A stretch of DNA of 42,653 bases from an uncultured Verrucomicrobia subdivision 3 bacterium. Lineage in GTDB: Bacteria > Verrucomicrobiota > Verrucomicrobiia > Limisphaerales > UBA11358. The stretch spans positions 1-42,653 of the forward strand of contig CAIMLG010000030.1 of assembly GCA_903842235.1 (NCBI GenBank), written 5' to 3'. Position 1 is the first letter of the stretch; the number at the start of each line of letters is the position of its first letter. A program made the position numbers and the translations under genes. This document shows positions 1 through 42,653 of this stretch, in pieces. The notes beneath the pieces were generated by a model. That model was not told the origin of the DNA. It did not search any database and saw only the letters and a program-made list of their open reading frames with translations.

Positions 1-2313
1 CAGGGCAGCGGCAAAAGCATCGTCATGGTGCTGCTGGCCAAGTGGATTTTGGAAAACAATCCCAACGCCCGCGTGGTGATCGTTACCGATCGGGACGAAC
101 TCGACAAACAGATCGAGCGAGTCTTTGCGGATAGCGGCGAGACCATTTATCGCACCAGCAGCGGACACGACCTCATGGCCCAGTTATGCCAGGCCAAGCC
201 GCGCCTCCTTTGTTCGCTGGTCCACAAGTTCGGCCGCAAGGGTGTGGACGATTTCGACGCCTTCATCGCTGAGTTGAAGTCCCAGCCCAGTGCGGCTATC
301 GGCGAACTCTTCGTTTTCGTGGACGAATGCCACCGCACACAGAGCGGCAAACTGCATAAGACGATGAAGGCTCTGCTGCCGGGTGCGGTGTTCATTGGGT
401 TCACGGGCACACCGCTCCTCAAGCAGGACAAGCAAACCAGCCTGGAAATCTTTGGCAGCTACATCCACACCTACAAATTCGGCGAAGGCGTAGAAGATGG
501 CGTGGTGTTGGACTTGGTTTACGATGCGCGAGACATCGAGCAGAGTCTGGGATCACCGGAGAAAATTGACGCTTGGTTTGAGGCCAAGACCAAGGGCTTG
601 AATGATTGGCAGAAGGCCGCGTTGCGCGAGCAATGGGGCACCATGCAGAAGGTGCTCAGTTCCCGATCGCGCATGGAGCGCGTGGTGGAGGACGTCGTCT
701 TTGATTTCGGCGTGAAACCGCGACTCAGCAGCCAGCGCGGCAACGCCATCCTGGTGGCGTCGAGCATTTACGAGGCTTGCAAATACTACGAGCTGTTCCA
801 AAAGACCGTTCTCAAGGGCAAGTGTGCGGTCGTGACATCCTATAATCCGCAGGCCCAGGACGTGACGCTGGAGGAAACCGGCGCCAACACCGAGACCGAA
901 AAACAGTTCCTCTACAACACCTACATGGCGCTGCTCAAGGACGTCGTCCCGAAACCCGGCAAGACCAAAACCGAGAGCTACGAAGATGACGCCAAAGCAC
1001 TGTTCAAAACTCAGCCGGCCAACATGAAGCTGCTGATCGTGGTGGACAAACTGCTGACCGGCTTCGACGCGCCGACCTGCACCTATCTCTACATCGACAA
1101 ATCCATGCAGGATCACGGCTTGTTCCAAGCCATCTGCCGCACCAACCGGCTCGATGGCGAGGACAAAACCTTTGGCTACATCGTTGACTACAAAGACCTC
1201 TTTAAGAAGCTGGTGAACGACAAGGGCACCGGGGCTCTCCAGGTTTACACCTCGGAACTGGACCACACCGCCGGTGGCACCAGCCCGGAAGTGTTGATGC
1301 AGGACCGCCTGAAAAAGGGCCGGGAGCGCCTGGATCAAGCTCTGGAATCAATTGACCTGCTCTGCGAACCGGTGCAGCCGCCGAAGGGCGAATTGGAACA
1401 CATCCATTATTTCTGCGGAAACACGGAGATAACCGACGACCTCAAGGCGCACGAACCCCAGCGCGTCGGCCTTTACAAGTGCGCCGCCGCGCTGGTGCGC
1501 GCCTATGCCAACATCGCCGACGATTTGGCGACGGCGGGTTATACCGAAACGCAGGTCGCACAGATCAAACATCGTCTCGACCGTTCCCTCAAGTTGCGGG
1601 AGATAATCCGTCAGGCCAGCGGCGAAACCATTGACCTCAAAGCCTACGAGGCCGACATGCGGCATCTGATTGACACTTACATCGAGGCCAAAGAGCCGAG
1701 GAAGATTTCCGATTTCGACAACATCGGGTTGCTTGACCTGATTGTAAAAAGCGGCATGGCTGAGGCCATCGGCAGTCTTCCGGAGGGAATCAAGGGCAAC
1801 AAGACCGCCGTGGCAGAAACCATCGCCAACAATGTCCGCAGCAAAATCATCAAGGAACACCTCAACGACCCCGCGTTTTACAACAAGATGTCGGCGTTGC
1901 TGAAGGAGATTCTGGACGACCTCCGCGCGCAGCGCATTGATTACGAGGAATTTCTAAAACGAATGGCCGCAGTCGCCAAGCAGGTGCAGGCTGGCGCGGC
2001 GGATGACACCCCCGAGCCGTTGAAGAAAAGTCCAGGCCTGCGCGCCATCTACAACCAGCTCGAACTGGATTTGGCTTCGCTGCCAAAAGACAAGTTTGCC
2101 GACGCGCCACCGGCTTATCTGGGTGTTATCCCCGGTTCCGCGCTCGATTTGGCGCTGCGCATCGACGGGGCGATCAGGTCTCGGCGACCGGATGGCTGGC
2201 GCGGAGTGCGGGCCAAAGAGCGCGTGGTGAAGAGCCTCATTAATGAGGTCGTTCCAAATACCGAATGGGTTGAACGTCTTTTTCTGATCATTTTTGCCCA
2301 GGGAGAATACTGA
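1..2313 (+). CDS. hsdR: Type I restriction enzyme, R subunit (HsdR), 5' end cut off by the window
   Basis: This is the ATP-dependent motor and nuclease subunit of a type I restriction-modification complex, which translocates DNA and cleaves unmodified DNA. The reading frame is open from base 1, where it encodes QGSGKS, the end of a Walker A motif, so the N-terminal PD-(D/E)XK nuclease domain lies outside the window. About 770 residues are visible. A DECH box is at visible residues 108-111, followed by FTGTP (motif III), and a QAICRTNR motif (motif VI) lies near base 1125-1150. The C-terminal third is helical, as in HsdR. The family is usually about 1000 residues or more, so roughly 300 are missing. 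Its stop overlaps the next start by one base (TGATG), which shows translational coupling. The hsdM and hsdS genes are not in the window. Family assignment is secure. Confidence 0.95.
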   Translation, partial: QGSGKSIVMVLLAKWILENNPNARVVIVTDRDELDKQIERVFADSGETIYRTSSGHDLMAQLCQAKPRLLCSLVHKFGRKGVDDFDAFIAELKSQPSAAIGELFVFVDECHRTQSGKLHKTMKALLPGAVFIGFTGTPLLKQDKQTSLEIFGSYIHTYKFGEGVEDGVVLDLVYDARDIEQSLGSPEKIDAWFEAKTKGLNDWQKAALREQWGTMQKVLSSRSRMERVVEDVVFDFGVKPRLSSQRGNAILVASSIYEACKYYELFQKTVLKGKCAVVTSYNPQAQDVTLEETGANTETEKQFLYNTYMALLKDVVPKPGKTKTESYEDDAKALFKTQPANMKLLIVVDKLLTGFDAPTCTYLYIDKSMQDHGLFQAICRTNRLDGEDKTFGYIVDYKDLFKKLVNDKGTGALQVYTSELDHTAGGTSPEVLMQDRLKKGRERLDQALESIDLLCEPVQPPKGELEHIHYFCGNTEITDDLKAHEPQRVGLYKCAAALVRAYANIADDLATAGYTETQVAQIKHRLDRSLKLREIIRQASGETIDLKAYEADMRHLIDTYIEAKEPRKISDFDNIGLLDLIVKSGMAEAIGSLPEGIKGNKTAVAETIANNVRSKIIKEHLNDPAFYNKMSALLKEILDDLRAQRIDYEEFLKRMAAVAKQVQAGAADDTPEPLKKSPGLRAIYNQLELDLASLPKDKFADAPPAYLGVIPGSALDLALRIDGAIRSRRPDGWRGVRAKERVVKSLINEVVPNTEWVERLFLIIFAQGEY

Positions 2314-3029
2314 TGCTCATGCAAGTTCAATTGGGTGACATCGCCGTGGACGTTGTCCGGAAGGACATCAAAAACGTCCATCTCAGTGTGCATCCGCCAA
2401 CGGGGCGGGTGAGCATTGCGGCCCCATCCCGCTTGAGCCTTGAAACAATCCGGGTCTTTGCCATCGCCAAACTGGGTTGGATTCGGCAGCAGCAGCAAAA
2501 ACTTTTGGAACAGGAGCGCGAAGCGCCCCGTGAATATCTCAACCGCGAAAGTCACTACGTTTGGGGTGAGCGGTATCTGATGCAGGTCATCGAGGGCGAT
2601 GCTACCGGTTCCGTGGAGTTGAAACATCGCCGGATGATTTTCCGGGTGAGGCCCGGCTGGGATCAAACGAGGAAGCAGGAACTACTTGAATCTTGGTATC
2701 GCGAACAAGTCAAGGCCGCCGCGCCGCCTTTGATCGCAAAATGGGAACGGCAGTTGGGAGTCAAAGCGGAACGGATTTTCGTGCAACGAATGAAAACCAA
2801 GTGGGGAAGCTGCAATCCGAGCGCCCGCACCATTCGCTTGAACACGGACTTGGCCAAGAAACCCCGCGAGTGCCTGGAATACATTGTGGTTCACGAGCTC
2901 GTCCACCTGCTTGAGCCCACGCATAACGCCCGATTCATCGCGTTCATGAATCAGTTCCTGCCCAAATGGCAATCCCATCGTGTCACCCTTAACCGTCTGC
3001 CGGTCCGCCACGAAGCCTGGGGGTATTAG
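2313..3029 (+). CDS. YgjP-like (M48/SprT-type) zinc metallopeptidase of a type I R-M locus
   Basis: This is a predicted zinc-dependent metallopeptidase of the YgjP/DUF45 family. The zinc site HELVH is at residues 194-198. It is preceded by the family signature KTKWGSCN and followed by THNARF, which supplies the likely third ligand region. Length (238 aa) is typical. There is no signal peptide or membrane segment, so it is cytoplasmic. A GGGAG ribosome site lies about 8 bases before the ATG, and the start overlaps the hsdR stop. Genes of this family often sit directly behind hsdR, but their role there (maturation, turnover or regulation of the complex) is unknown. Assignment to the family is strong; the substrate is unknown. 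Confidence 0.9.
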   Translation: MLMQVQLGDIAVDVVRKDIKNVHLSVHPPTGRVSIAAPSRLSLETIRVFAIAKLGWIRQQQQKLLEQEREAPREYLNRESHYVWGERYLMQVIEGDATGSVELKHRRMIFRVRPGWDQTRKQELLESWYREQVKAAAPPLIAKWERQLGVKAERIFVQRMKTKWGSCNPSARTIRLNTDLAKKPRECLEYIVVHELVHLLEPTHNARFIAFMNQFLPKWQSHRVTLNRLPVRHEAWGY

Positions 3030-3034
3030 TATCA

Positions 3035-3907
3035 ATGGACTCACATTTTTCCAAATATACGGGCATCGACTGGGGGATAGATTTTCCCCAGATTTCAGAC
3101 GAGTGGGACGAGGCAAAATGCCAGCAATACTGTCAGGGCATTAAGCGGAAATATGCCAGGCTGACGACAGCTTGGACGGATGACTTGCATTCCGAATGGG
3201 TGACCAGAAATTATCTCGCGGTAAAAATGATTTTGTCGGCGTCGGTGATGTTGACCACGTTTGAATATTGCCGTAAAAAAAATGTCCGCATTGTCCAGCC
3301 CTACTTGCTCTATTACGCTGCGATTTCATGTTGCCGTGCCGTTCACTTTACGTCGCCGGATTTCCAGTTGCAGCATACCGACCTGTATGCGATGACCCAC
3401 CAGAAAATTATCAATGTCACCGGGGATCATCTTAAAAGGCACTTCCCCGGCAAGTGGGCAAAAGCTAGGTTGTTTCTGGAAGAATTGCGGGCCGACCGCG
3501 AAATGTTTTCCAACAAATTCCCCGCTCTCGGTTTTGCCCGTTCGGATGGTGCCGATAATTTTGATCGGGTTGTCGAGCTGTGCTCACTGTTGGCCGAAAA
3601 TGCCGAGTTGAACAGCGAATGTCTCGAAGCCTCTTTCCGGAAAAATGTAACCCGTAATTACGGCATCAACCCGGAGATCGTAAAACTTTGTTTCCTGTAT
3701 GAATCCGACATGGGGGAACATTTGGATCGGGATGATTATTATCGGACGGATTACATGCGGCGTAAATTGAACGGCCCATACTGTTTGAGCATGATCGCCA
3801 CGGAAGGACTGGTGGAAGATTTTTTTGGCTCATGGTGTCCAGAGGAGGACGACCAAGACCAATACAATCCCGACCATAATTGGCAAATCATCTTCCCCTT
3901 CCATTGA
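3035..3907 (+). CDS. Unknown helical protein in the hsdR operon
   Basis: I do not recognise this 290-residue protein. It starts 5 bases after the metallopeptidase stop on the same strand, so it is probably co-transcribed with hsdR. It has no signal peptide. A helix around residues 88-105 (LLYYAAISCCRAVHF) loosely resembles the YYAAF helix of HEPN-type domains, but a canonical RX4-6H ribonuclease motif is not evident, so this is only a suggestion. The C-terminus is acidic (EEDDQD). Base composition is visibly more AT-rich than the housekeeping genes further right, which fits horizontally acquired cargo. It could be an accessory defence protein or an unrelated passenger. Confidence 0.7.
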   Translation: MDSHFSKYTGIDWGIDFPQISDEWDEAKCQQYCQGIKRKYARLTTAWTDDLHSEWVTRNYLAVKMILSASVMLTTFEYCRKKNVRIVQPYLLYYAAISCCRAVHFTSPDFQLQHTDLYAMTHQKIINVTGDHLKRHFPGKWAKARLFLEELRADREMFSNKFPALGFARSDGADNFDRVVELCSLLAENAELNSECLEASFRKNVTRNYGINPEIVKLCFLYESDMGEHLDRDDYYRTDYMRRKLNGPYCLSMIATEGLVEDFFGSWCPEEDDQDQYNPDHNWQIIFPFH

Positions 3908-3949
3908 AATGCCATTGCCTGAAAGCCATGCCATTAGATTATCACAGGC

Positions 3950-4007
3950 CCTGGACAATGCCTGTCCATCCGAAAATATTTTCCTTCGGATTTTCGTATT
4001 GTCCAGG
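3950..4007. repeat. Long imperfect inverted repeat with an alternative inner hairpin
   Basis: Outer arms CCTGGACAAT (3950-3959) and ATTGTCCAGG (3998-4007) are exact reverse complements. An inner pair, CGAAAAT (3971-3977) and ATTTTCG (3990-3996), is also exact. The left arm can instead pair locally, as GGACA (3952-3956) with TGTCC (3962-3966). The element sits in the gap between the unknown gene ending at 3907 and the lipoprotein gene at 4124. It may be a terminator-like structure or a small mobile palindrome; there is no T-run directly after it. Confidence 0.6.
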
Positions 4008-4123
4008 CACCGGCGGATTCAGATTCACCCTTTTCGCTTTTTATTTCACCCAAATCATCAGTCCAAAATTTCGCAATTAAGCAATAACCTTGACGTTTTG
4101 AAAAACCGGAGTTCAATAAAAAA

Positions 4124-4723
4124 ATGAAAACCACTGACAAATTTAGTTTTTTGCTTCTGTGTCTCGCGATCGTTGCGGTGGGATGTGACGAGAACAAATC
4201 ACCCGCCACCAGCTCTAACGGCACAGCCTACCAGCAACCCCAACCGAGCAGTGATGCAGCGGCGGCGCAAACCCGACCCTTGACCGCTGAGGAATCTGCG
4301 GAGGTAAAGTCACAAGGCCTGAATCCAGAGGGCATGGTCGTCCAAACCCAACCCCAGCAACCCCAGGAACCAATGGCGTTGGTTTATTTGGATCAATTCA
4401 TGGGGTCAGCGAACACCTCGATTCCTGTTAAAATTGCAGATCTGATAAGCATAAAAACTGATCAGTTGAAATTCCGATTTGGGGGGCAAAGTTACGACTA
4501 CTCTGGGCATTATGCTATTTTGTTTCCGCAAGCTCGCAAACATTCAGGCTCAATTCTAGGATTTGGCGGCCCGACCAAGGCAAAGTATGTATTTATCCAC
4601 AGCAGTGGCCTGGACATGCCGATGCAGGATGCCACGGTTTGGGAAAGCAAAGGCGGATTTATTGACGTTGAGGCAATGGGGCATGAATTTATTTGCTCCG
4701 GCTCATTTGAGATGCAGAATTAG
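4124..4723 (+). CDS. Putative exported lipoprotein of unknown function
   Basis: The protein is 199 residues. It begins with a lysine-containing n-region and a hydrophobic stretch ending in AVGC (Cys about residue 21), which fits a lipoprotein signal. A low-complexity region rich in Gln, Pro, Ser and Ala follows to about residue 90 and is probably an unstructured tether. The C-terminal ~105 residues, with several aromatic and Gly residues, look like a small folded beta domain. I recognise no family. The next gene starts 5 bases downstream, so the two probably form an operon. The preceding noncoding stretch holds the inverted repeat at 3950-4007. Confidence 0.7.
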   Translation: MKTTDKFSFLLLCLAIVAVGCDENKSPATSSNGTAYQQPQPSSDAAAAQTRPLTAEESAEVKSQGLNPEGMVVQTQPQQPQEPMALVYLDQFMGSANTSIPVKIADLISIKTDQLKFRFGGQSYDYSGHYAILFPQARKHSGSILGFGGPTKAKYVFIHSSGLDMPMQDATVWESKGGFIDVEAMGHEFICSGSFEMQN

Positions 4724-4728
4724 CTTTT

Positions 4729-5412
4729 TTGAATAATGCAAAAACTCGTTTTTTTAACAATTTGGTGGAATACTCGAAAGGCGAGAATTTTTCCTTCCTT
4801 TCACCCGATCAAAGCTTTGCCGATCCCAAAAGAGTGTCGGGCGGCAAACAAGCGCTTTTTGCGGGGCTGGCTGGGTTGTATGGTGGACTATTGTTCGGCG
4901 GTGGGGTTGGTTATTCAGCTCAGAAGAAAGAAGCTCTGACAAACGATCTGCGTCAAATGAGTGAATACTGTGATCTAATTGCTATTAAACTCGATACCGG
5001 GGCAGCGATCGTAAGAATGATTATCGACGCCGACACAGTAACCGGCGAATCATTGGTCGGTCGTTTTGCCATGATCCATGAACGAGGATCCAATTTTCGC
5101 AAATACTCACTCGTGGTATTGAGGAATTGGATATTAGGGGATCAAACGGCTGGAACATTTCTACAGGTAATAACGGTTTTTTCATCACATAAACAAGCCC
5201 GGGAGTTTACTCAGACCTACGCAGATAAGTGCCTGCACAAAACTCGTGGCATGGTTACTAATCGGGGTGGCTTGCTGGCAACCTATCCGTGGGTGGCTGA
5301 CCTGGAAGATGAAGACGTGACACCTATCGGGACCAAATGGTTGGGGATGCTTCCACAAACCGGAATGTTCTCGGAAAAATACAAAACTGGTTTTTTTAGA
5401 GGGCGCGGGTAA
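4729..5412 (+). CDS. Unknown protein with a glycine-rich membrane segment
   Basis: The protein is 227 residues and I do not recognise it. The most likely start is the TTG at 4729, five bases after the lipoprotein stop, because no ATG fits the frame nearby. Residues about 38-62 are strongly Gly-rich and hydrophobic (ALFAGLAGLYGGLLFGGGVGY) and look like one membrane segment or a glycine-zipper. The rest is mixed alpha/beta without clear motifs. The gene ends 4 bases from the convergent gene at 5417, with no obvious hairpin in between. Coding potential is supported by length and by its place behind the lipoprotein; function is unknown. Confidence 0.6.
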   Translation: MNNAKTRFFNNLVEYSKGENFSFLSPDQSFADPKRVSGGKQALFAGLAGLYGGLLFGGGVGYSAQKKEALTNDLRQMSEYCDLIAIKLDTGAAIVRMIIDADTVTGESLVGRFAMIHERGSNFRKYSLVVLRNWILGDQTAGTFLQVITVFSSHKQAREFTQTYADKCLHKTRGMVTNRGGLLATYPWVADLEDEDVTPIGTKWLGMLPQTGMFSEKYKTGFFRGRG

Positions 5413-5416
5413 TTTT

Positions 5417-6580
5417 TTATTTTCCCAATTCAGCTTCCACCTCTTTGCCAACTTTTGCGCCCCATTGGGAACATGTGGTTGTCATTTCCTGCATCATCAG
5501 AGGCAGGGTATTTGCCATTTTCTGGCCGGCAGGAGTTTCGTAAAAAGCAATAAATGCCTTCAAATCTTCCGCCGTGAAATATTTGTCATAGATCGGATAA
5601 ATCTGCTTGGATAAATCATCGATATTCATTTTTTGAGCAAAACGACGCCAGAACTCGTCTGGAATTTCTGGGTTCGATTTTTTAGAAATCGGAATGATTA
5701 GGGCCAATTGTTTTTCCATCAGGGATTTTGCCCCCGTGAGCGCAAACATCTTTTCGATCAGGGCTTGTTTTTCGGTTGAGACTGCGGCTGGAGTGGGGGC
5801 AGCAGATATTTCGTTGGCGGCGACTTCTTCCGTGATTTTTTTTATCAGATCATTTGCTTGGTTCAATTGGTCCGTCGTCATGATTTTCCGCAAATCCTCC
5901 AATCCTTTCTGGGAATTTTTATTTCCCTGTGCTGCGCATAGGTAGCCCCACTTGTATGCTTGAACCAAATCCTTGTCTCTCCCCAAACCGCCGGCATACA
6001 TGTAGCAAAGCATGTATTGTGCCCCGGAATTGCCAGCAAGGGCTGCTGGGTAAAAAAACGAATAGGCTTTTTGATAATCCTTTTCGACACCTTTGCCATC
6101 GAGATACATCATCCCCAACTGGTAATCAGCCGCATACCAGCGCTTGGCCGCAGCCTTGTTCAGCCAAATCAGAGCGTTTTCGTAATCATGCGCCCGATAA
6201 TATTCATACCCCAACATAAATTGGCCGAGCGCATAATCCTGATCCGCCGCCTTGGATAGCCAGGCCAACGCTTCGGCTTTGTTGTTGGGGGAGTTGGTGT
6301 CCGACGACAATAAATCTGCCAGGGTGACCTGTGCCTGTGCAAAACCATGTTCCGCTGATTTCCGAACCCAACCCTGGTATGCCACCGCATCCTTTGCCAC
6401 GCCACGACCAGACTTGTATAAACAGCCAAGATCATACTGGGCAGGAGCGTCGCTAGCCTCGGCCTTAATTTTTGTTTCCTCAAACAGTTTCCGGTCGGCA
6501 TCCGTAGGTTGTGCGTGCAACATATTGCACCCAAAAGAGGCAAAGAATAAAACAAGCAGAACTTTCCATGTCGGCTTCAT
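5417..6580 (-). CDS. Exported Sel1-repeat protein with a C-terminal DUF2059 domain
   Basis: The 387-residue protein starts with a signal peptide (MKPTWKVLLVLFFASFG...LHA|Q, cleavage about residue 24). About five Sel1-type repeats follow (residues ~40-220), with recurring A-x-AQY-LG-MY-G-GV-KD patterns. A DUF2059-like domain fills residues ~273-387, including YFTAEDLKAFIAFYETPAGQ. Sel1 repeats mediate protein-protein contacts; DUF2059 has no settled function but is typical of exported proteins. It reads in the same direction as the integrase upstream (39-base gap), so it may be carried by the same element, although it could also be a chromosomal gene. Domain calls are strong; role unknown. Confidence 0.85.
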   Translation of the reverse strand: MKPTWKVLLVLFFASFGCNMLHAQPTDADRKLFEETKIKAEASDAPAQYDLGCLYKSGRGVAKDAVAYQGWVRKSAEHGFAQAQVTLADLLSSDTNSPNNKAEALAWLSKAADQDYALGQFMLGYEYYRAHDYENALIWLNKAAAKRWYAADYQLGMMYLDGKGVEKDYQKAYSFFYPAALAGNSGAQYMLCYMYAGGLGRDKDLVQAYKWGYLCAAQGNKNSQKGLEDLRKIMTTDQLNQANDLIKKITEEVAANEISAAPTPAAVSTEKQALIEKMFALTGAKSLMEKQLALIIPISKKSNPEIPDEFWRRFAQKMNIDDLSKQIYPIYDKYFTAEDLKAFIAFYETPAGQKMANTLPLMMQEMTTTCSQWGAKVGKEVEAELGK

Positions 6581-6619
6581 GAGGAAGAACGTAAACTGTC
6601 AGTCCATGCTGGCAAGCCT

Positions 6620-8104
6620 TCATTCCTTCGGCACGATCGCAAACCACGCCTTCGCCGCGTCCGGCTGCACCAGCTCTTTGTAGTGCTGGAAAATCATCTG
6701 CGGTGAATTGCCGGCCTCCAGCGACACGTTGGCTACGTTGCCAGTCTCCGACACGCGGTAGGAGATGAACGAATGCCGAAGCGCGTTTTGTTTCCATGCG
6801 AACGGTGCCCAGCCTTCATCCTCCGCCGTGTCCGACCCCAGCGGTAGGACCGAACCCCTCGCCCGCCGGCCCTTCTGATTTTCATTGTCCTCTTTGCGCC
6901 GTTTGGCTGCCCGCGCATCGGCCGCTTTCAAGTCGTCTTCGCTGACGCCCTTCGCCGCCGCCCACGCCGCCCGCCGCGCCAGGTTCACCTTGCGGGTCAT
7001 GTCCTTGAATTGATCCACCATGTTCGCGAACGAGCAGACCGGCCCCGCCTCTTTCCAGTGTGGTTTAAGCCATGCCGCCAGGTTCGGCAAAATCGGAATT
7101 ACCCGCCGGCTCCGCGTCTTCGCCCCGCCCGCCCGGATTTCAATGATGCCGGCGGCTTGGTTCACATTCTTCCAATCCAGCCGCTGAATTTCCGCGTGCC
7201 GCACACCGGCAAACGCGCTGATCGCCATGAAGGGAAGTTGTTCCGCCGCCGCCACCGCCAGCAGTTCCGCCAATTCTTTCGGCGTGAAAATTTCAATCTC
7301 GCCGCCCTTGTCCTTCGCCAGCGGAACCGCATCCATCTCGTCGTTATCCTTTTCCAGATACTTCCGCGATATGGCGTAATTGAACAGCACTTGGATGGAG
7401 GCGCGCAGGTTGTTGCGCGTGCGCGGCCCGACCTTCAATTCGCGCAGCCAGGTATCCACTTCCGTCCCGCGCACATCACCAATACGGTTGCAGAACCGGC
7501 GCATGAACCGTTTCATGTCATACGACAGTTGATTGATGTAGCGGTCGCTCAACTGGTCGGCTCGCTTCAGCTCGATCATTTCCGTCACGACCTCCGGCAC
7601 CAGTTTCGACTCCATCTTCTCGGGATGCCGGCGCACGTAGTAATCCACCGCCGCCGAAAGCGACACCCCGCCCAGGCGTTTGATGGCGCTGGCATATTCC
7701 GACGCCGCGAACTCCAGCGACGCGCCGGACGGTTTCAGCAAATCAATCGCGCGGCAGTAGGCGGCGCTGTCGGCATTGGTGAGCTTGGCGGCGCCGTGAT
7801 CGCCCCGGTCCAGTTCCTCGGCTTTTTTCTTGGCGGCTTTTTTCGCCGCCTTGAGCGTGGGAAAAACGTGGCGCGACCGCTTGCCGTGCATCCAGTAAGA
7901 AATGGTGAAGAACGGGATTTCCCCTTTGTCCGTGAGGTCCGGGGTGTAGTAAATCCGCACGGTTTGGGAGCCTTTTACCACGGCCCATTTTGTTTCTTTT
8001 TCGGGAGCTTTGGGCGTGGACGAATGATCAGCCGGCGAAGTTCCGGTGATTGTAGAACTGGAATGAATGGCGTTATCCGCCTTAACAGCGAGCATTGCTT
8101 TCAT
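6620..8104 (-). CDS. Tyrosine recombinase (integrase 1) next to the tRNA-Leu 3' end
   Basis: This site-specific recombinase has 494 residues. A SAM-like core-binding region spans about residues 150-250. The catalytic domain shows Arg302 (AGVRHAEIQRL), a Lys in GGAKTRSRR, box II as N440-A-L-R443-H444, and the nucleophile Tyr475 (QHYKEL). In box II the usual first His is Asn. An Ala/Lys/Arg-rich insert of about 60 residues (~380-435) precedes box II. The start codon lies 63 bases from the encoded CCA of tRNA-Leu, the classic arrangement for an island integrated into a tRNA 3' end. That makes the DNA to the left (restriction locus and others) probable cargo. A pair of 10-base direct repeats lies between the gene and the tRNA. 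Recombinase family is certain; activity is probable. Confidence 0.92.
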   Translation of the reverse strand: MKAMLAVKADNAIHSSSTITGTSPADHSSTPKAPEKETKWAVVKGSQTVRIYYTPDLTDKGEIPFFTISYWMHGKRSRHVFPTLKAAKKAAKKKAEELDRGDHGAAKLTNADSAAYCRAIDLLKPSGASLEFAASEYASAIKRLGGVSLSAAVDYYVRRHPEKMESKLVPEVVTEMIELKRADQLSDRYINQLSYDMKRFMRRFCNRIGDVRGTEVDTWLRELKVGPRTRNNLRASIQVLFNYAISRKYLEKDNDEMDAVPLAKDKGGEIEIFTPKELAELLAVAAAEQLPFMAISAFAGVRHAEIQRLDWKNVNQAAGIIEIRAGGAKTRSRRVIPILPNLAAWLKPHWKEAGPVCSFANMVDQFKDMTRKVNLARRAAWAAAKGVSEDDLKAADARAAKRRKEDNENQKGRRARGSVLPLGSDTAEDEGWAPFAWKQNALRHSFISYRVSETGNVANVSLEAGNSPQMIFQHYKELVQPDAAKAWFAIVPKE

Positions 8105-8113
8105 ACCCCCATA

Positions 8114-8134
8114 GTGTCAGGTAGGTGTCAGGTA
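8114..8134. repeat. Two 10-bp direct repeats (GTGTCAGGTA), 11-bp period
   Basis: GTGTCAGGTA occurs exactly at 8114-8123 and 8125-8134, one helical turn apart, between the integrase start (8104) and the tRNA-Leu 3' end (8168). Position and spacing suit arm-type integrase sites or an excisionase/repressor site overlapping the integrase 5' region. The repeat is seen directly; the role is inferred. Confidence 0.7.
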
Positions 8135-8167
8135 ATCAAGCAAAACTCACAGAACCGTTGTCAAATA

Positions 8168-8252
8168 TGGTGCCCACGACAGGACTTGAACCTGTATGAT
8201 TTTACTCACTAGAACCTGAATCTAGCGCGTCTGCCAATTCCGCCACGTGGGC
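8168..8252 (-). tRNA. tRNA-Leu (anticodon CAG), CCA encoded
   Basis: On the minus strand this folds as an 85-base class II tRNA. The acceptor stem is GCCCACG/CGTGGGC with discriminator A and encoded CCA. The anticodon stem CTAGA/TCTAG closes the loop TTCAGGT, giving anticodon CAG. A variable arm (GTGAGTAAAATCAT region) is followed by the T arm with GGTTCAAGTCC. The long variable arm, the D-loop TTGGCAGA and the anticodon identify leucine. Recombinase genes flank it on both sides, and its 3' end is the probable attachment core for integrase 1. Confidence 0.95.
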
Positions 8253-8258
8253 AACTTA

Positions 8259-8264
8259 ATTATA
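8259..8264 (-). promoter_or_regulatory. Probable -10 element of tRNA-Leu
   Basis: TATAAT on the minus strand lies six bases before the mature tRNA 5' end, a fitting distance for transcription starting at or just upstream of the tRNA. No good -35 is visible at the expected spacing. Confidence 0.45.
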
Positions 8265-8285
8265 AAGCACTTACAGTTGCAATGT

Positions 8286-8325
8286 TTGTGCTAGCTTGAC
8301 ATTGTGCTGAATTTTGTGCTAGTGT
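8286..8325 (+). promoter_or_regulatory. Putative integrase 2 promoter with three TTGTGCT repeats
   Basis: TTGACA (8296-8301) is followed after 18 bases by TAGTGT (8320-8325), a plausible sigma-70-type promoter whose -10 ends 6 bases before the integrase 2 ATG at 8332. If it is used, the message would have almost no leader. TTGTGCT occurs three times (8286-8292, 8302-8308, 8314-8320), overlapping the promoter, which suggests a binding site for a repressor or the recombinase. Bases are seen directly; function is inferred. Confidence 0.4.
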
Positions 8326-8331
8326 TGCCAA

Positions 8332-9678
8332 ATGAATGGCAATGCAAGCACAAGCAAAGCCGCCAGTTCTATTCTGGCAGCGGCTCAGGTTGTTCACACT
8401 CGTCAACATGCAAATGGAATATACCAGAAGGTGCAGGACGAACGCAAGCGCCCGATTCGAGGACTTTGGGTTCGTAATCAGCGTTATTATGCCCAAATGA
8501 CCGTGGAAGATCCCCACACGGGCAAAAAACAGGTCCGCCGGGTCCCGCTGGAAGGAGCCCGCACCCACGCCCAAGCCCGGCAACAATTCGAAGAACTTCT
8601 GGTCAACCGCCGCAAAGGCAACCTGACGACCCTCAAGCGCACCCCCACCTTTTCCGAATTCGCCGACAGTTATTTGGAATTTTACCACCAGGCCAAAGAC
8701 GCCAAGCGGGCCTCGACGCTGGAGACCGAGGCCTATGCCATTGACCGGTGGAAAGCCCAACTCGGAAATCTGCGCTTGAATCAGATCAAGCGCATACACG
8801 TCGACAGCTTCGTCGCCCGGCGGCAGTCCGAGAACAAATCAGCCAGGACGGTCAATCTGGAGGTGACGGTATTTCGCAACGTAATGAAGCGGGCCATTGA
8901 CCAGAAATTGATCGCCCAACTTCCGACGGAAAACCTGCGGCCGTTGAAATCAAAAGCTCGCAAACGCCAGCTGGTGATGCGCGCGCAAATTGATCAGATG
9001 CTCACTCTCTGCCACCAGCCGTGCTTTTACAACAGTCGCGTGGCTCAGCCCGGCGAGCGCGGGCAGAAACTGGCCAATGCCCAAGAATTTTCCGACTACT
9101 TGCGGCTGCTGTGCTTTTCCGGAGCCCGCAAGACCGAGGCCACCCGGCTCAAGTGGTCGGACATTGATTGGGACAACAAGCAGCTGACCATTGGTGCAGA
9201 TGGCGAGGTTAAGAACCGCAAGTGGCGGGTGGTGGATTTTAACCCGGATTTGGAGAAGTTGCTCGAAGAGATGAAGGCACGACGAGCGCCCGATTCCCAA
9301 TGGCTCTTCCCTTCCCCGCGCCGGGGAGAAGCCGATCGACCGATTAAAGAGTTCCGAGAGAGTCTGGGTTTGGTGCGAACGGCTGCCGACCTTGCCGCGT
9401 TTGGTTTTCACGACTGCCGGCACTTCTTCATTTCCATGTGCGTGATGTCAGGCATCGATTTCATGACCATCGCGCGCTGGGTGGGCCATCAAGATGGCGG
9501 GGTGCTGATCGGCAAGGTTTATGGCCATCTGTCCAATGAACACGCAAAGCGGCAAGCAGCGCGAATTGATTTTGGAGGCACCAAGCCTGAGCAGAACAAA
9601 GCCCCAGCCGCTGCCAAAGAGAAAACGACCGTCAAACCGGCTGCGGATGCTCAGAAAAACCAGTCCCCACCGGAATAA
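8332..9678 (+). CDS. Tyrosine recombinase (integrase 2), divergent from the tRNA
   Basis: The protein has 448 residues. After an N-terminal extension, a small beta-rich region (~45-75) resembles arm-binding domains. A SAM-like core-binding domain follows (~105-200), then a full catalytic domain: Arg266 (SGARKTEATRL), a Lys in the beta-hairpin near 294-298, box II H360-D-C-R363 with H364, His386 (WVGH) and the nucleophile Tyr397 (KVYGHL). All canonical catalytic positions are present, unlike integrase 1. The tail after ~415 is Lys/Pro/Ala-rich. It begins 79 bases from the tRNA 5' end and reads away from it. Immediately downstream are a perfect palindrome and an rpoC fragment. It probably mobilised a second element, now partly decayed. 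Confidence 0.92.
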   Translation: MNGNASTSKAASSILAAAQVVHTRQHANGIYQKVQDERKRPIRGLWVRNQRYYAQMTVEDPHTGKKQVRRVPLEGARTHAQARQQFEELLVNRRKGNLTTLKRTPTFSEFADSYLEFYHQAKDAKRASTLETEAYAIDRWKAQLGNLRLNQIKRIHVDSFVARRQSENKSARTVNLEVTVFRNVMKRAIDQKLIAQLPTENLRPLKSKARKRQLVMRAQIDQMLTLCHQPCFYNSRVAQPGERGQKLANAQEFSDYLRLLCFSGARKTEATRLKWSDIDWDNKQLTIGADGEVKNRKWRVVDFNPDLEKLLEEMKARRAPDSQWLFPSPRRGEADRPIKEFRESLGLVRTAADLAAFGFHDCRHFFISMCVMSGIDFMTIARWVGHQDGGVLIGKVYGHLSNEHAKRQAARIDFGGTKPEQNKAPAAAKEKTTVKPAADAQKNQSPPE

Positions 9679-9712
9679 GCCGGCCAGTCATCACCGGGCC
9701 CGCATATCCAAG

Positions 9713-9730
9713 TCTCGCCAATTGGCGAGA
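9713..9730. repeat. Perfect 18-bp palindrome downstream of integrase 2
   Basis: TCTCGCCAATTGGCGAGA reads the same on both strands. It lies 34 bases after the integrase 2 stop and 20 bases before the rpoC fragment stop. With no spacer it is a better protein-binding site or crossover site than a terminator hairpin. Its role is unknown. Confidence 0.6.
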
Positions 9731-9750
9731 AGGCAGAAATCTTGAACTGA

Positions 9751-9990
9751 TTATTGCTTAAAACCGGTGCCGGCCGGGATCAGTTTACCGGTCATCACCG
9801 ATGTCTGCATGCCACGGCCTTCGTCAGTCTTTCCCAGCACGGCAGCACGGGCCAGCACGCTGGTGGTGTTTTGAAACGCGGCGGATCCAAGGAAACTAGG
9901 GCTTTCCATGGCCGCCTTGCTGATGCTCAACAAAACAGGTTGGGCGGTGGCAGGGTGGTCGCCTTTAGCCGCCACCTGCTGATTGATCGC
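9751..9990 (-). pseudogene. rpoC: 3' fragment of rpoC (RNA polymerase beta' C-terminus)
   Basis: The minus strand encodes about 70-75 residues that match the conserved end of RpoC: PVLLSISKAAMESPSF, then SAAFQNTTSVLARAA, then GKLIPAGTGF and a TAA stop (9751-9753). In canonical RpoC these correspond to PVLLGITKAS, ISAASFQETTKVLTEAA and GRLIPAGTG. Similarity stops near 9985-9990, where the other strand begins to encode a hydrolase, so the rest of rpoC is absent. The frame itself is intact. It is therefore a displaced 3' fragment, not a working polymerase subunit, and lies directly beside an integrase. It could be the target-gene end carried by an integrated element or the product of another recombination. 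Confidence 0.85.
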
Positions 9991-9994
9991 CTTA

Positions 9995-11068
9995 AGAACA
10001 TTTCGGTCAGCGACCCGAACGCGGTGCAGTTGATCTATTATTTCCCGCCCAACCCGGTGGGCGTGATCTTTGGTTTCCATGGCCTCGGTGGCTCCGCAGC
10101 CAATTGGTTCACCAACGCCGTGGAGATGCGTATGTTTCTGCAAGATGCGGTGGCGGCGGGCTATGCGGTGTGTGCGCTCGATAGCTCGGATCGCGTGAAT
10201 AAGCAGTGGAGTGGCACGGCATCGCGGATCGGGACCGGATATCGTGAACGTGCAAGCCGCCACCACTTTCTTCGTCGGTCTCGGCCTCATGACGTCGAGC
10301 ACCCCGAGGTTTTCGGTCGGTATGTCGAATGGCGGTGGATTTGCGCCGCTCGCGTCTTTTTACCTCGGCTTCAATGCCTGCGGAATCTACTGCGCCGGCG
10401 CCGCTATCCCGCTTTTCAACATCACGACCGTGCCGACGGTTTGGAGTCTGGGGCGAAATGATGACCTTTACGATCACACGACATTTCTTGCGAATGCCAC
10501 CACGGCCCTGGCGAGTCTCACGACCCGAGGCGTCGGGGGCGAGCTGCGCGAAAACTTGCCGTCGCCGGTGTATCCGCGCCGCTTCCTCCGCATCCCGGGG
10601 CTGTCGGCCGCGGATTCGCAGGCGATTTACGACAGCTTGAACAGCGGCGGCTTCCTCGATGCGCTCGGCTACCTGCTCGCCGACCCCGTTTCGGACACCA
10701 ACTGGATGAGCGGCATTCCAGCGCGATACGCCGCGTTCGATCAAGCCATTGGGGCCCAACTCAACTGCTGTTACAGCGAGCACAATTTCTTCTCGGATTT
10801 TGATAACAAGGTGCTCCAGTTTTTCGGCGCGCGCCATCCACCACTCAATGGGCGCGGTGCCGTGCAAACGTTGACTCGTGACGCCAGCGGCATCGTGGAG
10901 CTAACCATCGCTGCCGATCCCGGGCAGACCTACGAATTGCTGGGATCTCCCGACTTGGTAACGTGGACCCCCCTTTTCACCAACACTTACTCGGCCGGGA
11001 CATTCGATTTTACGGATACCGCGGCGTCCGGCTTCACGCGACGTTTCTACCGGACGATCTCGCCATAA
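9995..11068 (+). pseudogene. 5'-truncated, frameshifted PHB-depolymerase-like alpha/beta hydrolase
   Basis: Two overlapping frames together encode an exported-type alpha/beta hydrolase. The first frame gives LIYYFPPNPVGVIFGFHGLGG (oxyanion-hole HG region) and AVCALDSSDRVNKQWSG. The second frame carries the nucleophile elbow GMSNGGGFA and continues to the stop at 11066-11068. The switch needs a single-base change between about 10215 and 10245. The 5' end merges into the rpoC fragment, so no start or signal peptide remains. The last ~60 residues (TYELLGSPDLVTWTPL ... RRFYRTISP) form a small C-terminal module typical of secreted verrucomicrobial proteins. The combination of truncation and frameshift argues for a dead gene, though the frameshift alone could be a sequence error. 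Confidence 0.75.
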
Positions 11069-11137
11069 GGCCGCGCATCATCGCGAGAGCCCACCGGTGC
11101 GGGCAGGCATACAACGTCATGAGCACAGCCGACCAGA

Positions 11138-11296
11138 ATGCAACACATCCCCGATATTAACGGCGATGCTCGGGTCGCCGCGCCGACCGACGAGCAGATT
11201 CGGCAGGCCGGCCCGAATTTGGACACACGTGAGGGCGAGGCTTTCGTGATCCGCAGTTTATCCACCGACGACTGCACCTTACTCGCTAGAAAGTAG
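11138..11296 (+). CDS. Doubtful 52-residue ORF
   Basis: The frame runs from ATG 11138 to TAG 11294-11296 and encodes a hydrophilic peptide beginning MQHIPDINGDARVAA and ending TLLARK. There is no clear ribosome site and I recognise no family. It may be a chance frame or a remnant of a larger gene. Confidence 0.2.
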   Translation: MQHIPDINGDARVAAPTDEQIRQAGPNLDTREGEAFVIRSLSTDDCTLLARK

Positions 11297-11529
11297 TTCC
11301 TGACTATGCACATTCCGCCCAAAAATTAGTTCGCGTTGCTCAAATTAAATTGGTTCGCGCTGTATTCCACTCCCGCGCAGCGTCAAGTATGTGAGCCCGC
11401 AGGAAAAGCAATTTCCTGTCAGTTTCAAGGTCTGAGCCAGCTCAGCTTCGCCAATCGTGCCCGTGATATAATGGCCGACCACCCTCCGAAAACCGTGCGC
11501 CTTGTCCGGCGGCACCTTCCGCAATTTAG

Positions 11530-11592
11530 TCCCCGGGTGAACTCACCGCAAAAAACCCCCGCTGGAGCCGGGTCATCCGTTCGTTCACGGCC
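11530..11592 (-). pseudogene. Remnant of a second ykgJ 3' end
   Basis: These ~62 bases align with 14251-14312, the 3' end and downstream flank of the intact ykgJ-family gene, with roughly 80 per cent identity by eye. On the minus strand they encode AVNERMTRLQRGFF, against AVNDLMTRLQRDFL in the intact gene. The rest of that gene is missing. The remnant sits just upstream of the first fused synthase gene, suggesting that a ykgJ-synthase segment was once duplicated and then mostly lost. Confidence 0.65.
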
Positions 11593-11664
11593 CCAATGCC
11601 GTCAGCCGCGGACGGGCGTCGTCGCGGGCACGGGGCGGCGGCGGAATTCGTTCTGGAGATTGAA

Positions 11665-14203
11665 ATGGCGGGGCGACAACATCCCCCCATGTGGATTTAT
11701 GCCGCGACCATTTTTGCCGGCTCATTCCTGCTCTTCCAAGTGCAGCCGCTGATCGGTAAATATATTCTCCCGTGGTTTGGGGGTGGGCCCGGGGTGTGGA
11801 CGACCTGCCTGTTGTTTTTTCAGCTGGTCTTGCTGGGCGGTTACGCTTACGCGCATCTGATCTCGCGCTGGCTTCAGCCGCGCCGGCAGGCCATCGTACA
11901 TCTGATCCTGCTCGGCACCGCCTTGGCACTGCTGCCCATCACGCCCGCCGACACGTGGAAGCCGGTGGGCCCCGGGAATCCGACCTGGCAAATCCTCATT
12001 TTGCTGACGGGGTGCCTGGGGTTGCCGTATTTTGTCCTCTCGGCCACGGGGCCATTACTGCAGCACTGGTTCAGCCGCACCCATCCCAGCGTGTCCCCCT
12101 ACCGCCTGTTTTCCCTGTCGAACACCGGCTCATTGCTGGCCTTGGTCAGCTACCCGGTCTATTTTGAGACCCATTTCACGCGCAAAGCCCAGGCCGGGCT
12201 GTGGGGCTTGGCTCTGGCCGCGTATACGGTCGGCTGTGTTTTTTGCGTCGTTAAATTATGGCAGACTACGGGTATTGAACCACTGACGTCAAAGGGCCAA
12301 ACGCCGGCTCCGGAGCTGGAAAAGGATAGTCCCGGAGCCGGCTGTTCCAGCGCCCCAATGGTTCCCAACAACCGTCTGATGTGGCTGCTCCTGCCCGCCT
12401 GCGCCTCGGCGCTGCTGCTGGCCACCACCAACAAGCTGTGTCAGGACGTGGCGGTGATTCCTTTTCTATGGGTGCTGCCGCTGGCGCTTTACCTGGTGAG
12501 CTTTATCATCTGCTTCGACAACCCGCGTTGGTATGCCCGCCCGCCGTTCGTCCTGGCGCTGACCGCTGCCTGGGGGGGGGCGTTTGCTGGGTCTTGTTTC
12601 GCGGCACCGAGGCATCCCTATACTGGCAATTGCTGATTTATCCCAGCGGTCTCCTGATTTGCTGTCTGATCTGTCATGGTGAACTCTACCGGCTCAAACC
12701 CGATCCCCGGCATCTGACCGGATATTATTTGATGATCGCGGCCGGCGGCGCCTTGGGGGGCGTGGCGGTGGCGGTTGTCGCCCCCTGATTTTCACCGACT
12801 ACTATGAATTGCCGTGGAGCCTGCTGTTGTGCGGCGGCCTGCTGCTGGCGCTCGTGTGCTCGGGGGGGCCGGCGCCGGGCCGGCGGCCGTTCTGGCGGTT
12901 CTTCACCGGGACGTGGCTGGCCCTTTTCCTGACCGTCTTTGGCGTTCTCTTCTGGCAGCAATCCCACGATGCGAAAATTTTAAAAATTGAGAAATCGAGG
13001 AATTTCTATGGCGTGTTAACCGTGACCAGTGTGGGCCGGAACCAGCCGGACTGGCATTATAATCTCTCCCACGGCTCCACCCTGCACGGCCAGCAGTTCG
13101 CCGACCCGTTCCGGGCCGCTTGGCCGACAACCTATTATTCCGAAAAAAGCGGGGTGGGCCTGGCGTTGCAGGCCTTGCCGGCGGGTAGCCGGCGCATTGG
13201 CGTGGTCGGCTTGGGCGCCGGCACGCTGGCCGCCTATGCCCGGGCGGGCGATTATTTCCGCTTTTACGAAATCAACCCCGCCGTGGTGCGGCTCGCCGGC
13301 GCGCGGTTCACGTTCATTGCCAACGCCCGGGGAACAGTGGAGATTATCCTCGGCGACGCTCGCCTGGCGCTGGAGCGGGAGCCGCCCCAGGGATTTGACC
13401 TGCTCGTCCTCGACGCCTTCAACAGCGATGCCATTCCCATGCACTTGCTGACCCGGGAAGCCTTCGCGATTTACGAGCGGCACCTATCGCCCGGCGGCAT
13501 CATCGCGGTGCATATTTCCAACCGGAGCTTGAACCTCGAACCGGTGGTGCTCAATGCCGCCCGGCAGTTCAATTACCAGGCGATTGCCATTGATAACAGC
13601 GCCACCCCGGAGCAATGGTGGGTCATGGACTCCGAGTGGATGCTGTTGTCCCGCAACCGGGAAATCCTGCAGGCTCCGGCCATCAGCCTCGCCGCCCGCC
13701 CCCTGCAAACCCAGCCGACCAGCCTGCCTCCCTGGACGGACGATTTTGCCAGTCTGTTTCCCATCCTCCGGGTGCAAGCGCGGCCCGAAATTAATCCCGC
13801 CTATGGCAACGAGCAGTCGCAAATCGCCATCCGCCTGTGTCAGCAAGGAAAAATCAAAGAAGCAATCAAAGGTTATCGTCAAGCCATCCGGTTGCATCCC
13901 CGCATGCCGGAACTGCTGAATAACCTGGCCTGGCTACTGGCCACCGGCCCGAATCCCGACTGCCGGAACGGCCCCCAAGCCGTCCAATTTGCCGAGCGGG
14001 CCTGTCAATTGACCCGTTACCGCGCGATCACCATAATTGGCACCCTGGCGGCAGCCTATGCCGAAGCCGGCCGCTTTGATGAGGCCATGGCCACCGCCCA
14101 AAGAGCCTGCACTCTGGCCGCCAGAAACGGGGAGACGGATTTGCTCCAGAAAAACCAGCAATTGCTTGAACGATATCGGCGGCTCGAACCGGCGCGGGAA
14201 TAA
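11665..14203 (+). pseudogene. Fused membrane/spermidine-synthase-like protein 1, interrupted by two frameshifts
   Basis: Three consecutive frames form one protein. An N-terminal multi-pass membrane half starts MAGRQHPPMWIYAATIFAGS, with a GGAG ribosome site 6 bases before ATG 11665. It is followed by a Rossmann spermidine-synthase-like domain (VVGLGAGTLAAYARAG, FYEINPAVV, GDARLAL, LDAFNSDAIPMHLLT) and C-terminal TPR-like helices (~13800-14160). Frame is lost at a G9 run (12572-12580) and again at a C5 run (12781-12785); one extra base in each run restores continuous homology, giving APLIFTDYYELPW across the second. Either the assembly has homopolymer errors or the gene is decaying. Members are annotated as fused MFS/spermidine synthases, but true polyamine synthesis is unproven; the acidic catalytic-loop residues are present. 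Confidence 0.8.
12303..12342. repeat. 11-bp inverted repeat in the linker of fused synthase 1
   Basis: GCCGGCTCCGG (12303-12313) and CCGGAGCCGGC (12332-12342) are exact reverse complements with an 18-base loop. They lie in a Pro/Glu/Ser-rich, poorly conserved stretch of the membrane half. This could be a small palindromic insertion within the coding sequence. Confidence 0.5.
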
Positions 14204-14263
14204 AAGCTTCCAGTTATAGCAGGTGGGTTCGGACCCTGGTGATCCATCCGTCTCCGGGTGAAA

Positions 14264-14776
14264 TCAGCGCAGAAAATCCCGCTGGAGGCGCGTCATCAGG
14301 TCGTTCACCGCCAGCATCAACTTGCCGTGCCGCTCCGCTCCCGCCTCATCGGCCAGATCCACCGGGGCGGCCATCGCCTCGGCATAGCGATGCGTCAGCG
14401 CCATCTGCTCCTCGCGCTGGCCTAGCGAGCGCAGCAGCTCACGCACGCGATCGGCAAGCTGTTTCGCAGCGGTAATTTTTTTCAACGCCGCCGCCGGCGT
14501 CAGTTCCGCGTCCGCCACGCGCTGGAGCAAGCCGCAGTCAAATGCCCGGCAGCGCTTCGGCCGGTCGGGATAAATCTGGCACAGCCGGCCGGCGAAGCAG
14601 CGACAGGGCTGGTCAAACGCGAGCCGGGTTTTGGTTTTGGGATAAAGTTTCAGCCCGGCTTTCCGCAGCTTTTGGGCGTCGTCCCCCGCGCGCAGTTCCA
14701 CGTCAGCAAACAGCGTGCTGTCGCAGCACAGGCCGCAGTGCGGACAGAACTGGGTGATCTCGTCAGCGGTGGCCAT
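14264..14776 (-). CDS. YkgJ-family cysteine-cluster protein
   Basis: This is a small cytoplasmic metal-binding protein of the YkgJ (UPF0153) family. The N-terminal cluster is CPHCGLCC (Cys 11, 14, 17, 18 from the chosen start), followed by CRCFAGRLC and a C-terminal CRAFDC, the usual YkgJ cysteine pattern thought to bind zinc or an Fe-S cluster. I choose the ATG at 14776 (MATADEITQF) over one 13 codons upstream because it gives a 14-base overlap with the alkyltransferase stop and a typical family N-terminus. It is the last gene of a four-gene minus-strand operon. A 3' remnant of a second copy lies at 11530-11592. The biochemical role of the family is unknown. Confidence 0.88.
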   Translation of the reverse strand: MATADEITQFCPHCGLCCDSTLFADVELRAGDDAQKLRKAGLKLYPKTKTRLAFDQPCRCFAGRLCQIYPDRPKRCRAFDCGLLQRVADAELTPAAALKKITAAKQLADRVRELLRSLGQREEQMALTHRYAEAMAAPVDLADEAGAERHGKLMLAVNDLMTRLQRDFLR

Positions 14777-15308
14777 GCGGGGTTGCGAGGGAAGCCGCCT
14801 CGGCAAACGTGACACCTTCGCGCTGGAGCAAGTGAATTTTCCAAACCAGGCCGCCGGAAAAGCCGCCGAGCCGGCGGTTGGCCGCCAGCACGCGATGGCA
14901 GGGGATCAACACGGGAATGGGATTCGCCCCACACGCGCCGCCGACGGCCCGCACCGCCCGGGGCCGCCCGATGGCGCGGGCGATTTCGCCGTAGCTTTGC
15001 GTCTGACCAATCGAAATTTTTTGCAGGGCGCTCCAGACACTTTGCTGAAATTCCGTTCCGACCAAATCCAGCGGTGGCAATGCTCTGGGCGGGCGGCCGG
15101 CGAGAATGGCTTTTAGTGCCGTTGCGGTGAAGCGATGCCAGCGACGGATCGGGCCGGAGATTTTTTCCGCCGCGCCCCGGTTGACCTTTCGGCCAGGCCG
15201 ACCAGCGGGGAAATTCAGTTCCGCCAGACCCCGGGCCGAGTAGTGCGCCCGAAATACCCCGGCCGGCGTGGCGATCTCCAGCGCGATGCGTTTTGCCGGC
15301 GCGTTCAT
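14763..15308 (-). CDS. ogt: Methylated-DNA--protein-cysteine methyltransferase
   Basis: This suicide repair enzyme removes alkyl groups from O6-alkylguanine (and O4-alkylthymine) by transferring them to its own cysteine. The active-site motif is IPCHRV with Cys137, followed by the LAANRRLGGFSGGLVWK stretch that closes the pocket. The helix-turn-helix region VWSALQKISIGQTQSYGEIA precedes it. At 181 residues it is a standard Ogt/MGMT length without an Ada N-terminal domain. Its ATG directly abuts the stop of the upstream membrane protein (TAAATG), and its end overlaps the ykgJ-family gene, so the four genes are translationally coupled. Assignment is secure; choice between ogt and similar names is by convention. 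Confidence 0.93.
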   Translation of the reverse strand: MNAPAKRIALEIATPAGVFRAHYSARGLAELNFPAGRPGRKVNRGAAEKISGPIRRWHRFTATALKAILAGRPPRALPPLDLVGTEFQQSVWSALQKISIGQTQSYGEIARAIGRPRAVRAVGGACGANPIPVLIPCHRVLAANRRLGGFSGGLVWKIHLLQREGVTFAEAASLATPHGHR

Positions 15309-15824
15309 TTAATGTTTCGCAAAGAAGTGGTAAAACAGGCCGAACAACACGGCCGAAACGCTGACGACCAGCCAGATGAAGCGGCGGCGCGCCACGCGTT
15401 TTTCGTAGCGCAGCGGGCGCAGACCGTGAACGCCGCCCGCCGCGAGATAATTGACGAGGCGGGGATTGCTGGTGGTCGGCCCGCGAAAATGGTTGCTCAA
15501 GCGCTGCCACAGCGCCGGGAGATCGTATTTGCGCACGCCCAGATCGTTGAACAGCTCCGTCGCCTCGGCGTCCGGACGGGGCGCGACCTTGGCCAGGCTC
15601 AATTCTTCAAACACCGGCTCACTGGCGCGGGGCGGCGGCGGGGCGGCGGCGGGTTTGCTAGGAGCTTGGCCGGGCGGCGGCGTGGTGGAGCGAAAGCGCG
15701 GTTCGGGCGCGCCGGCCAGTTGCGTGTCCAGCTTCTTGATTTCCGCTTCCAGCGCGGCGATCTCGTCGCCCAGCGCGCGGGCTTTGGCGGAAATCAGGTC
15801 GGGCTTTTTTTTGGAAAACGCCAT
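15309..15824 (-). CDS. Coiled-coil, C-tail-anchored membrane protein
   Basis: The protein is 171 residues. Residues ~10-40 form a charged heptad-like coiled coil (IAALEAEIKKLDTQL). A Pro/Ala-rich linker follows to ~80, then a folded or amphipathic segment with LPALWQRLSNHF. A single hydrophobic segment near the C-terminus (FIWLVVSVSAVLFGLFYHFF) would leave the N-terminus in the cytoplasm. A GAGGAG ribosome site lies before the ATG in the 6-base gap from the upstream gene. I recognise no family. Its partner upstream has the same architecture, so the two may form a heteromeric membrane complex. Confidence 0.75.
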   Translation of the reverse strand: MAFSKKKPDLISAKARALGDEIAALEAEIKKLDTQLAGAPEPRFRSTTPPPGQAPSKPAAAPPPPRASEPVFEELSLAKVAPRPDAEATELFNDLGVRKYDLPALWQRLSNHFRGPTTSNPRLVNYLAAGGVHGLRPLRYEKRVARRRFIWLVVSVSAVLFGLFYHFFAKH

Positions 15825-15830
15825 GGCTCC

Positions 15831-16505
15831 TCAGTGCGACCGTGTCAGGATGGCAATAAACACGGCCAGCGCGCCCAGCGCCACGAGCAGCAACGGCCAG
15901 GTCAGCGCCAGGCCGATTTTGCAAAGCTGGCCAAAGCCCAGGTCGGCGAGCGCCGTGGCTGGGCTGGCCGGCGCGGCCGGCGCTTCGCTGGCGGGCTGGT
16001 TTTCGCCGGCGAGCACGGGCAGCTTGAGCCGGGCGGAATTCCATTCCATCCGCGCATTCTCGATGGTGGTCAGGGCGCGCGTGAGTTCGATCTGGAAATT
16101 CTCCTTCGTCCACGTTTCGTCGTGGATGGTTTGCACCTTGGCGAGCGCCTCGCGGAAATCCGCCGTGGTCTTGCTCATCTGCTCTGCGTCGCGCCGGGCG
16201 CTGAACTCCGCCTCCTCCAGCAGGCCGAGGCCGCGGGTGAGCTGTTGCAGGATTTCCTGCCGGCCGGTCTGAAATTCGCCCTGGCGGCGGCGCAATTCCT
16301 CCAGGCCGGCGCGCTCCCGCTCCAGTTCCTCCTGGGCGCGCTTGAGTTCCACCAGCTTCTGCTGGGCCTCGACGACCTTGCGGTCCACGTCCTCGCGGGA
16401 TGGCGCGCGGAACGGACTGCCGCCGGGCGCGGGCGCGGCGTAAGACGATTTCTGCGTCGTGAAATCGGTGTCAATAAATTCGTTGGAGTCGTATTCGCCA
16501 GCCAT
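15831..16505 (-). CDS. Coiled-coil membrane protein, first gene of the ogt operon
   Basis: The protein is 224 residues. After an acidic, disordered N-terminus there is a long coiled coil (residues ~38-150, rich in Glu, Arg, Gln and Leu). An Ala/Pro linker and one C-terminal membrane helix (IGLALTWPLLLVALGALAVFIAIL) complete it. No enzyme motif is seen. It heads the minus-strand operon that continues with a similar tail-anchored protein, the alkyltransferase and the YkgJ protein. The 112-base gap to the divergent fused synthase 2 must hold the promoters for both directions. Function unknown; a structural or scaffolding role is only a guess. Confidence 0.75.
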   Translation of the reverse strand: MAGEYDSNEFIDTDFTTQKSSYAAPAPGGSPFRAPSREDVDRKVVEAQQKLVELKRAQEELERERAGLEELRRRQGEFQTGRQEILQQLTRGLGLLEEAEFSARRDAEQMSKTTADFREALAKVQTIHDETWTKENFQIELTRALTTIENARMEWNSARLKLPVLAGENQPASEAPAAPASPATALADLGFGQLCKIGLALTWPLLLVALGALAVFIAILTRSH

Positions 16506-16617
16506 GGGGCGATTCTAGCGGTGGGCGGCGCCGTGTAAAGCGGGTTTGCTTGGGCGCACCCGCCGGCGAAATGATTAGCCGCTTGCTAGCGATTCCGATA
16601 ATCCCTAGCTTCCGCTC

Positions 16618-19450
16618 ATGAAATTGCGCAATGGAAGCGGGTTGATGCTCCTGCTGTTATTTTGTTCCGGCAGCACGGCGCTGGTTTACGAGGTGGTGTG
16701 GACGAAATTTCTTTCGCAGATGTTCGGCAGCACGGTTTATGCGCAGACGGTCGTGCTGGCGGTGTTCATGGGCGGGCTCGCGCTGGGAAATAAAATCCTG
16801 GGCCGCTGGGCCGACCGCCTCCAACGGCCCTTGCTGACTTACGGCTATCTGGAAATCGCCATCGGCCTCTATGCCTTCCTCTTTCCCGCGCTGGACCGGC
16901 TGGCGGACCGGTTGTTCATTGCCGGCGGCACGCCCATTGCCGGACAGACGCTGTTGCTGCTCGCCTGGAAGGGCGGGCTGAGCGCCGCGTTGTTGCTGGG
17001 GCCGACACTGCTGATGGGCGGCACACTGCCCCTGCTGGCCGCGTGGCTGCAAAAATTTTCGCCGGAAGCGGGCCGCCGTTCCGCGCTGTTTTATTCCGTG
17101 AACAGCTTGGGCGCGGTGGCGGGTGCCGGGCTGGCCGGCTTTTGGCTCGTGCAAAATCTCGGCCTGCTGAGCACGTTGCAATTGACCGGGCTGACCAATG
17201 TCCTCATCGGAGCCACGGCCGGCTGGTTGAGCCGCCAGCCGGTCGTGGCCGATGCGCTGGCGCCAGCCTCGCTGCCGCCGCCCGCCGCCCCGGGGGCCGG
17301 ATTAAGCTGGCGGGTTTGCTGCGGGATTGTGGCGCTGACCGGCGCGGTTTCCCTGGCGCTGGAAGTGCTCGCTTCGCGCTCCTTGGCGATGATTTTCGGC
17401 TCCTCGCTGCAATCCTTTGCCGTGGTGCTGATGGCTTTCATTCTGGGCATCGGCCTGGGGGCCGCCTGGGTGGCGGCGGCGCGCTGGAAATTAGCGGATC
17501 AAAAACTGGTCGTCCTGCTGCTCTGCCTGGCCGCCGGGTGGGTGACTCTGCTGGTCTTCAATCTGGAAAGCTGGGTGGATTTTTATCGCCTCGCCCGCAC
17601 CGGTCTGGCCCGTTCTTCTGTCGGCTATTTCTATCATCAGTTTCTAACGACGCTGATTGCTCTCGTGGTGCTGGGCTTGCCCGCCGGCTGTCTGGGGGCG
17701 GTGCTGCCGTTGATGATCCGCGCGGCGGCGGGCCCCGAGGCCCATCTCGGCACCCGGGTGGGCGCGCTCTTGACGGCCAATACGCTGGGCGCGGTGGTCG
17801 GCACCCTGCTCGCCGGCTTTGTCCTGATGCCGCTCGTCGGCCTGCGCAACGCCTACGCGGTGCTGGCGCTGGTGCTGGCCTTGGCGGCGTTGCTGCTGGC
17901 GGTGCGCGCGGGCTGGCGGGCCGGCGGCGGGGCTGTTTGCTGTCTGCCTGTTCCTGTTTGGCGGCGAAAGCTGGCGCTGGGTGATGAGTTCCGGCGCCTT
18001 TCGCGGGCGGGAAAAGGAATTTGCGCGGGACGCCATGGCCTTGCGCAAGCAGCACATCAAAATCCTGTTTTATGAGGATGCCGCCGATGCCACGGTTTCG
18101 GTGGAGGAGGGCGACGGCGTCGGGTCGGACCTGAATCGCGGCCTGCGGGTGAACGGCAAGGCGGACGCCAGTTCGCAGGCGGACTTGAACACCCAGATGC
18201 TCCTCGCCCACCTGCCCATGCTCGCCCGGCCTGGCGCAAGCGAGGTTTTTGTGTTTGGCCTGGGATCGGGCATTTCGGCCGGCGCCCTGGGTTCGTATCC
18301 GGCGGTGAAAAAAATTGTCATTGCGGAGAACTGCGAACCGGTCATCCGCGCCTCCAAATTGTTCAACCCCTGGAATCGGGATATATTGGCCAACCCGCGC
18401 ACCGAGCTTTGGCGCGAAGATGCGCGCACCGTGCTCAAGCTCCGGGCGCAGAACTATGACGTTATCGTTGCCGAGCCGTCGAACCCGTGGACCGTCGGCA
18501 TCGGCAGCGTCTTCAGCCAGGAATTCTACCTGCTCGCAGCGAACCGGCTCAAGCCCGGCGGCATCATGGTGCAATGGTTCCACCTCTACGAGATGCATGA
18601 TGGCATCGTGAATCTGGTGCTGCGGACCTTCACCTCCGTGTTTCCCCATGTCGAGATCTGGGATTCCTGCGGTGGCGACATCATTTTGCTGGGGTCGCAG
18701 CAACCATGGGCCAGCCGTCCGGAAGCTTTTGGCGCCGGCTTTTCCCTGCCCGCCGTGCGTGCCGAATTCGCCCAGCTGGGTATCCGCTCGCCCGAGGCGC
18801 TGTTTGCCCGGCAGCTGGCTTCCCAGCGCACCGCCTTTGCCATCGCCGGCCCCGGCCCGGTGCAGAGCGATTTGTTTCCCGTGCTCGAATACGCCGCGCC
18901 CTTTGCGTTTTATCTCGGGGAAAGCTCCCGACTGCTGGAAAAATTTGACGAGCGCACCCGGCAGCAATTGCTGGCTCCGTCGGACCAAGCTGCGCGCCTG
19001 CGGGCGTTGCCGCCGGACGAAGTCCAGCGGGTCTTTTCCCAGTTCAATTCCGCGAATCCGGAATTATATAATTCCATCCGCGAACTTGCCGCCGGGGCCG
19101 ATGTGCCCTCGCTGCTGGCGCCCCGGGCGCCGCGCATTTCCCGCCTGCGGGTGCTGGGCACCAACGAGGCCGCCTTGAGCCGGGCCGCGTCATTGCTGGG
19201 CGGCGCCGCCGCTCAGACCCGTGAGGGCATCGCCGGCATTGGTGCGGTGCTGGCCGCGCAACCGCCCGGCACCAATATCCTGGCCGCCGAATGGGCCTCG
19301 CTCGCCGCCACCGCCGCCCTCGGGCTCGGCGAGCACCGGCAGGCGGCGCAATTTTCGAGCGCCGCCCTTAAATTCAATCCCACTGACCAGCAGGCGGCGT
19401 TTCTCCTGCGCATTCTGGCCCGCGAGGAGCCGGCGCGGTTCCAAAAGTGA
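16618..19450 (+). pseudogene. Fused membrane/spermidine-synthase-like protein 2, one apparent frameshift
   Basis: The N-terminal half starts LLFCSGSTALVYEVVWTKF, the typical opening of fused MFS/spermidine synthases, with many membrane helices in two blocks. After ~17920 the frame shifts; the second frame resumes at LFAVCLFLFGGESWRW and runs through a Rossmann methyltransferase-like domain (VFGLGSGISAGALGSYP, IAENCEPVI, EDARTVLK, AEPSNPWTVG) to a TPR-like end. A single extra base within 17910-17937, a GC-rich stretch, explains the break. The EPSNPW loop marks a different subfamily from fused synthase 1 (DAFNSD loop), so the pair are not recent duplicates. Substrate is unknown. The frameshift may be a sequencing error, since both halves are otherwise well preserved. 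Confidence 0.82.
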
Positions 19451-19485
19451 ATTCGCCTAAAATTCCATAAGGTGCCATCCTGTTG

Positions 19486-21765
19486 ATGGGAAAAATGTCC
19501 GCGCCGCTTACAACTGAACTGCACGTCACTGGCATGACGTGCAACAACTGCGCCCGCAAGGTCACTGTGGCCGCGCAGCAAGTCGCCGGCGTCCACAGCG
19601 TCACCGTCAGCCCGCCGACCGGTCGCGTTACCGTGCGCTGGCTGGCGGCGGCAGAAACCGACGTTCCCGCCGTGATTGCCGCCATCGGCGCAGCGGGTTT
19701 TGCCACCAAGGAAATCACCGCCGCCGCGCCGTTACGCCCAAGCCGCCGGCCGTGGCCCCTGATCGTGGGGCTGGCGGTCACCGGCGTTTTGATGGCGGGC
19801 GAATGGCTGTTCCACCTGATGATGGCGGACTGGTTTCGCTGGCTCTCGCTGGCCCTGGCGGGCGGCGTGCAGCTTTACTGCGGCGCGCCGTTTTATTCCG
19901 GCGCGTGGCGGCAAATCAAGGTTGGCGCTTCCAACATGGACACCCTCGTCGCGCTCGGCTCCACCACGGCGTTTGGTTACAGCGCCTGGGTGCTGTTGAG
20001 CGGCAGCGGGGGCCACATTTACTTCATGGAAGCGGCGGCGATCATTTCGCTCATCAGCGTTGGCCATTGGATCGAAGCCCGCGTCAGTGAAAAAGCCGGC
20101 AGCGCGCTGAAATCGCTCATGAATCTCGCACCGCCAACCGCCCGGCGGATTGTTCCATCGCGTAGCAGCCGACGTGAGGAGGCTCCAACTAAATTCGGCA
20201 TTCGATATTCGACATTCGGCATTAGTCAGAGCCTCCTCACGTCGGCTGCTACAACCGAAGAGGAAGTTGCCGTTGCCTCACTGCAAATCAATGACCGCCT
20301 TGCGCTGCGGCCCGGCGACCGCGTGCCGGTGGATGGCGTGGTGCTGGAGGGGGAATCGGCAGTGGATGAGGCGATGCTGACCGGCGAATCCGTTCCCGCC
20401 GACAAAACATCCGGCAGCGAATTGTTCGCCGGCACGGTGAATGTGAACGGCCGCCTCGTGATGCGCGTTACCGCCACCGGCGAAAGCACCGCGCTCGCCC
20501 ACGTCATCGCCGCCGTGCAGCGCGCGCAGTCCAGTCGCGCCAACATCCAGCGCCTCGGCGACCGCATCAGCAACCTCTTCGTGCCCATCATTGTCGCCAT
20601 TGCCCTCGCGGCGGGGATTTTCTGGTTCGCGCATTCCGGCGCGGAGCAGGCCTTTGTCATCGCGGCCGGCGTTTTGATTGTGGCCTGTCCGTGCGCGATG
20701 GGTCTGGCCACGCCCGCCGCGATTATGGCGGCCGCCAATACCGCCGCCCGGCGCGGCATTTTGATTCGCGACGGCGTGGCGTTGGAGAAAGCGGGGGAAA
20801 TCACGGCGATCGTCTTCGATAAAACCGGGACCATTACCGAAGGAAAACCGAAGGTGATCGCAAGTCATCATTTTCAAATCGCGCTGGCTTCGGAGTTAAA
20901 GTCGTTCAAAGTTGAAGATCTGGCGGCGGCGCTCGCCACCCTGTCCGGCCATCCGATTAGCAAGGCGGTAGCGGCAAAGTCGGCCGCGCGGATTCCCCTC
21001 AAAGATTTCAAAGAGATTTCAGGAAGCGGCATCGAGGGAATGATGGCATCAGGTCATTGGCTTCAGTTGGGCTCGTTAAATTGGTTTAAGATTGAGGGAA
21101 TTGAGGTCGAACCGGCCCTGCCTTTTGCCGATGAATGGACCGACCAAGGCGCCACCGTAATTGGGTTCGCCGTGAACCAGCAAATGGTTGCTGTGTTTGC
21201 CCTGCAAGATGCCTTGAAAGCGGCCACCGCCAAAACCCTCGGCCGACTGTGCAATCCCGATTATCAGACTGATGGATACAAGATCTATCTGGTTTCAGGA
21301 GATTCGCCCCGGACAACCCACGCCATTGCCAGACAATTGAACATTCCGGCTGCGTGTGTTTTCGCCGAAGTGCGCCCGGAGCAAAAAGCTGAGTTTGTGA
21401 AAAAATTGCAGGCGCAAGGCGAGCGCGTGGCCTTCGTGGGGGATGGCATCAATGACGCCCCGGCGCTCACCCAAGCCGATCTCGGCATCGCCGTCAGCCG
21501 CGCGAGCGATGTGGCGCGCGAGGCGGCGGATATCATCCTGCTGAAATCGGAAATCGAAGCCGTGCCGGAGGCGTTGGGCCTGGCGCGGGCCACCTTGCGC
21601 ACCATCAAGCAGAATCTCTTCTGGGCCTTTTTCTACAATGCGCTCGGCGTGCCGCTCGCGGCGTGCGGCGTGCTCAGCCCGGTCTTTTGCGCCGCAGCTA
21701 TGGGCGTGTCCGATTTGATTGTCATTGGCAACGCCCTGCGCCTGCTGCGGTGGAAAAGGAAATAA
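19486..21765 (+). CDS. copA: Copper-type heavy-metal P1B-ATPase with an inserted repeat
   Basis: This inner-membrane pump exports soft-metal ions, most likely Cu(I), using ATP. An N-terminal HMA domain has MTCNNC (Cys19, Cys22). The membrane CPC motif is Cys401-Pro-Cys403; TGES is at 299-302; the phosphorylated Asp is D445 in DKTGT; the hinge GDGIND is near residue 652. The end reads MGVSDLIVIGNALRL, a little different from the usual MSxSS copper signature, so the metal is not certain. I chose ATG 19486; a TTG three bases upstream and an ATG at 19495 are alternatives. Residues ~226-256 are an in-frame insertion derived from a palindromic repeat (20162-20252), sited between the second pair of helices and the actuator domain. 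The gene follows the fused synthase by 35 bases. Confidence 0.93.
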   Translation: MGKMSAPLTTELHVTGMTCNNCARKVTVAAQQVAGVHSVTVSPPTGRVTVRWLAAAETDVPAVIAAIGAAGFATKEITAAAPLRPSRRPWPLIVGLAVTGVLMAGEWLFHLMMADWFRWLSLALAGGVQLYCGAPFYSGAWRQIKVGASNMDTLVALGSTTAFGYSAWVLLSGSGGHIYFMEAAAIISLISVGHWIEARVSEKAGSALKSLMNLAPPTARRIVPSRSSRREEAPTKFGIRYSTFGISQSLLTSAATTEEEVAVASLQINDRLALRPGDRVPVDGVVLEGESAVDEAMLTGESVPADKTSGSELFAGTVNVNGRLVMRVTATGESTALAHVIAAVQRAQSSRANIQRLGDRISNLFVPIIVAIALAAGIFWFAHSGAEQAFVIAAGVLIVACPCAMGLATPAAIMAAANTAARRGILIRDGVALEKAGEITAIVFDKTGTITEGKPKVIASHHFQIALASELKSFKVEDLAAALATLSGHPISKAVAAKSAARIPLKDFKEISGSGIEGMMASGHWLQLGSLNWFKIEGIEVEPALPFADEWTDQGATVIGFAVNQQMVAVFALQDALKAATAKTLGRLCNPDYQTDGYKIYLVSGDSPRTTHAIARQLNIPAACVFAEVRPEQKAEFVKKLQAQGERVAFVGDGINDAPALTQADLGIAVSRASDVAREAADIILLKSEIEAVPEALGLARATLRTIKQNLFWAFFYNALGVPLAACGVLSPVFCAAAMGVSDLIVIGNALRLLRWKRK
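20162..20252. repeat. 91-bp palindromic element inside copA
   Basis: Two 24-base arms (20162-20185 and 20229-20252) are perfect reverse complements and begin GTAGCAGCCGACGTGAGGAG. The 43-base loop contains a micro-repeat of the type ATTCGGCATT. The element is read through in frame, giving SRSSRREEAP on entry and LLTSAATTE on exit. The perfect arms suggest recent insertion or selection for pairing. This looks like a REP/MITE-like family; copies elsewhere in the genome cannot be seen from this window. Confidence 0.9.
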
Positions 21766-21853
21766 CCGCCGTTGGAGCGGCCAGCGCCCGCACCGTATTT
21801 TCCCGGCAACGTTGTAACTAATCTCGGAACCGGGCCGTCTCAACGTTCACGCT

Positions 21854-23986
21854 ATGAAGAACAAACTCATCCCGCTGGTTTTTGTTTTCGCGGCCGCGCT
21901 TTCCGTTTGCGCCGGCAAGCCGCTCACGGATTATGTGAATCCGTTTCTCGGCACCGCGCCCCTGACCGATCCGGCGGACATCGGTTTTAACCCGCCGTGG
22001 CGCGTGTGGGCGGGCCTGACCTTTCCCGGCGCCTCGCTGCCCAATGCGATGGTGCAACTCAGCCCGATTACTAAGTTCGGGAGCGGCGCGGGCTACGAAT
22101 ATGAAAACACGGAGATCCACGGTTTTGCTCACTCGAACAAGGGACATTGGAATTTGTGCCATATTCCCATTCTGCCGGTGACCGGCGAGGTGGATCCGCA
22201 GAATTTTGCCTCCCCGTTCAGCCATCAGCGCGAATCGGCGCATCCGGGCTATTACCAAGTTTATCTGGAACGCTACGGGATCAACGCGGAGTTGACCACG
22301 ACGCTCCGCTGCGGGTTTCATCGCTACACCTTCCCCAAGGGCGCCGAGGAAAAACTGGTGGTCAACCTCGCGGTATCGAACGAGCGCGTGACGGACTGGG
22401 ACATCAAGCCAGCGGGCGAATATGCCTTCAAGGGCTACCAGGACACGCGCGAGGAAGTCTGCTTCTATGCGGTGGCCAACCACAAGATCCGCAAAATCGA
22501 AATGCTGAAAAACGAGCGCGGCGACCTGCCGGTGGTGGTTTTTGAACCGGGCGACGGCCCGTTGGAAATCAAAATCGGCCTGTCCTTTGTCAGTCGGGCA
22601 AATGCCCGGATGAATCTGGAAAAGGAACTCGCCGGGAAAAGCTTTGCCGACGTCAAAAAAGCGGCGGCGAAGACCTGGGAAAATCTGCTCTCCAAAATCC
22701 AGGTGACGGGCGGCACCGCGCGGCAAAAGGAATTGTTCTATTCCTGCCTCTACCGCTCGTTTCTCTGGCCGGCCTTGCGCAGCGACGTAAACGGCGAGTT
22801 CGTGGACGCCCGAAACATTGCCGTCAAAACGAATTTCCTCTATTACACGCTGCCGTCGCTGTGGGACGACTACCGCAACAAGCTGGTGTTGCTCGACACG
22901 TTGTCGCCACAGGTGAGCACCGACGTGATCCGTTCGATTATCGATCAGGGCGAGAAAACCGGCTTCATTCCCACGTTTTTCCATGGCGATCACGCGGCGG
23001 TTTACATTGCCGGCGCCTATCTGCGCGGCGCGCGCGGGTTCGATGTGAACCGCGCCTATGAACTGCTCCTCCGCAACGCCACGGTCGAAGGCGGCCCGCG
23101 CCCGCACATCGCCGAATACATCAGCCAACACTACATCTCCACGCCGGATATTCCCAATCCCACCGTGGAGACCAAGGCCAAGGCCGGCGTGACCAAGACG
23201 CTCGAATACGCCTACGACGATTACGCCGTGGCGCTGCTCGCCAAAGAATTGAAGGACACCGCGAACTACGATCTCATGATGCAACGCTCCCGTTATTACA
23301 CCAATCTGTTTGACGCCAGCACCGGCCTCATGCGCGGCCGGTTGGAAAACGGCGAGTGGGTGAAGCCTTTCGACCCGCAATTCCCCTACTACGAATACCT
23401 GTATCGCGAAGCCAACGCCTGGCAATCCTCCTTCTTCGCGCCGCAGGATGTCGCCGGCTTGATCGGCCTGTATCCCAGCCCGGCGGCGTTTGAGCAAAAG
23501 CTGGATCAGCTCTTCACGATTCCGTGGAATCCCAACCACATTGCGATGAATATCAATTCCTTCATCGGCCAGTATTGTCACGGCAATCAGCCGGACCACA
23601 ATTTCCCGTATCTCTACTACTTCGTCGGCAAGCCGGAGAAATCCCAGAAAATCCTCAACGAAATCATGGCGCGCTTTTACGGCATGGGCCAAGACGGCCT
23701 CGCGCTCTGCGGCATGGACGACGCCGGCGAAATGTCCTCGTGGTATGTCTATAACGCCATCGGCTTCTATCCCTTTTCCCCCGCCGATCCGCAATACCTC
23801 GTCACCGTGCCCTTGTTTGACTCGGTGAAAATCCATTTGGACAACGGCAAAACCTTCTCCCTCGTCCGCAAAGGCCATGGCGAGAAGCTGACTGGCCTGG
23901 CGTTGAACGGCAAGCCGCTGACCGGTTATTTTCTGCCGCACGCCGCCATTCAAAATGGCGACCGGCTGACCGTTACCGCGAAGTAA
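21854..23986 (+). CDS. Secreted GH92 alpha-mannosidase
   Basis: This is an exo-alpha-mannosidase-like glycoside hydrolase of family 92, calcium-dependent enzymes that mostly trim alpha-1,2-linked mannose from glycans. A Sec signal peptide (to about residue 20) precedes DYVNPFLGT, the typical family start. Other family signatures are FPGASLPNAMVQLSP, HGDHAAVYIAGAYLRG, YREANAWQSSFFAPQD with the candidate catalytic acid Glu519, GNQPDHNFPYLYYF (commonly GNEP) and DDAGEMSSWYVYNAIGFYP. Length (710 aa) is normal. It stands alone, without other mannan-degrading genes nearby, and probably acts in the periplasm or outside the cell. Family assignment is secure; linkage specificity is inferred from the family. 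Confidence 0.95.
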   Translation: MKNKLIPLVFVFAAALSVCAGKPLTDYVNPFLGTAPLTDPADIGFNPPWRVWAGLTFPGASLPNAMVQLSPITKFGSGAGYEYENTEIHGFAHSNKGHWNLCHIPILPVTGEVDPQNFASPFSHQRESAHPGYYQVYLERYGINAELTTTLRCGFHRYTFPKGAEEKLVVNLAVSNERVTDWDIKPAGEYAFKGYQDTREEVCFYAVANHKIRKIEMLKNERGDLPVVVFEPGDGPLEIKIGLSFVSRANARMNLEKELAGKSFADVKKAAAKTWENLLSKIQVTGGTARQKELFYSCLYRSFLWPALRSDVNGEFVDARNIAVKTNFLYYTLPSLWDDYRNKLVLLDTLSPQVSTDVIRSIIDQGEKTGFIPTFFHGDHAAVYIAGAYLRGARGFDVNRAYELLLRNATVEGGPRPHIAEYISQHYISTPDIPNPTVETKAKAGVTKTLEYAYDDYAVALLAKELKDTANYDLMMQRSRYYTNLFDASTGLMRGRLENGEWVKPFDPQFPYYEYLYREANAWQSSFFAPQDVAGLIGLYPSPAAFEQKLDQLFTIPWNPNHIAMNINSFIGQYCHGNQPDHNFPYLYYFVGKPEKSQKILNEIMARFYGMGQDGLALCGMDDAGEMSSWYVYNAIGFYPFSPADPQYLVTVPLFDSVKIHLDNGKTFSLVRKGHGEKLTGLALNGKPLTGYFLPHAAIQNGDRLTVTAK

Positions 23987-24007
23987 CCCGACTTAAGCGC
24001 ACCGCTC

Positions 24008-24021
24008 CGGCGGAAACGCCG
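24008..24021. terminator. Possible hairpin between convergent genes
   Basis: CGGCG-GAAA-CGCCG is a short perfect stem with a GNRA-type tetraloop, in the 39-base gap between the mannosidase and the convergent DUF4337 gene. There is no T-run on either side, so termination here is only possible. Confidence 0.3.
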
Positions 24022-24025
24022 CCGG

Positions 24026-24649
24026 TCAAACCACCCAAGCCTGCACCATGTGGTAAATGGCCACGCTGGCGAAGCCCAGCGAAACGAACCAGAGCGGCTT
24101 CTTCTTGGTGACCATGCAGATGGAACCCAGCGCCACGGCCACGGAGAAAAAGGTAATGGCCAGCCCCATTTTGCCGCCCTTTTTGCTGGCGAGATCGGCG
24201 ACTTGGCGGGCGTTGTCGCGCTTCGCCTCGAAGGCTTTGGCTTTGGCCTCGATGTCTTTTTGTTCCTGGTTATAGGTGCTGATCTTGTCCTCGTAATTCT
24301 TGATCAGCTTGGCGGTTGCCGCTTCGCCGGCCCCGGCGGAGCGGGCGAGTTGGTCGCGGCCGATTTCGTAGGTTTTCACCTTGATGGATTTGGCCTGATA
24401 GAATGCCCATTGATCGGAAGCCTGGGTTTGGTTGAACGTGGCGTCGTTGAGATTGGAGAGCACGCGGCTGCTGTATTTGCCGCCCCACTGCGCGGCAATG
24501 GCGGCGATCACGGCGATGATCACCACGGAGAGGGAAACATATTTGGTCCACGCCTCGCGCTTCTCTTTCTCCTTGGTGGCGGCGCGGTCCGCCTTCAAGT
24601 CGGCGATGAATTCTTTTAACTCGGCGATTTCTGTCTGTAATTCGGTCAT
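24026..24649 (-). CDS. DUF4337 membrane protein
   Basis: The 207-residue protein matches the DUF4337 pattern. A charged N-terminal helix is followed by a first membrane segment (SLSVVIIAVIAAIAAQW, ~38-55). The signature ATFNQTQASDQWAFYQAKSIK comes next, then a long coiled coil rich in Lys, Glu and Ala (~105-155), and two further membrane segments at the C-terminus. It is an inner-membrane protein of unknown role. It reads in the same direction as the sigma-fusion gene 63 bases upstream, but a link is not established. Confidence 0.85.
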   Translation of the reverse strand: MTELQTEIAELKEFIADLKADRAATKEKEKREAWTKYVSLSVVIIAVIAAIAAQWGGKYSSRVLSNLNDATFNQTQASDQWAFYQAKSIKVKTYEIGRDQLARSAGAGEAATAKLIKNYEDKISTYNQEQKDIEAKAKAFEAKRDNARQVADLASKKGGKMGLAITFFSVAVALGSICMVTKKKPLWFVSLGFASVAIYHMVQAWVV

Positions 24650-24712
24650 AAAAACGGGCGCTATTTTGCAAATCAGCGCCCAAAATGCAACCGCGTTTCC
24701 GCCCCGCCGCCG

Positions 24713-26221
24713 CTATTTCACCTTTTCCACCACGAGCATTTCGATGGGCAGATTGGTGGGCACGAGTTCGAGGCCGAGTTGCTCGCGCAGGGCCTGCACG
24801 GTGGCACGTTTGCTCTCGGGATATCGCAGGCTCACGCCCCAATCGAGCGCGTAGTCGTATCTTCCCGTCAGGTGCGTCTCATCCACGACGGGCACATCTA
24901 GACATGCTTCCACTCGCTCTTGCAGATCCGAAAGCGGGCGATTAGTAGCCATAAGTGCCGTCATTTCGTCATTTATCTGCACCGACGACCACTGCCCCGC
25001 CTCAATCGACGCTGACTGGATATTGCGGACGCCTGAGCTCCCCGGTCGCAGCAAATAGGCGTTGGCATAAACCATTTTCCGACTGGCTACCAAGCCCCAT
25101 TGCTTTTTGATTTCCTGCGCCAAGGCGGCTTTGGGCTGATTGGTGAGGCTCAGCATCAGATCATACCAGCCACCGGGCAAAGCCGTCAGGTATCGCTTCC
25201 GACAGCTGGAAAACTCGCCATAAGCCTTCTCCAACACGCCATCCGCAAGCAGCCTGTGGCCGATAAAATTGTCATTATAATCCGTCTGATCACGGTAGCC
25301 GGGCTTGAAGAAAATGCAGCCACGGGCGCCGGACTGCGCGAACTGCGTGTGCCGCAGAATTAATACCGGCGGCAAGTTCGTTATATTGTGATTCGTCAGT
25401 GTCCACATTTCTTCGGTGATTTTGGGGCCGCCAAGATTGGCCACCACCACCGTGGTTGAGCCCACCGCCAATAAAACGCTCGCCGCAATAGCCAAGGCGG
25501 TTTTCGCTTTCATCCAAGCCATAAGTTTCAAAGCTCCTTTTACGAGGGTTAAAGTGGAAGCGGAAGCCGTGGCGCCTTTCACCACGGCCACCGCCGAGAT
25601 TTTAGTCGCCAAGCCCACCGGCGCGGCTTGCACGGAATGGGCCGTTACCGCCGTCGCCAGCGCGGTGGCGCTCAGGGTGAGGCCGCGCTTGCCAAAGAAT
25701 CGCCGCATTTTCTCCACGGCGCGGTTGACGCGCACCTTGGCGGCGGCTTCGCTGGTGCCCAGGGTGGCGCCCACGGCGGCAAAGGATTGGTTCTCAAAGA
25801 AACGCAGGACGAGCGCGTCGTGGTCTTTGGCAGCCAGTTGGCCCAGGGCGTTGTCCAGGTGCGGCGCCAGTTGGGCCCAGGTTACGGCCGGGTCGGAAGC
25901 GGGGTCGGCGGATTGCATGTAGGCCTCCTGTTCGCGGTGGTGGCGGCGGCGTTGCTGGCGCAGGGCTTCGGCGCTGGCAAAGCGGGTGGTGCGGCAGAGC
26001 CAGCCGGGCAGCACGGTGCGTTCGTCCAGCGTGCCGGCCTTGCGGGCGAGGATGATGAAGACGCTTTGGGTGATTTCCTCGGCCAGATGCGGGTCGCGCA
26101 CCTGCCGCAGGGCCACGGCATAGACCAGGTTGAGGTGGCGTTCAACCAAAGTGGCGAAGGCGGCCTCGGACTGGTTCCGGGCATAGGCTTGCAGCAAGGG
26201 CAGATCGTCGTTCATGTCCAC
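24713..26221 (-). CDS. ECF sigma factor fused to a membrane helix and a TIGR03435-type domain
   Basis: The 502-residue protein begins as an ECF sigma factor: region 2 at ~15-100 ([40 protein letters not shown]) and region 4 at ~122-178 ([40 protein letters not shown]). An Ala/Thr-rich linker leads to one membrane helix at 241-262. Residues ~270-502 then form an extracytoplasmic domain ending like TIGR03435 proteins ([20 protein letters not shown] ... [20 protein letters not shown]). Such fusions occur in Verrucomicrobia and Acidobacteria. The layout implies a sigma factor tethered to the membrane whose outer domain may sense a signal. No separate anti-sigma gene adjoins it. It is divergent from htpG. 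Confidence 0.88.
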
Positions 26222-26346
26222 CTGGGTATATGGCCGCCGGCGGCGAAAAGTAACAGAATATTTTGCGACCTCCCCGATTTACTTGCTGCGATCCCTTGGT
26301 TGCAACCTTGACGCGGGTGCGGGTCTGCATTAAGTAAATCACCCCT

Positions 26347-28188
26347 ATGAGCAAAGAGACCCATCATTTTCAAGCGGAGATCCAGCAACTGCTGGACATC
26401 GTCATCCATTCGCTTTACACGGACAAAGAAATCTTCGTCCGCGAGCTGATTTCCAACAGCGCCGACGCCTGCGAGAAGCTGCGCTTCAACCAATCCTCCG
26501 GCACCGCGCTTTACCAGTCCGAGATCGCCCCCGCCATCACCGTGGCCACGGACGACAAGGCCGGCACCATCACCATTACCGACACCGGCTGCGGCATGAC
26601 CCACGGCGAACTCGTGGAAAACCTCGGCACCATCGCGCATTCCGGCACCAAGGCGTTCCTCAAGCAGCTCGCCGAGGACAAAAAGCCCGACGTCGGCCTC
26701 ATCGGCCAGTTCGGCGTGGGTTTTTACTCCGCGTTCATGGTCGCCAAGAAAGTCACCGTGCTCAGCCGGTCATTCGGGCCGGATGAACAAAGCTGGCAAT
26801 GGACCAGCGAGGGCATGGGCGGCTACGAAATCGCCCCCGCCGCCGAGCTTCCGCGCGGCACCAAGATCATTTTGGAGCTCAAGGACGACGCCAAGGACTT
26901 CGCCACGGAAAGCACCGTCGAACGCATCATCCAGCGCTACTCCAGCTTTGTGCCGTTCCCGATTGAACTGAACGCCAAGCGCCTCAACACCGTGCAGGCC
27001 ATCTGGGCGCGGAGCAAAAACGAAATCAAGGAGGAGGAATACAACGAGTTCTACACCTTCGTCGGCCACGACCACGAGAAGCCGCTCTTCCGTTTGCATT
27101 TTTCCGCCGACGCCCCGCTCGCCATCCAGGCGCTGCTCTTCGTGCCCGGCCGCAACTTCGAGACCATGGGCATGGGCCGCATGGATTCCGAGGTGAATTT
27201 GTATTGCCGCAAAGTCCTCATCCAGGCCAAGGCCAAAGGTCTCTTCCCCGAATGGCTCCGTTTCCTCAAGGGCGTGGTGGACAGCGAAGATTTGCCGCTC
27301 AACATCTCCCGCGAGACCATGCAGGACACGTCGCTGCTGCAGAAGTTGAACAAAGTGCTCACCAGTCGCTTTCTAAAATTCCTCGATGAACAATCCGAGA
27401 AGGAAGCCGAAGCCTACGCCAAGTTCTACCACGAGTATCACCGTTTCCTCAAGGAAGGCGTCGTCACCGATTTCACGCATAAGGAGGCGCTGGGCAAGTT
27501 GCTGCGCTATGAATCCTCCGCGCTGGACGCCGGCAAGCTCACGTCGCTGGCCGATTACGTGAAGCGGATGCCGAGCGATCAAAAGGAGATTTACTGCCTG
27601 CTCGCGGCGAACCGCGCCGCCGCCGAGGCCAGCCCCTACTTCGAGGTGTTCAAGGAACGCAAATGGGAAGTGCTCTTCCTCTACGACGCCTGGGATGAGT
27701 TCGTGATGGAACATCTCCACACGTTCGACGGCCAGCCGCTCAAGCTCGCCGAAAAGGCCGACCTCAATCTCAGCGCGAAAAAGGAAGGTGCGTTGTCCGA
27801 GGCCGCCGCCAAGGAATTGTCCAAGTGGCTCAAGGAAACCCTCGGCGAGCAGGTCAATGAGGTGCGCGTCTCCCAGCGGCTCGTGGACAGCCCCGCCGTG
27901 GTGGTGGATTCCGACAAATTCATGACCGCCAGCATGCGCCGCATCATGAAGGCCATGAAACAGGACGGGCCGGACCTGCCCGCCGCCAAGCCCGACTTCG
28001 AGTTCAACCCCGCGCATCCCATCATGGCCCGCCTTGATTCTGTGCGACAGAAGGATGCCGCCCTCGCCGGGAGTGTGGCCGAGCAAATTCTCGACAACGC
28101 CCGCGTCGCCGCCGGGCTGCTCGAAGACCCGCGCGCCATGCTCACGCGGTTGAATTCGCTGCTCGAAAAGGTATTGGCGAAGGAATAA
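26347..28188 (+). CDS. htpG: Chaperone HtpG (Hsp90 family)
   Basis: This is the bacterial Hsp90, a cytosolic ATP-dependent dimeric chaperone. The N-terminal GHKL ATPase domain shows ELISNSADAC, ITDTGCGM and LIGQFGVGFYSAFMVA. The middle domain holds FFDAWD-like residues (LYDAWDEFVMEHL) and the catalytic-arginine region SREMQDTS-like (NISRETMQDTSLL). The C-terminal dimerisation domain is complete. Length (613 aa) is normal for HtpG. The 125-base gap to the divergent sigma-fusion gene shows no CIRCE operator, so heat control, if any, is by another route. Confidence 0.97.
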   Translation: MSKETHHFQAEIQQLLDIVIHSLYTDKEIFVRELISNSADACEKLRFNQSSGTALYQSEIAPAITVATDDKAGTITITDTGCGMTHGELVENLGTIAHSGTKAFLKQLAEDKKPDVGLIGQFGVGFYSAFMVAKKVTVLSRSFGPDEQSWQWTSEGMGGYEIAPAAELPRGTKIILELKDDAKDFATESTVERIIQRYSSFVPFPIELNAKRLNTVQAIWARSKNEIKEEEYNEFYTFVGHDHEKPLFRLHFSADAPLAIQALLFVPGRNFETMGMGRMDSEVNLYCRKVLIQAKAKGLFPEWLRFLKGVVDSEDLPLNISRETMQDTSLLQKLNKVLTSRFLKFLDEQSEKEAEAYAKFYHEYHRFLKEGVVTDFTHKEALGKLLRYESSALDAGKLTSLADYVKRMPSDQKEIYCLLAANRAAAEASPYFEVFKERKWEVLFLYDAWDEFVMEHLHTFDGQPLKLAEKADLNLSAKKEGALSEAAAKELSKWLKETLGEQVNEVRVSQRLVDSPAVVVDSDKFMTASMRRIMKAMKQDGPDLPAAKPDFEFNPAHPIMARLDSVRQKDAALAGSVAEQILDNARVAAGLLEDPRAMLTRLNSLLEKVLAKE

Positions 28189-28370
28189 TCATATTCCAAC
28201 CGCGTCCCCGGTCCGCTTGCGGGAACCGTCCCGGGTCCACCCGGTTGACCCACCGGGCGGCGCTATAAAATGTCACTCAACTTCGGCTTGACGCGGCGGC
28301 CGTCCGGAGTAGGTTCCCGGTGAGTCTCTTGAAATAGCCGCCAGCGGGCGGTTAACCAATTAAACCGTTT

Positions 28371-30194
28371 ATGAAAGTGTTGCCTTGGCGGTTTTGCGGA
28401 CGGCAATGTGCCGTATTCACTGTGGCGTCTTTATTGTGGTGCGCGCCGGCGTCGGCTCAGACTTCCGGCTTGGTTCCGGTGGTCACCGTGCAGGCTACCC
28501 AGCCCTTCGCGACTCCAACTAACCCGGGCGTGTTCACCGTGTTTCGCGCGGGCAATACCGATGCGACGCTGAACGTGTGGTATGACCTCGGCGGCTCGGC
28601 CTCCAATGGCGTGGATTACGCGCTGATTCCGCCGCACTTGGTGGCGATTGCCGCCGGCACGACCTCCAGCGCCATCCTCATCACGCCGGCCGGGAACCCG
28701 GCGGCGAGCTTCGCCAAGACGGTGGAGTTGAAGCTGGGGAATTCTCCATTAATGACGCCGGTCAATTATCAAATCGGGTCGCCCAGCAGCGCGGTGGTGT
28801 ATCTCCAAGGCGGCCCGGCCACGAATCGTCCGCCGGCGGTGGCCATTATTGCGCCGAAAGAGGGCGCGGTGTTTTATTCCCCCACCAACATTCAAATACT
28901 GGCCAAGGCCGGTGACCCGGACGGCACGGTGACTAACGTCGAGTTTTTTGCCGGCCCCCTCAACCTTGGCAAAGGCCTGCCGGTGGTGCTGGATCCACCG
29001 GGGGTCAACGGCATCGTCGGTTTGGTCTATTGGTTCAATTGGCTTGGCCCGTTGCCGGGCAGCTATCCGCTGACGGCCGTCGCCGCCGACAACGGCGGCG
29101 CCTCCACGCTTTCCGCTCCGGTTAATGTTCTGGTGCGGCCGGGTCCGCCCACCAATCTGCCTCCGGTGGTTCGCCTGGTCAGCCCCGCGAACGGCACCTT
29201 CTATCACGCGCCGGTCAACCTTCCGCTCTACGCGTTTGCCAGCGATCCGGACGGGCTGGTCACCGCGGTGCAGTTTTTCGCCGACACCAACGCCGTGGGC
29301 TACGGCCAACGCGTGCCGGTGGCGGTTCCCCTCGCCAATGGCAGCATCCTGCTGGGCGGGCCGGTGCCGCCGGTGTATCCCACCAACGTATTTTTTCTGA
29401 TCTGGAGCAATGTGCCCGCCGGCAAACACGTCCTGACAGCGGAAGCCACCGACGACGGCCAGGCGGTGAGCGTCTCCGAGCCCGTGAACATCGCCGTGCT
29501 GCCGCCCCTGCCGCCGCCCACGAACCGGCCGGCCATCGTGAACCTCGTGGCGACCGACCCCGTTGCGATGGAAGGCACCAATTGCGTGGTCTGGTCCGGC
29601 GAATCCAATTCTCCGCCGAGCTGGGCGACCTGGCCCGCCGCCGCCGTCCGGCTCTTCACCAACTGCGGGCCCAAGACCGCCACCTTCACCTTGCGCCGTT
29701 TCGGCGAGACCAATGGCGAGCTGACCGTGCTCTACGCGATTGGTGGCACCGCCCGCAACGGGGTGGATTATCTGGCCCTGCCAGACCGCATCGCTATTCC
29801 AGCGGGCGGGCGCAGCGCGCTGATCACCATTATGCCGATTGACGACGGTCCGCCCGACCTTACCAAGACGGTGGTCCTCACCCTGATGCCCCCGACCAAC
29901 CGGCCGCCGGATTATCTTCTCGGCCAGCCAGCCCGGGCTGCCGCCATCATCCTTGACCGCGCTTATCCGCGCCCGCCGCCGGCGGTGCTGCCGGACGGCG
30001 CCTTCCATCTCACCGCCGCCGGACCGGACGCCGCCTGGTTCCGCCTAGAGTATTCCACGGACCTTATGAATTGGACGCCGGTCTGCACCAATCAAGTCAT
30101 CCAAGGCGCGATTGATTTCGTGGATCCGGAGGCGCCGGACCAGCCGCACCGCTACTATCGCGCCGTGCCGCTGACGGATGCACCGGCTGAATAA
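28371..30194 (+). CDS. Secreted Calx-beta / Ig-like domain protein
   Basis: The 607-residue exported protein has a signal peptide (cleavage near ASAQ, residue ~30). A Calx-beta-like domain follows (~45-145; TLNVWYDLGGSASNGVDYAL). Two Ig-like domains come next (~155-255 and ~262-375), each with GDPDG/SDPDG and VEFFA/VQFFA motifs. A second Calx-beta domain (~390-520; LTVLYAIGGTARNGVDYLAL) is followed by a short C-terminal module (LEYSTDLMNWTPV ... HRYYRAVPL). Calx-beta and Ig-like domains usually bind calcium or carbohydrate, or act in adhesion. No catalytic domain is present. The C-terminal module resembles the one on the broken hydrolase at 10.9-11.07 kb. Surface or periplasmic location is likely; ligand unknown. 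Confidence 0.85.
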   Translation: MKVLPWRFCGRQCAVFTVASLLWCAPASAQTSGLVPVVTVQATQPFATPTNPGVFTVFRAGNTDATLNVWYDLGGSASNGVDYALIPPHLVAIAAGTTSSAILITPAGNPAASFAKTVELKLGNSPLMTPVNYQIGSPSSAVVYLQGGPATNRPPAVAIIAPKEGAVFYSPTNIQILAKAGDPDGTVTNVEFFAGPLNLGKGLPVVLDPPGVNGIVGLVYWFNWLGPLPGSYPLTAVAADNGGASTLSAPVNVLVRPGPPTNLPPVVRLVSPANGTFYHAPVNLPLYAFASDPDGLVTAVQFFADTNAVGYGQRVPVAVPLANGSILLGGPVPPVYPTNVFFLIWSNVPAGKHVLTAEATDDGQAVSVSEPVNIAVLPPLPPPTNRPAIVNLVATDPVAMEGTNCVVWSGESNSPPSWATWPAAAVRLFTNCGPKTATFTLRRFGETNGELTVLYAIGGTARNGVDYLALPDRIAIPAGGRSALITIMPIDDGPPDLTKTVVLTLMPPTNRPPDYLLGQPARAAAIILDRAYPRPPPAVLPDGAFHLTAAGPDAAWFRLEYSTDLMNWTPVCTNQVIQGAIDFVDPEAPDQPHRYYRAVPLTDAPAE

Positions 30195-30384
30195 AACAAG
30201 GCCAGCCAAAGGTCGCGGCGGGGGCGGCGGGGGGCCGGAGGGAGGGGCGCGGCGTGCAACCGTTGTAACCAATGGCGCGGCGGAACAGTCTTTTCATGGG
30301 TTATCCCATAACCCGCCACCCCGAATTCCTCGTTGGAAAGGGGCGCGGGATGGGGTGAAGTCAAAAACAACATATCCCCAAACT

Positions 30385-30810
30385 ATGAAACTAAACTGCC
30401 TCGTTAAAACCGTGGCCGGTGGGCTGCTCGCCTCCGGTCTGTTCCTCTCCGCCCAAGCCGCCGACGCCAAGGTTGACGGCACCTATCAGTGGACCCAGCC
30501 CGGCCGCAACGGCGGCGCCGACCGCACCAACACGCTGACTTTGAAACTGGACGGCGACAAATTGACCGGCAAGCTGACCTCGCCGGGCCGAGGCGGGGCC
30601 GAGCCCACCGCCATCGAAATCAAGGAAGCCAAACTCGCCGGCGCGGACGTTTCCTTCTGCGTCATCCGCGAATTCAACGGCAACTCCATGACCAATAAAT
30701 ATTCCGGCAAGCTGGCGGACGGCGCCATCAAAGGCAAAATTGAATCCGAACGCAATGGCCAGCCCCAATCCCGCGACTGGGAAGCCAAGAAGCAGGAAGA
30801 CAAGAAATAA
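30385..30810 (+). CDS. Small exported beta-rich protein
   Basis: The true start is most likely ATG 30385, giving 141 residues with a good signal peptide (MKLNCLVKTVAGGLLASGLF, cleavage after AQA at about residue 29). Further upstream codons in the same frame lack this and run through repeat-like sequence. The mature part alternates short beta strands (YQWTQPGRNG, LTLKLDGDKLTGKL, YSGKLADGAIKGKIE), a pattern seen in small periplasmic or outer-surface proteins, and ends in a Lys-rich tail. I recognise no named family. A strong terminator hairpin follows at 30832. Confidence 0.7.
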   Translation: MKLNCLVKTVAGGLLASGLFLSAQAADAKVDGTYQWTQPGRNGGADRTNTLTLKLDGDKLTGKLTSPGRGGAEPTAIEIKEAKLAGADVSFCVIREFNGNSMTNKYSGKLADGAIKGKIESERNGQPQSRDWEAKKQEDKK

Positions 30811-30831
30811 GCCGAACTTGCTGGCTCTCTC

Positions 30832-30867
30832 CCCCCTCGCAATCTTCCGGTTGCGAGGGGGCATTTT
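30832..30867 (+). terminator. Strong intrinsic terminator
   Basis: CCCCCTCGCAA (30832-30842) pairs perfectly with TTGCGAGGGGG (30851-30861) across an 8-base loop, followed by CATTTT. It lies 22 bases after the stop of the small exported protein. Confidence 0.85.
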
Positions 30868-31016
30868 CCGCGTTCTGGCCAATCCTGCGCGGCTTCGTCC
30901 ACGCCGCCGCGACCCGGAACGAAGCCTGGTTTTTCCCTAGATATTTGTCGCCGTGGCAGCGATAATCGCGTGCCCCCGATTGAATCTTAAGTTCAATCCA
31001 GTTCATCAAAACAACC

Positions 31017-32549
31017 ATGAAACCATCGCTGAAGCAGCTATTTGTCGGATTTTTTGCCGGCCTATCGCTGGCCACCGCCGCCCCGGCTGCGGAAAAGGCC
31101 ACCCCACCCAATATCGTCATCATCTACATTGACGACATGGGGTATGCGGACATTGGGCCGTTTGGCGCCCAAGGCTATGCCACGCCCAATCTGGACCGCA
31201 TGGCGGCCGAAGGCGCGAAGTTTACCAGCTTCTATTCCGCGCAGCCCATTTGTTCCGCCAGCCGCTGCGCCTTGATGACCGGCTGTTATGCCAACCGGGT
31301 GGGCTTTGCCGGAGCGCTCATGCCGCATACCAGATGGGGCATTTCCACCAATGAAATGACCATCGCCCAGGTCTGCAAACAAAAGGGCTACGCCACGGCC
31401 ATTTACGGCAAATGGCATCTCGGCGACGCGATGCAGTTCCTGCCCCTGCAACACGGTTTCGATGAATATTTCGGCCTGCCGTATTCCAACGATATGACGC
31501 CCCATCGCTGGCCCGGTGAAACTGGCAAATCGGAGAAGCTGCCGCTTATCGATCAGAACACCGTCGTCAACCCCGACGTCGGCGATCCCGCCCAGGACAT
31601 GTTGACGACCTGGTATACCGAGCACGCCGTCAGTTTCATTCATCGGCACAAGAATCAGCCGTTTTTCCTCTACGTGCCGCACGCCATGGTGCATGTGCCG
31701 TTGCATGTCTCCGACAAATTTCGGGGCAAGACCCAGCGCGGCTTGTTCGGCGACGTGGTCGAGGAACTGGACTGGTCGGTCGGCCAGATCCTGGCCGCGC
31801 TCAAGGAAGATGGCTTGGACGAAAACACCTTCGTTATGTTCTGCTCGGACAATGGTCCGTGGCTCGCCTTTGGGGAACATGCCGGCTCGGCCGGCCCCTT
31901 GCGCGAAGGCAAAGGCACCAGCTGGGATGGCGGCGTGCGCGAGCCAACGCTGATGCGCTGGCCCGGGCACATTCCCGCCGGGCTGGTCTCGGACGCGCCG
32001 CTATGCACCATCGACATGCTCCCGACGGTTGCCAAGCTGATTGGCGCCCCGTTGCCGCCCAACAAAATTGACGGGCTGGACATTTCCGGCGTGATGCTGG
32101 GGCGGACCCATCAATCGCCGCACGAAGCGCTGTATTTCTATTATCACTTGAACGATCTGGAAGCGTTGCGCAGCGGCAAATGGAAGCTGGAGATGGCCCG
32201 GCAGTATCGCTCGCTGGACGGCAAGCCCGGCGGCAAGAATGGCCGCCCGGCGCAATATGTCCAACTGACCATTCCCCAACCGGCGCTTTACGATCTGGAT
32301 GCCGATCCCGGAGAAAAAACCGATGTGGCGGCGGCCAACCCCGAAGTAATGAAAAAACTCCTGGCGTATGCCGAATCGGCCCGTGAAGATCTGGGCGACG
32401 GCCTCGCCAAGCGCAAAGGCACCGGTCGCCGTGAGCACGAGGCCATCACGGAAGGCACAGCCATTTATCCTTCCGAGGCGGGTTTCCCCAAGGCCTTCGA
32501 CAAGAAATACCAGCCCGGCGTAGCCGTCAAATCTCCCGAAGCCAAATAG
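31017..32549 (+). CDS. Secreted sulfatase (arylsulfatase type)
   Basis: This formylglycine-dependent sulfatase hydrolyses sulfate esters, probably on polysaccharides. A signal peptide (cleavage near APAAE, residue ~26) precedes NIVIIYIDDMGYADIG (metal-binding Asp pair). The modification site is Cys79 in C-S-A-S-R, where the common motif has Pro at the third position. KWHLGD follows, then SDNGPW. The C-terminal Ca/sulfate-binding half is intact and ends near residue 510, a normal length. No anaerobic maturase or formylglycine-generating enzyme gene is in the window. A short inverted repeat (ATTGAA...TTCAAT) sits about 25 bases before the start. Family assignment is secure; substrate unknown. 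Confidence 0.93.
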   Translation: MKPSLKQLFVGFFAGLSLATAAPAAEKATPPNIVIIYIDDMGYADIGPFGAQGYATPNLDRMAAEGAKFTSFYSAQPICSASRCALMTGCYANRVGFAGALMPHTRWGISTNEMTIAQVCKQKGYATAIYGKWHLGDAMQFLPLQHGFDEYFGLPYSNDMTPHRWPGETGKSEKLPLIDQNTVVNPDVGDPAQDMLTTWYTEHAVSFIHRHKNQPFFLYVPHAMVHVPLHVSDKFRGKTQRGLFGDVVEELDWSVGQILAALKEDGLDENTFVMFCSDNGPWLAFGEHAGSAGPLREGKGTSWDGGVREPTLMRWPGHIPAGLVSDAPLCTIDMLPTVAKLIGAPLPPNKIDGLDISGVMLGRTHQSPHEALYFYYHLNDLEALRSGKWKLEMARQYRSLDGKPGGKNGRPAQYVQLTIPQPALYDLDADPGEKTDVAAANPEVMKKLLAYAESAREDLGDGLAKRKGTGRREHEAITEGTAIYPSEAGFPKAFDKKYQPGVAVKSPEAK

Positions 32550-32567
32550 TTTCGTCCGCGGACGGAA

Positions 32568-32664
32568 TTAACCACGGATGACGGGATGAACTGGATTGGA
32601 GGTGGGCCGGCGTTGCCACGCCGCCGGTGCGAGCCGCACGGGCCAAATGTTTAACCACGGATGA
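32568..32664. repeat. 14-bp direct repeat beside the sulfatase
   Basis: TTAACCACGGATGA occurs exactly at 32568-32581 and again at 32651-32664. The second copy continues into ACACCGATTAACAC, a degenerate tandem pattern. The pair brackets ~70 bases of GC-rich spacer between the convergent sulfatase and helicase genes. Such ACCACGGATGAACAC-type sequences look like an interspersed intergenic repeat. Confidence 0.65.
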
Positions 32665-32689
32665 ACACCGATTAACACACGAATTCAAT

Positions 32690-34743
32690 TCAAGACAACG
32701 CTGAGATTCCCAATCCCTTCAAATAGTTGAAGGTCGAATCATAGAATGCAGGTGGACGAGTATAATCGTTGGGATTTCCCGGTGGAACGAAAACAACCAT
32801 TCCTTGTCGGGCGCGCGTCAGCAAAACCCGATACGCATTGCGGAGATAGTTTTGTAGTTCTGATTTGTTGATGTTGTTCCAACTTGAGCCCCGGAAGTCG
32901 TGGCAATTCCATCCCGTGCCGTTGAAGCGAAGATCGGCGTCCCACGTAACGCATGTCCAATCGAGTTCCAGTCCCTGAACTTGAAACTCGGTTGCAGCAT
33001 CTTCGAGGTAATAGCTCGAGCGGACATCATCGCAGTCATTCAGAAAGTAGTGCACTGGATCAACCTCGACACGAATATCGATGGCATGGGGTTTTAGCCG
33101 CATCGCTTTAGACGATGCGAGCAATCCGTAGCGTTCTGAACCACGAGCTTTGCTGCGCACCCATTCCTTTGCCTTTTCCAAATCGCGAGTGAGGACGATG
33201 GGAAAACGAGCACTCAGTTTGCAAAAGGCGTCTCGTGCCGCCGCCTGCTCACAATCAAGCAGCGCCTTCACAAACGCCGACACATTCTCGGCGCGAAAGG
33301 ACCGCATTGATACCGCGAGGTGCAAGGAATCATCCAAATGAGTTTGGGAGGTGCGCTGAGCTACTTCGAGTGTGTTGCCAGTCGCATACTCGCTGTCATG
33401 GAGGCGCGAAGAGATGAACATCTTCCAATTAGGAAAGTGCTTCATGACGGCATCTAACCACGCCGCGATACCGGCTTCTCCCGTGTTGATTTCCTGACCT
33501 CCTCCCACTAAGCAGATAATCACCGCCCAGTCCTCGTGACGGTCCATGTAGGAAATCAAAAACTCGGGCTCAGATTGCGTGAAGCCCGGGCGACTCTTCT
33601 TCCGTTTCATGAAGTTGGCGGTCATCTGCAAATTCCACGCACGCTGTGCTTCGTCGAAGATGACAACGTGTTCGTCTGGCTTCGCCGGGTCTCGCAAACC
33701 CTCGTCGCGGAAGTGGTGAATATTTTGGATAAAGGATTCGACCTGCTTGCGGATTGTGCCCTTCCGAGTCTTGTCTTTGCGCGCCTTGCACCTCTGGTGT
33801 TCATCGCGTGTCAAGGCTTCTCGCAGAACTTTCACCAGTGGCCCGTTCCCGGACAAAAATACAGCGTGAGTTGGCGCATATTCGTCGCGCCGCTGTGTAG
33901 CCACATTCAATCCAACCAGTGTTTTGCCCGCGCCGGGAACGCCGGTCACAAAACAGATGAACTTCTGTTTTTTTTGCGAGCTTCTTCCACCAACTCCTCG
34001 ATGCGTCGAGACGTGATGTTCAGGTTCTGTGCGCCGGCGTCGAAGCGAGCGATGGCTTCAACCGAGTGCTGTGCATATAACGCGCTCGCCGCTTCGATAA
34101 TGGTCGGCGTCGGCTTATACGAAGCGCGCGCCCAAGCTTGTGCGTCGAGGGCTGAACCCTTGGCAATGCTCAGACCTAACTCCAACGTCTCCCGCAAGTT
34201 GTCGGCATTGGTCAGGACCGGTCGATAAACGTTGTCGGGGTCAGCCTCGAACTTGGCGGAAATAGGCTTGGCTTCGGTCGCCACGAGAATCGGGGCGATG
34301 GCGACGTTGTGGCTGGCTTCGTGAAAGTTCTTCAGATCGAGCGCGTAGTCCCAAACTTGTTCGATTGCCGCACGGTCGTAAGTCGGTTCACCGACTTTAA
34401 ACTCCAGTGCAAAGATCACTGGACCGAGAACGAGGATCACATCAACGCGCCGCCCCATGCGCGGAATGTTGAATTCAAAGAAGGCCCAACCCTCCAAGCC
34501 TTTGAGTTGCGTATGAAGGAAATCAATTTGCGCGAGCCAAGCATCGCGTTGATCAGCGAAGTGCCCGTCACCGGCGTGTCGGGAGAGCTTGCCGAGAATC
34601 TCGTTAGCGTCACTAGTCAGAAAGTCTCCGATAGCAGCCCCATACCAGGACCGCGCCAAACCGGAGTTGCTGACTACATTGGACATTCCGGATGGAGTGT
34701 GCGGAAAGCTGCTTCGAGTTAAAAGCCTTCCTAGAGATTCCAT
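32690..34743 (-). pseudogene. Nuclease-helicase (DUF2075 / Schlafen-group-3 helicase type), split at an A8 run
   Basis: Two minus-strand frames form one ~684-residue protein. The N-terminal part carries a PD-(D/E)XK-like pattern (Asp101 in RRVDVIL, then Glu114-Phe-Lys116). The second frame carries Walker A (TGVPGAGKT), a DEAQ box ([12 protein letters not shown]) and a C-terminal helicase end ([15 protein letters not shown]). The frame break is at an A8 run (T8 on the plus strand, 33968-33975); one more A restores [20 protein letters not shown]. It could be a sequencing error, a null mutation, or a site where RNA polymerase slippage makes some full-length product. An internal Met at 34686 is an alternative start. 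It begins 21 bases after gcvP on the same strand. Related proteins occur in defence settings, so an antiviral role is possible. Confidence 0.8.
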
Positions 34744-34764
34744 AACTCCGCCGGCAGTTTGCCG

Positions 34765-37650
34765 TTAAGAATAATCCTCCATCCCCGCGCAGGAGCACAC
34801 GGGATTGCGGTCGCCGAAGACGTTGTCCACCCGGGCCACGTGCGGCCAGAATTTGTAGTCCAGCAGGCTTGGGACCGGGAAGGCCGCCGCTTCGCGCATG
34901 TAGGGGCGGTTCCACGCGTCGCTGGCAATCTGGTCGGCGGTGTGCGGCGCGTTCTTGAGCAGATTGTTCTTGGCGTCGGCGCTGCCATTTTCAACGGCGG
35001 TCATTTCGGCGTGGATGGCAATCATGGCATCGCAGAACCGGTCCAGCTCGTATTTGGATTCGCTTTCGGTGGGCTCCACCATGAGTGTGCCGGCCACGGG
35101 CCAGCTGAGCGTGGGCGCGTGGAAGCCGTAATCCATGAGCCGCTTGGCGACGTCTTCCGCCGTGACGCTGTGGAACGCGCGCAAATCCAGAATGCACTCA
35201 TGCGCGACGAGGCCGTTGGCGCGGTAGAGCGTGGGGAAATAATTCTCCAGCCGCTTGGAAATGTAATTGGCGTTGAGAATGGCGTATTGCGTGGCTTCGG
35301 TCAGTCCGCTTGCGCCGAGCATGGCGATATACATCCACGAAATCGGCAGGATGCTGGCGCTGCCCCACGGCGCGGCGCTGACCGGACCGATGTGCTGCTT
35401 GGAATGATCCACGTCTTCGAGCCGCGCCGTAAACACCGGATGGCTTGGCAGGAATTGAACGAGATGTTTCGCGACGCCAATCGGGCCTACGCCCGGGCCG
35501 CCGCCGCCGTGCGGGATGGCAAAGGTTTTGTGCAGATTCAAATGGCAGACATCCGCGCCGATGAAGCCAGGGCTGGTGAGGCCCACTTGGGCGTTCATGT
35601 TCGCGCCGTCCATGTAAACCTGGCCGCCGTTGGCATGAATGATCGCGCAGATGTCCTTGATGCTGTCCTCAAACACGCCGTGCGTGCTGGGATAGGTGAC
35701 CATGAGGCAGGCCAGTTCGTTCTGGTTGGCCTCGGCTTTGGCCGAGAGATCGGCGACATCAATGTTCCCCTGCGCGTCGCAGGCCACGGCCACAATCTTC
35801 ATGCCGGCCATCGCGGCGCTGGCGGGGTTGGTGCCATGGGCGGAGGTGGGGATGAGGCAGACGTTGCGGTGCGCTTCGCCGCGTGCTTCGTGATAGGCGC
35901 GGATGACGAGCAAGCCGGCGTATTCGCCCTGCGAGCCGGCATTGGGTTGCAAGGAAATGCCCGCGAACCCGGTGATTTCCTCCAGCCAATCTTCGAGGTT
36001 TTGGAACAGGATCTGGTAGCCGCGCGCCTGACCGAGCGGCGCGAACGGGTGAATCTTGGAAAACTCCGGCCAGGAGACGGGAAACATTTCGCTGGCGGCA
36101 TTCAGCTTCATGGTGCAGGAGCCGAGCGGGATCATCGAGGCGGTGAGCGAGAGATCGCGCGCTTCCAGCCGCTTGATGTAGCGCAGCATTTCCGTCTCGC
36201 TGTGATAGCGGTTGAAGACTTTGTGATTCAAAAAGTCCAAAGTCCGAGGTCCGAAGTCCAAAGTCTGGGCCGGAAGTTCGCCCGCTTTGAAAGCGACGGA
36301 TTTGTTGCCATTGAAGATTTCAAGAATGTCCGTTACGTCAGACATGCTTGTCGTTTCGTCGAGTGCGATGCCAATCGTATGTTCATCAATGACCCGGAAA
36401 TTAATCCGGCGTTCCTCTGCAAGCCGGACGATATCCGCAGCACGCTTTTCGCCGAGATTGATCGCGATGGTGTCGAAGAACTTTGGACAACCAACGCTGT
36501 AACCGAGCTTTTCCAAGCTGACCGCTAAAAGGCCGGTCAACTTCTGAACGCGAGTAGCGATGGCTTTCAACCCCTCCGGCCCATGATAGACGGCGTAGAG
36601 CGACGCCATGTTGGCGAGGAGTGCCTGCGCCGTGCAGATGTTGCTGGTGGCTTTCTCGCGGCGAATGTGCTGCTCGCGGGTGCCGAGCGCCAGGCGCAGC
36701 GCCGGTTTGCCGCGCGCATCCTTGGAAACGCCGACGATGCGGCCGGGCATCTGCCGCTTGCAGGCGTCGCGCGTGGCAAAGAACGCCGCGTGGGGCCCGC
36801 CGTAGCCCAGCGGCACGCCGAAGCGTTGCGCGCTCCCAATGGCGATGTCCGCGCCAAATTCGCCTGGCGGCTTGAGGAGCGTGAGCGCCAGCAAATCCGT
36901 GGCGACCGCGAGCATCGCGCCCGCAGCGTGGGCCTTATCGGCAAAGCCGGAATAGTCGTGAATCGCGCCGTAGGTATCGGGATATTGCACCAGCGCGCCG
37001 GAAACGTTGTCATCGAACACAAAGGTCTCGTGATTGCCCACCACGACTTCAAGCTTCAGTGCCTTGGCGCGGCTGCGGACCACTTCGATGGTCTGCGGAT
37101 GGCAGGCGGCGGAGACGAAGAAGCGGCTGCGGCCGTCTTTGAGCCGGGCGCACATGGTCATGGCCTCGGCGGCGGCGGTGGCTTCATCCAGCATCGAGGC
37201 GTTGGCGATGTCCAGCGCGGTGAGGTCGGTGACCATCGTCTGGAAATTCAGCAGCGCTTCGAGGCGGCCCTGGGAAATCTCGGCCTGATACGGCGTGTAT
37301 TGCGTATACCAGCCGGGGTTTTCCAGCACATTGCGCTGGATGACCGGCGGCGTGATGGTGTCGTAATAGCCCTGGCCGATGTAGGAGCGGAAAACCTTGT
37401 TCTCGCCAGCAATGCGGCGCAATTCGGCCAGCGCCTCGAATTCGCTGCGGGCGGCAGGCAGGTTCAGCGGTTGGGCTAGCCGGATTTTCTGGGGCACGGC
37501 GGCGTCCGTGAGCGCGGCGAGGGTGTCCTGGCCGAGAAGTTTTAACATTTCCTGCGTCTCGGCGGCGTTCGGGCCGATGTGCCGGCGGACAAATTGATCC
37601 GGATGCGCCAGCGCGGCGGCTTGAGAATCGTTGGATGCTGAAAAAGACAT
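34765..37650 (-). CDS. gcvP: Glycine dehydrogenase (decarboxylating), P-protein
   Basis: The pyridoxal-phosphate enzyme of the glycine cleavage system decarboxylates glycine and loads the aminomethyl group on GcvH lipoate. I choose ATG 37650 ([10 protein letters not shown]), giving 961 residues, the usual length for the single-chain form; a longer frame to 37866 adds 72 unconserved residues. The N-half has FVRRHIGPN and [14 protein letters not shown]; the C-half has [18 protein letters not shown] and [12 protein letters not shown]. The PLP lysine is Lys708 in [15 protein letters not shown]. The linker between halves (residues ~462-473, [13 protein letters not shown]) is encoded by a micro-tandem repeat. 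gcvT and gcvH are not nearby. Assignment is secure. Confidence 0.97.
36232..36267. repeat. Micro-tandem repeat coding part of the GcvP linker
   Basis: About five imperfect units of AAAGTCC(G) run through 36232-36267. On the coding strand they give the peptide [11 protein letters not shown] in the loop joining the two GcvP halves. The pattern looks like intergenic repeat sequence captured in a tolerant loop. Confidence 0.7.
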
Positions 37651-37997
37651 GGGGGGAAGTTTAGCGTGGGCGGCGAAGCCGGGCAAAACGAATTGTAGGT
37701 TTTTGCGGCACCGGGGAAGGGCCAGATTTTTTCCGGCCGGCCTTCCTCCTGCGTTTACCCGGGATGTGCATCTGGATTCCCCCGTCTCTATGCGCCTGTG
37801 CCGCGGTGGCGATTTGCTTCTCCCGGGCTTGCCCGTTCGCGGATTGGGCGAGTTTCGCGGTTTCAATTGCGGCTTCTTGGATTAACCACGTTGCCCGGCT
37901 GCTGCCGGACCCGGGCCCGGGAAAAGTCGGCTTGCCGGCTTATGTTGCGCCCCGTTTTTCATGGTGTGGCCCCCGGAGTTTGGGCTAATATCCCCCC
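37651..37997. other. Divergent intergenic region without a gene
   Basis: This 347-base gap separates gcvP from the divergent four-gene operon. Frames crossing it lack conserved sequence. It contains a GC palindrome (GGGCCCGG region near 37911-37922) and a TAATAT at 37986-37991 that is too close to the ATG at 37998 for an ordinary leader unless transcription is nearly leaderless. I see no riboswitch-like glycine aptamer. Confidence 0.4.
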
Positions 37998-38603
37998 ATG
38001 TTCAACCCTCGGCAACGTTTTCTGATCTGGGCGGTGGCGTCCCTGGTCGCCCTCTGGCTGGCGACCTGGGGCGGGCGCGGCTATTTTGAAAACCGGAAAG
38101 TGACGGCCGAAAAAGTGCGCGCCTATGTTGAGACGGTGGAATTCGGCCGGTTGACCGGCGCGGCCCGGGCCCAGGCGCTCCAGGCGCTGGAGGCGAAGCT
38201 GAATGCGCTGTCTTTTGAGGAACGCCAAAAATTGCGCGGGGAGCGCCTGGTGAACGGGTGGTTGAAGGAAATGACGGACGCCGAGAAGACGCAATTCATC
38301 GAGGCGACCCTGCCGGCCGGCTTCAAGCAGATGATCACCGCCTTTGAGCAGCTGCCGGACGATAAGCGGCGCAAGACGATTGATCAGGCCATGAAGAATC
38401 TGCGTTCGGACAATCGCCGGGAACCGGGGGCCGGCGGCACAAATGGCCCCTCGCCCATCAGCCCGGAGCTGGAGGCGAAAATTCGGAACATCGGCTTGAA
38501 CTCCTTCTACAGCCAGAGCTCGGCGCAGACCAAGGCGGAGCTCGCCCCGCTGCTGGAAGAAATGCAGCGCCAGATGGAATCGGGAAGGATGTTGCATCAC
38601 TGA
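37998..38603 (+). CDS. Membrane-anchored helical protein, first gene of the pseudopilin/ABC operon
   Basis: The 201-residue protein has one N-terminal membrane helix ([19 protein letters not shown], ~8-27) that anchors a charged, helical outer or periplasmic part. Recurring [22 protein letters not shown] segments look like a helical bundle. A Gly/Pro/Asn-rich stretch (~137-150) interrupts it. I do not recognise a family. Its stop overlaps the pseudopilin start by one base (TGATG), so co-translation is likely. Confidence 0.75.
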
Positions 38604-39178
38604 TGAAGGCCGGGACCGAAAGCCATCCGTCAAGGCGCGCGGGCGGGGCCTTCACGCTCATTGAGTTGTTGGTGGTCATGGCCATCATCGCCCTGCTGGC
38701 GGCCATGCTGCTGCCCGTGTTGAGCAAGGCGAAAGAGGCCGGGCGCTCGACGGCGTGCATCGGCAACCTCCACCAGGTCGGCCTCGCCTTGCAGCTTTAT
38801 GTGGACGGCAACCAAAACCGGCTGCCTGAGATGCGCGACCGGGATCTGAGCTCCAATCCGCCGGCGCTCCCTTTGCCCGCGCCGGATGTGGTCATGAAAA
38901 GCGAGCTGGGCAATCTCAACGTGCTGCGCTGCCCGTCCGATTTCCAAGGCGTGTTCGAGCAGACCGGCTCCAGCTATGCCTGGAACAGCCTGCTCAATGG
39001 CCAGCCGGCGGAAAACCTGAAGGTGTTCGGACTCAATTTTGATCCGCATGCCATTCCGGTGTTTTTCGACAAGGAAGGCTTTCACGCCGCCCGCGGGCCG
39101 GGCAAGGCGGTGAACTATCTCTACGCCGACGGCCATATTAAAAATCTGCTCGCCATTGAAGGCACGCTGCAAAAATGA
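38603..39178 (+). CDS. Type II secretion/type IV pilus-like pseudopilin
   Basis: The N-terminus [20 protein letters not shown] is a prepilin signal. Cleavage is expected after Ala16, giving Phe+1 and Glu+5. The hydrophobic helix is followed by the [22 protein letters not shown] helix and a C-terminal [11 protein letters not shown] motif, as in verrucomicrobial and planctomycetal pseudopilins with an H-X-DG domain. Length is 191 residues. The gene overlaps its neighbours by 1 and 4 bases and so lies inside an operon with ABC transporter genes, not with the secretion machinery. It probably forms minor pseudopilin structures or has a specialised surface role. Confidence 0.88.
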
Positions 39179-40080
39179 TCTCCCTGCACCAGGTTCAAAA
39201 AAAATTCGGCGCCCGCCTGGCGGTCGCCGACCTCACGCTGACCGTGCCCCGCGGCGAGGTGTTCGGATTGCTCGGCCATAACGGCGCGGGCAAAAGCACC
39301 GCCATCGGCATGATGCTCGGCCAGGTCTGGCCGACGCGCGGCACCGTGCAGGTCTGCGGCCACGATGTCACCACTCACCGGGCGCGCGCCTTGCATAAGG
39401 TCGGGGCGATCTTCGAGGCGCCCGCGTTTTACGATTACCTGTCCGGCTGGCGGAATCTGGAAATCCTCAGCCATTACTCCGCGCCGACAACCGCCGCCCG
39501 GATTCGCGAAGTGGTGGCGTGGGTGGGGCTGACCGGCCGCGAGCATTCCAAGGTGAAAACCTATTCCCACGGCATGCGCGCGCGGCTGGCTTTGGCGCAG
39601 GCGCTGTTGCCCCAGCCGGACCTGCTGATCCTCGACGAGCCCGGCAACGGCCTCGACCCCGAAGGCATTGCCGAAATGCGCCGGACCATCGCCCGGCTGC
39701 ACCGCGAATTGGGCCTCACCATTCTGCTGTCGTCGCACCAGCTGGCCGAAGTGGAACAGCTCTGCACGCGCATCGCCGTGTTGAATCAAGGCCGCAAGGT
39801 GTTTGAAGGCTTGGTGGCGGATGTCAAGGCGGAGCGCGGTCGCGTGCAGCTCCGGACGCCGGATTTTGCCGCGGCGACGGCGCTGCTGCGCGAACGGGGC
39901 GTGATTACCGATGCCGTGGACGGCAAGTTTATCACGCTGGGCGAAGGCCGCACGATTGCGGAAGCCACGCAGCTCCTCGTGGGGGCGAACTTCGCCGTGG
40001 ACGGCATCTGGCAGCAGGACCAGACGCTGGAGGATTTTTATTTGAGCCTGATCAAGCCGCCGCCCGCAGAAACCAACTGA
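39175..40080 (+). CDS. ABC transporter ATP-binding protein
   Basis: This is the cytoplasmic motor of an ABC-2-type exporter. Walker A is GHNGAGKST (34-42), the signature loop is YSHGM (130-134, replacing LSGGQ), and Walker B is LLILDEP with D154 and E155. The switch region is [14 protein letters not shown]. At 301 residues it is the usual length for the CcmA/NatA/BcrA group, with a C-terminal regulatory extension. The ATG overlaps the pseudopilin stop (ATGA), and the permease follows after 2 bases. Substrate is not evident from sequence. Confidence 0.94.
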
Positions 40081-40082
40081 CC

Positions 40083-40922
40083 ATGTTTTTCGCCCAACTC
40101 AAAAACGAACTGTGGAAGCTCTTCGGCAAGAAGCGCACTTACATCGGCTTCGGCGCCTTTCTGCTGGTGCAGACCCTGATGCTGCTGATGTTCAAATTCA
40201 CGCGCTGGGAAAGCGAATTTGAAAAACTGCTGGCCGGCAATGGCTATCTGGCCGCCGACTACATTTCCGCGCTGACCGTCGCGCTGCTGATGCTGATGCC
40301 GCAGGTGCTGCTCCTCCTGCCGCTCTACGTGGCCCTGGTGGGCGGCGACCTGGTGGCCAAGGAGGCGGAAGACGGCACGCTCCGGATGATCCTCTCCCGC
40401 CCGATCTCGCGCTTCCGCCTGCTGCTGGTGAAATGGCTGGCGGGGGTTGTTTTTTCAGCGCTGCTGGTGGTGGTGCTGAATGCCGTGGCGCTGGGTTTTG
40501 CGCGCCTGCTGTTCCCGTGGCAGGGCCTGTTTGTCTTTGCGCCGATCCATCAGATTTTTCAGGTGTTTTCGCCGGGCGCTGGCCTGGCTTTGTATGCGTT
40601 CTCCTCCCTGTTCATTGTGGCCAATGCCATCGCCCAGTTGTCCGTGGCGTTCATGTTTTCCTGCTTCAACATCAAGCCGGCGGCGGCCACCATCCTGTCC
40701 CTGTCGTATCTGTTCATGAACATGGTTTTGGAGAACATCCCGTTTTTCTCGAGCTACAAAAACTGGTTCATCACGCATCATTTCGACTCCTGGCTCCAGG
40801 TGTTCACGTCGCCGACGCCTTGGGCGCAAATCTTCCAATCGGAAATCACCCTGTTCGCCATCAGTGCCACGGCCTTTCTCATCGGCGCGGTGGTGTTTCA
40901 GATGCGCGACATCAAATCCTAA
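40083..40922 (+). CDS. ABC-2 type transporter permease
   Basis: The 279-residue membrane protein has about six hydrophobic segments and the EDGTLRMILSRPISRFRLLLVK amphipathic coupling region typical of ABC-2 permeases. It pairs with the ATPase encoded 2 bases upstream. The second half includes a loop ENIPFFSSYKNWFITHHF before the last helix. It is the last gene of the operon beginning at 37998. What it exports is unknown; co-transcription with a pseudopilin and an anchored helical protein is the only context clue. Confidence 0.92.
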   Translation: MFFAQLKNELWKLFGKKRTYIGFGAFLLVQTLMLLMFKFTRWESEFEKLLAGNGYLAADYISALTVALLMLMPQVLLLLPLYVALVGGDLVAKEAEDGTLRMILSRPISRFRLLLVKWLAGVVFSALLVVVLNAVALGFARLLFPWQGLFVFAPIHQIFQVFSPGAGLALYAFSSLFIVANAIAQLSVAFMFSCFNIKPAAATILSLSYLFMNMVLENIPFFSSYKNWFITHHFDSWLQVFTSPTPWAQIFQSEITLFAISATAFLIGAVVFQMRDIKS

Positions 40923-41528
40923 GCCCATCGCTACCGCTTTGATGGAAATGCTCTGCCGAGACTGCCAAGGGGGGGGACCCGGGCGCCCCGTTGAGTTGGC
41001 AGGTGCGGCATAATGGCTGTGCGCAAGCACCTCGGAGCTGGCGCTCCTCGTGCGAACGGCTCAAAGATTTCCGCCGTTCTCGCTGATCGCGCTCGGGGCG
41101 ATTGAAGCGCCCGGAAAGGCAGCACGATAAAAGCCCCGGGTAAGCTCGTCCGACGAGCGCCACCCCGGGAAACGTCGCACAAAAATGTTTTCTCCCTCGC
41201 CCCATCCAATGGGACGAGGTTCAGGGTGAAGGGCAAATCTCAAACCCCAGATGGCCGCGTGGCTGCGCCCGGTTCCGGTGGGTGCAGGCACGCCTGCCCA
41301 TAATGCCCCAAGACCGGCCCATTTCTCCGCGACCACTACGCAAGCTCCGTTTTCCGCTCCGCTGTTTCGGCTGGGCGCCGGTAAAGGTAGGGACGCCGCG
41401 CGGCGGCGTCCGGGGGAAACGGTGAAACCCACGCCCCTCCCCCAATGCTCGCCCCCCTCCCATCCCCGAGGGGGTCTTCGCCAAAACAGGTCTAGACACA
41501 GCGCAAACACAGTCATACCGTTCCCGGT
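40923..41528. other. Palindrome-rich intergenic region
   Basis: No credible gene is present in these ~600 bases. They hold several perfect small inverted repeats. GCTCGTC/GACGAGC (41144-41158) is nested in a CCCGGG pair (41135-41169). GCAGGC/GCCTGC spans 41284-41297. GGACGCCG/CGGCGTCC spans 41391-41411. A stretch near 41193-41225 (CCTCGCCCCATCC...GGGACGAGG...GGTGAAGG) resembles a common interspersed repeat with a shorter relative around 30335-30360. Reverse frames here are arginine/proline-rich artefacts. Confidence 0.55.
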
Positions 41529-41531
41529 ATG
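41514..41531. promoter_or_regulatory. Hairpin that includes the start codon of the small ORF
   Basis: CATACCG (41514-41520) and CGGTATG (41525-41531) form a perfect 7-bp stem with a TTCC loop. The ATG of the ORF at 41529 is the last three bases of the stem, so pairing in RNA would hide the start. No Shine-Dalgarno sequence is visible. Confidence 0.5.
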
Positions 41532-41744
41532 AGCAAAAAAATCCCCCCCCGTGTTAAAGGCTCAGTCAATGACCCAGGCGTGCCGGCCAAAAGACTCGAC
41601 CACCAAACCGGTCCCGACTGGAGCAACGAATCTAAGCAAAAGGCGTTCGAAGCAATACATAAAGCCAATTTGGCAATGCTCAATAAAGAATTTGAGAAAA
41701 TAGACCAAAAATGGAGGGCAATCAGTAGACCTACACCCCCGTAA
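41529..41744 (+). CDS. Small hydrophilic ORF
   Basis: The frame encodes 71 residues beginning MSKKIPPRVKGSVNDPG, with a helical Lys/Glu/Ala-rich middle (KQKAFEAIHKANLAMLNKEF) and a Pro-rich end. It is AT-richer than neighbours. No family is recognised and no ribosome site is seen, but the amino-acid make-up is protein-like and both strands lack a better frame. Confidence 0.4.
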   Translation: MSKKIPPRVKGSVNDPGVPAKRLDHQTGPDWSNESKQKAFEAIHKANLAMLNKEFEKIDQKWRAISRPTPP

Positions 41745-42015
41745 CTTCCGCTGGGTGATCGTCCGCGACTTCGTCGCCTCCAGGTAGCGCAAACCAATTT
41801 AGTTTACCAGTTGGCTACCCGTTTCAGCAGTTCACAGGCGTTCAGGGTTCGCCTCTAGTGAAAAATAATTTGCCCTTTAGCCCCCTAATATTCAGCGACT
41901 TTAGCACCCTCTCACCAGGCTAATGTCTGCCGACATCGACATTGTGATTGGATTCATTAATCTGGAGCGTGATCGAACTCAAAACCCGTGACCCCGATAG
42001 GTCCCGCTTCGCACC

Positions 42016-42414
42016 GTGACTGAAGGTGAAGTCATCCAAGCGATGCGGGAACACTTGGAGGGTCTATTCCCCAAGGTTTGTCCCGTTTGTAATCGGACCT
42101 ATGACACTTTCCGCGATTATCTCCTAATCGCAAAACCGGAGGGCTCAGCCATCTCCTACGATGCGGAAGTGGACGATTGGAACCCGGCCAATCCAATTGG
42201 CACCCTGACTTTTGCCAACTGCCCCTGTGGCAACACTCTGGCCCTCAGTTCGGAAGGCATGCCCCTCTTGCGCCTCTGGTCGTTGTTGAACTGGGCCCGG
42301 ATCGAAACCAAAAAACGGAACCAATCGCCGGAGGAATTGATTAATTATCTGCGCGACCAAATCACCCAGCAGGTCTTGAATGATCCGGTAAAGGAAGACC
42401 GCGCCAGACCGTGA
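42016..42414 (+). CDS. Small protein with CxxC and CxC pairs
   Basis: The best start is GTG 42016. The 132-residue protein carries C22-P-V-C25 and C69-P-C71, which could form one zinc site of the zinc-ribbon kind. An acidic middle (YDAEVDDWNPANP) separates them, and a helical C-terminus follows (LWSLLNWARIETKKRNQSPE). I recognise no family. A second open frame begins 7 bases downstream, so the two are probably in one operon that continues outside the window. Confidence 0.65.
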   Translation: MTEGEVIQAMREHLEGLFPKVCPVCNRTYDTFRDYLLIAKPEGSAISYDAEVDDWNPANPIGTLTFANCPCGNTLALSSEGMPLLRLWSLLNWARIETKKRNQSPEELINYLRDQITQQVLNDPVKEDRARP

Positions 42415-42421
42415 TTATGGC

Positions 42422-42653
42422 GTGGCGCCGGCGCCGGTGTCGGTGTCGGACCGCGGCGAAGGGCCGCCGTTGCCGCCGCCGCGGGTCCAGCGGGCCGTGG
42501 ATCGCGCCTTGGCCGAGCTCGACTTGTGGCTGACGGTGGGCTCGGTCGCCCTAAAACGTTATCGGCAGCGGAACCCGCACGCCTTGCCCAGTTGGACCCG
42601 GCTGGCCCGCAACTTGGAGCTGGCGTTCGATCTAAATAAAATGGCCTTGGGAC
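42422..42653 (+). CDS. 5' part of a helical protein, cut by the window end
   Basis: From GTG 42422 the frame stays open to the last base (77 complete codons). A Pro/Ser-rich start is followed by a clearly helical stretch (VQRAVDRALAELDLWLTVGS, then ALKRYRQRNPHALPSWTRLA). The alternative ATG at 42417 leads to a stop after about 40 codons of Arg-rich sequence and is unlikely. Spacing of 7 bases from the CxxC gene suggests co-transcription. No family is recognised. Confidence 0.5.
   Translation, partial: MAPAPVSVSDRGEGPPLPPPRVQRAVDRALAELDLWLTVGSVALKRYRQRNPHALPSWTRLARNLELAFDLNKMALG

Follow-up and report, generated by a model that had tools for sequence, protein, structure and literature searches.

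A GTAG-tagged palindromic repeat lying in frame within a copper ATPase gene of Limisphaerales, and the protein turn that holds it

The 91 bases at positions 20162-20252 of a DNA stretch from an uncultured Verrucomicrobia subdivision 3 bacterium (contig CAIMLG010000030.1; the whole 42,653 nucleotides analysed are referred to as the window) lie within copA, and are best explained as a GTAG-tagged REP dimer of REPIN architecture that was transposed into the gene and kept at a tolerant, repeatedly entered turn of the protein, a reading to which we assign a probability of about 0.86. The dimer would be a small dispersed repeat of this order of Verrucomicrobiota, with no coding role of its own, that reached copA by transposing as a single strand able to form a hairpin, the mover presumably being a tyrosine transposase acting in trans. 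Its survival would be due to a turn at the edge of the A-domain that probably tolerates changes of length, together with arms that are open in most frames (two of three for the left arm, all three for the right). The turn would have been entered repeatedly, by this REP and by other repeat families, or its segment recombined between species, and the perfect pairing of the present copy would reflect later insertion or homogenisation with other copies rather than selection on a hairpin in the mRNA.

The inverted repeat and its host gene

The features of the region are as follows.

19483-21765, plus strand: copA, encoding a P1B-type copper ATPase; the repeat encodes residues 227-257 or thereabouts, within a turn that is flanked by TARRI and EEEVAV and precedes the A-domain match.
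20162-20185, plus strand: left REP unit, a GTAG tag and the hairpin AGCC-GA-C[GTGA]G-GA-GGCT, identical to the exact family consensus.
20186-20228, plus strand: dimer spacer of 43 nt, whose best match among 156 other family spacers is, narrowly, the spacer in copA of genome G302.
20193-20223, plus strand: degenerate heptamer array within the spacer, (ATTCG[G/A][C/T])x4 + ATT as read from the sequence.
20229-20252, minus strand: right REP unit, reverse-complementary to the left unit at every base; the copA frame across it gives ..SLLTSAAT..

The arms are complementary at 24 of 24 bases across the 43-nt spacer, and when lengthened to 31 nt are still 94% complementary; by chance alone, the window should contain about 5e-8 perfect inverted repeats of 24 bp with a gap of at most 150. 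When synonymous codons were shuffled in 52 copA homologues over 20 rounds, zero to three inverted repeats of score 14 or more arose per round, against seven in the unshuffled set, in which the repeat at 20162-20252 scores 25. The host ORF (760 aa, with a TTG start as listed) stays open through the repeat, and its product matches the HMA, E1-E2_ATPase and Hydrolase domains of Pfam. The motifs TGES, CPC, DKTGT, HP and GDGIND are all seen in the product. The initial annotation, which had placed exact 24-base arms and a 43-base loop in frame within copA with the catalytic motifs intact, was thus confirmed, and by its in-frame position the repeat is predicted to be translated into CopA. As RNA, the 91 nt are predicted to fold at -62.3 kcal/mol (z -13.5). 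Across the window, the only Rfam match at gathering score is a tRNA (8171-8252, minus strand).

The repeat family, its dispersal and its in-frame copies

A search of the source genome (G000; 354 contigs totalling 4.32 Mb) gave 21 arm matches at up to three mismatches and none for a reversed control, the matches grouping into 16 sites. Within the order, an arm match at no more than one mismatch occurs in 146 of 293 genomes, G000 counted, and among genomes sampled from the phylum outside the order in one of 114. The exact 24-mer is present in at least 119 stretches of named genome contigs; among the matches listed, most titles refer to Verrucomicrobia, Verrucomicrobiales, Limisphaerales or Pedosphaera, and some to Akkermansia, Klebsiella, Proteobacteria, Phragmitibacter or simply a bacterium. 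The proposal that the palindrome is a dispersed repeat of mobile type is therefore borne out by the source genome and its relatives.

Each arm is itself a hairpin, composed of GTAG-C, then AGCC-GA-C[GTGA]G-GA-GGCT, then C. The tag is conserved over 359 arms (G in 353, T in 350, A in 342 and G in 355), as expected of the GTAG REP superfamily; the exact consensus is found in 175 of the 359, a share inflated by the fetching of loci through exact or near-exact matches. Covariation was assessed on arms gathered with one pattern at up to five mismatches, a procedure giving no favour to paired over unpaired changes. Over the five stem pairs, assessed in 100 of the 119 distinct arms, pairing holds in 91.6% of cells versus 81.0% after shuffling, and 35 cells are changed on both sides versus 7.1; none of 500 shuffles reaches the observed values of paired cells, double-changed cells, pair types or covariation score, while the number of stem pairs changed on both sides (four) is matched by 26 of the 500. 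In slid controls only 22-50% of cells are paired, and the covariation score is lower as well. The 100 distinct arms thus have the short imperfect hairpin body, with complementary stem changes, of GTAG REPs.

The 149 loci collected comprise 122 head-to-head dimers and 70 single units, which, with the 16 sites of the source genome, is the dispersed and often dimeric occurrence that characterizes GTAG REPs. Two inverted REPs making one hairpin, the mark of a REPIN, are evident in the copA copy, in the family dimers and in the predicted RNA fold. The ends are GTAG and CTAC, not the CGTC end tag of the Rickettsia palindromic element. Runs of eight or more with a period of 7 nt occur in 19 of the 122 family spacers, versus 0.015 in shuffles, and none occur at periods of 5, 6, 8 or 9; the copA spacer, with a longest 7-nt periodic run of only 6, looks like a degenerate example.

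A dimer was counted as lying in a long ORF where an open frame extended at least 60 codons to either side of it and at least 250 in total. By this definition 47 of the 122 dimers are in long ORFs, the remaining 75 having no long open frame across them. A Pfam match (E up to 1e-5) in the same frame accompanies 37 of the 47, and ten have none. The element falls inside a single match in 18: CHAT (L073, L104), C5 DNA methylase (L080), protein kinase (L083), CCP_MauG (L098), exonuclease VII (L106), PSD1/DUF1553 (L111, L129, L167), GCV_T (L117), UvrD_C (L136), PSCyt2 (L138), nitrite/sulfite reductase (L182), tRNA_Me_trans (L189), PDDEXK_1 (L194), RecQ zinc (L196), GDE_N (L197) and HATPase_c (L213). 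In the other 19 with Pfam matches it is beside, between or at the edge of matches. Inspected by eye, the three DUF1553 (PSD1) proteins seem to be interrupted by the dimer at one common position, which would be another instance of repeated occupation of a site. In the source genome, seven of the 16 sites are in predicted ORFs with Pfam domains: the element is inside the match in an EPSP synthase and a pseudouridine synthase, beside it in copA, where homologues reveal the insert, and outside it in kinase, O-antigen ligase-type, NuoJ-type and UDG-type proteins.

The commonest pair of frames reads SSRREEA..SLLTSAAT (24 of 37). The main class of spacer length modulo 3 makes up 24 of 37 coding dimers and 37 of 75 others, with no clear difference; since the modulo-3 bias extends to dimers that no long ORF spans, it is not used as evidence that spacer length is selected to preserve the frame, and no such selection is claimed here. 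Two sites of the source genome bear mention for their arrangement. In one (L026, contig C344), pseudouridine synthase and SAM methyltransferase domains share one open frame, and the synthase domain contains both a REP unit and a heptamer array. In the other (L012, C238:49379-49446) the GTAG of the dimer seemingly supplies, by eye, the TAG stop of an ORF that looks HisF-like from its peptide. Provision of an ORF stop codon by the GTAG of a REP is described for other species in PMC3733652.

The initial annotation had also raised the matter of a RAYT-type transposase nearby. The window contains no Y1_Tnp (RAYT-type) gene, and the six such genes of the source genome are on other contigs, with the REP absent from the stretches of up to 1.5 kb taken on each side; no nearby partner emerged. 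Y1_Tnp genes were searched in this genome and in 15 high-copy genomes, and 36 loci were examined (all six of the former, 30 of 135 from the latter); in none of the 36 does the copA REP lie in the close flank, and in four it lies 0.5-1.3 kb away. Among 32 Y1_Tnp loci scanned for inverted repeats, several have other hairpins on both sides and several have none. At six loci (L030, L219, L230, L231, L237 and L239) the gene stands between RTAG-CCCGGCGTTTCAACGCCGGG-type and similar hairpins, and these look like REPtrons of other families. An alignment of about 28 kb between one contig each of G116 and G072 (mostly 89-95% identical) contains no clean empty site from which the act of insertion, its boundaries or a MITE-like target duplication could be read: two dimers are common to both genomes, and at three sites the local DNA has been replaced wholesale.

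The CopA turn and the history of its insert

Compared with the solved CopA structure 3rfu, 33 residues of the query (225-257) replace three. The insert lies in the turn before EEEV at the start of the A-domain, a surface beta-hairpin turn at the domain edge. The distance from TARR to PGD is 54 residues in G000 CopA and 23-25 residues in all 12 homologues measured outside the genus; within the genus it is 36-85 residues in 32 of the 34 homologues measured, G000 included, the short turns being those of G023 (24) and G010 (27), and the sister G002 having 44. The expectation that family members have a short loop here was accordingly upheld for 3rfu and all 12 homologues outside the genus, and failed within it, where the turn is hypervariable in sequence as well (34 measured).

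For all 52 CopA genes a REP score was taken as the best left plus right arm in the turn, with 500 shuffles each; a 494-aa fragment without the turn (G303) and the shorter duplicates L249-L252 of L269-L272 were dropped from CopA counts, and for the CopA ORFs of G002 and G023, with one in-frame stop each, only the stop-free parts were used. The REP is present in the turn of five of 36 genus genes and in none of 16 outside the genus, with left and right arm mismatches of 0/0 in G000, 5/2 in G302, 6/4 in G208, 8/4 in G031 and 9/5 in G077. In all five the right arm is equalled by 0 of 500 shuffles; the left arm is weak in G077 (29 of 500 as good) and less so in G031 (4 of 500). The remaining turns, G002 and G005 included, have at least 20 mismatches over both arms. 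G183 has a suggestive right arm (nine mismatches; 21 of 500 shuffles) and was excluded from the count.

Other palindromes occupy the same turn. Those of G016 and G020 hold another palindrome that is dispersed in their own genomes (35 and 31 matches, E up to 0.001) and that of G030 holds a third (49 matches), these three being counts of matches and not of sites, as one site can match by either arm and on either strand; the turn of G208 also contains a fourth, of GTTGGAGTTCAAG type (41 matches versus 4 in the control). In the nucleotide-binding part of CopA, another loop contains the copA REP in G001 and the GTTGGAGTTCAAG type in G014, G030 and G031. The turn looks like a hot spot that accepts repeats, its five REP carriers being scattered on the gene tree, and the FDLR core found in it throughout the genus may be an ancient, decayed spacer. 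Translated heptamer arrays such as GCAATCCGCAATCCGCAATCC are seen in the CopA turns L038, L039, L041, L049 and L062 without a copA REP, and similar arrays occur in REP spacers too. The turn of L253 (G019) has a long insert with, by eye, a short inverted repeat GTGAGGGAGCG/CGCTCCCTCAC, and strong inverted repeats are found elsewhere in copA, near query residue 500 in L259 (G052; 39-nt arms) and near query residue 644 in L048 (G008; 21-nt arms).

The history of the insert is approached here through G302, whose CopA is 69.6% identical to that of G000 at the protein level and whose gene is 55% identical at third codon positions. Its copA has a dimer, now decayed, that agrees with the G000 insert in codon position and frame, with an in-register spacer of 43 nt in which 30 of 43 bases are equal, and the encoded peptide is largely common to both genomes in other codons. 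The G302 spacer scores 17 against the G000 spacer, versus 15 for an unrelated site, and so ranks narrowly first among the 156 others; shared descent of the two inserts is likely. The same comparison weakens the earlier suggestion that perfect pairing signals recent mobility, since a decayed dimer with the same spacer length stands at the same place in G302 and perfect pairing is then no proof of recent insertion. The initial annotation had further held that an old protein feature would be marked by the same peptide in different codons in all close homologues; this is nearly so for one, G302, and not for all. In the CopA tree (turn columns kept where at least 30% of rows were filled) G000 is sister to G002 (100/100) and G302 to G005 (99/95), neither sister having the REP; presence of the REP amounts to five changes, and a G000+G302 clade, a group picked after the tree had been seen, is rejected (p-AU 6.4e-6). 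This scattered distribution and the rejected clade imply that the turn was entered repeatedly, or that its segment moved between species, or that many losses of an old insert took place. The exact-consensus arms of G000 fit better with later insertion, or copying from family members, than with slow decay.

A single old insertion in a CopA ancestor, followed by exchange of the segment between species and decay or replacement elsewhere in place of repeated insertion, is a credible though doubtful account. It draws on what G000 and G302 have in common, namely the position, frame and orientation of the insert, the length of its spacer and 30 of 43 spacer bases, and on G000 residues 237-276, which include the insert and are closer to G302 (0.70) and G077 (0.66) than to the sister G002 (0.44); over 40 flanking residues on each side, the eight closest sequences include G302 and not the sister. 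In both flanks, however, other genomes lacking the REP are as close as G302 or closer, and in G031 and G208 the REP is in another frame with a 14-nt spacer, so that at least two events are needed. Selection on the copA hairpin itself, whether at the RNA or the DNA level, for instance to tune translation or mRNA decay, is improbable: the fold is very stable (z -13.5), pairing is perfect in G000 while 5 of 24 arm positions are unpaired in G302, and a G302 substitution in one arm is matched by its complement in the other (GTAG/CTAC to GTGG/CCAC), yet 31 of 36 genus homologues, the sister G002 among them, lack the hairpin, the REP unit recurs in dozens of unrelated genes, and arms equal to the family consensus are accounted for by family-wide copying without a role in copA. 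The initial proposal of selection on an mRNA hairpin thus found no support in any test, the stability of the fold notwithstanding.

That the palindrome is incidental to an ordinary old protein insert we consider very improbable; many CopAs of the genus do have a long variable turn with a core of FDLR type, and the spacer peptide KFGIRYSTF can be aligned, but exact 24-nt arms recur across the order, the chance expectation is about 5e-8, and the dispersed copies speak against it. A foldback artefact of assembly is hardly tenable, even for a draft of 354 contigs and 88.65% completeness, given that the arm family recurs across many assemblies and that G302, G077, G031 and G208 each have a decayed version at this place. 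Insertion of a REP dimer into a tolerant turn thus remains our preferred reading. A more far-reaching version, which we put forward tentatively, is that the CopA turn of this genus is a true landing pad, entered time after time by unrelated dispersed repeats that leave new peptides behind, and that copying keeps the REP dimer identical to its family, so that an old insert looks new.

Comparison with known translated palindromes

Among the papers listed by our literature searches, mostly open-access ones, we saw none that treats the copA REP of Limisphaerales or describes repeats within CopA. Translated GTAG REPs are already known from other bacteria, and the copA REP family is a further case. 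It adds an order with a single family in half of its sampled genomes and many copies inside conserved enzyme domains, and recurrent use of one turn by several families, if true, would make the question of how repeat DNA becomes protein directly testable. It also calls for caution in annotation: peptides like SSRREEA..QSLLTSAAT in proteins of this group are derived from repeats and are not functional motifs.

In the study by Di Nocera et al. 2013 (PMC3733652), GTAG REPs are reported inside ORFs, in highest number in Opitutus terrae, itself a member of the Verrucomicrobia; the inserts are of 20-30 residues, flexible linkers or loops are offered as the reason for their tolerance, and REPs are found at about the same site in two recB genes of Xanthomonas. 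The copA REP resembles these elements in its GTAG end tag, in a short hairpin with a covarying stem and in having copies inside ORFs, and further in the unpaired GA residues described for one family and in dimers mostly 20-100 bp apart (PMC3733652). The likeness drawn here, to a set of 24 published families, concerns tag and architecture. It differs from the GTAG REPs of that account in that one CopA turn is used by several unrelated repeat families, and in that no REPtron of the copA REP was found.

REPINs, as described by Bertels and Rainey 2011 (PMC3116915), similarly consist of two inverted REPs and a spacer that form one long hairpin, and in the loci examined for the present family dimers outnumber singles. 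They are defined as extragenic and adjoin RAYT genes (PMC3116915), whereas the present family has many intragenic copies and showed no RAYT gene close by. An older parallel is provided by the Rickettsia palindromic elements (Ogata et al. 2000, 2002), which, according to the review PMC10969869, are translated in frame inside unrelated genes. They are longer, at about 150 bp (PMC10969869), and those of R. conorii end in CGTC, as mentioned in PMC3733652, where the copA REP ends in GTAG; what the two have in common is a palindromic repeat set in frame inside unrelated genes.
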